A stretch of 64,000 nucleotides of DNA from Mesorhizobium sp. SARCC-RB16n (GTDB lineage: Bacteria; Pseudomonadota; Alphaproteobacteria; Rhizobiales; Rhizobiaceae): assembly GCF_008520305.1 (NCBI RefSeq), contig NZ_ML703266.1, positions 1 to 64,000 of the forward strand. Reading direction: 5' to 3'. This document shows positions 1-64,000 of the stretch, in pieces. Positions within the stretch are counted from its first letter, which is position 1, and every line of letters begins with the position of its first letter. The notes below the pieces were generated by a model. It saw only the letters and a list, made by a program, of their open reading frames with translations, ran no database searches and was not told the DNA's origin. A program made the position numbers and the translations under genes.

Positions 1-923
<923 letters not shown>

Positions 924-1173
924 CGGGCAATTCCTCCAAAGGCGATTTTTAGCTCAGGCTTTCAGGTTTTGGCCCGCTCTTCAACAGTCAGATGAGACGA
1001 AATCGCGGCTTTGTTGGCGCAGATAGCACACCGCTCGACAATCAGCCCCGGCTCGGCAGAGAGCGCGACGGTACGTCGGCAGGGGCGCCCTTCATCTCGT
1101 CCACTGCGGCACTTGAGACCTGGCGACATAGTCCATAGAACTGAGCCGTCTGCCGGAGGGGAATTCTGTCCGC

Positions 1174-3186
<2,013 letters not shown>

Positions 3187-3293
3187 GCGGGCTGGAAGCC
3201 TGTGGTCAGTAGTCGTTTGTGCTGGACTGGTATCGCCGGGTCCCGGACAATACATTTCCATCGACTCAAAGACCTTCGGCAGCGCGAGAAACC

Positions 3294-6200
3294 ATGGCGG
3301 ATGACAGACTTCCACGCGATCCCCTGAAGCGCGAGGCCGCGATCGCGGCCGCGCGGCCGGAGGTGCCGGCGCGGCCGTTCGTCCATCTTCGCGTGCATTC
3401 GGCCTATTCGCTGCTCGAGGGCGCGCTTCAGCTCGGCAAGATCGTTGGTCATGCCGTCAAGGACGAAGCGCCGGCCATCGCCGTCACCGACACCAACAAT
3501 CTGTTTGGCGCCTTGGAGTTCGCTCAGAAGGCGGTGAAGGACGGCATCCAGCCGATCATCGGCTGCCAGATCGCGCTCGCTTTCTCCGGCGAAAACAGCG
3601 ACGGCCAGCGCGACCGCCGTCGGCAAGGTCCCGATATGCGGCCGGTCGTGCTGATTGCGGCCACCGAAGCCGGCTATTCCAATCTGGTCCGGCTGGTTAG
3701 CCGCGTTTATCTCGAGACACCGCCCGGCGAAGCGGTGCACCTGACCACCGAAATGATGGACGGCCAATGTGACGGCTTGATTTGCCTCAGTGGCGGGCCG
3801 CGCGGTCCGATCGGCATAGCCCTGAAGGAAGATCGCCGCGATCTGGCCGAGGCACGCCTGCTCACGCTAAAGGCGATGTTCGGCGACCGTCTCTATGTCG
3901 AGCTGGACCGGGTTTCGGGTTATGATCGCATGATCGAGAAATACTCGATCGATCTCGCCTATGGCCACGAGCTTCCGCTTGTTGCCACCAACGAGGCCTT
4001 CTTCTCGTCGCGCGACGAGTATGAGGCGCACGATGCGTTGATCGCCATCGCGGAGGGTTCGGTCGTCGCCGTCGACACCCGCCGCCGGCTGTCGCCGGAC
4101 AATTTCCTGCGCAGCCAGGCCGACATGGCGCAGCTGTTCGCCGACCTGCCGGAAGCCATCGACAACACGGTCGAGATCGCACTGCGCTGCTCCTACTATC
4201 CAAAAACCCGCAGCCCGATCCTGCCGCGTTTTACGGGCGGCGATGCCTCCGACAAGGACGCGGCCGAAAAGGCCGAGGCCGAGGAACTAGCCCGTCAGGC
4301 GCGCGAGGGGCTCGACGCACGGCTCGCCTTGCACGGACCGACCCCGGGCTACACGGTCGAGCAATATCGTGAGCGGCTCGAATTCGAGCTTGGCATCATC
4401 GAGAAGATGAAGTTCCCCGGCTACTTCCTGATCGTCGCCGACTTCATCAAATGGGCGAAGGCGCAAGGCATTCCGGTCGGGCCGGGGCGTGGTTCGGGCG
4501 CCGGTTCACTGGTCGCTTATTCCACCACCATCACCGACATCGATCCGCTGCGCTTCTCGCTGCTGTTCGAGCGCTTCCTCAATCCGGACCGCGTGTCGAT
4601 GCCCGACTTCGACATCGACTTCTGCCAGGATCGCCGTGAAGAGGTGATCCGCTACGTCCAGCAGAAATACGGCCGCGACCAGGTCGGCCAGATCATCACT
4701 TTCGGTACGCTGCAGGCGCGCGCCGTGCTGCGCGACGTCGGCCGTGTTCTGCAGATGCCGTACGGCCAGGTCGACAAGCTGTCGAAGATGGTGCCGCAGA
4801 ACCCGGCCAATCCGGTCAAGCTCGCCGACGCCATCGCCAACGAGCCGCGCTTCGCCGAGGAGGCGGAGAAGGAACCGATCGTCCAGACGTTGCTCGATAT
4901 GGCGCAGAAGCTGGAGGGCCTCTATCGCCACGCCTCGACACACGCCGCCGGCATCGTCATCGGCGACAGACCTTTGTCGGAACTGGTGCCGATGTACCGG
5001 GATCCGCGCTCGGACATGCCTGTCACCCAGTTCAACATGAAATATGTCGAGCAGGCCGGGCTGGTGAAGTTCGACTTCCTCGGCCTGAAGACGCTGACGG
5101 TTCTGGAGACGGCGGTGAAGCTGATCCGTCGCCGTGGCATCGACATCGATCTGGCGACGATCCCGCTCGACGATCCCGACACCTACGCCATGCTGTCGCG
5201 CGGCGAGGTGGTTGGCGTGTTCCAGGTGGAAAGTGCCGGCATGCGCAAGGCGCTGATCGGCATGCGGCCCGACTGCATTGAGGACATCATTGCGCTGGTG
5301 GCTCTCTATCGGCCAGGCCCGATGGAGAACATCCCGACCTACAACGCCAGAAAGCACGGCGAGGAGGAGATGGCCTCGATCCATCCCAAGATCGACCATC
5401 TGGTGAAGGAGACTCAAGGCGTCATCGTCTACCAGGAACAGGTGATGCAGATCGCGCAGGAGCTGTCCGGCTATTCGCTCGGCGAAGCCGACCTTCTGCG
5501 CCGCGCCATGGGCAAGAAGATCCGCGCCGAGATGGACAAGCAGCGCGAACGCTTCGTCTCCGGCGCGGTCGAACGCGGCGTCGCAAAGCCACAAGCCGAC
5601 TTCATTTTCGACTTGCTGGCCAAGTTCGCCGACTATGGTTTCAACAAGTCGCACGCCGCCGCCTACGCCGTCGTTTCCTACCAGACCGCGTATCTCAAGG
5701 CGCATTATCCGGTCGAGTTCCTGGCGGCGTCGATGACGCTCGACATGGGCAACACCGACAAGCTCGCCGACTTTCGCCAGGATGCGCTGCGCCTCGGCAT
5801 CGAGGTCCTGGCGCCGTCGGTGATGACCAGCTTCCGTCCCTTCGAGGTCGGCGAGAACCGAATCTATTATTCCATGGCCGCCCTGAAGGGCGTCGGCGAT
5901 GCGGCGGTGGAGCACATCGTCGCCGTTCGCGGCGAAAAGCCGTTCACGAGCCTGGCCGACTTCTGCGAGAGGGTCGACCCGAAGATCGTCGGCAAGCGGG
6001 TTTTCGAAAGCCTGATCATGGCCGGCGCGCTCGACTGCTTCGGCCATGATCGCGCCCAGATGATGGCTGGCGTCGAACGGATGATGGGGCTGGCGTCGCT
6101 CGCCCAGCAGAACGCCGTTTCGGGCCAGGCCGATATTTTCGGCGCCTCGCTCGGCGCCCAGTCGCAGGCGCTCAATCTGCCGGCGACCGATCCGTGGCTC

Positions 6201-6821
6201 GCCGCCGACCGGCTGCATCGCGAATTCCAGGTCGTCGGCTTCTATCTCTCGGCGCATCCGCTCGACGAGTACAAGGCGGCGCTGCAGAAGATGCGGGTAC
6301 AGAACTGGGCGGAGTTCTCCGCTGCCGTCAAGCGTGGCGCTTCCGCCGGTCGGCTTGCCGGCACCGTTACCAGCAAGCAGGAGCGCAAGACACGCACCGG
6401 CAACAAGATGGGCGTGGTGGCCTTTTCCGATACTTCCGGCCAGTACGAGGCCGTGTTGTTTTCAGAAGGATTGGCTCAGTACCGCGATCTCCTCGAAGCC
6501 GGCCGCTCCGTCGTCATCACCGTCGCGGCGGAGGACAGGCCCGAGGGCGTCAACCTGCGCATCAACTCCGTGCAATCGCTGGAGGACGAGGCAAGCCGCA
6601 TCCAGAAGGCGCTGCGCATTTTTGTCAGGAACGATGGGCCTGCCTCGATGATCCAATCCCAGCTTACTCAGCGCGGTGAAAGCCAGGTGAGCATCATCGT
6701 GATCAAGGACGAGGCGCAGGGCGAGGTCGAGATTGCCCTGAATGGCGGCTACCGTGTCTCGCCGCAGATCGCCTCGGCAATGCGCGCCGTACCCGGCGTG
6801 GTCGAAGTGGAACTGGTGTGA
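3294..6821 (+). CDS. dnaE: DNA polymerase III alpha subunit
   Basis: Replicative polymerase catalytic subunit of about 1175 residues. The N-terminal PHP domain begins with HLRVHSAYSLLEGAL; the palm contains GPGRGSGAGSLVAY and the acidic motif PDFDIDFCQDRREEV; the tau/clamp-binding and OB-fold region is C-terminal (GTVTSKQERKTRTGNKMG). The reading frame is open back to 3219, but the upstream part has no family resemblance and the ATG at 3294 (MADDRLPRD) gives the expected length. Size and the complete PHP domain favour the housekeeping DnaE over the mutagenic DnaE2, and no imuA/imuB genes are adjacent. Confidence 0.95.
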   Translation: MADDRLPRDPLKREAAIAAARPEVPARPFVHLRVHSAYSLLEGALQLGKIVGHAVKDEAPAIAVTDTNNLFGALEFAQKAVKDGIQPIIGCQIALAFSGENSDGQRDRRRQGPDMRPVVLIAATEAGYSNLVRLVSRVYLETPPGEAVHLTTEMMDGQCDGLICLSGGPRGPIGIALKEDRRDLAEARLLTLKAMFGDRLYVELDRVSGYDRMIEKYSIDLAYGHELPLVATNEAFFSSRDEYEAHDALIAIAEGSVVAVDTRRRLSPDNFLRSQADMAQLFADLPEAIDNTVEIALRCSYYPKTRSPILPRFTGGDASDKDAAEKAEAEELARQAREGLDARLALHGPTPGYTVEQYRERLEFELGIIEKMKFPGYFLIVADFIKWAKAQGIPVGPGRGSGAGSLVAYSTTITDIDPLRFSLLFERFLNPDRVSMPDFDIDFCQDRREEVIRYVQQKYGRDQVGQIITFGTLQARAVLRDVGRVLQMPYGQVDKLSKMVPQNPANPVKLADAIANEPRFAEEAEKEPIVQTLLDMAQKLEGLYRHASTHAAGIVIGDRPLSELVPMYRDPRSDMPVTQFNMKYVEQAGLVKFDFLGLKTLTVLETAVKLIRRRGIDIDLATIPLDDPDTYAMLSRGEVVGVFQVESAGMRKALIGMRPDCIEDIIALVALYRPGPMENIPTYNARKHGEEEMASIHPKIDHLVKETQGVIVYQEQVMQIAQELSGYSLGEADLLRRAMGKKIRAEMDKQRERFVSGAVERGVAKPQADFIFDLLAKFADYGFNKSHAAAYAVVSYQTAYLKAHYPVEFLAASMTLDMGNTDKLADFRQDALRLGIEVLAPSVMTSFRPFEVGENRIYYSMAALKGVGDAAVEHIVAVRGEKPFTSLADFCERVDPKIVGKRVFESLIMAGALDCFGHDRAQMMAGVERMMGLASLAQQNAVSGQADIFGASLGAQSQALNLPATDPWLAADRLHREFQVVGFYLSAHPLDEYKAALQKMRVQNWAEFSAAVKRGASAGRLAGTVTSKQERKTRTGNKMGVVAFSDTSGQYEAVLFSEGLAQYRDLLEAGRSVVITVAAEDRPEGVNLRINSVQSLEDEASRIQKALRIFVRNDGPASMIQSQLTQRGESQVSIIVIKDEAQGEVEIALNGGYRVSPQIASAMRAVPGVVEVELV

Positions 6822-6885
6822 TCTGCGCGCTTGCCAGGCGGCTACCCGCGGGAAAGCATCCGCAGTTCACGCCGTCGCAATCCGC

Positions 6886-7689
6886 ATGAAAGGCACTGAC
6901 AGCAGGGCACCGCAAGGTCTCTCCGCGATGGCGCGACTGCGCGACACGCTGCACAGGCTCTACCATGGGTGCTCGCCCGCCGCGTTCCGGTTCCAACTCG
7001 TGGCTGTCATCATCGACCTCGCCATTATCGCCTTCTTCATCGCCACACCGGTCATCCAGCAGTCGGCCTCGTTCCTGTGGCTGGATTATGCGGTAGCGGC
7101 CCTGGTCGTCGCCGATCTGGGTGCCAGGCTGCTGGCGTCGAACGACATGCTGCGCCTGATGAAGCAACCGACCTTCTGGGTGGATGCCTTCATCCTTCTG
7201 ACGCTGTTGATGCCGACGGCGCTCGCAAATCTCGCCTTTCTGCGCATTCTGCGGCTGTGGTCGCTGTCGCGCAGCGGTTCGATCTGGCGACATTTCGAGA
7301 TGCGCGGCCTGAGACCATGGCGCGAGGCAAGCCACGCTGTCATCAACCTGTTGACGTTTCTCTTCGTCATCACGGGCTTCGTCTACACGTTCTTTTTCCG
7401 CAATGGAGCTGGACTGGAAAACTATATCGATGCGCTTTACTTCACCGTCGCGACCGTGACGACTACCGGCTTCGGCGACATCGTGCTGCCGGGCATCGCC
7501 GGCAAGCTGACGGCGATCGTGACCATGATCATCGGTATATCGCTGTTCGTCAGGCTGGCGCAGGCGATCTTTCGGCCGGCCAAGGTGTTCTTCCCCTGTC
7601 CGCAATGCGGACTGCGGCGGCACGAGCCGGACGCCGTGCATTGCAAGGCCTGCGGTCAGGTTCTGAACATACCGAACGAGGGCGACTGA
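6886..7689 (+). CDS. voltage-gated-like potassium channel with C-terminal zinc ribbon
   Basis: Predicted inner-membrane ion channel of about 267 residues. It has about four hydrophobic segments before a pore region, a charged S4-like helix (LRILRLWSLSRSG), and a pore loop reading TVATVTTTGFGDI, which matches the K+ selectivity-filter type TxGFGD. The last 45 residues leave the membrane and hold two CxxC pairs (CPQCGLRRHE...HCKACG), a probable zinc ribbon, which is not part of classical channels. The start is uncertain: ATG at 6886 or at 6928 (MARLRDTLHRLYHG); neither has a strong ribosome binding site. No neighbour suggests a pathway. Confidence 0.8.
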   Translation: MKGTDSRAPQGLSAMARLRDTLHRLYHGCSPAAFRFQLVAVIIDLAIIAFFIATPVIQQSASFLWLDYAVAALVVADLGARLLASNDMLRLMKQPTFWVDAFILLTLLMPTALANLAFLRILRLWSLSRSGSIWRHFEMRGLRPWREASHAVINLLTFLFVITGFVYTFFFRNGAGLENYIDALYFTVATVTTTGFGDIVLPGIAGKLTAIVTMIIGISLFVRLAQAIFRPAKVFFPCPQCGLRRHEPDAVHCKACGQVLNIPNEGD

Positions 7690-7701
7690 TCGGCGGCGGG
7701 G

Positions 7702-8583
7702 TTACGAAGCGGCCACTTCCGCCGGCCTTGCCGGTTTCCGCTGAAGATTGAGCAGGTTGCCCATCAGGATGAGCAACGCGCCGCCGGCGGTGAAAGCGTC
7801 GATCTGCTCGCTGTAAAGCAGCCAGCCGATCAGAGCCGACAACGGCACGCGCAGGAAATCCATCGGCGAAATGACGGTGGCGTCGGCGTAGCCAAGCGCC
7901 CGGGCCATGCAGAAATGCGACGACATGCCGGAGAAGGCAATCAGCACGATCCACGGCCACAGTTCCAGCGGCGGGTTGCGCCACTCGTAAAGGGCTGGAA
8001 CGAGGCCGACCACCGACTGGATGATCAGCATCCAGAAGATGATGCGCACGACGCTGTCCGTCCGCGTCAGCGACTTGACCATGACCACCGAGATGCCGAA
8101 GCAGACCGCGGCGCCGAGCACGACGAGATGGCCCGGATCGACCGAGCCCACACCGGGGCGAACGATGACCACCACGCCGATCAGGCCCAGCACGATCGCG
8201 GCAAGCTTTGGCCGGGACAGCTTTTCACCAAGAAAAGTCACCGCCAGGATAGCTGTCCAGATCGGCGTGGTGAATTCGATCGAGATCAGCACGGCCAGCG
8301 GAATCAAGGTCAATGCGTAGAGCCATGCCGCCTGCCCGGTATAGTGGATGACGTTTCGGGCGATATGGGCGAGGGGACGTCGCGTGCGCATCGCCGCAAA
8401 TCCGCCGCTCGCAAACACTAGCGGCAAGAGGATGAGGAATCCGATCACCGAGCGCAATTCCAGCACCTGGAAGACGTTGAGTTCGGCCGTGGTGGCACGG
8501 CCCGCGACCGACATCGCCAGGAACGACGTGATCGACAGCGTCATCCAGAACGCGGCCTTGGGGATCGAAGGGGTAGGTGCCAT
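7702..8583 (-). CDS. DMT-superfamily (EamA) transporter
   Basis: Integral membrane protein of 293 residues with ten predicted hydrophobic segments in two EamA repeats, the layout of drug/metabolite exporters. Typical stretches are RSVIGFLILLPLVF in the first repeat and GYADATVISPMDFLRVPLSALIGWL in the second. The ATG at 8583 (MAPTPSIPK) gives the family length; the reading frame stays open further upstream but that part lacks membrane character. It converges with the channel gene, only 12 bp apart. Substrate unknown. Confidence 0.88.
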   Translation of the reverse strand: MAPTPSIPKAAFWMTLSITSFLAMSVAGRATTAELNVFQVLELRSVIGFLILLPLVFASGGFAAMRTRRPLAHIARNVIHYTGQAAWLYALTLIPLAVLISIEFTTPIWTAILAVTFLGEKLSRPKLAAIVLGLIGVVVIVRPGVGSVDPGHLVVLGAAVCFGISVVMVKSLTRTDSVVRIIFWMLIIQSVVGLVPALYEWRNPPLELWPWIVLIAFSGMSSHFCMARALGYADATVISPMDFLRVPLSALIGWLLYSEQIDAFTAGGALLILMGNLLNLQRKPARPAEVAAS

Positions 8584-8773
8584 GTCCGCTATGTCGCAAG
8601 CCGGGGTTTTTGCCGCAACCACTAGCTGCCCCATTTGAGTGGGCCAGAGATACCGGCGCGAAGTTTGCAACAGTCTTGTCGCGGGGGGAACCTGACATGG
8701 CAAGGTGCGTTGAGTCGCGGTACCCGCCTGAGCATCACCGATTGCCGTTTCACCCATCACAAGGAGACCTTCG

Positions 8774-9277
8774 ATGTCACTCACGCGGTTCGTGCTTGCT
8801 GGATGCCTGCTCGTGGCGGCCACTGCCGCGCATGCGGACGACAGCAAGTTTCTCCAGTCCTTCCAGGGCAATTTCGCCGGCAAGGGAACCGTTCAGGTGA
8901 CGACGCAGGCGCCAACGGTCAGCGTTTCCTGCACGTTCAAATCGGATGCGACATCGTCCTCGCTGTCGCTCGACGGCAACTGCCGCGGCCTGATCCTGGT
9001 GACGCGCGCTATCAGCGCTCGTCTGAAGGTCACCGGCGGAAAATACAGCGGCGTCTATGTGGGATCACGCACCGGACCGGCGCAGCTGAACGGACGCCGT
9101 TCAGGCAATGCGATAAACCTCGCCATCCGCTGGGCCAAGGAGGTCAATGGCGACCGCGCGGCGCAGCTTACCGTGCAGAAAAACGGGGCCGACGGCATTG
9201 TTTTGACCGTAGTCGACCGTGATCCCAAGACCGGCAAAAACGTGGTGACCAGCCGCATCGATCTTCGACGCAGCTGA
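8774..9277 (+). CDS. small secreted protein of unknown function
   Basis: 167-residue protein with a clear Sec signal peptide (MSLTRFVLAGCLLVAATAAHA, cleavage expected before DDSKF). The mature part is rich in short beta-type stretches (GKGTVQVTT, SVSCTFKSD, GKYSGVYVGSRTGPAQL) with two cysteines (SVSCTF, GNCRGL) that could form a disulphide, suggesting a small periplasmic beta-barrel or sandwich. AAGGAGA lies seven bases before the ATG. It converges with dinB, 6 bp apart. Family not recognised. Confidence 0.75.
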   Translation: MSLTRFVLAGCLLVAATAAHADDSKFLQSFQGNFAGKGTVQVTTQAPTVSVSCTFKSDATSSSLSLDGNCRGLILVTRAISARLKVTGGKYSGVYVGSRTGPAQLNGRRSGNAINLAIRWAKEVNGDRAAQLTVQKNGADGIVLTVVDRDPKTGKNVVTSRIDLRRS

Positions 9278-9283
9278 TCGGCC

Positions 9284-10600
9284 TCAATCTTCAAGGGGCT
9301 CGGGCGGATGGGCGTCGCGACCCCTGCCGAAGGTGTAGCCAGTTTCTACCGCCTTGCGGCCGAACTTGTCGCGCAACTCATCGATGGCGCCTTCGGCAAT
9401 GGCGCGCTTGCGCGACTGGACATCGACCAGGTCGGGCGGGTCGGCCTTGTCGTCGTCGGAGAGATCGCTGACGCCGATGCCCAGCAATCGAAATTTCGTT
9501 CCGTCCGTCTCCTTGCGAAGAAGCTCCACGCCGGTTGAAAAGATGCGGTCCGCGAGCCGGGTGGGGTCGCCGAGCTGGCGGTTGCGCGTGCGTAGCTTGA
9601 AATCCTGGGTTTTCAGCTTCAGCACCACGGTGCGCCCGGCAATGCCTGACTTTTTCAGCCGCGCCGAGACCTTTTCCGAAAGGCCTCTCAGCACCGAGAC
9701 AAGCTCGTCCAGCGACGCGATGTCGGTGTCGAAAGTGGTTTCGGCCGATATGCTCTTGGCGTCCTGGTCAGGATCGACGCGGCGGACATCCTCGCCGCGC
9801 GAAAGCCGGTAGAGCCGTTCGCCCATCACCCCATAGCGGCGCATCAGGTCGCCGCGCTCCATCTTCTGAAGCTGGCCGATTGTGCGGATGCCATCCTGTT
9901 CGAGCGTGGCGTTGAACGCCTTGCCGACACCCCAGATCATCGTCACCGGCTGCGTTGCCAGAAAGCCGACCGCCTCGGCCTCGCCAATGACGGAATAGCC
10001 GCGCGGTTTGCGGAAGTCGGACGCTATCTTGGCGAGAAACTTGCAATAGGACAGGCCGGCCGAAACAGTGATGCCGATTTCCTTCTCCACCGCCAGCGCG
10101 AAGCGCGCCAGCACCACTGCCGGCGGCAGACCATGCAGCCGCTCGGTGCCGGCGAGGTCGAGAAATGCCTCGTCGATCGACAGCGGCTCGACCAGCGGCG
10201 TCAACGCCTGCATCATGGCGCGCACCTCGCGGCCGACGGCCACGTATTTTTCCATGTTGGGCGCGATCACGACCGCCTCGGGGCAGGCCTCGAGCGCCTT
10301 GAACATCGGCATGGCGGAGCGCACGCCGCGGATGCGCGCGATGTAGCAGGCGGTGGAGACGACCCCGCGCTTGCCGCCGCCGATGATCAACGGCTTGTCC
10401 TTGAGCGCCGGGTTGTCACGCTTTTCGATGGCCGCGTAGAAGGCATCGCAATCGATATGGGCGAGGTGCAGCCGGTAAAGCTCGGGATGGCGGGCAAGGC
10501 GAGGGCTGCCGCAACGTTCGCAGCGGAGCGTTTCACCGCGCTGAAACGTCAGGCAGTCACGACAAAAACCGTGATCGGGATTGTTGACAGGAGCCGCCAT
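9284..10600 (-). CDS. dinB: DNA polymerase IV (Y-family translesion polymerase)
   Basis: Error-prone Y-family polymerase of about 438 residues. The catalytic domain starts at [17 protein letters not shown] and has the second acidic motif [11 protein letters not shown] and the thumb motif [15 protein letters not shown]; the little-finger domain follows ([12 protein letters not shown]). Ahead of the polymerase there are about 45 extra residues with paired cysteines (CRDC...CERC), a likely small zinc finger absent from E. coli DinB. The ATG at 10600 was chosen because the next upstream ATG (10612) lies inside the LexA box. SOS regulation is indicated by that box. Confidence 0.93.
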
Positions 10601-10606
10601 CGCTGC

Positions 10607-10657
10607 GAACATAAAGAGAACAGATGCAATGGTACGACAGTGCAGGGCTAGCGACAA
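10607..10657 (-). promoter_or_regulatory. dinB promoter with LexA (SOS) box
   Basis: On the minus strand GTTC-TCTTTAT-GTTC (10621-10607) matches the alphaproteobacterial LexA operator GTTC-N7-GTTC exactly. A plausible promoter overlaps it: TTGTCG (10657-10652), 17 bp spacer, TACCAT (10634-10629), which would put the transcript start at the edge of the LexA box, a good position for repression. The element also lies about 57 bp from the divergent acetyltransferase start. Confidence 0.8.
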
Positions 10658-10677
10658 GCTTGGCCTGGGGAGAACGC

Positions 10678-11253
10678 ATGAGCACGACCATAGTGCCGCT
10701 GGCGCCGGAGCTCTGGCCTGATTTCGAGGACCTTTTCGGCAAGCAGGGCGCCTGCTACGGCTGCTGGTGCACGCATTTCAGGCTGGCGCCGGCGGCGCGG
10801 CGCGAAAGCAGCCGTGAACGCAACAAGGATCACATCAAGGCGCGCATCGAAGCCGGTCCGCCGCCCGGCCTGCTGGCTTTCGAGGACGGCAAGGCGGTTG
10901 GCTGGATGCAGATCGGGCCACGCGCCGACGTGCCCGAGTGGAACAACAAGGGCCGGGGCTCGGCGCCGATCGATCCCGCCGACGCTTCCGATCCGGCCGT
11001 CTGGGCGATCTCCTGCTTTTTTATCCGTGCCAAGGCACGCGGCAGGGGCATCACGCATAGGCTCGTCGAAGGCGGCATCGATTTCGCGCGCAGGAACGGG
11101 GCACGGCTTATCGAGGCCTGTCCGATCGACCTGTCGCGCGATTCGCGTTCGATCGGCCTGTTTGTCGGCTCATCTGGGGTCTTCGAGAAGGCCGGGTTCG
11201 AGAGGCTTGTGGAACGCAAGGCCGGCCGACCGCTGATGCGGCTGGTGTTGTAA
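10678..11253 (+). CDS. GNAT-family N-acetyltransferase
   Basis: 191-residue protein with the acetyl-CoA fold. The core motif-A region reads [33 protein letters not shown], with the RGRGI pyrophosphate loop, followed by the C-terminal [18 protein letters not shown] strand-helix typical of GNAT proteins. The N-terminal [12 protein letters not shown] motif occurs in a bacterial GNAT subgroup of unknown substrate. The ATG at 10678 has GGGGAG ahead of it; the frame is open further upstream into the dinB promoter. It is divergent from dinB and might share SOS control, which is inference. Confidence 0.85.
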
Positions 11254-11332
11254 GGGAACTTCAGCTTGCGATTGCAACACAGTATTTCTAGAGCAAAGCG
11301 ATTTTACTCATCCGGAAATAAGGGGGACTAAA

Positions 11333-12805
11333 GTGAAGCGTGTTCTGCCAGCTGTTCTTGGTTTTGCCCTGGTTGCGCCCGCCTGGGGGCAGACCGTCGA
11401 CAATCGGGGCGCAAAGCAGCTTTCCGATAATCTGTCGCGCTATGTCGGGAAGCAAGTGCTCAGCGGAGGTATTTTGAAGGTTTCGGCCGTAGGCGATGCC
11501 TACAAGATTACCTTCGATTTGAAGGCGATCGCAGCCGGCTTGCCGAAACAGGATCCGCCGAAGTTCGATTTCCCGCCTTACACGCTGCTGGTCAAACCGC
11601 GCGGCGACGGTGGCTGGGACGTGTCCTCGGATTTTTCGACCAGCGGGTCAATCCAGATAGATGGCCCGAATGGTCAGACAAGCGCGCGGATCGTCATCAA
11701 GGATGGCAAGTTCACGGGTGTCTACGATCCTGAGCTGGCGGCATTTACCAAGGGCGACAGTTCGATAGCAGGCATGACGATGACGTCGCGCATGCCCAGG
11801 CAAGTAACGGAACTCGGCATCGGCTCGAGCACTTCCAAGTTCGGCGCCAGCAAGTCAGCGAACGGTGGTGTCGACCTCAAGGTGACGCGGGCGATAGCCG
11901 ACTTGGTCGAAACGGTTAAAATCGACGACCGGGCCGTTGGAGCGATCAAAGCTTCGGACCTCGTCGTGGACGTAACCGCCAAAGCAATACGGACAAGGCC
12001 GTTCCTGGACCTGTTGGCGTTCGCCGTAGCCCATGAAGATGAGGCGCGGCTGAAAGCCGACCAGGCGGAGCTCAAAGCACTTCTGCTCGCCGCGCTGCCG
12101 CTCTGGGATCAGTTGGCCGGAACCTATTCGTTCAAGAACGTTGCCTTTGATACATACGCGGGCAATTGGGGCGCGGCGCAACTGAGCACCGCATTCGCGG
12201 CCGATGGCGTCGCCCAGAATGGTAAGCTCGATTACGCAATCAAAGCCTCTGGCTTGACCTTCCCCGAGGTCATACCCGGCTGGATCGCCGCAATACTTCC
12301 CACCGAGCTTGATCTGAAATTCGGCGGGTCCAACATTGACCTCGACAGCATGGCCAGAAAGACGATCGAGACATTCGATCTCGGCAAGAACCCGCCGCTG
12401 CCGGCGGGATTCCGCGATCAGATCAAGAACGACTTCATGGCCAACACACCGAAATTCATCGTCGGCCGCAGCGTCTTCAGGAATGGCGGCACGGAGATCG
12501 CGATGGAGGGCGAGATGACCTTCCCCGGCCAGAAGCCAGATGCAACCATGACCATCGACGTCGCGGGCTACGACAAGATCGTTGCGGCCCTGCAGACGGC
12601 GGCCAAAACCGAACCAGAAGCGGCACAATATTTCCCATTCGCATTGGCCGTCAAAGGATTTGCCAAGACGTTGCCGGACGGCAGGATGGAGTGGGTCATC
12701 AATGCCAAGCCCGACGGCTCCGTGGTGGTCAATGGCGCCATGTTGAAGCCGGCCGATCCGGCTGTGGACGATAGCGGTGGGGGCGGGGCGAAACTGAATC
12801 CTTGA
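11333..12805 (+). CDS. large secreted protein, tandem paralogue 1
   Basis: 490-residue protein with an N-terminal signal peptide (MKRVLPAVLGFALVAPAWG, then QTVD) and no later membrane segment, so probably periplasmic. It starts at GTG with AGGGGGA upstream. It matches the next gene along nearly its full length: shared landmarks are SRYVGKQ, FDLDSMA-like NIDLDSMA, GVAQNGK, the AKTLPDG region and the C-terminus GAKLNP after a glycine-rich tail. The repeated strand-rich stretches resemble lipid- or barrel-associated periplasmic proteins, but the family is not recognised with confidence (a DUF2125-type assignment is possible). Confidence 0.75.
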   Translation: MKRVLPAVLGFALVAPAWGQTVDNRGAKQLSDNLSRYVGKQVLSGGILKVSAVGDAYKITFDLKAIAAGLPKQDPPKFDFPPYTLLVKPRGDGGWDVSSDFSTSGSIQIDGPNGQTSARIVIKDGKFTGVYDPELAAFTKGDSSIAGMTMTSRMPRQVTELGIGSSTSKFGASKSANGGVDLKVTRAIADLVETVKIDDRAVGAIKASDLVVDVTAKAIRTRPFLDLLAFAVAHEDEARLKADQAELKALLLAALPLWDQLAGTYSFKNVAFDTYAGNWGAAQLSTAFAADGVAQNGKLDYAIKASGLTFPEVIPGWIAAILPTELDLKFGGSNIDLDSMARKTIETFDLGKNPPLPAGFRDQIKNDFMANTPKFIVGRSVFRNGGTEIAMEGEMTFPGQKPDATMTIDVAGYDKIVAALQTAAKTEPEAAQYFPFALAVKGFAKTLPDGRMEWVINAKPDGSVVVNGAMLKPADPAVDDSGGGGAKLNP

Positions 12806-12972
12806 TTCTGCAGCGGTGCCAGATTGTGCGGCTGGTCGACGACCCCTCCGCCGCGCCAAATGCGGCCGCGGTTGAAGCCGATTGCCCTACTGTCATCGTC
12901 TTGCAGTCGTGATGGTATTTCCCTACCAGAGATACGAAGCGATTTTGCCTTTCGACCGAACGGAGAAGTCCC

Positions 12973-14529
12973 GTGAACCGTATGTTGCCAATTGCCTTTA
13001 CCGCGCTTCTGCTCAGCGCGCCTGCTTTCGGCCAGACCGTCGACAGCCAGGGCGCCAAGCAATTGTCCGATGACCTGTCGCGCTATGTCGGTAAACAGGC
13101 GCTCGACAAGGGTATCCTGAAAGTTTCGGCCGAAGGCGACGCCTACAGGATCGTGTTTGATTTCAAGGCGCTGGCCAGCAGCTTCCCCAACCAGAAGCTG
13201 GTGAAATTCGACTTTGCGCCCTACGCCCTGCTGGTCAAGCCGCGCAGCGACGGATCCTGGGATGTCTCTATGGACTTTTCACAGAGCGCCTCCTTTGAGT
13301 TCAACGGCCCTGAGGGAAAGCAAAGCACGCGGTTTTCGATCAAGGACGGCAAGGGCAGCGGCGTCTACGATCCCAAGCTGGCGGCCTTCACTAGCGCCAC
13401 AAGCTCGATTGCCGGGATGACGATGTCGTCGCAGGACGCCAAGCAGCAGATGGATGCGAGCGCCGGTGCCGGCAGCGCGACCCTGTCGGCGACCAAGGCG
13501 GCCAATGGCGGCGTGGATTTTACGACGACGCAAAAGATTTCGAACTTCGTCGAAGCGATAAAATTCAATGATCCCGAGAGCGGGCTGAATTTTCCCGTTA
13601 CCGTGAAGTCGCCGGAATTTTCTGTGGAGGCCAGCGGCAAGGGCGTGCAGACCAAGCCGCTGCTCGATCTCCTGGCGTTTGCCGTGGCCAATGAGGACGA
13701 AAAGACGCTGAAGGCAAACCAGGCGCAGCTCAAGTCGCTTCTGCTTGCAGCACTTCCGGTGTGGGAGCGTATCGACGGAACCTACGGCTTCAAGGATTTC
13801 GGGGTCGACAGCCCGATCGGCACGTTCGGCGCGACCCAGCTCGGCATAACGTTCGGTTCCGACGGCGTCGCCCAGAACGGCAAGATCAGCTATGGCATCA
13901 AGGCTTCGGGGCTGACCGTGCCGCAGCAGCTCTTGCCGAGCTGGAGCGTGGCACTGCTGCCTACCGATATCGACCTGAACTTCGGCGGCGCCAACATCGA
14001 TCTGGACAGCATGGCGAAGAAGGCGATCGAAACCTTTGATCTCAATCGGGATCCGCCGCTCTCAGCAGAGTTCGGAGACCAGCTCAAGGCCGACTTCCTG
14101 GCCAAGGCGCCGAAGGTCGTCATTGGCCATAGCACCGTGAAGAACAAGGACATGGAGATTGCGCTGGAAGGTGAGATGACAAGCTTCGGCCAGAAACCCG
14201 ATGCAAATCTGACCGTCGACGTGGCCGGCTTCGACAAGATCATGGAGCATCTGCAGGAAGCGGCGAAGGCGGAGCCGGAGGTCGGGCAGTACGTGCCCGT
14301 CGCTCTCATGGCGAAGGGTTTTGCCAAGACGCTGCCGGACGGCAAGCTGGAATGGGCTATCAACACCAAGGCCGACGGCTCGGTCACCGTCAACGGCGTC
14401 ATGCTGAAGCCCGCTGATCCGGCGGCGGATGACAAAGTCGATGGCGGTGACGGCGCGGACGATGACAACGGCGGCAGCGGTAATGGCGGCAGCGCTAACG
14501 GCGGGGCAGGGGCGAAACTCAATCCTTGA
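12973..14529 (+). CDS. large secreted protein, tandem paralogue 2
   Basis: 518-residue paralogue of the preceding gene, with signal peptide (MNRMLPIAFTALLLSAPAFG, then QTVDSQGAKQLSDDLSRYVG) and a GTG start preceded by GGAGAAG. Compared with copy 1 it has a longer low-complexity C-terminal tail of Asp, Gly, Asn and Ser (about residues 478-512) before the common GAKLNP ending. The 167 bp between the copies has no other gene. The upstream regions of both copies share AAGCGATTTT at nearly the same distance from the GTG start. It ends just before a palindrome shared with the convergent HAD-like gene. Function unknown. Confidence 0.75.
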   Translation: MNRMLPIAFTALLLSAPAFGQTVDSQGAKQLSDDLSRYVGKQALDKGILKVSAEGDAYRIVFDFKALASSFPNQKLVKFDFAPYALLVKPRSDGSWDVSMDFSQSASFEFNGPEGKQSTRFSIKDGKGSGVYDPKLAAFTSATSSIAGMTMSSQDAKQQMDASAGAGSATLSATKAANGGVDFTTTQKISNFVEAIKFNDPESGLNFPVTVKSPEFSVEASGKGVQTKPLLDLLAFAVANEDEKTLKANQAQLKSLLLAALPVWERIDGTYGFKDFGVDSPIGTFGATQLGITFGSDGVAQNGKISYGIKASGLTVPQQLLPSWSVALLPTDIDLNFGGANIDLDSMAKKAIETFDLNRDPPLSAEFGDQLKADFLAKAPKVVIGHSTVKNKDMEIALEGEMTSFGQKPDANLTVDVAGFDKIMEHLQEAAKAEPEVGQYVPVALMAKGFAKTLPDGKLEWAINTKADGSVTVNGVMLKPADPAADDKVDGGDGADDDNGGSGNGGSANGGAGAKLNP

Positions 14530-14542
14530 GGGTTCTGTCCTC

Positions 14543-14586
14543 GAGCAATTCCAGGAAAAGCGTGAAGCGGTTTTCCTGGAATTGCG
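14543..14586. repeat. dispersed palindromic repeat, copy A (also a likely bidirectional terminator)
   Basis: A perfect 14-bp inverted repeat (14546-14559 with 14571-14584; arm CAATTCCAGGAAAA) with an 11-nt loop GCGTGAAGCGG. It sits exactly between two convergent genes and touches the stop codon of the minus-strand gene. Two further copies of the same element occur at 28184 and 44075. Confidence 0.85.
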
Positions 14587-15249
14587 TCAAAGCGACTGAA
14601 GTCCTAGCGCGCCAGTGATCTTCGGCGATGCTTCGTGCCAGTCCTGGACGACGATGACATCGTCCGGGACCGATGGCAGGAACGCGCGCAGCGAATTGTC
14701 GGCCATCAGGTGGAAAAGATTTGCGTCGGCGACCGATTCCCGCACCGAAGCCAGGTTGGCTGGCTGGTCGTCGACGAAGACCACCGGCCTGCCGCTCTTG
14801 CCGCGCAGCTTGGCCACCGCCGGCCCCTTGGCCATTTCGGTGGTCAGCAGAGGATAGGCTAGCCCAAGTGCGTCGAGATGCGCCCGGCGCACGGCGCGAT
14901 GCCTGTGCGGCATGGCCGTCAGCAGTATGATTTCCGCGCGGTCCCCAAGCCCGGTCAGGGCTTCCGCGGCTCCGTCGGTGATGCTCTGCCAATCGGCTTG
15001 CGCGTCGAAGAAATCGCCCAGGAGTGCCGTGACTTCGGATTGCTCGATCAGCCGACCGCTGGCCGTTTCGGCAATGTTGCCGGTCAGTCGGAAGGAAGCC
15101 AGTGTCAGGCCGTAGCCGCGCGCCTTGAGGAAATGCGGAAACGGGCGGATGAATTCGAGCACCACATCGTCGACATCGAGCACCAGCAGCGGCCGGTCGT
15201 CGGCCGCGAGCTCCTCGATCTGGCGTGCGGTTTCGGGATCATCGCTCAT
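14587..15249 (-). CDS. HAD-superfamily-like hydrolase
   Basis: 220-residue cytoplasmic protein. The haloacid-dehalogenase motif I is seen as LLVLDVDDVV (Asp25-x-Asp27), motif II-like Thr in IILLTAMPHRH, a lysine in TTEMAKGPAVAKL, and motif III/IV-like acidic residues in VVFVDDQPANL. It therefore probably acts as a phosphatase or phosphotransferase; the substrate is unknown. Its start overlaps the stop of the upstream DUF3572 gene by four bases (ATGA), so the two are translationally coupled. Confidence 0.8.
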   Translation of the reverse strand: MSDDPETARQIEELAADDRPLLVLDVDDVVLEFIRPFPHFLKARGYGLTLASFRLTGNIAETASGRLIEQSEVTALLGDFFDAQADWQSITDGAAEALTGLGDRAEIILLTAMPHRHRAVRRAHLDALGLAYPLLTTEMAKGPAVAKLRGKSGRPVVFVDDQPANLASVRESVADANLFHLMADNSLRAFLPSVPDDVIVVQDWHEASPKITGALGLQSL

Positions 15250-15545
15250 GTGGAACGCTCGTGATTGTCATCGCCAGTCGGCAAGGCGCGCAACGCCTTG
15301 CCGATAGCGGCTGGTGGCGTGCCGGTTTCCTCGGCGAAGCGCATCAAAGTCGGCTCGTGGGCCAGAATGAACTGCAGGACGCCGGCCAGGAAACCCGGCT
15401 CGCCGGCCGCCCGGCGGATCGAATGCGCCTCTATTCCCGTGACCGCCAGAAAGCGCGGTAAAAGCTCGGGATCGGCGGCAACGAAGCCCAATGCCTTCAC
15501 GGCAATGGTTTCCGCCTCTTCGCGCATTGACGCTGCGTTTGCCAT
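15246..15545 (-). CDS. DUF3572 family protein
   Basis: Small helical protein of 99 residues (MANAASMREEAETIAVKALGFVA). The stretch ALGFVAADPELLPRFLAVTGI and the following PGFLAGVLQFILAHEPTLMRFAEE fit the DUF3572 family, found in Hyphomicrobiales next to divK-pleD. GAAGG precedes the ATG at 15545; a GTG at 15548 is an alternative. It is divergent from divK and coupled to the downstream HAD-like gene. Function unknown. Confidence 0.8.
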   Translation of the reverse strand: MANAASMREEAETIAVKALGFVAADPELLPRFLAVTGIEAHSIRRAAGEPGFLAGVLQFILAHEPTLMRFAEETGTPPAAIGKALRALPTGDDNHERST

Positions 15546-15782
15546 CACTACCTTCGGTGTGTGGAATGAGTCTCTCCCGCAGTAATGGCAAGAGTTGCTT
15601 GCGGCAAGCCATTAGAGTGTTGCGCGCCCTTTGGACGCGCGGGGGCGAGGCGGAATTCGTGCTGCTTTGCAGGCCCCGGGTTTCCGTTTCGTCAATCATA
15701 TTGCCGTATAGTGAAGCAGGGTTTGGTGCGTTCAAGGAAAGAGCGCATGACGGCACCTCCAGTGGAGGAAGGCCGGGACGGG

Positions 15783-16160
15783 ATGTCGATGCCTAAGAAG
15801 GTCATGATCGTCGAGGACAATGAGCTCAATATGAAGCTCTTTCGGGACCTCATCGAAGCCAGCGGTTACGAGACGGTGCGCACCCGCAACGGTCTGGAGG
15901 CGCTCGACCTGGCGCGCCAGCACCGGCCGGACCTCATCCTCATGGACATCCAACTGCCCGAAGTGTCGGGGCTGGAAGTGACCAAGTGGCTGAAGGAAGA
16001 CGACGATTTGCACGTCATCCCGGTCATAGCGGTAACCGCCTTCGCGATGAAAGGCGACGAGGAACGCATCCGCCAGGGCGGCTGCGAGGCCTATATTTCG
16101 AAGCCGATCTCGGTGCCGCGTTTCATCGAAACCATCAAATCCTATCTGGGCGATGCCTGA
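15783..16160 (+). CDS. divK: cell-cycle single-domain response regulator DivK
   Basis: Stand-alone receiver domain of 123-125 residues. It has the acidic pocket VEDNELNMK, phosphoacceptor Asp53 in [13 protein letters not shown] (counted from MPKK), the Thr of [12 protein letters not shown] and the Lys of YISKPISV. In Caulobacter DivK controls the DivJ/PleC/DivL-CckA switch upstream of CtrA. GGAGGAAGG lies 10-18 bases before the ATG at 15783; ATG 15789 is the alternative start. The reading frame is open to 15585 but the extra part is not receiver-like. pleD follows after 33 bp, as in other alphaproteobacteria. Confidence 0.95.
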
Positions 16161-16193
16161 TGCGCCCTTCCAGCCGAGCCGGAGCCTTGTGAA

Positions 16194-17567
16194 ATGACCG
16201 CGCGGATCCTCGTCGTAGACGACATCCCTGCCAATGTGAGGCTGCTGGAGGTCCGGCTGCTGGCCGAATATTTCGAGGTGCTGACCGCCACCAACGGGCC
16301 CGATGCGATCGAGACCTGCGAGAACGGCAAGGTCGATGTCGTGCTGCTCGACGTGATGATGCCAGAGATGGATGGGTTCGAGGTCTGCCGGCGGCTGAAG
16401 AGCGATCCGGCGACGTCGCACATCCCGGTGGTGATGATCACCGCGCTCGACCAGGTCTCTGACCGCGTGCGCGGGCTGGAGGCTGGCGCCGACGATTTCC
16501 TGACCAAGCCGGTCAACGACCTGCAACTGATGACGCGCGTCAAGAGCCTTGTGCGCCTTAAGTCGCTGACCGATGAGCTTCGGCTGCGCGCCTCGACGAC
16601 ACGCAACATCGGCATCGAAGAACTTTTGAGCCGCAATTTCGCGTCCGAGGACACGGTGCCGAAAGTGCTTCTGATCGACGAGCGCAAATCGTCGGTCGAG
16701 CGCATCCAGAAGATGCTGCGCGACCGTGCCGACCTCGACGTCACCGGCGATCCGCATGCGGGATTCTTCCAGGCCGCCGAAACGCCCTATGAATGCGTGA
16801 TGATCTCGACGGCCTTCGCCGATTTCGATCCGCTCAGGCTCTGCTCGCAACTGCGCTCGCTCGACCGCACCCGTTTCGTGCCGATCATCCTGCTGGCGGA
16901 GGAGGGCGAGGAGGAACGCATCATCCGTGGCCTCGAACTTGGCATCAACGACTATCTGATGCGGCCGATCGACCAGCAGGAACTGACAGCGCGGCTTCGC
17001 ACCCAGGTGCGCCGCAAGCGCTACAACGACCAATTGCGCGCCAGCGTCACGCAGACCATCGAAATGGCCGTGACCGACGGCCTGACCGGTCTGCACAACC
17101 GCCGCTATCTCGACAGCCACCTGCAGACGCTGTTCGACCGCGCCGTGGCGCGGCGACGGCCGCTGTCGGTGATGATCACCGATCTCGACCGCTTCAAGTC
17201 AATCAATGACACGCACGGCCATGACGGCGGCGACGATGTGCTGCGCGAATTCGCACGGCGGCTGCGCAAGAACGTCAGGGGTATCGACCTTGCCTGCCGG
17301 TTCGGTGGCGAGGAGTTCGTGGTGGTGATGCCCGACACCGACGGCACCGTGGCCGAGAAGGTGGCCGAACGCATCCGTGCCGAAATCGCTCAGATGCCGT
17401 TCGCCATCGGTACCGATGGCAAGACGATCGAGGTCACCATCAGCGTTGGCGTGTCATCGGTGCTGAAAGGCGTGGATACGGCGGCGGCGCTGATGAAGCG
17501 CGCCGATCTCGCTCTCTACGAAGCCAAGAGCGGCGGCCGCAACCGCGTCGTCGCCAAGGCGGCCTGA
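16194..17567 (+). CDS. pleD: diguanylate cyclase response regulator PleD
   Basis: 457 residues in the order receiver - degenerate receiver - GGDEF. The first receiver has DD at 9-10 and phosphoacceptor Asp53 (LLDVMMPEMDG); the second (residues about 155-275) lacks a clear phosphoacceptor motif, as in Caulobacter PleD. The GGDEF domain has the active-site motif GGEEF and, five residues before it, an intact RxxD inhibitory site (RGID), so product inhibition by c-di-GMP is expected. It probably makes c-di-GMP at the cell pole on phosphorylation, in one operon with divK. Confidence 0.96.
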   Translation: MTARILVVDDIPANVRLLEVRLLAEYFEVLTATNGPDAIETCENGKVDVVLLDVMMPEMDGFEVCRRLKSDPATSHIPVVMITALDQVSDRVRGLEAGADDFLTKPVNDLQLMTRVKSLVRLKSLTDELRLRASTTRNIGIEELLSRNFASEDTVPKVLLIDERKSSVERIQKMLRDRADLDVTGDPHAGFFQAAETPYECVMISTAFADFDPLRLCSQLRSLDRTRFVPIILLAEEGEEERIIRGLELGINDYLMRPIDQQELTARLRTQVRRKRYNDQLRASVTQTIEMAVTDGLTGLHNRRYLDSHLQTLFDRAVARRRPLSVMITDLDRFKSINDTHGHDGGDDVLREFARRLRKNVRGIDLACRFGGEEFVVVMPDTDGTVAEKVAERIRAEIAQMPFAIGTDGKTIEVTISVGVSSVLKGVDTAAALMKRADLALYEAKSGGRNRVVAKAA

Positions 17568-17615
17568 CGGTCCGGGCCCGATTATCGGGTCAACCCAACA
17601 GGGTTACCCATTTAC

Positions 17616-17648
17616 CTTAATCCAAGCGATTCGCGAGCCTTGGTTAAG
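17616..17648 (+). terminator. possible pleD terminator hairpin
   Basis: CTTAATCCAAG (17616-17626) can pair with CTTGGTTAAG (17639-17648) with one bulged base; a T-rich stretch follows at 17658-17663. It lies 50 bp after pleD. The intergenic span 17568-18126 (559 bp) holds this hairpin, the small ORF on the minus strand and a second terminator, but no larger gene. Confidence 0.35.
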
Positions 17649-17730
17649 AAACTGTTGATTTTTATAAGCTCTTGCGCAAATGTGCAGGCCAAGACGAAGC
17701 CGGCACGAGGGTAGATAGCCGGCTCGATCC

Positions 17731-17805
17731 CTAGAAATACCCCATGATGCTCAGGTCCGCCGCATCTCCTGGGTCCGTGGGGTCGGCCGGCCGGCGCTGG
17801 CACAT
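17731..17805 (-). CDS. candidate 24-residue small protein
   Basis: A 24-codon ORF on the minus strand (begins MCQRRPADP, ends SIMGYF, stop TAG) preceded by GAGGAGG at ideal distance from its ATG. A CTTGAC -35-type element lies at 17880-17875, giving a leader of about 40-50 nt. The peptide is hydrophilic and acidic in the middle with a hydrophobic end; no family recognised. A 7-bp stem (AGCCGGC / GCCGGCT) follows the stop. It is not in an operon: downstream on this strand lies only the end of pleD. Confidence 0.45.
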   Translation of the reverse strand: MCQRRPADPTDPGDAADLSIMGYF

Positions 17806-17878
17806 AGTGGCCTCCTCGTACCGCTGCCAAACGCCGACCGGCCCCCTTTGTCCGCTATGACATTAGGAATCTGCGTCA

Positions 17879-17904
17879 AGCTCCGAAAGTGCCGGGGCTT
17901 TTTT
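17879..17904 (+). terminator. rho-independent-type terminator
   Basis: AGCTCCG and CGGGGCT form a 7-bp stem (one G-T pair) with a 7-nt loop, followed directly by a run of six T. It points to the plus strand and may end a transcript from pleD or an unrecognised small RNA in 17650-17880. Confidence 0.55.
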
Positions 17905-18126
17905 GTGCGCGGCAGGATCTGAAGAACGCTTCCTGGCTTGTAACGGCTTCCGTTGCACCTCGCGCGCCGTTACTTCGCAACGCCGCAACTTTTCACTGCC
18001 GTACAAAAAGGGGAAGGAGAGAAGCTATCCCCTCCCTTTCATAGATATGGCGCACAAGGGGGTTGCGGCAAGATCCGACTGTTCCCGTAAAACCACAGTC
18101 CAGTTTAACGGAAACGGGGGTGGCGA

Positions 18127-19806
18127 ATGCCGGAATTGTTGCCAGGAGGCCAAGTGCGTCGGGACCACGCGGTGGTGATCGCCGGAGGCGGTCCGACCGG
18201 GTTGATGCTGGCGGGTGAACTTGCATTGGCAGGCGTCGATGCGGCCATTGTCGAGCGGCGCCCGAACCAGGAAATCATCGGTTCGCGCGCGGGTGGCCTG
18301 CACGCACGCACCATCGAGGTTCTCGACCAGCGCGGAATTGCCGACCGGTTCCTATCGCAGGGACAGCTGTCGCCGTCGGTGGGCTTCCACATGATCCGAT
18401 TGGACATCAGCGATTTTCCTACACGGCACAACTATCTGCTGGCGCTACGGCAAAACCATATCGAGCGGATATTGGCCGACTGGATCAGCGAGCTAGGGGT
18501 GCCGATCTATCGCGGACAGGACGTCAGGGGCTCCGCACAGGATGATGGTGGCGTCGACGTCGATCTGTCCGGTGGCCAGTGCCTGAGAGCGGACTATCTC
18601 GTCGGCTGCGACGGCGGACGCAGCACGATCCGCAAGGCGGCGGGCATCCCGTTCGACGGATGGGACCCGACGATGAGCTGGATGATCGCCGAGGTCGAGA
18701 TGGCACAGGAACCGACATGGGGGTTTCGCAGCGACGCCTGCGGTATCCATGCGATAGGCAAGATTGAGGAAAGCGGCCGAGTGGGTGTCGTGCTAACCGA
18801 GAGGGAACTGATCATCGGTGGCGAACCGACACTGCGCGACCTCAGCGAGGCGCTCGTAGCTGTCTACGGCACCGACTACGGGGTGCACAGTCCGACCTGG
18901 ATTTCCCGGTTCACCGACATGACGCGCCAGGCTGCCGCTTACCGCGACAGACGTATTCTGCTGGTTGGCGATGCCGCGCACATCCATCCGCCGATGGGCG
19001 GACAGGGCCTCAACATCGGCGTGCAGGACGCGGTAAACCTCGGATGGAAATTGGCCCAGGTGGTCAAGCTGGTATCGCCGGAGAGCCTGCTCGACAGCTA
19101 CCATGCCGAGCGCCATCCGGTCGCTGCCCGCGTGCTGCGCAACGCGCTGACGCAGGTTGCGCTTCGTCGCAGGGACGCACGCACCAAGGCATTGAGCGAT
19201 ACCTTTACCGAGCTGCTTGGTATGGAAGAGCCACGCAAACGGATCGCTGCGGAGATGTCCGGCCTGGGTGTCCACTACGACCTGGGCGAAGGGCATCCAC
19301 TGCTTGGGCGGCGAATGCCCGACCTCGATCTCGTCACCGCCGATGGCCCGTTGCGGCTGTTTACCTTGCTGCACGACGCGTGGCCGCTGCTCCTCAATCT
19401 GGGTGGGCCATGCAGGCTGGACATTGCACCCTGGGCCGACCGGATCCGGCAGATCGATGCCGGGTATGCCGGTCTCTGGGAGCTTCCTGTACTTGGAACG
19501 GTCGCTGCGCCCGACGTGGTCTTGATCCGCCCAGATGGATATGTGGCCTGGGTTGGAGTTGGGACCCAACAGGGATTGGCCGAGTCGCTGACCAGATGGT
19601 TCGGACCGGCTGCCGCGGCCAGTATCCTTCCGAACACGGCGCTTCACAGCCTTCCACAGGCCGACGGCTGGCTGCCTCCTGACAAGCGGTTGACAGGAGG
19701 TCCTATCCATGCAGAATTGGTTGGACCATTGGACCACTTGGAGGAAGTGTGGACCAGAACAGCCTGCCACCCATTCAGACGACGGCGCGCGACGACGCCG
19801 TGCTGA
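18127..19806 (+). CDS. FAD-dependent aromatic-type monooxygenase
   Basis: 559-residue flavoprotein of the PheA/TfdB / p-hydroxybenzoate-hydroxylase type. Motifs seen: dinucleotide-binding VVIAGGGPTGLMLAGELALAG near the N-terminus, the NAD(P)H/FAD motif YLVGCDGGRSTIRKAAGI, and the second FAD motif ILLVGDAAHIHPPMGGQGLN. A C-terminal thioredoxin-like extension is present, as in phenol, polyketide and rifampicin hydroxylases of this family. Such enzymes hydroxylate aromatic or polyketide substrates; the substrate here is unknown. Its 3' end overlaps the start of the GntR gene by 58 bp in another frame, so the two could be co-transcribed. Confidence 0.85.
   Translation: MPELLPGGQVRRDHAVVIAGGGPTGLMLAGELALAGVDAAIVERRPNQEIIGSRAGGLHARTIEVLDQRGIADRFLSQGQLSPSVGFHMIRLDISDFPTRHNYLLALRQNHIERILADWISELGVPIYRGQDVRGSAQDDGGVDVDLSGGQCLRADYLVGCDGGRSTIRKAAGIPFDGWDPTMSWMIAEVEMAQEPTWGFRSDACGIHAIGKIEESGRVGVVLTERELIIGGEPTLRDLSEALVAVYGTDYGVHSPTWISRFTDMTRQAAAYRDRRILLVGDAAHIHPPMGGQGLNIGVQDAVNLGWKLAQVVKLVSPESLLDSYHAERHPVAARVLRNALTQVALRRRDARTKALSDTFTELLGMEEPRKRIAAEMSGLGVHYDLGEGHPLLGRRMPDLDLVTADGPLRLFTLLHDAWPLLLNLGGPCRLDIAPWADRIRQIDAGYAGLWELPVLGTVAAPDVVLIRPDGYVAWVGVGTQQGLAESLTRWFGPAAAASILPNTALHSLPQADGWLPPDKRLTGGPIHAELVGPLDHLEEVWTRTACHPFRRRRATTPC
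19722..19736 (+). promoter_or_regulatory. possible GntR operator
   Basis: Two copies of the near-palindrome TGGACCA (19722-19728 and 19730-19736) lie 12-27 bp before the GntR start, inside the end of the monooxygenase gene. The position suits autoregulation; binding is inference. Confidence 0.3.
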
Positions 19807-20483
19807 AGGCATTGGTAGGCTTTGTCCTTGCCGAGGCCTTGCAGCCTGGTGAGCGACTGCCGACCGAACGCATCCTTTCCGAGCGGCTGAAGGTCAGCCG
19901 CAACACGGTGCGCGAAGCGCTGACGCGGTGGGAGGGGCTTGGTCTGGTCGAACGCCGGCAAGGCAGCGGCACTTATCTCAAGGCGGCCGTCTCGCCTGAT
20001 ATGCTGCATCTGCCGCTGACGCTGGCGGGCGGCAATGACTTCACCAGCCTGATGCAGACACTGGAAATCCGCCGGGCACTGGAAGCGGAAGCGGCGGCGT
20101 TGTGCGCCGAGCGGGCAAGCCCCGCCGACATTGCCGAGATCGAAAGCAAGCTCGACATCATGGAGCAGGCGTTTCGCACCCTTGACGGCATGTCGTCGGA
20201 AGAGGACTGGGAATTCCACCAGGCGATCTACCGGGTCTCAGGCAATCCGCTGTTCGAGCAGATCATCGCCGCCATGCATGAACTGTTCCATCGCTTCTGG
20301 GAGCATCCGCTCGGTGTGCGCGATTTCGGCCATGCCAGCTTTCCCTATCACCGCACCATCTACGAACGCATCGCTGCGCGTGATCCGCAAGGCGCGCGCG
20401 ACGAGGCGCTGAAGCTCATCGCCACCGTCGAAGATGACCTGAAGCGCGGTGCGGCCAAACTCAAACTTTCGGACCTGAGATGA
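19749..20483 (+). CDS. FadR-subfamily GntR transcriptional regulator
   Basis: 244 residues. The N-terminal winged helix reads LPTERILSERLKVSRNTVREALTRWEGLGLVERRQGSGTYL, the classic GntR signature; the C-terminal all-helical FCD domain has the metal/ligand-site residues spread in EIRRALEAEAAALCAERA, DWEFHQAIYRVSGNPLF and HASFPYHRTIYERIAARD. It starts at GTG with GGAGG just upstream. Its stop overlaps the ATG of the PLP-enzyme gene (ATGA), so it very likely controls that gene and the ABC importer downstream. Confidence 0.92.
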   Translation: MDQNSLPPIQTTARDDAVLKALVGFVLAEALQPGERLPTERILSERLKVSRNTVREALTRWEGLGLVERRQGSGTYLKAAVSPDMLHLPLTLAGGNDFTSLMQTLEIRRALEAEAAALCAERASPADIAEIESKLDIMEQAFRTLDGMSSEEDWEFHQAIYRVSGNPLFEQIIAAMHELFHRFWEHPLGVRDFGHASFPYHRTIYERIAARDPQGARDEALKLIATVEDDLKRGAAKLKLSDLR

Positions 20484-21667
20484 ACGAGCACCCAGCCAGT
20501 TTCGACCATGATTATCTTGCCGAGGCGGCGACGCTGTTGGCGCATGACGAACCGTTCCCAGGCGGCGCTGTCGTGCCACCGATCTACCAGACCTCGCTGT
20601 TCACCTTCGCCAACTATGCCGAAATGGCCGATACGTTTGCCGGCAAACGAAAGCAGCCGATCTATTCGCGCGGCGACAATCCGACGGTCATGGAGTTCGA
20701 AGCGCGTGTCGCCGCACTCGAAGGCGCCGAGGCCGCGCGCGGCTTCTCCAGCGGCATGGCGGCGATAAGCGCCACAGTGCTTGCCTTCGTCGGGGCTGGC
20801 GAGCGCATCGTTGCGGTACGCAACTGCTATGGCGATGCCTACCGGCTGTTCGAGCGGCTCCTGCCGCGGCTCAACATCAAGGTCGATTATGTCGACGGCT
20901 CGGATCCGGATGCGGTTGCGGCGGCACTTCCCGGCGCCAAGCTGCTTTATCTGGAAAGCCCGACCTCGATGATGTTCGAGCTCCAGGACCTGCCGCATCT
21001 GACCCGGCTGGCTCGGGAACAGGGAATCGTCACCACCATCGACAATTCCTGGGCGACGCCGGTGTTTCAGAAGCCGATCTCGCACGGCGTCGATCTCGTG
21101 CTGCACTCGGCCTCGAAATATCTCGGTGGTCACAGCGATACGGTCGCCGGCGTGGTGGCAGGTTCGGCCGCGCACGTCAAACACATCAACGAGCAGACCT
21201 ATTCCTATCTGGGCGGCAAGCTGTCGCCTTTCGAGGCCTGGCTTTTGCTGCGCGGGTTGCGCACGCTGCCGCTGCGCCTGCCGCACCACATGAAGAGCGG
21301 GCTCACCATAGCCGAGCGGCTGAAGGCGCATGGCAATGTCGAGCGGGTCAACCACCCCGCCTATTCCAATCATCCGGGCAAGGCGACGCTTGCCGGCTAT
21401 GGCGGGTTGTTCTCGTTCGAGGTGACGGACGATATCGACATTCCCGTCTTCGTCGACGCGTTGAAATATTTCCGCATCGGCGTCAGCTGGGGCGGTCATG
21501 AAAGCCTGGTCGTGCCGGCCAAGGCGTCGCTGGAGCAGACGCCGGGACTGAATTCGATGGCGCGCTTCGGCGTCAGCCCCCGAACCATCCGCTTCAATGT
21601 CGGATTGGAAAGTGTCGAGGATCTCTGGGCGGATGTCGCCCAGGCCTTCGAAAAAGCCAGAAAATAA
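20480..21667 (+). CDS. Cys/Met-metabolism PLP enzyme (cystathionine beta-lyase/gamma-synthase type)
   Basis: 395-residue fold-type I PLP enzyme of the trans-sulphuration family. Seen are the N-terminal PPIYQTSLFTF and YSRGDNPTVMEFEARVAALEGAEAARGFSSGMAAI, the cofactor-stacking region, and the PLP lysine in LHSASKYLGGHSDTVAG. Reactions in this family are cleavage or exchange at the gamma or beta carbon of cysteine, cystathionine or homoserine derivatives; which one applies cannot be told from sequence. It is coupled to the GntR gene and followed after 29 bp by a sugar-type ABC importer, an unusual partner for a methionine-biosynthesis enzyme. Confidence 0.88.
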   Translation: MNEHPASFDHDYLAEAATLLAHDEPFPGGAVVPPIYQTSLFTFANYAEMADTFAGKRKQPIYSRGDNPTVMEFEARVAALEGAEAARGFSSGMAAISATVLAFVGAGERIVAVRNCYGDAYRLFERLLPRLNIKVDYVDGSDPDAVAAALPGAKLLYLESPTSMMFELQDLPHLTRLAREQGIVTTIDNSWATPVFQKPISHGVDLVLHSASKYLGGHSDTVAGVVAGSAAHVKHINEQTYSYLGGKLSPFEAWLLLRGLRTLPLRLPHHMKSGLTIAERLKAHGNVERVNHPAYSNHPGKATLAGYGGLFSFEVTDDIDIPVFVDALKYFRIGVSWGGHESLVVPAKASLEQTPGLNSMARFGVSPRTIRFNVGLESVEDLWADVAQAFEKARK

Positions 21668-21696
21668 CAAGCGGGTTCAAAATGGGAGTCTTGAAC

Positions 21697-22974
21697 ATGA
21701 AAAAACTGACCGTCATGCTAGCTACTGTTGCGGGGCTGGCAATTTCCGCCGGGAGCGCGCTCGCCGACTCGACCCTGAAAATGGTCGAGGTGATCACCAG
21801 CCCGCCACGCACCGAATTCCTCAAAAAACAGATCGCCGAATTCGAGGCGGCCAATCCTGGCGTCAAGGTCGAGCTGGTCTCGCTGCCCTGGGGACAGGCG
21901 TTCGAAAAGTTCCTGACCATGGTGCAGGCCGGCGATACGCCTGACGTGGTCGAGATGCCAGAACGCTGGATGGGGCTTTACGCCAACAATGCCCAGCTCG
22001 AGGATCTCGGCCCCTACATGGCCAAGTGGGACGACGCCAAGACGCTCGGCGACCGCGCCAAGCAGTTCGGCTCGACGGTCAACAACACCCAGTTCATGAT
22101 CCCTTATGGATACTATGTGAACGCGCTTTTCTGGAACAAGAAGCTGTTCAAACAAGCTGGCCTCGATGGTCCGCCGGCGACGCTCGACGATTTCGTCGCC
22201 GATTCCAAGAAGATCTCCGCCATTCCCGGAAAATACGGCTACTGCCTGCGCGGCGGGCCGGGCGCCTTTAACGGCATGCACATGTTCATGAACATCGCCG
22301 CCGGCAAGGGTGGCTATTTCAACGAGGATGGGACCTCGACCATCAATGAAGAGGGCTCGGTCAAGGGGCTGCAGATGCTGGCCGACATGTACAAGAACGG
22401 CCTGGCGCCGAAGGATGCAGTGAGCTGGGGCTTCAATGAAACCGTCACCGGTTTCTATTCCGGCACTTGCGCCATGCTCAACCAGGATCCGGACGCGCTG
22501 CTCGGCATTGCCGACAAGATGAGCGCCGACGACTTCGCCGTGGCGCCGATGCCGGTCGGTCCGAGCGGCAAATCCTATCCGACACTGGGCTATGCAGGCT
22601 GGGCGATGTTCGCCAATTCACAGCACAAGGACGACGCCTGGAAGCTGATGGCGACGCTACTCTCGCCGAAGGACAATCTGGAATGGGCCAAGGAAGTCGG
22701 TGTCATCCCGATCCACAAGGGCGCCGACCAGGACGCCCACTTCAAGACCGAGCAGTTCAAGGGCTGGTTCACCGAGCTCAGCGACAGCTCCAAATATGAA
22801 ATGGTGACCCCTCCGACGCATCTGGAAAACCTCGGCAATTTCGTCGACCAGGTGGCCATCAAGAATTTCCAGGAAGTGCTGCTTGGCCAGAAGACGGCCA
22901 AGGACGTCGCCGACCAATGGGCTGCGTTCCTGACCAAAGAACAGCAGGACTGGATGGCTAAGAACAAGAAGTGA
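21697..22974 (+). CDS. ABC transporter substrate-binding protein (CUT1 sugar type)
   Basis: 425-residue periplasmic binding protein with a Sec signal (MKKLTVMLATVAGLAISAGSALA). The mature part has the family-1 layout: FLKKQIAEFEAANPGVKVELVSLPWGQAFEKFLTMVQAGDTPDVVEM, YVNALFWNKKLFKQAGLDGPPATLDDF and the late YPTLGYAGWAMFANSQHKDDAWKLM. GGGAG precedes the ATG at 21697; an in-frame ATG at 21682 is possible. It feeds the permeases and ATPase that follow. The ligand is unknown. Confidence 0.92.
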   Translation: MKKLTVMLATVAGLAISAGSALADSTLKMVEVITSPPRTEFLKKQIAEFEAANPGVKVELVSLPWGQAFEKFLTMVQAGDTPDVVEMPERWMGLYANNAQLEDLGPYMAKWDDAKTLGDRAKQFGSTVNNTQFMIPYGYYVNALFWNKKLFKQAGLDGPPATLDDFVADSKKISAIPGKYGYCLRGGPGAFNGMHMFMNIAAGKGGYFNEDGTSTINEEGSVKGLQMLADMYKNGLAPKDAVSWGFNETVTGFYSGTCAMLNQDPDALLGIADKMSADDFAVAPMPVGPSGKSYPTLGYAGWAMFANSQHKDDAWKLMATLLSPKDNLEWAKEVGVIPIHKGADQDAHFKTEQFKGWFTELSDSSKYEMVTPPTHLENLGNFVDQVAIKNFQEVLLGQKTAKDVADQWAAFLTKEQQDWMAKNKK

Positions 22975-22985
22975 GCACCTCTTTT

Positions 22986-23101
22986 CCTTCTCCCGTTTGC
23001 GGGGAGAAGGTGGCCCGACAGGGGCAGCGCTGAGTGCTGAGAAGCTGGCGCCGCCCCTCATCTGCCTGCCGGCATCTTCTCCCCGTGAAACGGGGAGAAG
23101 G
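22986..23101. repeat. RIME-like intergenic palindromic element
   Basis: A 116-bp element bounded by two hairpins built from CCTTCTCCC...GGGGAGAAGG (22986-23010) and CTTCTCCCCG...CGGGGAGAAG (23074-23101), with GC-rich sequence between. This is the form of the rhizobial intergenic mosaic element family (RIME). It sits inside the ABC operon between binding-protein and permease genes, where it could stabilise the 3' end of the upstream message. Confidence 0.75.
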
Positions 23102-23149
23102 ACGCTGTCGCCAATCCCGGCGCCCCTCCAGGAGACGATCCAGCACGCC

Positions 23150-24073
23150 ATGACCTATGCCGTATCCGAAATTCGATCCGCAGAGCGGCCGCGAAAGAAG
23201 CGGCTCTCCTACGCGACGATCGAGCCTTGGCTCTATCTCAGCCCGGCGATCATCCTGCTGGTCGTGGTGCTGCTCGTGCCGCTGGTGATCGGCATCAGCT
23301 ACTCCTTCCGCAAATTCTCTGCCTTCAAGTCGGAATATGTCGGGCTCGGGCAGTATCAGGCGATGCTGTCGGACCAGGTGCTGGGCCAGGCGCTGGTCAA
23401 CACGTTGTGGTGGACGGTCGCCAGCCTGTTCTTCCAGTTTTTCCTCGGCCTTGGCCTGGCGCTGCTGCTCGACAAGCCTTTCCCAGGCCGCAAGGCGGTG
23501 CAGGCACTGGTCTTCCTGCCCTGGGCGGTGCCGTCCTTCCTGTCGGGGCTGACCTGGGCCTGGCTGTTCAACCCGATCGTTGGCCCGCTGCCGCACTGGC
23601 TCTTTGCGCTGGGGTTGAAAGCCGAACCGACCAACGTGCTGTCCGATCCTGCCACCGCCATGTGGGGGCCGATCATCGCCAATGTCTGGTTCGGCATTCC
23701 GTTCTTCGCTATCACGCTGCTGGCGGCGCTGAAGTCGATCCCGTCGGAACTGCATGAGGCGGCGGCGATCGACGGCGCTTCGCCATGGCAACGCTTCACC
23801 AAAGTGACGCTGCCGTTCCTGGCGCCGACCATCGCCATCACCGTGATGTTGCGCACGATCTGGATCGCCACTTTCGCCGACCTGATCTTCGTCATGACCG
23901 AGGGCGGACCGGCCGGCTCGACCAACACGGTGCCGGTCTACATCTATGTCAGCGCCTTCAAATCGCTGGACAAGGGCTATGCCTCGGCTGTGGCCGTGCT
24001 GCTGCTCGTCCTGCTCATCGCCTATGCGATCGTGCTGATCGCCATCCGTCGCTCGCTTGTGAGGCACGTCTGA
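23150..24073 (+). CDS. ABC transporter permease (MalF type)
   Basis: 307-residue inner-membrane permease with six predicted transmembrane segments. The cytoplasmic EAA loop is EAAAIDGASPWQRFTKVTLPFLAPT, the contact to the ATPase. The ATG at 23150 was chosen because it begins a normal N-terminus (MTYAVSEIRSAERPRKKR); the frame is open upstream into the repeat element. AGGAGA lies 16-21 bases upstream. Its TGA overlaps the ATG of the next permease. Confidence 0.93.
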   Translation: MTYAVSEIRSAERPRKKRLSYATIEPWLYLSPAIILLVVVLLVPLVIGISYSFRKFSAFKSEYVGLGQYQAMLSDQVLGQALVNTLWWTVASLFFQFFLGLGLALLLDKPFPGRKAVQALVFLPWAVPSFLSGLTWAWLFNPIVGPLPHWLFALGLKAEPTNVLSDPATAMWGPIIANVWFGIPFFAITLLAALKSIPSELHEAAAIDGASPWQRFTKVTLPFLAPTIAITVMLRTIWIATFADLIFVMTEGGPAGSTNTVPVYIYVSAFKSLDKGYASAVAVLLLVLLIAYAIVLIAIRRSLVRHV

Positions 24074-24921
24074 TGATCGCGGGACGCTCAGCCTCACAGC
24101 GCTTGTTCGGCGGCATCGGCCTTTACGCCGCGATCGCGGTCTATGTGGTCTTCGCTCTGTTCCCGATCTACTGGACATTGAAGATTTCGGTCACGCCGGA
24201 GCGGCTGCTCTATTCCGAAGGCATTACCTTCTGGCCGTCGCATATGACGTTGCAGAATTTCGTCACCGTGCTCGAGGCCACCGATTTTCCACGCTATTTC
24301 CTCAACAGCGTCATCGTCTCGGTGTCGACGGCTGCCCTGGTGACGGTCATCGCCACGCTTGCCGGCTACGCCATGTCGCGTTTCGCCTTTCGCGGCAAGG
24401 CTGCACTGGCTCTCATGTTGCTGCTGACCCAGACCTTTCCGCTGGTGATGGTCATTCCGCCGATCTATCGCGTGATGGGTCAGATCGGCCTGATCAACAG
24501 CCTGACAGGGCTGATCATCATCTACACCGCCTTCAACACCGCCTTCGCCACCTTCCTGATGCAGTCCTTCTTCGACGGCATCCCGAAGGATTTGGAAGAG
24601 GCGGCGATGATAGACGGCTGTACCCGCGCGCAGGCGATGCGCCGGGTGATCGTGCCGCTGACGCTGCCCGGCATGGGCGCGACGCTGGGCTTCGTCTTCA
24701 CCGCCGCCTGGAGCGAGCTTCTGTTTGCGCTGATGCTGATTTCCAGCGACGACCAGAAGACCTTTGCCGTCGGCCTGCTTACCTTCATCGGCAAGTTCGC
24801 CGTCGACTGGGGGCAGATGATGGCGGCGTCCATCCTGGCGCTGATCCCGGTCTGCATCTTCTTCGCCTTCCTGCAACGCTATCTCGTCACCGGCCTGACC
24901 GCCGGCGCCGTCAAAGGATAG
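24073..24921 (+). CDS. ABC transporter permease (MalG type)
   Basis: 282-residue second permease with six predicted membrane segments, starting MIAGRSASQRLFGGIGLY. The EAA loop reads EEAAMIDGCTRAQAMRRVIVPLTLPG. It overlaps the preceding permease stop by three bases and is followed after four bases by the ATPase gene, so the transporter genes are tightly coupled. Confidence 0.93.
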   Translation: MIAGRSASQRLFGGIGLYAAIAVYVVFALFPIYWTLKISVTPERLLYSEGITFWPSHMTLQNFVTVLEATDFPRYFLNSVIVSVSTAALVTVIATLAGYAMSRFAFRGKAALALMLLLTQTFPLVMVIPPIYRVMGQIGLINSLTGLIIIYTAFNTAFATFLMQSFFDGIPKDLEEAAMIDGCTRAQAMRRVIVPLTLPGMGATLGFVFTAAWSELLFALMLISSDDQKTFAVGLLTFIGKFAVDWGQMMAASILALIPVCIFFAFLQRYLVTGLTAGAVKG

Positions 24922-24925
24922 ATCG

Positions 24926-25993
24926 ATGGCTTCTGTTACACTTGATAAAGTCCGCAAGGATTATGGCGCCGTGCGCGTCCTGCACGCGGTCGACCTGGAG
25001 ATCGCCGATGGCGAGTTCGTCGTCCTGGTCGGGCCGTCCGGCTGCGGCAAGTCCACGCTTTTGCGCATGATCGCCGGGCTCGAGGAAGCCTCGGGCGGCG
25101 AGATACGTATCGGCGAGCGGGTGGTCAACGATGTTGCGCCCAAGGACCGCGACATCGCCATGGTGTTCCAGTCCTATGCGCTCTATCCGCATATGGACGT
25201 GTCGAAGAACATGGGCTTCAGCCTGATGCTGAAGAAGGCCGAGAAACCGGCGATCGATGCTCGCGTGGATGGCGCTGCCAAGCGTCTGGGGCTCGATACG
25301 TTCCTTCAACGCCTGCCCAGGCAATTGTCCGGCGGCCAGCGCCAGCGTGTCGCCATGGGCCGCGCCATCGTGCGCGATCCGAAAGTCTTCCTGTTCGACG
25401 AGCCGCTGTCGAATCTCGACGCCAAGCTGCGCGTCCATATGCGCGCCGAGATCAAGGCGCTGCACCAGCAGTTGAAGACCACTTCAGTCTACGTCACCCA
25501 CGACCAGATCGAGGCGATGACCATGGCCGACCGCATCGTCGTCATGCATGACGGGTTGATCCAGCAGGTCGGCGCGCCGCTCGATCTCTATGATCGTCCG
25601 GCCAACATGTTCGTCGCCGGCTTCATCGGTTCACCGGGCATGAATTTCCTGCCGGCGACGGTGGAGAAGGGCGGCACGGTGGAAGCCGTGTTGTCCGATG
25701 GCCAGAAGCTTCGGCTGCCGGACGGCCTGCCGCTCAGGGACGGTGACGTCATCACCGTCGGCCTGCGGCCCGAGCATATAAGGCTGGCCGATGACGGCGC
25801 CCTGCAAGGCGAAGTGGGAGTGGTGGAGCCGCTCGGCCTGTCGACGCAATTCTATGTCAAACTGGCCGGCCAGCAGCTTTGCGTCTTTGCCATGGGCCGC
25901 GCCGGCGTGAAGTCCGGCGACATGGTGCGGCTGTCGGCCGATCCGGCGGCGCTGCATCTGTTTGACAAGGAAAGTGGCGACCGCATCGGGTGA
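24926..25993 (+). CDS. ABC transporter ATP-binding protein (UgpC/MalK type)
   Basis: 355-residue ATPase of the CUT1 importers. Walker A GPSGCGKST, Q-loop MVFQSYALYPHMDV, signature LSGGQRQRVAMGRAIV, Walker B VFLFDEPLSNLDAKLR and the H-loop VTHDQIEAMTMADR are all intact. A C-terminal regulatory TOBE region follows from about residue 235. It completes the importer with the binding protein and two permeases. A strong bidirectional terminator follows at 26024. Confidence 0.94.
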   Translation: MASVTLDKVRKDYGAVRVLHAVDLEIADGEFVVLVGPSGCGKSTLLRMIAGLEEASGGEIRIGERVVNDVAPKDRDIAMVFQSYALYPHMDVSKNMGFSLMLKKAEKPAIDARVDGAAKRLGLDTFLQRLPRQLSGGQRQRVAMGRAIVRDPKVFLFDEPLSNLDAKLRVHMRAEIKALHQQLKTTSVYVTHDQIEAMTMADRIVVMHDGLIQQVGAPLDLYDRPANMFVAGFIGSPGMNFLPATVEKGGTVEAVLSDGQKLRLPDGLPLRDGDVITVGLRPEHIRLADDGALQGEVGVVEPLGLSTQFYVKLAGQQLCVFAMGRAGVKSGDMVRLSADPAALHLFDKESGDRIG

Positions 25994-26023
25994 GGCAACT
26001 CAGCCCCGTAGCCATCTGCTTTC

Positions 26024-26064
26024 GCAAACAAAAACGCCGCCCGATGGGCGGCGTTTTTGTTTGC
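26024..26064. terminator. bidirectional rho-independent terminator
   Basis: A perfect 19-bp inverted repeat (26024-26042 with 26046-26064) around a 3-nt centre, GC core with A5 and T5 flanks, works on both strands. It separates the ABC operon from convergent rpmG. Confidence 0.93.
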
Positions 26065-26079
26065 AGAAGGAAACCCAGA

Positions 26080-26247
26080 TTACTTGATCTTGGTTTCCTT
26101 GAATTCGACGTGCTTCTTGGCGACCGGGTCGTACTTGCGGAACGACAGCTTGTCGGTCTTGGTCCGGCTGTTCTTGCTGGTGACGTAGAAGAAACCGGTG
26201 TCGGCGGTCGACAGAAGCTTGATCTTGATGTTTGCGGCTTTGGCCAT
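26080..26247 (-). CDS. rpmG: 50S ribosomal protein L33
   Basis: 55-residue basic ribosomal protein, too short for many ORF filters. The protein begins [20 protein letters not shown] and ends ETKIK, with [14 protein letters not shown] and [16 protein letters not shown] as L33 signatures. It lacks the CxxC zinc pairs, so it is the zinc-free form. In related genomes it lies near pleD; here the monooxygenase/ABC block lies between pleD and rpmG. Confidence 0.96.
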
Positions 26248-26402
26248 GATCTCAGTCCGTTATGTTCGTGGAGTTTTGGCCGCTGGAGCACGGGGAAAAC
26301 ACCCGGACGCGGGAAACTTGGCGCGACACTTAAAGAACGTGCCTGGAAAGTCAAGCCCAGCGGACCTCATGTGGCCCGCCCAAGCTGCCCAATATGCATA
26401 AA

Positions 26403-26861
26403 TCAGGCGGTTTCCACCTCTGATACCGCAACCTTCTTCCAGTCTCCGGTCGTGTTCCACCAGCGATTCGGATTGGCGCGGTCGTCCAGACCCTTGGAGC
26501 GGCTGGCAAGGATCGGCTGGATGCGGATCACCGGCTCCTGATAGGAATGCGCCTGGAAAATCGCCTCGACGACGCGGGCCGCCAGCGCCTGGTCATCCGG
26601 CAATTCGAATGAAACCTCAACCGTGCCCGGGCGGCGGCGCAATTCAGTCTCGGCGCCCGCCGCGGCCCCATCAAGCGGCCTGTAGCGTTCGATGCCATGC
26701 GCCGACTGATACGCATTGCGGTCATACTTGCCCATTGCAAGCGGTGCGATCGCCACCACCGCGTCCATGATGCGGTCGACGTCGGCGGCCGGAGCCTGGA
26801 AGCTGACGAGCAGCAGGAGCGTCATTCGCAGCGAAGTGGTTTCAAAGCCGCTGTCGATCAT
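26403..26861 (-). CDS. small NIF3/CutA-like fold protein, function unknown
   Basis: 152-residue protein starting at ATG 26861 with GAGGA seven bases upstream (an internal ATG at 26825 is the alternative). The middle, MDAVVAIAPLAMGKYDRNAYQSAHGIERYRPLDGA, with a later VEVSFELPDDQALAARVVEAIFQAHSYQEPVIRI, resembles the small alpha/beta domain shared by CutA and the insert of NIF3-type proteins; similar ORFs are sometimes labelled RtxA-like. No catalytic residues can be named. It stands alone between rpmG and the MFS gene. Confidence 0.6.
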   Translation of the reverse strand: MIDSGFETTSLRMTLLLLVSFQAPAADVDRIMDAVVAIAPLAMGKYDRNAYQSAHGIERYRPLDGAAAGAETELRRRPGTVEVSFELPDDQALAARVVEAIFQAHSYQEPVIRIQPILASRSKGLDDRANPNRWWNTTGDWKKVAVSEVETA

Positions 26862-26972
26862 CGGGGTGTCCTCGGTTCAGGTGTTTTAGGACACCCTTTT
26901 AACCGGTGGCTGCTGACACGGTTCTGTCAGCAGCCTGCCGCTGCACGGTCCCGACAAACGACTGGTCGGGCT

Positions 26973-28151
26973 CTACAGGACGATCTTGCGGACGAGCCTG
27001 AAGCAGACCAGGGCGATGTAGGCTGCGAAGAACACGCCGAGCGACCAGCCGAAACCGGAAGGCCCGAAACTATCCATGCCGATGCCGATCGCCTGCGGCC
27101 CAAGCACCATGCCGACGCCATAGCACAGCACGAAAGCGGCGTTGGCCGACGCCAGTTCGTGGCCGGAGAGCTGCGAACCGAGATGGGCGAGGCCGATCGT
27201 GTACATGGCCGCGACGACACCGCCCCAGACGAAAAGCAGGGCGGCCATCGAGTGCCAGTTCGCGGCAAAGAACGGCATGAATATCGTGCCGGCCAGACCG
27301 ACCGTGGCGCAGGCAAGCAACAGATAGCGCCGGTCCGAGACGCGGTCGCTGATCATGCCAATCGGGATCTGCAGCAGCACATTGCCAAGGCCGATCATGG
27401 TCAGCAGCAGTGCCGCATCGGCTTCGGAGTAACCGATCCGGTTGCCATAGACGGGAAACAGCGCGAAGCCGCCGGTCTCGACCGCCCCGAACACCAGCAC
27501 GGCGAAAGTCGCGGTTGGCACCAGCCAGATGTAGCGCAGGAAGTGACTGGTTTCACTGTCAGCCACGATGGCGGGGCTTTCGTTGCGCGCGGCCAGCACC
27601 GGTATGGCGGCCAGCGTCACCAGGGCGATGATGACGCCGAACGGCCTGAAGCCGGAACTGCCGAGATGAGCGAACAGCCACGGCCCCGCGGCAAAGCCGA
27701 GCGACAGGACGGTGGCGTAGATGCCGAGGACAAGGCCGCGGCGGTGCGGCGGCGCCGACGTGCTGATCCAGAATTCGGACAGGATGAACAGCACGGTCAG
27801 CGCGACGTGCAGCACGATGCGCAGCGGGAACCACATCCAGAAATCAGGCGCGAAATGGAAACCGACGAAGGCCAGCGCGCCGGCGGCGATCATGGCGATC
27901 ATCGTCCAGGCGACGCCAAAGCGCATGGCAAGCGGCGTGGCGAGCGGCGCCCCAGCGATCGAGGCCAGGCCGGCGACGGCCGTGTTGAGGCCGATCATCG
28001 AAGCAGAATGGCCGCGTGTTTCCAGGATGACGCTGAGCAGCGGCATGCCGAGGCCGATGGCAATGCCGACGACGCTGATCGACGAGATCGCCGCCACCAT
28101 CGGCAGCCAGTGTACGCGTTCGTCGCCCTGTGGTTGGGTATCGACCGTCAT
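26973..28151 (-). CDS. MFS transporter
   Basis: 392-residue major-facilitator protein with twelve predicted hydrophobic segments. Family features are the loop 2-3 motif region APLATPLAMRFGVAWT, the polar stretch APPHRRGLVLGIYATVLSLGFAAGPWLF after segment 4-5 and the second-half counterpart GMISDRVSDRRYLLL. The ATG at 28151 (MTVDTQPQG) was chosen; the open frame further upstream runs into a dispersed repeat. Substrate unknown. Confidence 0.88.
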   Translation of the reverse strand: MTVDTQPQGDERVHWLPMVAAISSISVVGIAIGLGMPLLSVILETRGHSASMIGLNTAVAGLASIAGAPLATPLAMRFGVAWTMIAMIAAGALAFVGFHFAPDFWMWFPLRIVLHVALTVLFILSEFWISTSAPPHRRGLVLGIYATVLSLGFAAGPWLFAHLGSSGFRPFGVIIALVTLAAIPVLAARNESPAIVADSETSHFLRYIWLVPTATFAVLVFGAVETGGFALFPVYGNRIGYSEADAALLLTMIGLGNVLLQIPIGMISDRVSDRRYLLLACATVGLAGTIFMPFFAANWHSMAALLFVWGGVVAAMYTIGLAHLGSQLSGHELASANAAFVLCYGVGMVLGPQAIGIGMDSFGPSGFGWSLGVFFAAYIALVCFRLVRKIVL

Positions 28152-28183
28152 GAGATGCTGAATACTCTGTCTGTTTGATCTTA

Positions 28184-28231
28184 CGCAATTCCGGACGGAA
28201 AACCGCGTCACACTTTTCCTGGAATTGCTCT
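28184..28231. repeat. dispersed palindromic repeat, copy B
   Basis: Same element as at 14543 and 44075 in inverse orientation: GCAATTCCGGACGGAAAA, then TTTTCCTGGAATTGC. It lies between the MFS and NUDIX genes, touching the stop codon of the latter. The arms are imperfect here (CCGGACGG against CCTGG). Confidence 0.85.
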
Positions 28232-28970
28232 AGAGAAGTTCGCGGGTGAAGCGGTTGCGGACAAGCCGGTAGAAGGGGACGGCGCCGCCCGGACGCAGCA
28301 GCGGATCGTGAGCGAGCCGCTTTTCCAGCTCGTCCAGGATCATTCGGGTGATGTCGGGGATGTCAGCCTGCTTGGCCTTGGCGAGCGGCAGCCAGACCAG
28401 TTCCTCCAGTTCGTTGGTCGGGCCGCCATCGGGCAATTCGATGGCGACGTCGCCACGCCAGGCGCTGAAGAAGCGAGTATCGAAGCGGCGCACCCGGTTC
28501 GGCGGCGTGATGGCACGCGCGACGAAGCGCAACGCCTCCAGCGACGGTGCCACGCCATGTTCGACGAAGCCCTGCCAGTCGCGCCTGGTCGTGGCAAAGG
28601 CGCTTTTGCGGCCGATCAGCAGGCCGGCTTCCTCATAGGTCTCGCGGACCGCCGACAAGGCGATGGCACGGGCGCGGGCGTGGCTGGTGCGACCGGGGCC
28701 GGCCGTCAGCTTGGCTTCTTCGTGCTGGTTCAGTGCGGTTGCCGTCGGGATGCGGCTGTCGGCAGGGTCGGTGCGGCCGCCCGGGAAAACGAATTTCCCT
28801 GGCATGAAGGCGTGCGCGGCGTGGCGGCGTCCCATCAGCACCAGGACGTCGTCGCCCTTGCGGTCGAGCAGGATGAGTGTCGCGGCGTCACGCGGACGCA
28901 GGGGGCGGCCGCCATGCGTGGCAAGACCCTTGTCGAGCTTGTCGGCATCCGTCTTGGTCATTGCTTCCAT
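28230..28970 (-). CDS. NUDIX hydrolase
   Basis: 246-residue NUDIX-fold protein. The NUDIX box is interrupted or atypical: FPGGRTDPADS is followed about 35 residues later by ALSAVRETYEEAGLLIG, which carries the catalytic RETYEEAG core. The insert is normal for the longer NUDT19-like bacterial subgroup, whose members may hydrolyse CoA or nucleotide diphosphates. Start is ATG 28970 or 28961. The order MFS - NUDIX - DUF983 - rnr - topA is conserved in rhizobia. Confidence 0.87.
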   Translation of the reverse strand: MEAMTKTDADKLDKGLATHGGRPLRPRDAATLILLDRKGDDVLVLMGRRHAAHAFMPGKFVFPGGRTDPADSRIPTATALNQHEEAKLTAGPGRTSHARARAIALSAVRETYEEAGLLIGRKSAFATTRRDWQGFVEHGVAPSLEALRFVARAITPPNRVRRFDTRFFSAWRGDVAIELPDGGPTNELEELVWLPLAKAKQADIPDITRMILDELEKRLAHDPLLRPGGAVPFYRLVRNRFTRELL

Positions 28971-29043
28971 GCGCAGGACCTAGCGGAAACTTCTTGCATG
29001 CGAAAGTGGCCTTAACGATTGGCATGTTGCTCCAGCCAACACC

Positions 29044-29481
29044 TCAGGCCCCGGGACGCGGCTCGATCACATCCTTTTCGCCACCAAATCCGTGCATATA
29101 GAACGCCCATTGCAATCCGATGACGGCGCCTTTGACAGGCTGCAGCAACGCGACCGACAGAAGGATGGTCAAGGGCACCCAGATGAGGATGTGCTGCCAA
29201 GTGGAGAGCGTCGAGGTCGCCTCGACACCCATGAAGGCGCCGAGCACGATATGGCCGACGATGACGATGACCAGATAGGCGGGCAGATCGTCGGCGCGAT
29301 GGTGATGAATCTCCTCGCCGCAGACGCTGCAGGTCTCGACGGTCTTGGTGAAGCCGCGGAAAAGCTTGCCTTCGCCGCAATTCGGGCAGCGGCCCAAGAG
29401 GCCGCGCTTCATCGCCGTCCACAATGGGCGGGCAATCCGGCCCGAGTGATGTTCGCCGCCAAAAACCTGTTGTTCCATCAT
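29044..29481 (-). CDS. DUF983 membrane protein with zinc ribbon
   Basis: 145-residue protein: a cytoplasmic N-terminus with a zinc ribbon (CPNCGEGKLFRGFTKTVETCSVCGEEIHHHRADD) followed by two predicted membrane helices (AYLVIVIVGHIVLGAFMGV and ILIWVPLTILLSVALLQPVKG). This is the DUF983 layout. The start overlaps the rnr stop by four bases, so it is coupled to rnr. Function unknown. Confidence 0.88.
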   Translation of the reverse strand: MMEQQVFGGEHHSGRIARPLWTAMKRGLLGRCPNCGEGKLFRGFTKTVETCSVCGEEIHHHRADDLPAYLVIVIVGHIVLGAFMGVEATSTLSTWQHILIWVPLTILLSVALLQPVKGAVIGLQWAFYMHGFGGEKDVIEPRPGA

Positions 29482-31784
29482 CGTCTCCTGCCGCGCGACC
29501 CCGGTCGCGATTGCGACGCACGGGCGCGGCCCTTAGCCTTGTGAAACGACCTGCTAGAGCCTGGCAGGGGCTTAGGGTCGGTCAACATCTCGAAGCGCAT
29601 CGCTCCGGCCATTGGCGCCACCTCGACGAGCCGGACCTCGACGCGATCCGCGAGCTGGTAGCCTTTGCCCGAGCGTTCTCCGAACAGGGAGCGGGCCGTT
29701 TCGTCGTATATATAGTAATCGCCGCCCAGAGTTGACACAGGGATGAAACCATCGGCGCCATACTGCGGCAATTGGACAAAAAGTCCTGATTTGGTGACGC
29801 CGGAGATGCGGGCGTCGAAGCGGTCGTCGATGCGCTCGGCGAGGTAGGCTGATATCAGCCGGTCGACCGTGTCGCGCTCGGCGGCCATTGCGCGGCGTTC
29901 CGTGCCGGAGATCAGCACCGCAACGTCTTCAAGGCGGGCCTCCTCGTCTTGCGTCAGTCCTCCCGGCCCGAGGCCAAGCGCGGCAATAAGCCCGCGATGC
30001 ACGATCAGGTCGGCGTAGCGGCGGATCGGCGAGGTGAAATGCGCGTAGCGCCTGAGGTTGAGGCCGAAATGGCCGATGTTCTTGGGTGAATATTCGGCCT
30101 GGCTCTGCGAGCGCAGCACCACTTCGTTGACCAGCGCCTCATTGTCGGCGCCGCGTACGCGCTCCAGAATGCCGTTGAACTGGCTGGGCCGCATCTGGGC
30201 GCCGCGCGCCAATGACAGGCTAAGCGTCTGCAGGAATTCGCGCAGCGATTCCTGCTTGGCCAGCGACGGCGCGTCGTGAATGCGGTAGACCAGCGCCTGC
30301 TTCTTGCCCTCCAGCGTCTCGGCGGCCGCGACATTGGCCTGGATCATGAACTCTTCGATCAGCTTGTGGGCGTCGAGCCGCTCCGGCACGATGACGCGGT
30401 CGACCGTGCCATCCGGTTTGAGCAGGATCTTGCGTTCCGGCAGGTCGAGCTCGAGCGGCTGGCGGCTGTCGCGGCCGCGCTTGAGGATCGCATAGGCATC
30501 CCACAGCGGCCTCAGCACGGTGTCGAGGATCGGGCCGGTCTTGTCGTCCGGCACGCCGTCGATCGCTGCCTGGGCCTGGCTGTAGGCGAGCTTGGCCGCC
30601 GACTTCATCATGACGCGGTGGAAGGAATGCCTGATCTTGCGGCCATCGGCGGAGAAGGTCATGCGCACCGCCAGCGCCGGGCGATCCTGGCCCTCGCGCA
30701 GCGAGCAGAGATCGTTGGAGATGCGCTCGGGCAGCATCGGCACGACGCGATCCGGGAAATAGACCGAATTGCCGCGCTTCAGGGCCTCGCGGTCGAGCGC
30801 CGTGCCGTAGCGGACATAGGCGGCGACATCGGCGATCGCGACAGTGGCGATAAAGCCGCCGAGATTTTTCTCGTCGAGGTCAGCGGTGGCGAAGACGGCG
30901 TCATCATGATCCTTGGCGTCGGCCGGATCGATGGTGACCAGCGGCAGGTCGCGCCAATCCTCGCGATGGTCAAGTGTCGCCGGCTTCACCGCCTCGGATT
31001 CGGCGATGACGTCGGCCGGGAAAATGTGCGGAATGTCATGCGCGTGGATGGCGATCATCGAGACCGCCTTTTCACTGGTCAGCGAACCCAGCACGTTGAG
31101 CACCTTGGCTCTCGGCAGCCCATAGCGCGAAGCGCGCGCGGGCTCGACCTCGACAAGATCGCCGTTTTTGGCGCCGTTCTGAAATTCCTTGTCGACGATC
31201 AGCTCGGGTTGGCGCCGTTCCACCGGCTCGATGCGGAAGCTGCCGTCCTGAAGCACGCGAAAGACACCGAGGACGGCATCCGTGCGCTTCTCGAATATCT
31301 TCATCACCCGGCCGGTATAGGCAGGCCCGGATGGATCGTCGGTCGGGAAGGTCTTTGCCAACACGCGGTCGCCGATGCCTGGCGCCGGTCCGTTGCCGCC
31401 GCGCGAAACGCGGATCGAGACCACGGGAGGCTCGCCGGGGTCGACCGCCTCGGCCGGATGCGCCAGCAAGATGCCGTCGCCATCACGGCCAAAGATGTCG
31501 AGCACGGCGACATGGGGCAGGGCGCCAACGCGGGCCAGCCGCTTGCGCTCCTTGGTCAGGACGCCTTCGTCCTGCAGGTCGCGCAGGAGATCCTTCAGCC
31601 AGATGCGGTCGTCGCCGCGTAACGCGAACGCCTTGGCGATGTCGCGCTTTCCGGCACGGTCGGGGTTTTCGGCGATGTAGCGCAGGATTTCGTCACGCGA
31701 GGGCCGATAGTCGTCCTTGACCTTGGCCCTGGTATCGGCGGTGCGCGGATCGCCGTGGCTTCGTCCGGTGATCCTGCGCGCCAC
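29478..31784 (-). CDS. rnr: ribonuclease R
   Basis: 768-residue 3'-5' exoribonuclease. N-terminal winged-helix and cold-shock domains precede the RNB domain, whose catalytic aspartates appear in VTIDPADAKDHDDAVFA; the motif FTSPIRRYADLIVHRGL is the conserved RNB end. A C-terminal S1 domain (DRFDARISGVTKSGLFVQLPQYGADGFIPVS) and a basic tail (SRSFHKAKGRARASQSRPGSRGRRR region) bind RNA. It lies six bases after topA on the same strand and is coupled to the DUF983 gene. Confidence 0.96.
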   Translation of the reverse strand: MARRITGRSHGDPRTADTRAKVKDDYRPSRDEILRYIAENPDRAGKRDIAKAFALRGDDRIWLKDLLRDLQDEGVLTKERKRLARVGALPHVAVLDIFGRDGDGILLAHPAEAVDPGEPPVVSIRVSRGGNGPAPGIGDRVLAKTFPTDDPSGPAYTGRVMKIFEKRTDAVLGVFRVLQDGSFRIEPVERRQPELIVDKEFQNGAKNGDLVEVEPARASRYGLPRAKVLNVLGSLTSEKAVSMIAIHAHDIPHIFPADVIAESEAVKPATLDHREDWRDLPLVTIDPADAKDHDDAVFATADLDEKNLGGFIATVAIADVAAYVRYGTALDREALKRGNSVYFPDRVVPMLPERISNDLCSLREGQDRPALAVRMTFSADGRKIRHSFHRVMMKSAAKLAYSQAQAAIDGVPDDKTGPILDTVLRPLWDAYAILKRGRDSRQPLELDLPERKILLKPDGTVDRVIVPERLDAHKLIEEFMIQANVAAAETLEGKKQALVYRIHDAPSLAKQESLREFLQTLSLSLARGAQMRPSQFNGILERVRGADNEALVNEVVLRSQSQAEYSPKNIGHFGLNLRRYAHFTSPIRRYADLIVHRGLIAALGLGPGGLTQDEEARLEDVAVLISGTERRAMAAERDTVDRLISAYLAERIDDRFDARISGVTKSGLFVQLPQYGADGFIPVSTLGGDYYIYDETARSLFGERSGKGYQLADRVEVRLVEVAPMAGAMRFEMLTDPKPLPGSSRSFHKAKGRARASQSRPGSRGRRR

Positions 31785-31790
31785 GCCGTC

Positions 31791-34412
31791 CTATCCTTTT
31801 TTCTTCGCAGCCGGCTTCTTGGCGGCTGCCTTCTTGGTTGCCGGCGTCTTGGCCGCTGCAGCCTTGCGGAACGGTTTCTTGCCGCCACCGCCCTTGGCTT
31901 CCTTCTCGGCAATCAGCGCCAGCGCATCCTCGATCGTCACCGATTGCGGGTCCTTGCCCTTGGGCAGCGTGGCGTTGACCTTGCCGAAATTGACGTAGGG
32001 TCCGTATTTGCCGTCGCGCACGACGATCTTGCCGCCGCCATCCGGATGGTCGCCGAGCTCCTTCAGCGCTGCCGGCGTGCCGCCGTTGCGACCGCCCTTG
32101 CCCTTGGACTGCTTCTCGGCAATCACGGTGACGGCGCGGTTGAGGCCGATCGAGAACACGTCCTCGATGCTGTCGAGATTGGCGTAGGTGCCATCGTGCA
32201 GCACGAACGGGCCGTAGCGGCCGAGCCCCGCCGAGATCATCTTGCCGGATTCGGGATGTTTGCCCACGTCGCGCGGCAGCCCCAGCAGGGCGAGCGCCTT
32301 CTCATGGTCGATGGATTCAGGCGTCCAACCCTTGGGCAGGCTCGAGCGCTTGGCTTCCTTGCCATCGCCGCGCTGGATGTAGGGGCCGAAGCGGCCTGAG
32401 CGCAGCGTGATTTCCTCGGCCGTGTAAGGATCCTTGCCGAGCACCTTGGTGCCGTCCTCGCCACCGCCGTTTTCGCCATTGGGATTGGCGGCGTCGCCGA
32501 GCTGGCGGGTGAAGGAGCATTCGGGATAGTTCGAGCAGCCGACGAAGGCGCCGAACTTGCCGAGCTTCAGCGACAAATTGCCGGTGCCGCATTTGGGGCA
32601 GATGCGCGGATTGGAGCCGTCCTCGCGGGCGGGAAAGACCAGCGGCGCCAGTTCCTCGTTCAGCGCATCGAGCACGTCGGTGACCCGCAATTCCTTGATG
32701 TCGGCAACGGCGCCCGAAAAATCCTTCCAGAAATCGCGCAGCACGTCCTTCCAGGCGAGCTTGCCGTCCGAGATTTCGTCGAGCTTCTCCTCCAGCGATG
32801 CGGTGAAGTCGTATTCGACATAGCGCTCGAAGAAGCTTTCCAGGAAGGCCGACAGCAGGCGGCCCTTGGCCTGCGGCACCAGCCGGCGCTTGTCGATCGT
32901 GACATAGTCGCGGTCCTCGAGCGTCTTCAGGATCGCCGTATAGGTCGAGGGACGGCCGATGCCGAGTTCTTCCAGCTTCTTGATCAGCGACGCCTCGGAA
33001 TAACGGGGCGGCGGCTCGGTGGTGTGCTGGGTGGCATTGATTGCGCGGCGGGCAAGCTGCTCGCCGGAGCGGATTTCAGGCAGACGGCGGTTTTCCTCGT
33101 CTTCCGCGTCATCGTCCTTCTGGTCGGTGTAGGCGGCGATGAAGCCATCGAAGCGGACGACTGAGCCGACGGCGCGAAGCTCGGCGGTGCGGGCGCCATT
33201 CAGCGCCTCGATCTCGACAGTGGTGCGCTCGATCTCGGCCGGCTGCATCTGGCTGGCGATGGCGCGCTTCCATATCAGTTCATAGAGCCGTGCCTGGTCG
33301 GCATCGAGATATTGCCGGACCGATGCCGGGGTACGCATGAAATCCGTCGGACGGATCGCTTCGTGCGCTTCCTGGGCGTTCTTGGCCTTGGCGGTGTATT
33401 GGCGCGGCTTTTCCGGCAGGTATTTGGGGCCGAACTCCTTGGTGATCGCGTCGCGGGCGGCATCGATCGCCTCGGGCGCCATCTGCACGCCGTCGGTTCG
33501 CATATAGGTGATCAAGCCGGCGGTCTCGCCGCCAATGTCCATGCCCTCATAGAGCCGCTGCGCCACCTGCATGGTGCGGGTGGCCGAGAAGCCGAGGCCC
33601 GATGAGGCTGCCTGCTGCAGCGTCGAGGTGGTGAAGGGCGGGCCGGGGTTGCGCTTGGTCGGCTTGGCTTCGACGGACAGCGCCTTGAAGGTAGCACCTT
33701 CGAGCATCGCCTTGATGTCGTCGGCCTGCGCCTTGTTGGCAATGTCGAGCTTTTGCAGCTTCTTGCGCTCGAAGGCGGTCAGGCGGGCTTCGAAAGTCTC
33801 GTTGCGCGGCGTGCCGAGGATGGCAGCGATCTGCCAGTATTCCTCGCGGATGAAACGCTCGATCTCGGATTCGCGGTCGCAGACCAGGCGCAGCGCCACG
33901 GACTGGACGCGGCCGGCGGAGCGGGCGCCCGGCAATTTGCGCCACAGCACCGGCGACAGCGTGAAGCCGACGAGATAGTCGAGCGCCCGGCGCGCGAGAT
34001 AGGCATCGACCAGCGGTGCATCGATCTGGCGCGGATTGGCCATGGCCTCCAGCACCGACGATTTGGTGATGGCGTTGAAGACGACGCGGCTGACCGGCTT
34101 GTCCTTCAGCGCACGCTTCTGCTTCAGGACTTCCAGCACGTGCCAGGAGATCGCTTCGCCCTCGCGATCCGGGTCGGTGGCGAGGATCAGGCCGTCGGCA
34201 TCCTTAACCGCCTTGGCGATGTCGGCGAGCCGCTTGCCGGACGCGGTGTCGACCGCCCAGGACATGGCGAAGTCTTCATCCGGGCGCACCGAGCCGTCCT
34301 TGGCCGGCAAATCGCGGACGTGACCAAACGAGGCCAGAACCTTGTAGTTCCTGCCCAGGTATTTGTTGATTGTCTTCGCCTTGGCCGGCGATTCGACGAC
34401 GACGACGTCCAT
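31791..34412 (-). CDS. topA: DNA topoisomerase I
   Basis: 873-residue type IA topoisomerase. The TOPRIM domain begins VVVESPAKAKTINKYLG and has the acidic LILATDPDREGEAISWH; the catalytic tyrosine is in AGLITYMRTDGVQ. One four-cysteine zinc motif (CPKCGTGNLSLKLGKFGAFVGC...C) is kept, followed by repeated degenerate C-terminal domains and a Lys/Ala-rich tail. It relaxes negative supercoils. It heads the topA-rnr-DUF983 run. The usual rhizobial upstream neighbour dprA is not here. Confidence 0.97.
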   Translation of the reverse strand: MDVVVVESPAKAKTINKYLGRNYKVLASFGHVRDLPAKDGSVRPDEDFAMSWAVDTASGKRLADIAKAVKDADGLILATDPDREGEAISWHVLEVLKQKRALKDKPVSRVVFNAITKSSVLEAMANPRQIDAPLVDAYLARRALDYLVGFTLSPVLWRKLPGARSAGRVQSVALRLVCDRESEIERFIREEYWQIAAILGTPRNETFEARLTAFERKKLQKLDIANKAQADDIKAMLEGATFKALSVEAKPTKRNPGPPFTTSTLQQAASSGLGFSATRTMQVAQRLYEGMDIGGETAGLITYMRTDGVQMAPEAIDAARDAITKEFGPKYLPEKPRQYTAKAKNAQEAHEAIRPTDFMRTPASVRQYLDADQARLYELIWKRAIASQMQPAEIERTTVEIEALNGARTAELRAVGSVVRFDGFIAAYTDQKDDDAEDEENRRLPEIRSGEQLARRAINATQHTTEPPPRYSEASLIKKLEELGIGRPSTYTAILKTLEDRDYVTIDKRRLVPQAKGRLLSAFLESFFERYVEYDFTASLEEKLDEISDGKLAWKDVLRDFWKDFSGAVADIKELRVTDVLDALNEELAPLVFPAREDGSNPRICPKCGTGNLSLKLGKFGAFVGCSNYPECSFTRQLGDAANPNGENGGGEDGTKVLGKDPYTAEEITLRSGRFGPYIQRGDGKEAKRSSLPKGWTPESIDHEKALALLGLPRDVGKHPESGKMISAGLGRYGPFVLHDGTYANLDSIEDVFSIGLNRAVTVIAEKQSKGKGGRNGGTPAALKELGDHPDGGGKIVVRDGKYGPYVNFGKVNATLPKGKDPQSVTIEDALALIAEKEAKGGGGKKPFRKAAAAKTPATKKAAAKKPAAKKKG

Positions 34413-34756
34413 GAGGTCTCATATCAGCTGTGATGCGGCAGAAGAATTCCGCTGCGCGCGACGAAATCTCGGTTCTGTTCGTCGCTCACATGGCCGCGCT
34501 TTTGCATCCGGTCAAGGGGAAGCGGCCAAATTGCGGGGATGCCGGCAGCAATACACTCTTAGAGTGTATGGAGAAAATCACATAATTTCGGTCAAGGGCG
34601 ACGACGAGGGAAACGACCGCTTCAAACTCCGGCCGAGTCGTGGAAAGCCGTTCAATGCGGCGCCGGGCAATGCCGCCGATCGGCTGCTGGCCGCCGGCTA
34701 CATGGAGGAATACGGCGACCAGCTTGCCCGTCGGCAGGCGGAGAGCAGGGGCAGCC
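34413..34756. other. intergenic region upstream of topA
   Basis: About 340 bp between topA and the secreted-protein gene. It holds a perfect 19-bp palindrome (34551-34569) and a weak small ORF on the plus strand. Local base composition is lower in GC around 34545-34595 than in the flanks. No recognised gene family. Confidence 0.5.
34551..34569. promoter_or_regulatory. perfect 19-bp palindrome, operator-like
   Basis: ATACACTCT-T-AGAGTGTAT is perfectly symmetrical around one central base, the form of a dimeric repressor site. It lies 139 bp from the topA start (minus strand) and overlaps the possible GTG start of the small plus-strand ORF. It does not match the rhizobial Irr, RirA, NolR or LexA sites known to me. 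Confidence 0.5.
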
Positions 34757-34770
34757 CTAATCGGCCTTGA
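34564..34770 (+). CDS. possible small orphan ORF
   Basis: Open frame of about 68 residues from GTG 34564, with text such as KGDDEGNDRFKLRPSRG and GYMEEYGDQLARRQAESRG. The basic FKLRPSRG stretch recalls the N-termini of rhizobial relaxase proteins (FRPRPGRI type), so it may be a decayed transfer-gene end, but there is no ATG, no good ribosome binding site, and it overlaps the convergent secreted-protein gene by 14 bp. Coding status doubtful. Confidence 0.2.
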   Translation: MYGENHIISVKGDDEGNDRFKLRPSRGKPFNAAPGNAADRLLAAGYMEEYGDQLARRQAESRGSPNRP

Positions 34771-35134
34771 CGACGTGCCAAACACCGGCGACGCCATCAC
34801 CGCTCATATCGCCAGCCTTCTTGTCCTTGATGAAGGTGTAGACCGGCTTGCCGCCATAGGCCCACATCTTGGTGCCGTCGGTGCGATCGACAACGCTCCA
34901 TTCGCCGTCCGCCTTGGCGCCGGCCTCGGCCTTCAGCGGCGGCCAGTTGGCGGCGCATTTGTCGTAGCAATTGCTCTTGCCTTTCTCGTCCTTGTCGTAG
35001 GTGTAGAGCGTCATGCCCATGGCGTCGGTATAGATCTTGGTGCCGCCGGCCTCGCCTTCCTTCCACGCCTCGGCTGCAAAGGATGCGGCGGTGCTGAGCA
35101 GGAGCGCGGCCAGCCCTGTGGCTATCGTTTTCAT
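34757..35134 (-). CDS. secreted repeat protein (lipoprotein_15 / PF03640 family)
   Basis: 125-residue secreted protein with signal peptide MKTIATGLAALLLSTAASFA. The mature part carries two copies of the family motif: GMTLYTYDKDEKGKSNCYDKCAANWPPL and the degenerate GGKPVYTFIKDKKAGDMSGDG...WHVV. The two cysteines in NCYDKC may form a disulphide. There is no lipobox cysteine, so it is likely soluble in the periplasm. GGGAG lies before the ATG at 35134. Function unknown. Confidence 0.85.
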   Translation of the reverse strand: MKTIATGLAALLLSTAASFAAEAWKEGEAGGTKIYTDAMGMTLYTYDKDEKGKSNCYDKCAANWPPLKAEAGAKADGEWSVVDRTDGTKMWAYGGKPVYTFIKDKKAGDMSGDGVAGVWHVVKAD

Positions 35135-35411
35135 GAGAATCTCCCTGGCTGATATCTGGAGGCGCACGGAAATCGCGGCCTCCTTGTGTCAACGCCGTGC
35201 AGAGGCGCTTTCGTCCCGAGAAGGCATGCCGGCATCGACAACTGGCGGGCGCGATTGCCAGTAACAATTCCTCCAATTCGATCGTACTTGAGTGAGTGGA
35301 GCAGCGGAGGCCAGTGCGATTGCCCAAACAGCGACCGGTTGCCACACATTGGTGATTGGCGCACAGGGCAGCGCGTCGCTATATCGGCGCTGGAACAGTC
35401 GGAGCTTTAGA

Positions 35412-36158
35412 ATGGCATTGGACATCGGCTATGTCAGCGCGGTCGGAGCAGGGGCTATCTCGTTCCTGTCGCCATGCGTGCTGCCGCTGGTGCCGCCCTA
35501 TCTCTGCTACATGGCCGGCGTTTCGGTCGACGATTTCCGCGGCAATGCGGGTGCGACGGCCAAGGAAGGTGCACGCGGCGCGTTGCTTTATTCCTCGATC
35601 GCCTTCGTGCTCGGTTTCTCGACCGTTTTTGTCGCGCTCGGTGCCGGCGCCTCGACCATCGGCCGGCTGCTGCGTGTTTGGCAGGAGCCGCTCGCGATGG
35701 GCGCCGGCGTGCTGATCATCCTGATGGGCCTGAATTTTCTGGGCATCCTGCGCATCCCGCTGTTGTCGCGCGAGGCGCGCTTCCAGTCGCAGGGCAAGCC
35801 GGCCAGCGCCGTCGCCGCCTATGTCATGGGGCTTGCCTTCGCCTTCGGCTGGACGCCCTGCATCGGCCCCGTGCTCGGCCCGATCCTGACGCTGGCTGGC
35901 GGCCGCGAGACCGTGGGCGAAGGCGCCCTGCTGCTTGCCGCCTATTCGCTCGGTCTCGGCATCCCGTTCCTGATCGCCGCGCTGTTTTCCGGCGCCTTCA
36001 TGCGCTTCCTCGGCAAATTCCGCGTCCATCTCGGCCGCGTCGAAAAGGCGATCGGCGCGCTGCTGGTGGTCGCCGGGGTGTTCTTCCTCACCGGCGGCGT
36101 GCAGACGGTATCCTACTGGCTGTTGGAAAACTTCCCGGTGCTTGGGCGGCTGGGGTAG
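35412..36158 (+). CDS. ccdA: cytochrome c biogenesis protein CcdA
   Basis: 248-residue inner-membrane protein with six predicted helices that moves reducing equivalents from cytoplasmic thioredoxin to the periplasm. The two redox cysteines sit in LSPCVLPLVPPYLCYM (helix 1) and FGWTPCIGPVLG (helix 4), as in CcdA/DsbD-type transporters. The start at 35412 (MALDIGYVSAVGAGAISFL) has GGAG nine bases upstream; the longer open frame upstream is not membrane-like. No partner thioredoxin gene is adjacent. Confidence 0.93.
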   Translation: MALDIGYVSAVGAGAISFLSPCVLPLVPPYLCYMAGVSVDDFRGNAGATAKEGARGALLYSSIAFVLGFSTVFVALGAGASTIGRLLRVWQEPLAMGAGVLIILMGLNFLGILRIPLLSREARFQSQGKPASAVAAYVMGLAFAFGWTPCIGPVLGPILTLAGGRETVGEGALLLAAYSLGLGIPFLIAALFSGAFMRFLGKFRVHLGRVEKAIGALLVVAGVFFLTGGVQTVSYWLLENFPVLGRLG

Positions 36159-36159
36159 G

Positions 36160-36184
36160 CCTACTGATTAAAAGTCAGTTGCTC
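36160..36184 (-). repeat. tRNA-Lys anticodon-arm fragment
   Basis: The minus strand from 36184 to 36160 reads like the D-stem edge plus the whole anticodon arm of a tRNA-Lys(UUU): ACTGA-CTTTTAA-TCAGT forms a 5-bp stem with a 7-base loop holding TTT, framed by GAGCA and AGG. The acceptor, D and T arms are missing, so it is not a gene. Integrase attachment sites commonly map to such arms. Confidence 0.45.
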
Positions 36185-36283
36185 TTCCCTCTGCCATCTC
36201 ACCGGAATTTAACCGCATTGGTGCAGCATGGCGCCACTGCTATCCTGTCTTGATTCCCAACCCTTTTCATATGGTTGCCTTCC

Positions 36284-37660
36284 ATGAGCCAGAGAACCTG
36301 CCTGTCCGTCATCCTCGCCGCTGGCGAAGGCACACGCATGAAGAGCGCACTGCCGAAGGTGCTGCACCACATTGCCGGGCTGCCGATGGTCGCCCATGTG
36401 GTGAAGGCCGCCGAAGCCGCCGGCGCCAGCGGCCAGGCGTTGGTGATCGGGCATGGCGCCGACGAGATGCGCAAGGCGGCGACGAAGTTCGCGCCGAAGG
36501 CCGAGACCTTCGTGCAGGAAAAGCGCTTGGGAACGGCACATGCTGTCTTGGCTGCTCGCGAAGCGATATCAAAGGGTTATGACGATGTGCTGGTGATGTT
36601 CGGCGACACGCCGCTGATCGACGCGGATGCGCTGATGGCAGCGCGGTTCAGGCTCGCGGAAGGTGCGGCTGTCGTGGTCATCGGCTTCCGTCCGCCCAAT
36701 TCGACCGGCTATGGCCGGCTGATCGAAAAAGGCGGCAAGCTGACCGCCATCCGGGAGGAAAAGGACTGCAGCGCAGAGGAACGGAAGATTGGTTTCTGCA
36801 ATGCCGGCATGATGGCGGTGGCCGGCGCGCATGCGCTGAAGCTGCTTGACGCCGTCGGCAACAAGAATGCCAAGGGCGAGTACTATCTAACGGACATTGT
36901 CGAGATCGCCAGAGCCCAGGGCCTCGATGTGGTTGCCACCGAAGCCAGCTTCGAAAGCGCGCTCGGCATCAACAATCGCATCGACCTGGCGCAGGCCGAG
37001 GCCATCTGGCAGGCACGCCGTCGGCACGAGGCCATGTTGTCGGGCGTGACGCTGATCGCGCCGGAAACCGTGTATTTTTCGTACGACACCGAGATCGGCG
37101 CCGACACCATCGTCGAGCCGAATGTCTGGTTTGGTCCTGGCGTGAAAATCGCCGGCGGCGCCAAGATCCACGCCTTCAGCCACATCGAGGGCGCCGCCAT
37201 CGCGTCCAATTGCGATGTCGGGCCATTCGCGCGGCTGCGGCCAGGTGCCGATCTCAGGAACAAGGCCAAGGTCGGCAATTTCTGCGAGGTCAAGCAGGCC
37301 GTTATCGAGGATGGCGCCAAGGTCAACCACCTGACCTATATCGGCGACGCGCGCGTTGGCGCCGGGGCCAACATTGGAGCGGGCACCATCACCTGCAACT
37401 ATGACGGCTACTCAAAGTTCTTCACCGACATCGGCGAGGGCGCCTTCATCGGCTCCAATTCGTCGCTCGTGGCACCAATCACCATAGGCAATCGCGGCTA
37501 TATCGCCTCGGGCAGTGTCATCACCGAAAGCGTACCCGACGATGCGCTGGCCTTCGGCCGGGCTCGCCAGAAGACGATCCCCGGCAAGGGGAAGGAGCTG
37601 CGCGAACGGCTTGCTTCCGCGGCGGCGGCAAAGAAGAAAGCTGGTGGCGCTGACCATTAG
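36284..37660 (+). CDS. glmU: bifunctional UDP-N-acetylglucosamine pyrophosphorylase / glucosamine-1-phosphate acetyltransferase
   Basis: 458 residues. The N-terminal uridylyltransferase has [18 protein letters not shown], the Mg-binding MFGDTPLID and NAGMMA. The C-terminal left-handed beta-helix of hexapeptide repeats runs from about residue 250 ([34 protein letters not shown]), with the acetyltransferase region [28 protein letters not shown] and the end GIGAGT-like [15 protein letters not shown]. It makes UDP-GlcNAc for peptidoglycan and lipopolysaccharide. glmS lies 580 bp downstream on the same strand with one small opposing gene between. Confidence 0.97.
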
Positions 37661-37663
37661 GGG

Positions 37664-38035
37664 TCAGCCTGCAGACTCCGTGTCTTTGCCGAAAGAAGCG
37701 GTCACCTCGATCTTCCCGATGATCGCCTTGTTGAAATCATTGAGGTCCTCGGCGGGAATCCAATATTCCAGATGAGCCTTGCTGCCTGCATGCTCGACCC
37801 GGTAGCGCTCAAGAAAGCTTTTTAGCACCTTGAATCGGGTCACGAAGCCAGCGCCGCTGGCCGGGACATTCCAGTCGCGGGCGATCTGCGTCGCATAGGC
37901 TTCGGTCAGAACCGGATAGAAGATCGGCTGGTCCGGCAAGCGCGGTGGGAATGCCCGCATGCCGGATGCCTCGATCAGTTCCAACTCCTTCGGCCCGACA
38001 GGACGCCAAAGTGTGACGGTGGCTTGGCTCATCAT
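37664..38035 (-). CDS. ADP-ribosylation/crystallin J1-labelled small protein
   Basis: 123-residue protein (MMSQATVTLWRPVGPKELELIEASG). The RPVGPKELELI and AFPPRLPDQPIFYPVLTEAYATQIARDWN motifs match a small alphaproteobacterial family commonly labelled ADP-ribosylation/crystallin J1, though it is far shorter than true ADP-ribosylglycohydrolases and lacks their metal-binding aspartates. It lies between glmU and glmS, tail to tail with glmU (3 bp apart). Function unknown. Confidence 0.75.
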   Translation of the reverse strand: MMSQATVTLWRPVGPKELELIEASGMRAFPPRLPDQPIFYPVLTEAYATQIARDWNVPASGAGFVTRFKVLKSFLERYRVEHAGSKAHLEYWIPAEDLNDFNKAIIGKIEVTASFGKDTESAG

Positions 38036-38241
38036 GGCCGGACATTAGCCAATTGTTGCGGAAAGAAGAACCAGCCGCCTGAAAACCGAACGATTGCAAT
38101 AACCGGATTGCAAGAGCGGCCTGTCATGGTGCATGCCTGCAGAGGCGTCCGTACACGGGACGAAATGCAATGTGACTTTCGCGGCAGGCCGGCCACGCCT
38201 AAATAGCGCTGGTTTTCCACGGGCAATCGGGGACTGTCTGC

Positions 38242-40065
38242 ATGTGCGGTATTGTTGGAATCATCGGCCACTCACAGGTTGCGCCGCTCATCGTCGACGC
38301 ACTGAAGCGGCTCGAGTATCGCGGCTACGACTCGGCAGGCGTCGCCACCATCGAAAAGGGCGAGCTTGGCCGCCGCCGCGCCGAGGGCAAGCTGGTCAAC
38401 CTCGAACGCCGGCTCAAGGATGAGCCGCTCGACGGCACGATCGGTATCGGCCATACGCGCTGGGCAACCCACGGCGTGCCCAACGAGACCAATGCGCACC
38501 CGCATTTTTCCGACGGCGTCGCCATCGTCCACAACGGCATCATCGAGAATTTCGCCGAACTGCGCGACGAGCTGATCCGCGACGGCTATTCGTTCTCGTC
38601 GCAGACCGACACCGAGGTCGTGGCACATCTGGTGGCGCGCGAACTCGTCAATGGGTTGAAGCCGGTCGAGGCCGCGCACAAGGCGCTGAAGCGGCTGGAA
38701 GGCGCCTTTGCGCTGGCCATCATGTTCAAGGGCGACGAGGACCTGATTGTCGGCGCCCGCAATGGTCCGCCACTGGCGGTTGGCCATGGCGATGGGGAGA
38801 TGTTCCTGGGCTCCGACGCGATCGCGCTCGCTCCGTTCACCAATTCGATCACCTATCTCGAGGACGGCGACTGGGCGGTGGTGCGCCGCGACAGCGTCGC
38901 CATCTTCGACATCGACGGCAAAAAGGTCGACCGCAAGCGCCAGCAGTCGCTGTCGACCAGCTTCATGGTCGACAAGGGCAATCGGCGCCATTTCATGGAA
39001 AAGGAAATCCATGAGCAGCCCGAGGTGATCTCGCACACGCTGGCGCATTATGTCGATTTCGTCTCCGGCGTCTCCAAGCCGCTCGACCTGCCATTCGATT
39101 TCGCCAAGATCGGCCGCTTGGCCATCTCCGCCTGCGGCACTGCCTATCTCGCCGGCCTGATCGGCAAATACTGGTTCGAGCGCTATGCGCGGCTGCCGGT
39201 CGATATCGATGTCGCCTCGGAATTCCGCTACCGCGAGATGCCGCTGTCGGCGAGCGATGCCGCCTTCTTCATCTCGCAGTCGGGCGAGACCGCCGATACG
39301 CTGGCTTCGTTGCGCTACTGCCGCAAGGCCGGCATGAAGATCGGCGCCGTCGTCAATGTGCTGGAATCGACCATGGCGCGCGAATCCGATGTCGTGCTGC
39401 CGACGCTGGCGGGGCCTGAGATCGGCGTTGCGTCGACCAAGGCTTTCACCTGTCAGTTGTCTGTGCTCGCATCGCTTGCCGTGCGCGCCGGAGTGGCGCG
39501 CGGGGCGATCTCGAACGAGCAAGAGAAGATCCTGGTGCGAGCGCTTTCGGAAGCACCGCGCTATGCCAACCAGGTGCTGAAGCTCGAAGAGCAGATCGAG
39601 CGGGTCGCGCGCGAGATATCGCGCTACTCCGATGTGCTCTATCTCGGCCGCGACACCAATTTCCCGCTCGCCATGGAAGGCGCGCTGAAGCTCAAGGAAA
39701 TCTCCTACATCCATGCCGAAGGCTATGCCGCGGGCGAACTGAAGCATGGGCCGATCGCGCTGATCGACGAGAACATGCCGGTGATCGTCATCGCGCCGCA
39801 TGATCGCATCTTCGAGAAAACCGTGTCGAACATGCAGGAAGTGGCGGCTCGAGGCGGCAAGATCATCCTGATTACCGATGCCAGGGGCGCGGCACAGGTG
39901 AGCGTGAAGACGATGGAGACGATCGTGCTTCCGGATGTGCCGGAAATCATCTCGCCGATCATCTACGCGCTGCCGATCCAGATGCTCGCCTATTTCGCCG
40001 CCGTGTTCATGGGCACCGACGTCGACCAGCCGCGCAATCTGGCGAAATCGGTGACGGTGGAGTAG
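38242..40065 (+). CDS. glmS: glutamine-fructose-6-phosphate aminotransferase
   Basis: 607-residue first enzyme of the hexosamine pathway. The N-terminal glutaminase begins MCGIVGIIGH, with catalytic Cys1 after Met removal, RGYDSAGVA and HTRWATHG. The synthase half has two SIS domains with SACGTAYLAGL, SQSGETADTLASLRYC and STKAFTCQL, and the C-terminal PRNLAKSVTVE. It supplies glucosamine-6-phosphate that GlmU later uses. The 206-bp upstream region contains two direct copies of GATTGCAA (38092 and 38106) but no visible glmS ribozyme. Confidence 0.98.
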   Translation: MCGIVGIIGHSQVAPLIVDALKRLEYRGYDSAGVATIEKGELGRRRAEGKLVNLERRLKDEPLDGTIGIGHTRWATHGVPNETNAHPHFSDGVAIVHNGIIENFAELRDELIRDGYSFSSQTDTEVVAHLVARELVNGLKPVEAAHKALKRLEGAFALAIMFKGDEDLIVGARNGPPLAVGHGDGEMFLGSDAIALAPFTNSITYLEDGDWAVVRRDSVAIFDIDGKKVDRKRQQSLSTSFMVDKGNRRHFMEKEIHEQPEVISHTLAHYVDFVSGVSKPLDLPFDFAKIGRLAISACGTAYLAGLIGKYWFERYARLPVDIDVASEFRYREMPLSASDAAFFISQSGETADTLASLRYCRKAGMKIGAVVNVLESTMARESDVVLPTLAGPEIGVASTKAFTCQLSVLASLAVRAGVARGAISNEQEKILVRALSEAPRYANQVLKLEEQIERVAREISRYSDVLYLGRDTNFPLAMEGALKLKEISYIHAEGYAAGELKHGPIALIDENMPVIVIAPHDRIFEKTVSNMQEVAARGGKIILITDARGAAQVSVKTMETIVLPDVPEIISPIIYALPIQMLAYFAAVFMGTDVDQPRNLAKSVTVE

Positions 40066-40080
40066 CTATCGGCAACTCCC

Positions 40081-40103
40081 AATTTGCCGTCGGCAAATTT
40101 TGT
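40081..40103. terminator. glmS terminator-like inverted repeat
   Basis: AATTTGCCG-T-CGGCAAATT (40081-40099) is a perfect palindrome followed by a short T run, 15 bp after the glmS stop. It could also be a regulator site. Confidence 0.45.
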
Positions 40104-40131
40104 ACCGATCGATGATACTTGCGCGCCACTC

Positions 40132-40150
40132 TGTATCAATATATGATACA
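40132..40150. promoter_or_regulatory. palindromic operator upstream of higBA
   Basis: TGTATCA-ATATA-TGATACA is a perfect palindrome 17 bp before the higB start, the expected place for binding of the HigA antitoxin or toxin-antitoxin complex. Confidence 0.7.
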
Positions 40151-40167
40151 ACCAAGAGGGCGCCTCG

Positions 40168-40449
40168 TTGATCGTTTCGTTTAAAGGTAGGGCGGTCGAA
40201 GCGGTTGCCGAAGGGAAGGCGCCAAAAGGCTTTCCGCCGGATTTGGTTGCTCGTGGCGAACGTCGTCTTCGCGCGATTGCCAACGCTGCCCAACTGAATG
40301 ACCTTCGGTCGCCGCCCGGAAATCATCTGGAAGCCCTGAAAGGGAGCCGCGTTGGGCAACATTCAATTCGTATCAACGACCAGTGGCGCATCTGCTTCAG
40401 ATGGACGGCTGCTGGCGCTGAAGACGTGGAGATCGTCGATTACCATTGA
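40168..40449 (+). CDS. higB: HigB-type toxin (RelE superfamily)
   Basis: 93-residue toxin of the RelE/HigB fold, expected to cut mRNA on the ribosome. Family marks are the N-terminal IVSFKGRAVEAVAEGKAPKGF, ARGERRLRAIANAAQLNDLRSPPGNHLEALKG, and SIRINDQWRICFRW near the C-terminus, with the basic and aromatic residues used in RNA cleavage. Translation apparently begins at TTG (40168) with AGAGGG upstream, because an ATG in frame is absent. The toxin gene precedes its antitoxin gene, as usual for higBA. Confidence 0.88.
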   Translation: MIVSFKGRAVEAVAEGKAPKGFPPDLVARGERRLRAIANAAQLNDLRSPPGNHLEALKGSRVGQHSIRINDQWRICFRWTAAGAEDVEIVDYH

Positions 40450-40487
40450 ACGGGCACTTGCCCTGAACCCTTGAGGACTCCTGAACT

Positions 40488-40787
40488 ATGCTCAAGTTCG
40501 CACGTCCAGTTCATCCTGGAGAATTCCTGCGTGAAGAATATCTCGTCCCGCTCGGCATGAGTGCAGGCGCGCTGGCGAAAAAACTCAATCTTCCGCGCAC
40601 CCGTATTGAACGCATTGCCAAGGAGGAGATCGGCTTGACACCCGACACGGCCCTTCGCCTCGCCAGGTTTTTCAACACCACGCCTGAATTCTGGATGAAT
40701 TTTCAGCAAGCTTACGAGCTTGAGACCGAGGCGAAGAAGTTGGCGCCGGAACTTGAGAAGATCGCGCCGCTGGAAGCAGCCGCATAA
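40488..40787 (+). CDS. higA: HigA-type antitoxin (XRE family)
   Basis: 99-residue antitoxin with a helix-turn-helix: HPGEFLREEYLVPLGMSAGALAKKLNLPRTRIERIAKEEIGLTPDTALRLARFFNTTPEFWMNFQQAYELE, the standard HigA text. It should neutralise HigB and, with it, bind the upstream palindrome. It begins 38 bp after higB. Confidence 0.93.
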   Translation: MLKFARPVHPGEFLREEYLVPLGMSAGALAKKLNLPRTRIERIAKEEIGLTPDTALRLARFFNTTPEFWMNFQQAYELETEAKKLAPELEKIAPLEAAA

Positions 40788-40877
40788 TAGGACCTTTAAA
40801 AACTTCTAAAAACTTCGCGGTTCCAAAGCGTCTTCCGGTTCACTAATGTCGCGCCGCAACCCGCGCCTCGGTGAACC

Positions 40878-41630
40878 ATGTCTGACGCTCCGAAGACTTC
40901 CGGCATGACCCGGCTGAGGAACTATTTCCTCACGGGCTTCATCGTCTGCGCGCCGCTGGCGATCACCGCTTATATCGCCTGGTCCTTCATCGGCTGGGTC
41001 GATTCCTGGGTCAAACCCTACATCCCGGCACGCTACAGCCCCGATACCTATCTGCCGTTTCCGGTTCCGGGGTTCGGACTGATCGTCGCGCTGATCCTGA
41101 TCACGCTGATCGGCTTCCTGACGGCTAACATCGTCGGCCGCGCCATCGTCGGCTTTGGCGAGCGCCTGCTTGGCCGCATGCCGCTGGTGCGCGGCATCTA
41201 TGGCTCGCTGAAGCAGATTTTCGAGACAGTGCTGTCGAACAAGGGCGACATGTTCCGCCAGGTTGGGCTGGTCGAATATCCACGCAAGGGCGTGTGGTCG
41301 CTGGTGTTTGTCGCCAGTGAAAAGGAAACCGAGATCAACCAGAAGCTCGACCGGGACGGCGATCCGCTGATCGCCGTGTTCATGCCGTGCACGCCGAACC
41401 CGACGACCGGTTTCCTGATGTATGTTCTGAAGTCGGACATCGTGCTGCTCGACATGACGATAGAGGACGGCGCCAAGCTGATCGTGTCCGCCGGATTGGT
41501 GGCCCCCGAGGTGAAGACCAAATTGGTGACGCTGAATGGTGAGCCGATCAACGGGACGGTGGCCAATCCGCCGCTAGGATCTCATCCGGCGCGCAAGAGC
41601 CGCACCGCCTCGTCGCGGCCGAACAAGTAG
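40878..41630 (+). CDS. DUF502 membrane protein
   Basis: 250-residue protein with two predicted membrane helices (YFLTGFIVCAPLAITAYIAWSFIGWV and GFGLIVALILITLIGFLTANIVG) and a soluble part starting LLGRMPLVRGIYGSLKQIFETVL, the DUF502 signature. The C-terminal tail (SHPARKSRTASSRPNK) is read from DNA that also encodes the end of recG on the other strand; the two genes overlap tail to tail by 49 bp. Function unknown. Confidence 0.88.
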   Translation: MSDAPKTSGMTRLRNYFLTGFIVCAPLAITAYIAWSFIGWVDSWVKPYIPARYSPDTYLPFPVPGFGLIVALILITLIGFLTANIVGRAIVGFGERLLGRMPLVRGIYGSLKQIFETVLSNKGDMFRQVGLVEYPRKGVWSLVFVASEKETEINQKLDRDGDPLIAVFMPCTPNPTTGFLMYVLKSDIVLLDMTIEDGAKLIVSAGLVAPEVKTKLVTLNGEPINGTVANPPLGSHPARKSRTASSRPNK

Positions 41631-43690
41631 AGCAAGAGGCGCAGGGCCTCGCCGCGATCCGATTGCAGTTCGGGGTCGCGCGCCAGGGTCAGTCTGGCGT
41701 CGTCGCGGGCGGCCTCCAGTAGGTCGGCATGCGCCTCGATGCGCGCCACCTGGAAACCCGGCGTGCCGGACTGGCGCGTGCCCAGCAACTCGCCTTCGCC
41801 GCGCAATTTCAGGTCCTCCTCGGCGATCAGGAAGCCGTCCTCGGTGTCACGCATCACCGACAGCCGGCGTTTGGCGGTTTCGCCAAGCGGATCCTTGTAG
41901 AGCAGCACGCAGGATGAGGGTTTGTCGCCGCGCCCGACCCGGCCGCGCAACTGGTGCAGTTGGGCGAGGCCGAAGCGCTCGGCATGCTCGATGACCATGA
42001 TGGTGGCGTCAGGAACGTCGACGCCGACCTCGATGACCGTGGTGGCGATCAGGATGCGCGTCTCGCCTTGCTTGAAGGCGCGCATCGCCTCATCTTTCTC
42101 GGTGCCCTTCATGCGGCCATGAACAAGGCCGATGCGGTCGCCGAACAACGGCTTCAGCGAGGCGAAACGATCCTCGGCCGACATCAGTTTTATCTCTTCG
42201 GATTCCTCGACCAGCGGGCAAATCCAGTAGATCTTCTGGCCATCCGCAACGGCATCGAGCATGCGGCCGACCAATTCGTCGAGCCGTTCCAGCGGCAGCG
42301 TGACGGTGCGGATCGGTTGGCGGCCGGCCGGTTTTTCCGTCAGCTTCGATACGTCCATGTCGCCGAAGGCGGTCAGAACCAGCGTGCGCGGGATGGGGGT
42401 CGCGGTCATCACCAGCATGTCGGGCGCATCGCCCTTGGCGGTGATGGCAAGCCGCTGATGAACGCCGAAGCGATGCTGCTCATCGATGACGGCCAGGACC
42501 AGATCGTGGAAGCTGACCGTTTCCTGAAACAGCGCGTGGGTGCCGACAACGATATCGATCTCGCCGCTGGCGAGACCAGCCAGTGTTTCGGCTCGCTCGC
42601 GGCCCTTTTCGCGGCCGGTGAGGATGGAGACGCGCAGCCCGACCTGGGCGGCAAGTGGGGTGATCGTCGCCAGATGCTGGCGCGCCAGGATTTCGGTCGG
42701 CGCCATCAGCGCCGCCTGGCCGCCGGCCTCGACAGCGCGGGCCATCGCAAGCAGCGCCACCACCGTCTTGCCAGAGCCGACATCGCCTTGCAGCAGCCGC
42801 AGCATGCGTTCCGGATCGGCGAGATCGGCGTTGATTTCGGCGAGCGCGAATTCCTGCGAGGCAGTAAGCGAATAGGGCAGGGCTGTACGCAGTTTCTCGA
42901 CGATGCTGCCATCGCCGACGAGAGGGCGGCCTGACAGGCGTCGCACCTTTGCCCGCACCAAGGCCAGCGAAACCTGGCCGGCGAGCAATTCATCATAGGC
43001 GAGGCGCCGCCATGCAGCCCCTTCGACCGCGACATCGATCGGATCGGTGGGATAATGGATGCGGGTCAGCGCGTCGCCGAAGGACGGGAAGCTCTGGCGG
43101 CGCATGAAGGCGCCATCCTGCCATTCAGGCAGTTCCGGCAAACGGCCGAGCGCCTGGCCGATTGCGCGGCGCAACACCTTGCCGGAGAGCCCCGCGGTCA
43201 GGGGATAGACCGGCTCGACCAGCGGCAGGTTCTCAGCCTCGCCGGCGAGTGCGATATGGTCGGGATGGACCATGGTCGGGCGTCCGTTGAACCATTCCAT
43301 GCGGCCTGACACCACGACATGCTCGCCCACCGGCATTGCCTTTTCGAGATAGGCGGCATGGGCATGGAAGAAGGTCAGGCCGATTTCGCCGGTATCGTCA
43401 TGGGCGTAGACCCTGTAGGGCACCGACCGGTTGCCGCGCGGCGGCGGCTGGTGGCGGTCGATGCGCAACTCGAGCGTCACGATGGCGCCTTCGGCCGCCA
43501 GTGCGATGCCAGGCCGGTTGCGGCGGTCGATGACTGTGTGCGGCAGCACGAACAAGAGATCGCAGGCGCGTGCGGCGCGATCGCCGAGGTCGGCCGCCAC
43601 GACCTTCTCGATCAGCGCACCGACCTTCGGCCCGACGCCGGCAAGCGAGGTGATCGGGACAAACAGGGGATCGAGGATGGAAGGACGCAT
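41582..43690 (-). CDS. recG: ATP-dependent DNA helicase RecG
   Basis: 702-residue helicase that remodels stalled replication forks and branched DNA. The N-terminal wedge/OB domain contains LTFFHAHAAYLEKAMPVGEHVVVSGRMEWFNGRPTMVHP; motor motifs are Walker A GDVGSGKT, motif II VIDEQHRFG, motif III TATPIPRTLVL, motif V VIEVGVDVPDA and motif VI QLHQLRGRVGRG. It is divergent from sdhE and mfd, a neighbourhood conserved in rhizobia. Confidence 0.97.
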   Translation of the reverse strand: MRPSILDPLFVPITSLAGVGPKVGALIEKVVAADLGDRAARACDLLFVLPHTVIDRRNRPGIALAAEGAIVTLELRIDRHQPPPRGNRSVPYRVYAHDDTGEIGLTFFHAHAAYLEKAMPVGEHVVVSGRMEWFNGRPTMVHPDHIALAGEAENLPLVEPVYPLTAGLSGKVLRRAIGQALGRLPELPEWQDGAFMRRQSFPSFGDALTRIHYPTDPIDVAVEGAAWRRLAYDELLAGQVSLALVRAKVRRLSGRPLVGDGSIVEKLRTALPYSLTASQEFALAEINADLADPERMLRLLQGDVGSGKTVVALLAMARAVEAGGQAALMAPTEILARQHLATITPLAAQVGLRVSILTGREKGRERAETLAGLASGEIDIVVGTHALFQETVSFHDLVLAVIDEQHRFGVHQRLAITAKGDAPDMLVMTATPIPRTLVLTAFGDMDVSKLTEKPAGRQPIRTVTLPLERLDELVGRMLDAVADGQKIYWICPLVEESEEIKLMSAEDRFASLKPLFGDRIGLVHGRMKGTEKDEAMRAFKQGETRILIATTVIEVGVDVPDATIMVIEHAERFGLAQLHQLRGRVGRGDKPSSCVLLYKDPLGETAKRRLSVMRDTEDGFLIAEEDLKLRGEGELLGTRQSGTPGFQVARIEAHADLLEAARDDARLTLARDPELQSDRGEALRLLLYLFGRDEAVRLLRAG

Positions 43691-43781
43691 GATGTCAGCT
43701 TATGTCGCGACGGCCGCAGCGCAAGGCTGACACCGCCCACTATCCACGCTATATGCGCCGCTTGAAGCGAGGATGCGCACA

Positions 43782-44069
43782 ATGACTGGAACGAAACGAT
43801 CAAGCGAGGGGCTGGACGCGCACCGCCGCAAGCTGTTGTTCCGCTCCTGGCATCGCGGCATGCGCGAGATGGACCTCATCCTCGGCACCTTCGCCGATGC
43901 CGAGATCGGCACCTTGACCGCCGAGGAAATCGACCAATATGAGAGGCTCCTCGATATTGTCGACACAGAATTCCTGCCGCTGGTCACGGGCGAACGCCCG
44001 GTGCCGGCGGAGATCGACTGTGCCGTCCTGCAAAAAATCCTGGCGTCCCGCCGGACCATGACTTTCTGA
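43782..44069 (+). CDS. sdhE: succinate dehydrogenase flavinylation factor SdhE
   Basis: 95-residue helical protein that helps attach FAD covalently to succinate dehydrogenase. The family motif is RRKLLFRSWHRGMREMDLILGTFAD, which includes the RGxxExD-type sequence, followed by YERLLDIVDTEFLPLVTGE. The ATG at 43782 has GAGG nine bases before it; an ATG at 43773 is possible but too close to that site. It lies between recG and mfd. Confidence 0.93.
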   Translation: MTGTKRSSEGLDAHRRKLLFRSWHRGMREMDLILGTFADAEIGTLTAEEIDQYERLLDIVDTEFLPLVTGERPVPAEIDCAVLQKILASRRTMTF

Positions 44070-44074
44070 ACAAA

Positions 44075-44121
44075 AGCAATTCCAGGAAAAGTGCGAAGCG
44101 GTTTTCCGTCCGGAATTGCGA
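44075..44121. repeat. dispersed palindromic repeat, copy C
   Basis: GCAATTCCAGGAAAA, GTGCGAAGCGG, TTTTCCGTCCGGAATTGC. Same element as at 14543 and 28184; the right arm has the CCGTCCGG form seen in copy B. It fills nearly the whole gap between sdhE and mfd. Confidence 0.85.
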
Positions 44122-44140
44122 TAGACAAGACCGTGATTTG

Positions 44141-47638
<3,498 letters not shown>

Positions 47639-47797
47639 TCTCGCCTTCCGGGCCAGGCGGGAGGCGCCGGGCCATTCGCCAGCACCGAAATTCCGGTCTA
47701 GAATAGGAAATCGGCTTCGTGTATGGAGCCGCCACCCCATTTAGGGGCTGGAAATGGCGGGCAAGGGTGTTCGCCGGAAAGAGCGTTGGGTGCAGCG

Positions 47798-49171
47798 ATG
47801 ACGAAATGGTCGCCGAATTCATGGAGAGCAAAGCCGATCAAGCAGGTTCCCGCCTATCCGGACCTTGCCGCGCTGAAGAACACGGAAGCCCAACTCGCCA
47901 CCTTTCCGCCGCTGGTCTTTGCCGGCGAGGCGCGCAAGCTGAAGAAGCAGTTGGCGGCCGTCGCTGCCGGTGAGGCCTTCCTGCTCCAGGGCGGCGATTG
48001 CGCCGAGAGTTTTGCCGAGCATGGCGCGGACAACATCCGCGACTTCTTCCGCGTCTTCCTGCAGATGTCGGTGGTGCTGACCTTCGCCGGTGCCCAACCG
48101 GTGGTGAAGGTTGGCCGCGTCGCCGGCCAGTTTGCCAAGCCGCGCTCGTCCGATAATGAGACCAAGGGCGAGGTGACGCTGCCGAGCTATCGCGGCGACA
48201 TCATCAACGGCATCGAGTTCGACCAGAAGTCGCGCATTCCCGATCCTGCCCGCCAGGAAATGGCCTATCGCCAGTCGGCGGCTACGCTCAACCTTCTGCG
48301 CGCCTTTGCCCAGGGCGGCTATGCCAGCCTGGAGAATGTGCATCGCTGGATGCTCGGCTTCGTTTCCGACAGCCCGCAGGGCGAGAAGTATGAATCGCTT
48401 GCCAACCGCATCACCGAGACGATGGATTTCATGAAGGCCGTCGGCATCACCTCGGAAACCAACTATGCGTTGCGCGAAACCGACTTCTACACCAGCCATG
48501 AAGCGCTGCTGCTCGGCTACGAAGAGGCGTTGACCCGTGTCGATTCGACCTCCGGCGACTGGTACGCCACGTCGGGCCATATGATCTGGATCGGCGACCG
48601 CACGCGCCAGCCCGACCACGCGCACGTCGAATATTGCCGCGGCATCAAGAACCCGCTCGGCCTGAAATGCGGTCCGTCGCTGACGCCGGACGGTCTGCTG
48701 GAGCTGATCGATCTGTTGAACCCCGAGAACGAGCCGGGGCGGCTGACGCTGATCGCTCGCTTCGGTTCCGACAAGGTTGCCGACCATCTGCCGAAGCTGG
48801 TGCGCGCGGTGCAGAAGGAAGGCCGCAGCGTGGTCTGGTCGTCGGATCCGATGCACGGCAACACCATTGAAGCCGCCGGCTACAAGACGCGGCCCTTCGA
48901 CCGCATCCTGAAAGAGGTGCAGACCTTCTTCGAGGTGCATCGCGCCGAAGGTACGCATCCCGGCGGCATCCATGTCGAGATGACTGGCAAGAACGTCACC
49001 GAATGCACCGGTGGCGCGCGTGCCATCACCGCCGAAGAGTTGCAGGACCGCTACCACACCCATTGCGACCCGCGCCTCAACGCCGACCAGGCGATCGAAC
49101 TGGCGTTCCTGGTCTCGGACCTGTTGAAGAAGAGCCATCCGGTGCAGCACAAGCAGGTCGCGAACGGCTGA
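47798..49171 (+). CDS. aroG: class II 3-deoxy-7-phosphoheptulonate synthase
   Basis: 457-residue plant-type (AroA II) DAHP synthase, first step of the shikimate pathway (phosphoenolpyruvate plus erythrose-4-phosphate). Seen are the N-terminal [19 protein letters not shown], the metal-site cysteine in [25 protein letters not shown], and the C-terminal [10 protein letters not shown] and [20 protein letters not shown]. The ATG at 47798 starts the conserved TKWSPNSWR; the open frame upstream is not conserved. A strong terminator follows. Confidence 0.96.
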
Positions 49172-49196
49172 CCAATCCCAATGGAGCGATAAACGG

Positions 49197-49225
49197 AGGC
49201 GCCTGAGAAATGCAGGCGCCTTTTT
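49197..49225 (+). terminator. rho-independent terminator after DAHP synthase
   Basis: AGGCGCCTG (49197-49205) pairs perfectly with CAGGCGCCT (49213-49221) around a 7-nt loop, with five T at the end. Confidence 0.92.
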
Positions 49226-49360
49226 CGATCCGAGATGCTGCTGTCCAGGCGGTTTGTAATTTCAAACTTTACGGAAATGTATGCTGACGCGACCATTGCA
49301 AAACCAAGATTGAGGTGAAAGTCGTCGCCGACACCATCATATCGGACCGGGATTCGGCGA

Positions 49361-49930
49361 ATGGCACTGGAAGACGCTACCCAAGAGCACCTTGAGAACG
49401 CCGAGCATGCCGAACATGCCGCGCATGAGGGCAATCCTTTTCTGACTACGGTCTCTGTAACCATAGCGGTGCTGGCGGTTCTCGCCGCGACGGTCGGCAG
49501 CTTTGAGTCGCTCGAAACCGCGGAGGCGATCAACGACAAGAGCGAAGCCGCCTACCTCCAGAACAAAGCCAGCGATCAGTGGAGTTTCTTCCAAGCCAAG
49601 AGCATCAAGAAGAACAGCTATGAGATCGCAGCGGCAATGGGTGGCTCCGCCACAGACCAATTCCAGGTCGCTGCGAAGCGTAATGAAGCCGATGGCGCGG
49701 AGATTCAGGCCAAAGCAACCGAATTTGAAAGGCAGGTCGATGAAAAGCTGCGCGACAGCGACCTGCGGGAACACCGTCATCATGTCCTGACGTTTGCGGT
49801 GACGCTGCTGCACATCTCGATCGCCGTCGCGACACTCTCCATCATTACCCGTGGCAAGCGCTGGCCTTGGATCGGCTCGCTGGCGCTGGGGGCCCTGGGT
49901 GTGATTTCGGCTGGCCTTGCCTATGCCTGA
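49361..49930 (+). CDS. DUF4337 membrane protein
   Basis: 189 residues: one N-terminal membrane helix (TTVSVTIAVLAVLAATVGSF), a charged, probably coiled-coil middle (QWSFFQAKSIKKNSYEIAA, QAKATEFERQVDEKLRD) and two C-terminal helices ending GALGVISAGLAYA. This is the DUF4337 layout. An acidic, His-rich start (EHLENAEHAEHAAHEGN) precedes the first helix. The gene stands alone. Confidence 0.85.
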   Translation: MALEDATQEHLENAEHAEHAAHEGNPFLTTVSVTIAVLAVLAATVGSFESLETAEAINDKSEAAYLQNKASDQWSFFQAKSIKKNSYEIAAAMGGSATDQFQVAAKRNEADGAEIQAKATEFERQVDEKLRDSDLREHRHHVLTFAVTLLHISIAVATLSIITRGKRWPWIGSLALGALGVISAGLAYA

Positions 49931-50008
49931 CCAGGCCGGGACTCCGGGCTGGCATCACCATCCCTGTGGGAGGCGCGCATTGCCAGCGGTCGGCAATCCA
50001 AAGGGTAA

Positions 50009-51217
50009 TCAGTCCTTCTTGTAGAGCAGCCAGCTCTTGCCGGCGCGCCCTGCCATGGCCGAATGCCTGGTGACGCGGTTGCGCCCGCTGACTTTCGAGC
50101 GATAGAGCGCCCGATCCGCCTTGGTGTAGAGGTCTTCGGGGCCTTCCGCCTCGGACGCCATGCAAATACCCATCGATACCGTCACGGTGCCGTAATTCAT
50201 GCCGGTCTGGCTGCTGGTGAACGGCGTCTGCTCGATCAGGGCGCGAATGCGTTCCGCGATCTCATAGGTTGCGTCCTCGCTGGCACCCTCGATGATCAGC
50301 GCGAACTCCTCGCCGCCGGTGCGGGCAACGAACATGTCGCCGCGGATGCTGGTCTGGAATATCTCGGCGATGATCTGGATGATCTTGTCGCCGACAGGAT
50401 GTCCGTAGCGGTCGTTGATATCCTTGAACCGATCGATGTCGACAAGGATCAGGGCATTGAACAGGATACCCTTGTTGCTGTTGTAGATCCTGGTGATTTC
50501 CTTGTCGAAGGCGCGGCGGTTCCAGATCTGGGTCAACGGATCCGTGTCGGCCAGCCGCTTGTATTCCTCGAGCTTCGACTTGACGCTCTCGAGTTCCGCC
50601 GTCTTGTCGCTGAGCGTCGAGGCGACCTGCCGTCCGTGATCGATCGTCGAATTGGTCGCGATGGTCATTGCGTTGGCGATCTTTTGCAGAAGATCCTGGG
50701 AGAGAAGGCTGCGGTTGCTCAGGCCGCTTGATGTCTCATCGAGGATTCTGCCGTATTTTTCGATGTGGCTGCGCTCGCTGCGCAGGAGCGACGCGACCTC
50801 TTCGAGCTCCCGGGCGATGATGTCTCTGGCATGCTCGACGATGCCGGGGCCATGATTATGGGCAAAGAAGGCGCGTCCGATCTGGTCCAGTTCGTCCTGC
50901 GTCGGCCGGTTGCTCAGCGATACAACGGCGAGGCTAAGCTCGCGGTTGGTGCCGCTCAACGCCTCATAGAAGATCTCGTAGTTGCGTGGCAGACCGAGCA
51001 CGCCAAGCTGGCGCATGGTCGCGACAACGGTGGCTGCAATATCGGTGCTTCGTTCCGTCGGGGCTGCTGCCGGCTGCATGTCAGATTCACTCTTCCCCTC
51101 GGACCCCGACGCAAATTCGCGGGTCCATTGATCGCCGACCTGGGGAGCGTTACCCGTGCTCCAGAACATCTTGCGAAGACGCGCGTCCCCGCCCGCACCC
51201 TTCGCTTGAGATATCAT
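50009..51217 (-). CDS. diguanylate cyclase (GGDEF) with coiled-coil N-terminus
   Basis: 402 residues, soluble. Residues about 50-240 form a helical sensor-like region with a late coiled coil (KTAELESVKSKLEEYKRLADTDPLTQIWNRRAFD). The GGDEF domain has an intact active site (ARTGGEEFALI). The inhibitory-site position reads RGDM instead of RxxD, so c-di-GMP feedback at that site is probably absent. No receiver or membrane segment. The start may be at 51217 or at a later Met (51079). Divergent from the GFA-like gene across 250 bp containing an 8-bp hairpin. Confidence 0.9.
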   Translation of the reverse strand: MISQAKGAGGDARLRKMFWSTGNAPQVGDQWTREFASGSEGKSESDMQPAAAPTERSTDIAATVVATMRQLGVLGLPRNYEIFYEALSGTNRELSLAVVSLSNRPTQDELDQIGRAFFAHNHGPGIVEHARDIIARELEEVASLLRSERSHIEKYGRILDETSSGLSNRSLLSQDLLQKIANAMTIATNSTIDHGRQVASTLSDKTAELESVKSKLEEYKRLADTDPLTQIWNRRAFDKEITRIYNSNKGILFNALILVDIDRFKDINDRYGHPVGDKIIQIIAEIFQTSIRGDMFVARTGGEEFALIIEGASEDATYEIAERIRALIEQTPFTSSQTGMNYGTVTVSMGICMASEAEGPEDLYTKADRALYRSKVSGRNRVTRHSAMAGRAGKSWLLYKKD

Positions 51218-51257
51218 AGTTGCGGCAGCGCTAAAGTTTCCTTAATTCGCACGCCTT

Positions 51258-51280
51258 CCACAGGTTTTCTCTACCTGTGG
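51258..51280. other. intergenic hairpin between divergent genes
   Basis: CCACAGGT and ACCTGTGG form a perfect 8-bp inverted repeat around a 7-nt loop, 40 bp upstream of the diguanylate cyclase start. It may be an operator or part of a leader RNA; nothing else is recognised in 51218-51467. Confidence 0.35.
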
Positions 51281-51467
51281 CTGTAAGCGCGTAAATTTTT
51301 GCACCGCCATCCCGGACAACACCGAGTTCGAGACCCTCGGCGTGCTGCTGCAAAACTCACTTTCGAATTCGTCACGCCAATCGACGTCGTATTTGCTTGC
51401 GTGTAACCACTGCAAAGCTGGAATCCTGACAAGGATGCTGGACGAGGTTTCTTCGAGGAGTGCCGAA

Positions 51468-51884
51468 ATGAGCGACAACCACCAGGGATCGTGCCTGTGC
51501 GGAGCGGTCCGCTTCCGGACCAGTGGAGCGCTGCGTGGCGTTGTCTACTGCCATTGTTCGCAATGCCGGAAACAAAGCGGGCATTTCTATGCCGCGACCA
51601 ATGTCGCCGATACCGACATCGTGATCGAGGGCGAGGAAAGCATTACCTGGTATGAAGCGTCTGCCTTCGCCAGGCGTGGCTTCTGCAACGCATGCGGGTC
51701 AGTGCTCTTCTGGAAAGCAATGGATCAGGACTATATTTCAGTGATGGCGGGATCGTTCGACAAGCCAACGGCGCTCAAGGGTGAATGTCATATCTTCGTC
51801 GGCGACAAGGGCGACTATTATTCGATAGACGACGGGCTGCCGCAGTTTGAAAAGTCGACACCATCCATACCGGTCGCTGACTGA
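51468..51884 (+). CDS. GFA-family (glutathione-dependent formaldehyde-activating-like) protein
   Basis: 138-residue zinc-binding CENP-V/GFA fold. The cysteine set is complete: SCLCGAVRF, YCHCSQCRKQSG and GFCNACGS. The family name comes from an enzyme thought to join formaldehyde to glutathione, but most members have no proven activity. GAGGAG lies seven bases before the ATG at 51468. It is followed by dgkA after 78 bp. Confidence 0.9.
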   Translation: MSDNHQGSCLCGAVRFRTSGALRGVVYCHCSQCRKQSGHFYAATNVADTDIVIEGEESITWYEASAFARRGFCNACGSVLFWKAMDQDYISVMAGSFDKPTALKGECHIFVGDKGDYYSIDDGLPQFEKSTPSIPVAD

Positions 51885-51962
51885 AATTTGGACGATCAGC
51901 CTTATTCCATTGATCGGGGCATTGCTTTATCCCGGGCCGGTGATTCCGAGAGGGGCCTTGGC

Positions 51963-52322
51963 ATGCAACGGCTGATCGATGCTTTTATCAATTCGGTGCG
52001 GGCATTTCGTAAGCTTGCAGTCAGCGAGAAGGCTTTCCAGCAGGAACTGATGCTGCTGGTGCTGGCCTTGCCCGCCGGCTGGTTCATTTCAGTGTCGTGG
52101 CGCGGCTACGCGCTGCTGATCGGCGCGGTGCTCCTGTTGATCATGGTCGAAGTGCTGAACACCGGCATCGAGGCGGCGTGCGACGCAATTTCTCGTGAAT
52201 TCCACATCGACATCCAGCTCGCCAAGGATTGCGGCTCGCTGGCGGTGCTGATTTCGGTGGTAATTGCCGGCGGCGTGTGGGGCATCGCTCTCATCGAGCG
52301 CATAACGGGGGTGCCGATCTGA
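51963..52322 (+). CDS. dgkA: diacylglycerol kinase
   Basis: 119-residue integral membrane kinase with three predicted helices. The signature EVLNTGIEAACD with its catalytic glutamates, and the N-terminal amphipathic SVRAFRKLAVSEKAFQQE, are diagnostic. It re-uses diacylglycerol from membrane-derived glucan synthesis. GAGGGG lies upstream of the ATG at 51963. Confidence 0.94.
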   Translation: MQRLIDAFINSVRAFRKLAVSEKAFQQELMLLVLALPAGWFISVSWRGYALLIGAVLLLIMVEVLNTGIEAACDAISREFHIDIQLAKDCGSLAVLISVVIAGGVWGIALIERITGVPI

Positions 52323-52362
52323 GACTTCGATCCCTATATGACAGTCACCAAAGGAGACCGTC

Positions 52363-52950
52363 ATGGCAGGGTCCACGAATTCCTCGCTTCTCGAGCGCCT
52401 CGGCCTGCCAGACGACCTGCGCTGGCTGGCCGAAAAGTATCCTCGCGAGAACTGGCTGACTCACGCCAACGTCCACGGCGTAGCGAATATGTGGCTGCAA
52501 CGGCATGACATGTTCCGCGAACTCGGTGGCATGCTGAGCGGCGGTATTGACGACTATCGTGAAGGCAGGCTGGCAGCCCCTGATTTCGCGCGCTGGTTCA
52601 CGCCGCGCCTCAACCATTTTCTCGGGCATCTCGATGGTCACCACAATGTCGAGGATTACCAATATTTCCCGGTTTTCGCCAAGGCGGAGCCCCGTCTGAA
52701 ACGCGGCTTCGACATTCTCGATGCCGATCACCACACGATCCACGATGGACTGGAGCGCAACGCCGAGGCGGCGAATGCCTTCATCCGTACACTTCAGGAG
52801 AGCGAGGACAAGCAGCGCCTCGCCGCCGATGCCTATGCCGCCGAAAACAGCAGGCTGATCGCCATGCTGACCCGACATCTCGCCGATGAGGAGGACCTGA
52901 TCATCCCGCTCATTCTCGATCGGGGTGATCAGGTGCTCGGCATCGACTAA
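52363..52950 (+). CDS. hemerythrin-domain protein
   Basis: 195-residue all-helical protein with the histidine and acidic ligand pattern of hemerythrin-like domains: HDMFRELGG, HFLGHLDGHHNVEDYQYFP, DADHHTIHDGLE and MLTRHLADEEDLIIPLIL. A di-iron centre binding oxygen or nitric oxide, or an iron-stress role, is expected from the family. GGAGA precedes the ATG. It converges with the DedA gene, four bases apart. Confidence 0.88.
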   Translation: MAGSTNSSLLERLGLPDDLRWLAEKYPRENWLTHANVHGVANMWLQRHDMFRELGGMLSGGIDDYREGRLAAPDFARWFTPRLNHFLGHLDGHHNVEDYQYFPVFAKAEPRLKRGFDILDADHHTIHDGLERNAEAANAFIRTLQESEDKQRLAADAYAAENSRLIAMLTRHLADEEDLIIPLILDRGDQVLGID

Positions 52951-52954
52951 CCGG

Positions 52955-53542
52955 TCAAAACTCCTTGGCGCGTTCCCTTTTGGCGATGTGACGGGCCATG
53001 AGCCAGGCAATGATGGCAACGGCCAGACCAATGCCTAGACCGATCAACAGCCGCTCGTGGTGTGCCAGTGCCTTGCCGATGAGCTGTTCTGCGCCCAGTC
53101 CGAAGAAGTAGCCGAGCGTGCTGAACAGCATCGCCCAGATCAGCGATGAGATGGCGTTGAGGATGACGAAGCGCGGCGCCGGGATGGTCGAAAGGCCGGC
53201 CGCGATCCCGCCGACCAGGCGCATGCCGTAGACATAGCGGTTCGACAGAACGAAGATGTTGGGATGGGTGTTGAGCAGGCGGTAGGCGCGGCGAAAGCCG
53301 GGCCGCCGGCGCAGTCTCACGACATGGCGACTATCGGCGAAACTCCTGCCGAGGATGAAGAAAAAGGTGTCGCCAGCGAAGGCGCCCAGCGCTGCCGCGA
53401 CAAAGGCATGCCACAACACGAAAACATGCTGGTGGGCGAAGAAGCCACCCAGGATCGCGGCACTTTCGCCTTCGGCCACGCAGCCGAGAAAAACCGCCAA
53501 CAACCCGTATTGTTCGATGAAATGGTGGATCGTCTCGGTCAT
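52955..53542 (-). CDS. DedA-family membrane protein
   Basis: 195-residue inner-membrane protein. DedA marks are GCVAEGESAAILGGFFAHQ, GAFAGDTFFFILGRSF and the arginine-rich amphipathic region ending YVYGMRLVGGIAAGLSTIPAPRFVILNAISSLIWA. Family members are thought to move phospholipids or support the proton gradient. It overlaps the upstream DUF1003 gene by four bases, so the two are co-translated. Confidence 0.9.
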   Translation of the reverse strand: MTETIHHFIEQYGLLAVFLGCVAEGESAAILGGFFAHQHVFVLWHAFVAAALGAFAGDTFFFILGRSFADSRHVVRLRRRPGFRRAYRLLNTHPNIFVLSNRYVYGMRLVGGIAAGLSTIPAPRFVILNAISSLIWAMLFSTLGYFFGLGAEQLIGKALAHHERLLIGLGIGLAVAIIAWLMARHIAKRERAKEF

Positions 53543-54099
53543 GACGCCGACTGCTGTGACAGTCTTTCATCGATCCGCTTGACCATTTCCGCCAACCGCA
53601 CGATCTCGTCGCGCATGCCGATGATCTCGCTGTGGCGCAGCTCGTCCAGTTTCTCATGCAACGCCATGATCTCGATCTCGGCCTTCAGATTGACCTCGTA
53701 ATCGTGGGCGGCATCGATGCGGTCGCGCTCGGTCTGGCGGTTCTGCGCCATCATGATGACCGGCGCCTGCAAGGCGGCGACCATCGACAGCACAAGGTTG
53801 AGGAAGATGAAGGGGTAGGGGTCGAATGCAGCGCGCGACAGCAGCCAGACATTGCCTAGTGTCCACACGATCAGGAAGGCGATGAAGGTCAGGATGAAGG
53901 ACCAGGAGCCGCCGATGCGGGCGATCGTATCGGCAAGGCGGTCGCCAAAGGTCTGGTGGAAGGCGACGGCCTTGTTGGTGTCCCTGGTGATAGTGGTATG
54001 CTCGATAGTGCTTTGCAGCACCCGGCTCTCCAACTGGCTCAGCCCATCCGGCTTTCGCTTCAGCCAACGGTTCGCCAGATCGTCGATCGTCTTGTTCAT
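53539..54099 (-). CDS. DUF1003 membrane protein
   Basis: 186-residue protein with two membrane helices (WSFILTFIAFLIVWTLGNVWLL and YPFIFLNLVLSMVAALQAPVIMM) and the DUF1003 signature MMAQNRQTERDRIDAAHDYEVNLKAEIEI; a C-terminal coiled coil follows. GGAG lies seven bases before the ATG at 54099. It heads a two-gene operon with dedA. Function unknown. Confidence 0.9.
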   Translation of the reverse strand: MNKTIDDLANRWLKRKPDGLSQLESRVLQSTIEHTTITRDTNKAVAFHQTFGDRLADTIARIGGSWSFILTFIAFLIVWTLGNVWLLSRAAFDPYPFIFLNLVLSMVAALQAPVIMMAQNRQTERDRIDAAHDYEVNLKAEIEIMALHEKLDELRHSEIIGMRDEIVRLAEMVKRIDERLSQQSAS

Positions 54100-54187
54100 G
54101 GCCGTCTCCAAGAGCTTTGCTGCGCTAGACGTAGAGGCTGCCGGCCCGGGCGGGAAGTGCTAGATTGAGGCGAACCGAGGGGGACCG

Positions 54188-54904
54188 ATGGCCGACTTCA
54201 AGAAAATTCGGGATCGCGCGGCAAATCGCAAGGGCGGTGAGGCGGAACTGACCTCCCTGTTGGGGCCGGTGCCCGACAATGCGGCGGTGGCAGGCATCAC
54301 CGATGACCGTATCCTCTCGACGATAGCCGAGCGCGTGTTCGCCGCCGGCTTCGTCTGGCGGGTCATCGAGCAGAAATGGCCCGGATTCGAAGAGGCGTTC
54401 CTGCGCTTCGAGCCCAAGCGGCTGTTGTTCCAGCCTGACGATTTCTGGCACGACCTGGCTTCCGACCAGCGCATCGTGCGCAATCCGCAAAAGATCAAAT
54501 CCGTTCGCGACAACGCCGCTTTCGTCGAACGCGTGTCCAGGGAACATGGCGGCTTCGGCAATTTTCTCGCCGAATGGCCCGCCGATGACCAGGTCGGGCT
54601 GATGGCCTATCTGGGCAAGCATGGCAGCCGGCTCGGCGGCAAAACCGGCCAGTATTTCCTGCGCTGGCTAGGTTGGGATGCTTTCATCATTTCGTCCGAT
54701 ATGACGGCCGCCCTTCGCGACGCGGGGCTCGACATCGCCGAAAATCCGACATCGAAGAAGGATCTCGACAAGATCCAGGCCCAGATCAACCGATGGGCTG
54801 ATGAGACAGGCCTGCCGCGCCGGCACCTCTCGCGCATCCTGGCGATGTCGATCGGCGAAAACCACTCGCCGCAATCGTTGCGCGAGTACATGGGCGACGA
54901 TTGA
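54188..54904 (+). CDS. DNA-3-methyladenine glycosylase I family protein
   Basis: 238 residues of the Tag-type adenine glycosylase fold. Recognisable are AAGFVWRVIEQKWPGFEEAFLRFEPKRL, RNPQKIKSVRDNAAFVERVSREHGGFGNFLAEWP and GGKTGQYFLRWLGWDAFIIS. It is longer than E. coli Tag (187) and the usual N-terminal zinc-binding residues are not evident, so it belongs to the divergent subgroup; activity on 3-methyladenine is assumed from the fold. Followed by nadE after 64 bp. Confidence 0.85.
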   Translation: MADFKKIRDRAANRKGGEAELTSLLGPVPDNAAVAGITDDRILSTIAERVFAAGFVWRVIEQKWPGFEEAFLRFEPKRLLFQPDDFWHDLASDQRIVRNPQKIKSVRDNAAFVERVSREHGGFGNFLAEWPADDQVGLMAYLGKHGSRLGGKTGQYFLRWLGWDAFIISSDMTAALRDAGLDIAENPTSKKDLDKIQAQINRWADETGLPRRHLSRILAMSIGENHSPQSLREYMGDD

Positions 54905-54968
54905 CGGTCTGAATTGGTCCAAACGAACGCCATTGCGGGGCGAATTTTGCCGCGCTAAGTCAGCAGGC

Positions 54969-56645
54969 ATGACCAACAAGCTCGACATACTGCGTATCGC
55001 CATTGCCCAGCTCAACCCGACTGTCGGTGACGTCGCCGGCAACCTCGCCAAGGCGCGCGAGGCGAGGGCGGATGCTGCCCGCCAGGGCGCCGATCTCGTG
55101 CTCTATACCGAGCTTTTCCTCGCAGGCTATCCGCCGGAGGATCTGGTGCTGAAGCCGGCCTTCCTCAGGGCATGCGAGCGGGCGGCCGAGGACTTCGCCA
55201 GGGATACCGCCGATGGCGGTCCGGGTGTCATCATCGGCACGCCGCTGAAGCGCAAGAGCGGCACGCACAATTCGATCGTCGTCGCCGATGGCGGCAAGAT
55301 CATCGCCGAACGCTACAAGCTCGACCTGCCGAACTACGGCGAGTTCGACGAGAAGCGCGTCTTCCAGGCCGGGCCTGAGATCCAGGGGCCGGTCAATTTC
55401 CGTGGCGTGCGCATCGGCATACCGATCTGCGAGGACATCTGGGGCGAGGTCGGCATCTGCGAGACGCTGGCCGAAAGCGGCGCGGAAATCCTGCTGGTGC
55501 CGAACGGTTCGCCCTACTATCGCGCCAAGATCGACGTTCGCCACCAGGTCGTCATCAAGCAAGTCATCGAATGCGGCCTGCCGATCATCTATGCCAACCA
55601 GCTCGGCGGCCAAGACGAGCTCATCTTCGACGGCGCCTCCTTTGCCATCGGTGCCGACAAGACGCTCGCCTTCCAGATGAGCCAGTTCGAGGACGCGGTC
55701 GACGTCACCACCTGGAAGCGCGGGGATGACGGCTGGGTCTGTTCACAAGGGCCGATGTCGAAAATCCCCGAACGGGAAGAGGCCGACTATCGCGCCTGCA
55801 TGCTGGGCTTGCGCGACTACGTCAACAAGAACGGCTTCAAGAATGTGGTGCTCGGCCTCTCCGGTGGCATCGATTCGGCGATCTGTGCTGCCCTTGCGGT
55901 CGACGCGTTGGGCGAGGAACGGCTGCGTGCCGTCATGATGCCATATCGCTACACCTCGAAGGACTCGCTCAAGGATGCCGAGGACTGCGCCCGTGCGCTC
56001 GGCTGCCGCTATGACATCGTGCCGATCTTCGAGCCGGTCGAAGGATTTTTGCACACGCTGACGCAGTTGTTCGAAGGCACCAAGGAAGGCATTACCGAGG
56101 AGAATTTGCAGAGCCGCGCGCGCGGCACTATCCTGATGGCGATCTCCAACAAATTCGGCTCGATGGTCGTCACGACAGGCAACAAGAGCGAGATGTCGGT
56201 CGGCTACGCCACGCTTTACGGCGACATGAACGGCGGCTTCAATCCCATAAAAGACCTGTACAAGATGCAGGTCTATGCGCTGTCGCGCTGGCGCAACAGC
56301 CATGTGCCGCCGGGCGCACTCGGGCCTTCAGGCGAGGTGATCCCGAAGAACATCATCGACAAAGCGCCGTCGGCGGAGTTGCGCGAGAACCAGACCGACC
56401 AGGATTCGCTGCCGCCCTATCCGGTGCTGGACGATATTCTGGAATGCCTGGTCGAGAACGAGATGGGCGTCGACGACATCGTCGCGCGCGGCCATGACCG
56501 GGCGACGGTGACGCGCATCGAGCACTTGCTCTATATCGCCGAATACAAGCGCCGGCAGGCGGCACCGGGTGTAAAGATCACCAGGAAGAATTTTGGCCGC
56601 GACCGCCGCTATCCCATCACCAACCGTTTCAGGGATCGTGGATAG
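54969..56645 (+). CDS. nadE: glutamine-dependent NAD+ synthetase
   Basis: 558-residue two-domain enzyme that makes NAD+ from nicotinic acid adenine dinucleotide. The N-terminal nitrilase domain carries the catalytic triad in YTELFLAGYPPEDL (Glu), YKLDLPNYGEFDE (Lys) and IPICEDIWGE (Cys). The synthetase domain has the ATP loop VVLGLSGGIDSAI, and TTGNKSEMSVGYATLYGDMNGGFNPIKDLYK. The ATG at 54969 starts right at the domain (MTNKLDILRIAIAQLNP). Confidence 0.97.
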   Translation: MTNKLDILRIAIAQLNPTVGDVAGNLAKAREARADAARQGADLVLYTELFLAGYPPEDLVLKPAFLRACERAAEDFARDTADGGPGVIIGTPLKRKSGTHNSIVVADGGKIIAERYKLDLPNYGEFDEKRVFQAGPEIQGPVNFRGVRIGIPICEDIWGEVGICETLAESGAEILLVPNGSPYYRAKIDVRHQVVIKQVIECGLPIIYANQLGGQDELIFDGASFAIGADKTLAFQMSQFEDAVDVTTWKRGDDGWVCSQGPMSKIPEREEADYRACMLGLRDYVNKNGFKNVVLGLSGGIDSAICAALAVDALGEERLRAVMMPYRYTSKDSLKDAEDCARALGCRYDIVPIFEPVEGFLHTLTQLFEGTKEGITEENLQSRARGTILMAISNKFGSMVVTTGNKSEMSVGYATLYGDMNGGFNPIKDLYKMQVYALSRWRNSHVPPGALGPSGEVIPKNIIDKAPSAELRENQTDQDSLPPYPVLDDILECLVENEMGVDDIVARGHDRATVTRIEHLLYIAEYKRRQAAPGVKITRKNFGRDRRYPITNRFRDRG

Positions 56646-56699
56646 GCGTCCTTTCGCCTGCTGAGCGAGGGTGCGCGATGCTGCGGCGAGTGTGCAATC

Positions 56700-57116
56700 A
56701 TGCCCGACTGTGAAATCAGCTTCGACCTGTCACGCATCGATTTCCGCGCGACCTCCGACCTATTGATGGGGAGCTATTGGGGCGCTGGACGCAGCGATGC
56801 GTTTCATCGCCGGGCCTTTGCCAACTCGTTCTGCGCCGCCGCCTACATCGCTGGCAAGCAGGTCGGTTTCGGCCGGGCGATCACCGACCGTACGGTATTC
56901 GCCTATCTCGCCGACATCATCGTCTGGCCCGAACATCGCAGGCAAGGCATCGGCTTGCGGCTGGTGCGGGCACTCATCGACCATCCTGAACTCAGCACCG
57001 TCTCGCACTGGAGCCTGTCGACCAGTGACGCGCACCGGGTCTATGAAAAGCTGGGCTTCAAGGCATCGACGGATGGGCGATACATGCGCCTCGATCGTGC
57101 GCCGCCTGCCGGGTAA
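56700..57116 (+). CDS. GNAT-family N-acetyltransferase
   Basis: 138-residue compact GNAT protein. It reads LLMGSYWGAGRSDAFHRRAFANS..., then the central strand AYLADIIVWPEHRRQGIGLRLVRALIDHPEL, with the acetyl-CoA loop RRQGIG, and the terminal AHRVYEKLGFKAS. Similar proteins are often called YesJ-like or arylamine-type acetyltransferases; substrate unknown. It stands 55 bp after nadE on the same strand. Confidence 0.87.
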   Translation: MPDCEISFDLSRIDFRATSDLLMGSYWGAGRSDAFHRRAFANSFCAAAYIAGKQVGFGRAITDRTVFAYLADIIVWPEHRRQGIGLRLVRALIDHPELSTVSHWSLSTSDAHRVYEKLGFKASTDGRYMRLDRAPPAG

Positions 57117-57204
57117 CACCATGCGACGACGATAGGCACCAGTCGCGAATGTTGCAAAATCGCCTCATCGGCTGGTCCAGCACTGCTTTGGGCCATGGCT
57201 TGCC

Positions 57205-57233
57205 TTGGCGAACGATCGAAGCATCCCTATAAC
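57205..57233 (+). promoter_or_regulatory. promoter of the leader / ABC-exporter transcript
   Basis: TTGGCG (57205-57210), 17-bp spacer, TATAAC (57228-57233): a near-consensus sigma-70-type promoter. The expected start is about 57240, 27 bases before the leader ATG. The intergenic span 57117-57499 (383 bp) holds this promoter, the leader ORF and three hairpins; 57117-57204 shows nothing. Confidence 0.65.
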
Positions 57234-57266
57234 ACCCTCTCCGCGATTCCCTTCAGGGAGGACCGA

Positions 57267-57308
57267 ATGCCAGGATTTGACATCGTTATGCGAGGCCGCG
57301 AGGCCTAG
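57267..57308 (+). CDS. putative regulatory leader peptide
   Basis: A 13-codon ORF, MPGFDIVMRGREA, with the strong ribosome binding site AGGGAGGA five bases before its ATG. It lies between a good promoter and three RNA hairpins ahead of an ABC-exporter gene, the setting of leader peptides that sense ribosome stalling. Residues 9-11 (Arg-Gly-Arg) match the +x+ pattern (basic, any, basic) at which macrolide-bound ribosomes are known to stop, for example in ErmDL. That function is inference. Confidence 0.5.
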   Translation: MPGFDIVMRGREA

Positions 57309-57315
57309 GTCTGCG

Positions 57316-57450
57316 CCGGTGTTCCCAAGTATGGGAACCACACCGGACCCAGAAAAGGCATTTGCCGCTGCCGATCGCCGCCCATGGGCAGGCGACCGAC
57401 CATAGCCGAACCTCCGCATTCACGGGCAATTTCGCCCGGGCGCGGTTTTT
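57316..57450 (+). promoter_or_regulatory. attenuator-like leader RNA structures
   Basis: Three hairpins follow the leader stop. P1 (57316-57346): CCGGTG/CACCGG plus TTCCCA/TGGGAA with a 3-nt bulge. P2 (57376-57394): CGCC/GGCG plus GCC/GGC. P3 (57414-57450): CCGC/GCGG and CGGGC/GCCCG ending in five T, a terminator. P2 and P3 share complementary GGC/GCC blocks, so alternative pairing is possible. A further CGGGC...GCCCG hairpin (57473-57490) lies next to the exporter start codon. Confidence 0.5.
57414..57450 (+). terminator. rho-independent terminator in the exporter leader
   Basis: A two-part GC-rich stem closed by CGGGC-AATTTC-GCCCG and CCGC/GCGG, followed by TTTTT at 57446-57450. It stands 50 bases before the exporter ATG and 105 bases after the leader stop, so it must be passed for exporter expression from the upstream promoter. 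Confidence 0.6.
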
Positions 57451-57499
57451 CAACTTTTGACCTTACTGGGATCGGGCTCGTTTGCGCCCGAATGACATC

Positions 57500-59305
57500 A
57501 TGGCTCGTTTTAAGATCGATTTGCGCGCGAGCGCCTTTCGCAGCGTTCTTGGTTTCACGCTAACCCATTGGCGGCGTCAGCCCTGGCGGCTTTCGCTGAT
57601 CATGGGCGGGTTCCTGCTGTCGACGCTGGCCGACGTGCTCACGCCGCTCTATTCCGGCCGGCTGGTCGATGCTGTCGCCAGCAGCGCCGGCGCGGACGCG
57701 ATTGCCTGGAATGCCGCGATGACGGCATTCTTCATCCTGATGGCGCTGGCGCTCACGGGTGTCGTGCTGCGCAACCTTGCTTTCATGGCGATTGTCGAAC
57801 TGACCCTGAAGATGATGGCCGACATCGCGGCGGATGCCTTCCACCGCGTCCAGCGCTTTTCCACCGACTGGCACGCCAACTCGTTTGCCGGCTCAACCGT
57901 GCGCAAGGTGACGCGCGGCATGTGGGCGCTCGACCTGCTCAACGACACCATCCTGATCGCGCTGCTGCCGTCGGTCGTCATGCTCGCCGGCTCGACGCTG
58001 CTGCTCGGCTGGTTCTGGCCGCTGATGGGCGCGGTGGTCGCAGCCGGCTCCGTGCTGTTCATCATGGTGACGGCGATGCTGTCGCTCGGTTATGTCGCGC
58101 CGGCGGCAAGGCTCGCGAACACCTGGGACACGCGCCTCGGTGGTTCGCTGGCCGACGCGGTGAGCTGCAACGCCGTGGTCAAGGGCTTTGGCGCCGAGCA
58201 GCGCGAGGAGCGCCGCCTCGCCAGGGTGGTTGCCAAATGGCGTGCGCGCACGCGACGCACCTGGGTGCGCGGCACCATCAACGGCACCACGCAAGGAGCG
58301 CTGCTGCTGGTCATGCGGGCGGCGGTGATCGGCCTGGCGCTGATGCTGTGGTCGTGGGGGCAGGCGAGCGCCGGCGATGTCGCTTTCGTGCTGACCTCGT
58401 TCTTCGTGCTGCAAGGCTATTTGCGCGATATCGGCACGCATATCCGCAATTTGCAGCGTTCGATCAACGACATGGAGGAACTGGTCGATTTCCAGTCCGA
58501 ACCGCTCGGCATCGAAGATCGGCCCGGCGCCGGACCGATTGCCATCACGCAAGGCCACATCGCCTTCGACAACGTCACCTTCCACTACGGCAATCACCGG
58601 TCGCCGCTCTACCGCGACTTTTCGGTCGACATCGCGCCGGGCGAACGTGTCGGGCTCGTCGGTCACTCGGGCTCGGGCAAGACCACCTTCGTCAAGCTCA
58701 TCCAGCGGCTCTATGACGTGAATGCGGGAAGGATCGTGATCGACGGCCAGGATATCTCGAAGGTTGCGCAGGCGTCGCTGCGCGGCCAGATCGCTATCGT
58801 CCAGCAGGAACCGATCCTGTTCCACCGTTCGCTGGCCGAAAACATCGCCTATAGCAGGCCAAACGCCAGCCAAGAGGAGATCGAGCATGCCGCCAGGCTG
58901 GCGAGCGCGCACGACTTCATCGCCAACCTGCCGAAAGGCTACGGAACGCTGGTCGGTGAGCGTGGCGTGAAACTGTCGGGCGGCGAGCGTCAGCGTGTGG
59001 CGATCGCCCGCGCTTTTCTGGCCGATGCGCGCATCCTGATCCTGGACGAGGCGACGTCGAGCCTCGATTCGGAATCCGAGGTGCTGATCCAGCAGGCGAT
59101 GGAACGACTGATGGTCGGCCGCACGACGCTGGTCATCGCGCACCGGCTTTCGACGGTGAGGGCGCTAGACAGGCTGCTGGTCTTCGATCGCGGCAAGATC
59201 GTCGAGGAAGGCTCGCATGACGAGTTGATCCGGCTGAGGGGCGGCATCTACCGCCGCCTGTTCGAGCGCCAGGCGCTGGAGCTGACCAAGGGCCTCGTCG
59301 ACTGA
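57500..59305 (+). CDS. ABC transporter, fused permease and ATPase (type IV exporter)
   Basis: 601-residue half-transporter. An N-terminal six-helix membrane domain (residues about 30-320, e.g. SLIMGGFLLSTLADVLTPLYSGRLVDAV) is fused to an ATPase with Walker A GHSGSGKTTFVKL, Q-loop IVQQEPILFHRS, signature LSGGERQRVAIARAF, Walker B ILILDEATSSLDSES and H-loop VIAHRLSTV. It probably works as a homodimer and exports a lipid, peptide or drug. The ATG at 57500 lacks a clear ribosome binding site and sits beside a hairpin, in line with control at the leader. A terminator follows. Confidence 0.93.
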   Translation: MARFKIDLRASAFRSVLGFTLTHWRRQPWRLSLIMGGFLLSTLADVLTPLYSGRLVDAVASSAGADAIAWNAAMTAFFILMALALTGVVLRNLAFMAIVELTLKMMADIAADAFHRVQRFSTDWHANSFAGSTVRKVTRGMWALDLLNDTILIALLPSVVMLAGSTLLLGWFWPLMGAVVAAGSVLFIMVTAMLSLGYVAPAARLANTWDTRLGGSLADAVSCNAVVKGFGAEQREERRLARVVAKWRARTRRTWVRGTINGTTQGALLLVMRAAVIGLALMLWSWGQASAGDVAFVLTSFFVLQGYLRDIGTHIRNLQRSINDMEELVDFQSEPLGIEDRPGAGPIAITQGHIAFDNVTFHYGNHRSPLYRDFSVDIAPGERVGLVGHSGSGKTTFVKLIQRLYDVNAGRIVIDGQDISKVAQASLRGQIAIVQQEPILFHRSLAENIAYSRPNASQEEIEHAARLASAHDFIANLPKGYGTLVGERGVKLSGGERQRVAIARAFLADARILILDEATSSLDSESEVLIQQAMERLMVGRTTLVIAHRLSTVRALDRLLVFDRGKIVEEGSHDELIRLRGGIYRRLFERQALELTKGLVD

Positions 59306-59310
59306 CTGAG

Positions 59311-59343
59311 ATGGCCTCCGGCTTCGGCGGGAGGCCATTTCCA
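59311..59343 (+). terminator. terminator after the ABC exporter
   Basis: ATGGCCTCC (59311-59319) pairs with GGAGGCCAT (59330-59338), loop of ten bases, then TTTCC. It starts five bases after the stop codon. Confidence 0.7.
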
Positions 59344-59464
59344 TCACGCGCCGCGAGACGTCCGAAGCCCCTATCATTCGGCGTATGCTGGCCGAGCAAT
59401 TCGGCTGTGAAGTCCTTTTCCCGAAATCGAGTTTGCGACGTCTGTTTACGTTACCGACCGAGAT

Positions 59465-59493
59465 TTGTTGTCTCTACTTTTGGTTGTTATATG
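59465..59493 (+). promoter_or_regulatory. promoter of the acetyltransferase-like gene
   Basis: TTGTTG (59465-59470), 17 bp, TATATG (59488-59493), inside an AT-rich stretch unusual for this window. The gene start at 59523 is 30 bp downstream. Confidence 0.5.
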
Positions 59494-59522
59494 CTGGGAA
59501 AAGCAACCCAAGCGGTCTCGCG

Positions 59523-60704
59523 ATGCATCTTGTTTCCGAAACTACCGGTGTCGAAAAGGTGGCTTCGCCATCGGTGCTGGAATCTCAGCACGGCTCGGTC
59601 CGGCCGCTCGCCGCCGAAGATCTCGAGCGCGTCGCCGCACTCTTCCTGACGAAGTTTCGCCGGCGGCAGCGTCACCTCCACGATCGCGCGATCACGGAGA
59701 CGGCCGAGTATATGAGAAAGATCTATCTTGACCCTGCCGGCCAGTCCGATGAGAGCAGCGCTCTTGTCCAAATCAACCGGCAGGGCGATCTGGGTGGGTT
59801 CCTTGGCGTCCTGAAAGCCCGTTACGAGCTCAACGGAGTGGCATTGAATGCAGCGATCATCGGGCCGTTCATGGCCGACCCCGGCGCCGATCACGGCTCG
59901 GCAGGACCGCAATTGCTGCGTGCCTTGCATCAAGGCGAATTCGATCTGCAGCTGACCGACTCGGCCAACCGGGTATCTCTGGCCTTCGCGCGTCCGATGA
60001 AATACCAGCTCCTGCCGGTCCATTGTCTGGGATGGACCTATATCTTCCTGCCGGCCGCGATGGCCGCCGCCGCACTGCACCGCAAATGGCCCCGCCTGCC
60101 TCGCATCGCAGTCGATCCCTTCGCGAGGGCATTCGACGCTCTCGCGAAGGGAAGGTTCGGACCGCCCGTCCAGCCTTCATCGTCGCATCGGATCCATGCC
60201 GGGCCGATCAATGCCGCGCAATTTGCCGAGCGTCTGCCGACCCTCTTGTCCGATTACGCTCTTCGGCCGAGTTGGAGGGACGGCGAGTTGCCGCAGCTGC
60301 TCGCACTGGCTGCCGAGAAGCGGGCCGACGGCCCACTTCATTTCGGCGGGACTTACGACGAGACGGGCAAAATGCTCGGTTGCTATGCCTTCTACGGTCA
60401 AGCCGGCGACATGGCGAGCCTGTTGCAAATCCAGGCTTCTGGACCTCACTGGGGCGCGACGCTGGACGGCCTTGTCGCGGCCGCGCGGGATATGGGCTGC
60501 GTGGGCATTACCGGGCAGACCCAGAGCAGGTTTATGCCTCAACTCTTCGGCTATAGGAATCTCTTCTTCCGCTATGCCGGGGGAACGATGGTCCGCTCGC
60601 GAATCGCCGAGGTCACGGAAGCGGTCCGCTCCGGCGACATCGCTATCGGCGGGTTGATGGGCGACCGCTGGACCCGGCTCAGTTCCGACGACTTCGGCCG
60701 CTGA
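59523..60704 (+). CDS. acetyltransferase-like (GNAT-type fold) protein
   Basis: 393-residue cytoplasmic protein. The N-terminal half ([29 protein letters not shown]...[52 protein letters not shown]) looks like a diverged GNAT domain; the C-terminal half ([31 protein letters not shown]...[22 protein letters not shown]) resembles a second one, so it may be a double-GNAT protein. The acetyl-CoA loop is weak in both. ATG 59523 was chosen from the promoter position; the frame is open to 59385. Function unknown. Confidence 0.6.
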
Positions 60705-60870
60705 TTGCCTTCGACGATTTCTTCGTCGGCTCCGCCGGCTGGCCGCCGCCCATGCGCCGCCTGAGGCGCGCTCGGCCCGGTCTTTTCATTCCAGCCGCCA
60801 TGTTCTATGTCTGCGGCACGGCGCGGGGGCGCATCTTGTCAATCACAAAGGCATCCGGTACGCCCCGCTC

Positions 60871-62244
60871 ATGACAGTTACCGTTCGTTTCGCCCCGTCA
60901 CCGACCGGCCGCATCCATATAGGCAATGCGCGCACCGCTCTGTTCAACTGGCTGTTTGCCCTCAACAACAAGGGCCGCTTCATCCAGCGCTTCGACGACA
61001 CCGACAGCACGCGCTCGAAGCAGGAATTCGCCGACGCCATCCTTTACGACCTGCACTGGCTGGGCATTTTCCCGGATGCCACCGAGTATCAGTCGCGGCG
61101 CTTCGAAATCTATGACGCGGCGGTCGAGCGGCTTAAGGCGGCGGGTGTCCTTTACGCCTGCTACGAAACGCCGGAAGAACTCGACCTCAGGCGCAAGGTG
61201 CGCCGCACGCGAGGCCTGCCGCCGGTCTATGGCCGCGAGGCCTTGGCGCTGACGACAGAGCAAGTGGCCGAATATCAGGCCGACGGGCGCCGCCCGCACT
61301 GGCGTTTCCTGCTGCCTAATTTCTCCAGCGATCCGCTGCAGCCGGAGCGCACCGAGATCCACTGGGACGATCTGGTGCGTGGCGAGGAGACGGTGGATCT
61401 GGCTTCGCTGTCCGATCCGGTGCTAGTGCGTGAGGACGGCACCTATCTCTACACGCTGCCCTCCGTCGTCGACGACATCGAGATGGGCGTCAGCCACGTC
61501 ATCCGCGGCGACGATCATGTCACCAACACCGGCGTGCAGATCGCCCTGTTCAAGGCGCTGGGTGCCGAGCCGCCCGTCTTCGGCCACCACAATCTCCTGA
61601 CCACCGTCTCGGGCGAGGGGCTGTCGAAGCGCACCGGCGCACTTTCCATCGAGAGTCTGCGCGAAGACGGCATCGAGCCGATGGCCGTCGCTTCGCTGGC
61701 CGTGCTGGTCGGCACGTCGGAGAATGTCGCGGCCGCGCACGACTTGACCGAACTCGCCGGCCATTTCGACCCAGCCGCGACCTCGAAATCGGCGTCCAAG
61801 TTCGATCCGGCCGAACTGTTCGTGCTCAACCGGGTGCTGCTGCACCGTATGCCGTTCGACGAGGCGCGGGACCGGCTCATGGTGCTGGGTATTTCCGGCG
61901 AACACGCCGAGCCGTTCTGGCTGGCGGTGCGCGGCAATCTCGACCGGCTGGCCGATGCGGTTGCCTGGTGGCGTGTCCTGCGCGAAGGGCCGCAGGAGAA
62001 GCCCCAGTTTTCCGATGACGACCGCGATTTTCTGCACCAGGCACTCGATCTCCTGCCTGAGGAGCCGTGGAACGGAACGGTCTGGAAGGATTGGACCGGC
62101 AAGATCAGGGAAGCGACCGGTCGCAAGGGCAAGGCGCTGTTCATGCCGCTCAGGCTTGCCCTTACTGGACGGCCTTCGGGGCCGGAGCTTGCAGATTTAT
62201 TGCCGCTGATGGGTCGGGAAGAAACGTTGGCCCGACGACCCTGA
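60871..62244 (+). CDS. gltX: glutamyl-tRNA synthetase
   Basis: 457-residue class I synthetase. The HIGH-type motif is [22 protein letters not shown], the KMSKS-type motif is [57 protein letters not shown] is the family core. Alphaproteobacteria usually have two copies, often with GatCAB for Gln-tRNA; the second copy is not in this window. The 3' end overlaps the convergent DUF2865 gene by 83 bp. Confidence 0.96.
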
Positions 62245-63376
62245 CCTTGCGCTGTTCCGGAGGCACGGCCGAAACGGGCGATGCCACCGGCTTGGCCGAA
62301 AGGCGCTTGATGGCTTCACGGTCGAGCCCGCCTTCCATATTGGCCAGGGTCTCCGGGTCTGCACCCGGATCAGGCTTCGAGGCCGGTACCGGAATAAACG
62401 GCGCCACATCCGGTTCGGGCTGTGACTGTTGCTGGCTCGGCGGGTTGCCGCCAATGATCTGGAAATTCTGCACGGCATTGCAGCCGCAGGCGGGCGGCAG
62501 CGACATGTTGGGCTGTTTGTAGAGATAGGCGGTCGGCAATTCGCCGTAGGGCCTGCCGGTGACCGATGATGTCATCGATGCCGAATCATCGTCCATGCCG
62601 CGCGAATAGAAGACCTGCATCTCGGTACCGGGGCAGGCCGATTCGCAATTCTTCTGGTCGCGCTCGAAATCGCCGGCCGAGGCGGCGTTCGACATAGGGA
62701 AGAAATAGCCGTCGCAAGTGCGGACGCAACTGGTGTGGAATTCACCGCCGCTGCTCGCAAAGTCCGGAATGCCTGGCTGATTGAGGACGCGGCCGACATC
62801 ACGTTCCTCGCCGGAATCGTCAGGCTGGTCCAATGTATCGATCCGCCGGTTGTCGCCGCCGAAAAGCTGGTCAAAGAGGTTGGCATTGCCCCCGTCTTGA
62901 CGATTGGCGTCGCCACGATTTGCTTCCTGCGGAGATGCGCTGCGGGGTGCCATCGCATCGTCACGGCAGTCATTGGCATCGAGCGCCGCCAGGATACGGC
63001 CCCGGTCGCGGCGTGAGCCGCCGCCGGCGAGTTGGGCACGCTTGGTCTGCAGACTGTCGAGATTGGCGCTCATACGCTCGATGGTGGCGTTCAGCCCGGC
63101 ACACTGGTTGATGTTGCGCGAAAACAGCGAGAACCCGCAGCCGGCGCTGCTCGCCTGATCGCGAGCCTTCGAGATCTGTTCACGCTGCCTTTCGATCGCG
63201 GCGTCGTATTTCCGGACCAGTGCCGGACCACCACCGCCGCGCGAGGCCGCGGCGAGATCGGCCTCCAGTTGACGGCAGACCCGCGAAGCGGCCTGCGGCT
63301 CGCTGATCGTTGCGCCGGACAGCAGGAGGCCAAGCAGCACGGCAGCATGCGCCTGCTTCAAACCTCCGCTTGCCAT
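62162..63376 (-). CDS. DUF2865 secreted protein
   Basis: 404 residues with an N-terminal signal ([29 protein letters not shown]). A helical region with [10 protein letters not shown] and [27 protein letters not shown] is followed by the DUF2865 core: [49 protein letters not shown], whose six cysteines suggest disulphides. The C-terminus is Pro-rich and disordered ([23 protein letters not shown]). ATG 63376 fits the signal peptide. Probable periplasmic or cell-envelope protein of unknown role. Confidence 0.88.
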
Positions 63377-63508
63377 CCGCCTCGATCCCGCTTGCCTATG
63401 GTTCACCAAGGCTAACCCGTTCGCGGTTAATCGTCCATTTCGGAAGTCACCTTGTTGCCGGCTGCCCATTCGATGGTGCCCATCAGTCGCGGCGATGGGC
63501 CGGTGGGC

Positions 63509-64000
63509 TCAGAACTTGTAGTTCATCCCGATCCTGACGGTGCTGAACGTGTTGTCGAAGGTCGTATTGGAGTTGGGCCCGTAGTTGATCGTCTGGTCAC
63601 GCAGGTCGACATATCGATATTCGGCATTTGCCGACCAATGATCGGTGATTGCCTGCTCCAGCCCTGCGCCAATCGTCCAGCCAACCTTGGTGTTCTTTTC
63701 GGAGTAGCTGTTGGCGGGCCCATTGAGATATTGATTCTCGACACCTCCGAAAGCGAGGCCGCCGGTCCCGTAGACAAGGGTGCTGTCGAACGCATAGCCC
63801 GCCTTGGCGCGGAGCGTCCCGAACCAATCCACCTTGGTGTCGTAGACATCGCCACCGCCGACATTGACCTCGTCGGAATGCCCCTTGATATCGGCGCCCG
63901 AAATATCGGCCTCGATGCCCAGAACCGCCGAGTTGATCTGGTAATTGTAGCCGATCTGGACACCGCCCAGAAAGCCGTCGATGTCGTAATCCTGCGTGCC
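63509..64000 (-). CDS. outer-membrane beta-barrel protein, C-terminal part
   Basis: 163 residues reach from the window edge to the stop at 63509; the N-terminal part lies outside. The sequence alternates in beta-strand style (VQIGYNYQINSAVLGIEADISG, FGTLRAKAGYAFDSTLVYGTGGLAFGGV, VGWTIGAGLEQAITDHWSANAEYRYVDLRDQ) and ends in RIGMNYKF, with the terminal aromatic residue that directs barrel insertion. This is the Omp25/Omp31-like (OmpA-type 8-strand) family common in rhizobia and Brucella. Confidence 0.9.
   Translation of the reverse strand, partial: GTQDYDIDGFLGGVQIGYNYQINSAVLGIEADISGADIKGHSDEVNVGGGDVYDTKVDWFGTLRAKAGYAFDSTLVYGTGGLAFGGVENQYLNGPANSYSEKNTKVGWTIGAGLEQAITDHWSANAEYRYVDLRDQTINYGPNSNTTFDNTFSTVRIGMNYKF

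Follow-up and report, generated by a model that had tools for sequence, protein, structure and literature searches.

The ABC exporter gene at 57500-59305 of the window (the whole 64,000-nt stretch of Mesorhizobium sp. SARCC-RB16n DNA that was analysed, from contig NZ_ML703266.1) follows a leader that, as about an even call, we take to be an old and conserved cis-regulatory element in which translation of a small upstream ORF (uORF) would control an exporter of the ExsA family; the signal and the switch are what we infer. Comparison of related loci shows a putative promoter, a short ORF with predicted strong initiation and a basic tail, a predicted hairpin after its stop codon, and an exporter ribosome site with a covarying hairpin. 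The features are as follows.

57205..57233, + strand: putative sigma-70-like promoter, assigned from sequence (TTGGCG at 57205-57210, 17-nt spacer, TATAAC at 57228-57233)
57255..57262, + strand: Shine-Dalgarno sequence of the leader ORF, AGGGAGGA, read from the sequence
57267..57308, + strand: 13-codon leader ORF, MPGFDIVMRGREA (ATG at 57267, TAG stop at 57306-57308)
57310..57353, + strand: hairpin P1, one unpaired base after the stop codon (fold of the stretch, -23.1 kcal/mol)
about 57373..57397, + strand: second hairpin P2, weakly supported, from the whole-leader fold
57414..57450, + strand: terminator-like hairpin (57414-57445) and five T (TTTTT, 57446-57450)
57468..57471, + strand: exporter Shine-Dalgarno GGGA (GGGA, GAGG, GGAG or AGGA is conserved just 5' of the hairpin)
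57472..57491, + strand: candidate foldable-spacer hairpin between the Shine-Dalgarno and the exporter ATG (134/154 loci, eight families)
57500..59305, + strand: ABC exporter, ExsA ortholog (PF00664 and PF00005 domain matches)

Conservation of the leader ORF and identity of the exporter

Direct reading of the window confirmed the positions that a first-pass annotation had given for the promoter, the Shine-Dalgarno sequence, the 13-codon ORF, the hairpins and the exporter start. The comparison covered 154 primary exporter orthologs: the window, the named loci (the best 80 of 562 confirmed exporter stretches), and other loci from exporter searches in 161 genomes of the family (37 with a match, E<=1e-180) and 249 genomes of the order (47 with a match, E<=1e-150). 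Family assignments are the labels given by the search tool. Dropped before this count were the second copies L195, L206, L207 and L242, all four without a leader ORF, and L246, in which no start codon was found.

Under a strict rule (six-base Shine-Dalgarno, ATG, 10-30 codons, 140-260 nt upstream of the exporter), a uORF is present at 137/154 loci from Rhizobiaceae and nine other families of the order. By group the counts are 78/81 (named loci and window), 28/33 (further Rhizobiaceae) and 31/40 (other families), rows that are not independent because the named loci are closely related and the "f1 other" set partly duplicates named-set species. Dinucleotide shuffles of the three groups fit the rule in means of 0.28, 0.06 and 0.23%. 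Conservation of the leader ORF in related exporter loci, a check that the annotation had proposed, stands at 137/154 versus at most 0.3% of shuffles. A loose rule raised the count to 149/154 and left 5/154 without any uORF. Of the 80 named loci, 79 have the uORF, with TTGGC found by simple match 62-65 nt 5' of its ATG in 71/79. The pattern TTG[GC][CA]-N16-20-TAT occurs upstream of the uORF in 76/80 named loci and window, 21/31 other Rhizobiaceae and 15/37 other families, and in less than 1% of mononucleotide shuffles. A generic promoter scan, which needs 9/12 matches, called no promoter in the leader. In 36 aligned leaders the GGGAGG columns of the leader-ORF Shine-Dalgarno are at least 90% conserved.

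Several loci depart from this arrangement. In Mesorhizobium erdmanii USDA 3471 (L070) the leader is replaced by unrelated sequence and the exporter ribosome-site hairpin is retained. We judge its loose-rule uORF match to be due to chance, and L070 was excluded from the peptide test, ribosome-masked folding (132 leaders), local folding, duplex pairing, and the RGR and promoter-pattern counts. L102, L107, L110 and L119 retain the Shine-Dalgarno and the uORF, but either the sequence 5' of the uORF is altered or the promoter sits about 100 nt farther away. Three of them were aligned, and there the sequence between promoter and uORF is palindromic and looks like a repeat-element insertion.

Searches with the leader itself reached fewer genomes. 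A sequence model of the 5' module (R1) found 26 loci in 25/397 genomes of the order, with a single match in 24 of these genomes. Among the ten loci looked at individually, eight (L147-L152, L155 and L156) stand 5' of the exporter and two (L153 and L154) do not; L148-L152, L155 and L156 lie outside Rhizobiaceae. A DNA search across the family matched 21/394 genomes, mostly near relatives. An 18-base pattern matched 36/297 genomes, where only some of the places are exporter leaders and a reversed control also matched many genomes. Outside the order the picture thins out: as a raw count by the loose rule, a uORF was found at 8/18 loci (one of the 18, L257 of the class set, is without a start). 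Exporter copies with a leader ORF also occur outside Hyphomicrobiales, on a Burkholderia stagnalis plasmid (L270, MFRMQSAFPNVVPRHS) and in Skermanella (L271, MTSTCLLFVPGPVVR). These two copies suggest that leader and exporter gene moved together.

A domain search assigned an ABC membrane domain and an ABC ATPase domain to the 57500-59305 product. Among proteins of solved structure, those closest to it in sequence are ABCB/P-gp-type exporters (MsbA/P-gp type). With named Mesorhizobium records its identity reaches 99%, and with a pSymB protein of S. meliloti 2011 it is 76% over 600 residues; orthology with the S. meliloti exo-region protein was found through records that carry no gene name. In strain Ak57 the ortholog adjoins exoZ and galE, on a replicon that the record labels pSymA. 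We take exoB to be galE in placing this ortholog in the exo region. The exporter was taken as ExsA because of this position beside exoZ and galE and because of two published accounts (PMC3538637; PMC1403797). In the M. loti paper a similar protein, with 71% identity to the ExsA of S. meliloti, goes by the name ExsA (PMC3538637), and a S. meliloti exsA mutant, as the review describes it, secretes low- and high-molecular-weight succinoglycan in near-equal amounts (PMC1403797).

A second exporter copy in a Mesorhizobium genome (L274:8539-10347, - strand; upstream region L195) is 70% identical to that of the window and is without the leader ORF. Genes for ACC deaminase and diaminobutyrate transaminase are found close to it, an arrangement also seen in the symbiosis island list of the M. 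loti paper (PMC3538637). In the window, a 439-codon ORF at 59385-60701 (+ strand), 3' of the exporter, has no Pfam or NCBIfam match at E<=0.001, and the EcpR1 small RNA is found at 17737-17848 (+ strand; Rfam RF02500, 107.9 bits).

A hairpin between the exporter Shine-Dalgarno and its start codon

The first-pass annotation had described the exporter as being without a good ribosome binding site. This was not borne out: GGGA is present at 57468-57471, with a hairpin between GGGA and the ATG. A site rule asked for a Shine-Dalgarno tetramer, followed after 0-3 nt by a stem of at least 5 pairs and, 4-14 nt further on, by ATG. Such a site is found at 134/154 loci, that is, 77/81 named loci and window, 27/33 further Rhizobiaceae and 30/40 in other families, versus 2.0, 3.3 and 5.8% of shuffles. 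Other long ORFs carry it at 1/46 in the window (the ORF at 35474) and at 12/530 among the neighbours of named loci, together 13/576. It holds in the families labelled f1, f6, f16, f20, f34, f35, f45 and f50, and fails at all 7 loci of f28, f40 and f42. The 140 loci that pass a four-pair rule have 63 distinct stems. Hairpin length varies from 14 to 33 nt, yet the hairpins end 8-10 nt 5' of the ATG in 125/140. From Shine-Dalgarno to ATG the distance is 23-43 nt in line and roughly 8-13 nt with the hairpin stacked out. Local folding at the site has a mean z of -1.11 in Mesorhizobium-type loci, -1.65 in other Rhizobiaceae and -1.58 in the others.

The annotation had named covariation in the hairpins as a check, and it was scored at the exporter site. 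The covariation score at the exporter site is 0.241 versus 0.141 for shuffles (0/500) and falls on sliding, as computed for 72 sites hand-picked from the 154, a set from which several loci without a recognisable hairpin were omitted and in which rule-failing loci such as L173, L188, L203 and L212 were retained, with a MAFFT alignment that has register slips. Two of five covariation measures were not above shuffles (both-side-change pairs, 372/500; further pair types, 50/500). From this pattern the exporter hairpin would be a foldable spacer.

The leader peptide, the downstream hairpins and how they may act

In the 33 unique 13-codon ORFs, pN/pS is 0.28 for codons 9-13 and 0.89 for codons 2-8; the other two reading frames give 1.18-1.24. 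By this measure the last five codons are under amino-acid constraint and codons 2-8 are nearly free. RGxEA-stop is mostly retained while third positions vary (GAA/GAG, GGC/GGT, GCC/GCT/GCG). The Arg/Lys fraction of the last six residues is 0.31 in 35 Mesorhizobium-type ORFs, 0.23 in 74 others and 0.27 in 33 non-Rhizobiaceae ORFs, the last group lying within the 74 so that the groups partly overlap; before the last six residues it is 0.03-0.07. In each of the three groups 0/300 shuffles reach the tail values. A hairpin GGCC-GCGA-GGCC within the uORF was discarded as a candidate, being broken by a frequent GAG-to-GAA change. At L124, a piece of the uORF 3' end, GAGGCCGCGAGGCTT, is repeated within about 60 nt downstream of the stop.

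The whole leader of the window folds slightly better than shuffles (z -1.48; 16/200 shuffles as good). Two folding islands beat shuffles: one covers the 50 nt that follow the uORF stop, the other the ribosome site of the exporter. The stretch between them hardly does. In the 50 nt 3' of the stop the mean z is -3.25 (39 Mesorhizobium-type), -1.23 (46 other Rhizobiaceae) and -0.63 (33 other families). Predicted P1 is strong in Mesorhizobium, moderate in other Rhizobiaceae and weak elsewhere, as these values show. Windows from stop+40 to +90, the P2 region, have mean z of -0.16 to -0.65. The uORF stop codon lies 100-240 nt from the exporter ATG, and the middle region has more C than G (mean skew 0.11-0.17), a composition compatible with Rho. 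Rfam searches matched neither the leader of the window (nothing in 57150-57650 even at E values up to 5) nor the leaders of 14 related loci.

A generic terminator scan of the window did not call the 57414-57450 hairpin. Counting terminator-like hairpins at a cut-off of <= -12 kcal/mol, we found 57% in the named set versus 27% of shuffles, 32 versus 11% in other Rhizobiaceae and 14 versus 15% in other families. In two terminator-region windows the mean z is -0.69 and 0.08 for Mesorhizobium-type leaders; for the rest it runs from -0.29 to 0.10. On these figures an intrinsic terminator as the common switch is rejected beyond Rhizobiaceae, where the hairpin that the first-pass annotation had read as an attenuator is at chance level.

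The annotation had also proposed that the leader refolds when ribosomes stall. No competing pairing was found. With a ribosome masked at the uORF start or stop, the exporter hairpin and access to the exporter Shine-Dalgarno were unchanged on average (132 leaders). For 49 Mesorhizobium-type leaders, terminator pairing is predicted at 0.20 when no ribosome is present, 0.12 when one sits on the uORF start, and 0.38 both for a stall at codon 10 and for a ribosome on the stop. Since pairing rises from 0.20 to 0.38, stalling would favour termination, if it is real, which is the opposite of what had been proposed. The leader segments tested against the exporter site or the uORF Shine-Dalgarno gave no clear pairing above shuffles (mean z -0.51 to 0.65). 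From 49 sequences RNAalifold drew a long-range helix between the 5' UTR and the terminator arm; this helix was rejected, as its pairs hardly vary and the duplex energies are near those of shuffles. For mutually exclusive structures, no competitor pairing or mask effect appeared in the expected direction under thermodynamic models, which can miss pseudoknots and kinetic folds.

Because of these switch tests, the duplex pairing, the terminator distribution and the C-rich middle region, we favour modules in series over classical mutually exclusive hairpins. The anatomy of the leader fits control through translation of the leader ORF. At the basic codons that end the ORF, ribosomes would slow or halt, and a ribosome at the uORF stop would reach and open the base of P1. 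Opening of P1 would alter exporter output via translation, possibly with Rho-type termination in the long untranslated stretch. Good initiation at the exporter would need the folded spacer hairpin. In Rhizobiaceae the intrinsic terminator may be an added layer. The signal is probably translation stress, an effect of aminoacyl-tRNA or a ligand effect.

A constitutive device is rather unlikely in our estimate: the uORF would fix a low exporter level or protect the 5' UTR from Rho or RNases, and the spacer would fix the initiation rate. It would accord with the nearly free N-terminal codons, with the C-rich middle region and with the failure to find a fold switch. It would also accord with a peptide that diverges fast and even changes frame. 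In S. meliloti 2011 (L268), 215 nt 5' of the exporter, the Ensifer nucleotides TCTCCCTACGGGGCGG, which are those around the Ensifer RGG codons, are retained and read in another frame (MKAFSSPYGADPRS); the peptide is therefore not the constraint in S. meliloti, which also weighs against our preferred reading. However, the C-terminal constraint and the basic excess would be superfluous for a mere protector ORF.

We consider improbable the model put forward at first pass, in which a macrolide-like drug would stall ribosomes at Arg-Gly-Arg and the leader would then refold, so that transcription escapes the intrinsic terminator and expression of a drug exporter is switched on. RGR is found in 55/80 named loci and window, but in 4/31 other Rhizobiaceae and 0/37 in other families, and near relatives carry RGS, RGL, RGY, PGR or QGR instead. 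RGR as a conserved sensor is rejected beyond Mesorhizobium and close kin, to which it is largely confined. The annotation had singled out codons 8-11 for conservation; the constraint lies at codons 9-13. Of its idea a weaker form remains, an Arg/Lys-rich end in every group tested. Basic-x-basic is above composition in the 35 Mesorhizobium-type ORFs (0/300 shuffles) and the 33 non-Rhizobiaceae ORFs (5/300), but at shuffle level in all 74 non-Mesorhizobium-type ORFs (122/300). The ABCB/P-gp relatives of the exporter and the enrichment of terminator-like hairpins in Rhizobiaceae would suit the model, and BmrB/BmrCD gives it a precedent, as described in the bmrB paper (PMC4191407). Against it stand the chance level of the terminator beyond Rhizobiaceae, the rise in predicted terminator pairing on stalling, and the lack of a competitor pairing. 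In addition, the S. meliloti ortholog is known, in the review's account, for an exopolysaccharide phenotype and not for drug export (PMC1403797).

An arginine-supply attenuator, which would gauge charged tRNA-Arg through slowly read Arg codons such as the CGA at codon 9, is very improbable. CGA stands at codon 9 in 30/33 unique 13-codon ORFs versus 6/154 Arg codons in four window genes and 86/4105 in 80 exporters, and the tails are rich in Arg. Nevertheless, codon-9 CGA may be inherited from one ancestor, and the exporter is not an arginine gene. In uORFs of other lengths CGA makes up 29/146 Arg codons, by our estimate about the level of unoptimised codons, and CGA as a general signal was set aside as inseparable from unoptimised codon use. 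Finally, a chance ORF with chance hairpins in a GC-rich intergenic region, with nothing regulatory, would suit the whole-leader z of only -1.48 and is in our view already refuted by the uORF in ten families (shuffles at most 0.3%) and by the Shine-Dalgarno, hairpin and ATG counts (shuffles 2-6%) with covariation.

Known relatives and meaning of the leader

Translation-sensing leader ORFs are best known from Firmicutes and enterobacteria. ErmDL-type macrolide leader peptides have basic-x-basic near the C-terminus of a short peptide, with a methylase downstream. The Mesorhizobium leader peptide has the same motif near its C-terminus; it differs in that the motif is not general in other genera (a conserved [RK]-x-[RK] was not found, being frequent in Mesorhizobium-type ORFs and at shuffle level in the 74 others), the downstream gene is an exporter and not a methylase, and the leader is not known to respond to a drug. 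In phage T4 gene 38 the Shine-Dalgarno is bridged by a hairpin, and the stem-loop shortens the effective spacing to the start codon. The exporter site likewise has a stem-loop between Shine-Dalgarno and start codon, but here the hairpin is kept across eight bacterial families, at one gene and with compensatory changes.

We regard bmrB/bmrCD and toiL/topAI as the closest known forms and call the exporter leader a further form of uORF-controlled leader. In Bacillus subtilis the leader of bmrCD, which encodes a multidrug-type ABC exporter, contains the short ORF bmrB together with stem-loops; in the account given there, translation of the ORF is needed for bmrCD regulation and rare codons affect read-through (PMC4191407). 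A short ORF with its own ribosome site 5' of the ABC exporter is likewise present here (137/154, strict rule), whereas a conserved intrinsic terminator between ORF and exporter was not found over the range of the leader. The two differ in sequence, which is unrelated, and in phylum, and the stem-loops and terminator of bmrB are inside bmrB (PMC4191407). Drug induction is shown for bmrCD, whereas the Mesorhizobium leader is known from its DNA; a candidate foldable-spacer site is present in the latter, and the bmrB account mentions none (PMC4191407). The Escherichia coli toiL uORF, as that paper presents it, senses ribosome stalling, with control of a downstream ribosome site and linked Rho termination (PMC12121999). 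It controls a toxin-antitoxin transcript. Its structure is proposed to occlude the site, whereas the exporter-leader hairpin appears to bridge it, and refolding is supported for toiL but was not detected in the exporter leader (PMC12121999). In Sinorhizobium meliloti, trpL/peTrpL is also a leader peptide in a rhizobial 5' UTR (PMC10117765; PMC7298713), but trpL is the leaderless ORF of a tryptophan attenuator (PMC10117765). The main texts of the S. meliloti ribosome-profiling and start-site papers have no mention of exsA (PMC10117765; PMC3616915). The first-pass view that the leader system was previously undescribed agrees with a survey of the open-access literature (subscription papers, preprints and supplements were outside its scope), in which no description of the system or of a uORF combined with a foldable spacer was found.

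The leader ORF is tied to one exporter in ten families of one alphaproteobacterial order, and similar ORFs precede some relatives in other families as well as a Burkholderia copy. The conserved hairpin between Shine-Dalgarno and start codon would offer a clear example, found in nature, of a translation spacer that folds. We tentatively raise the possibility of an ancient alphaproteobacterial translation-stress sensor, in which a basic-tail leader ORF and a fold-dependent exporter site would link ribosome state to envelope or glycan export. In S. meliloti, a model symbiont, the ortholog already has a gene name and belongs to the succinoglycan cluster, which makes that species a ready place to test the prediction. 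The joint retention of the small ORF and two hairpins suggests that these bacteria may control the pump by sensing translation of the small ORF.
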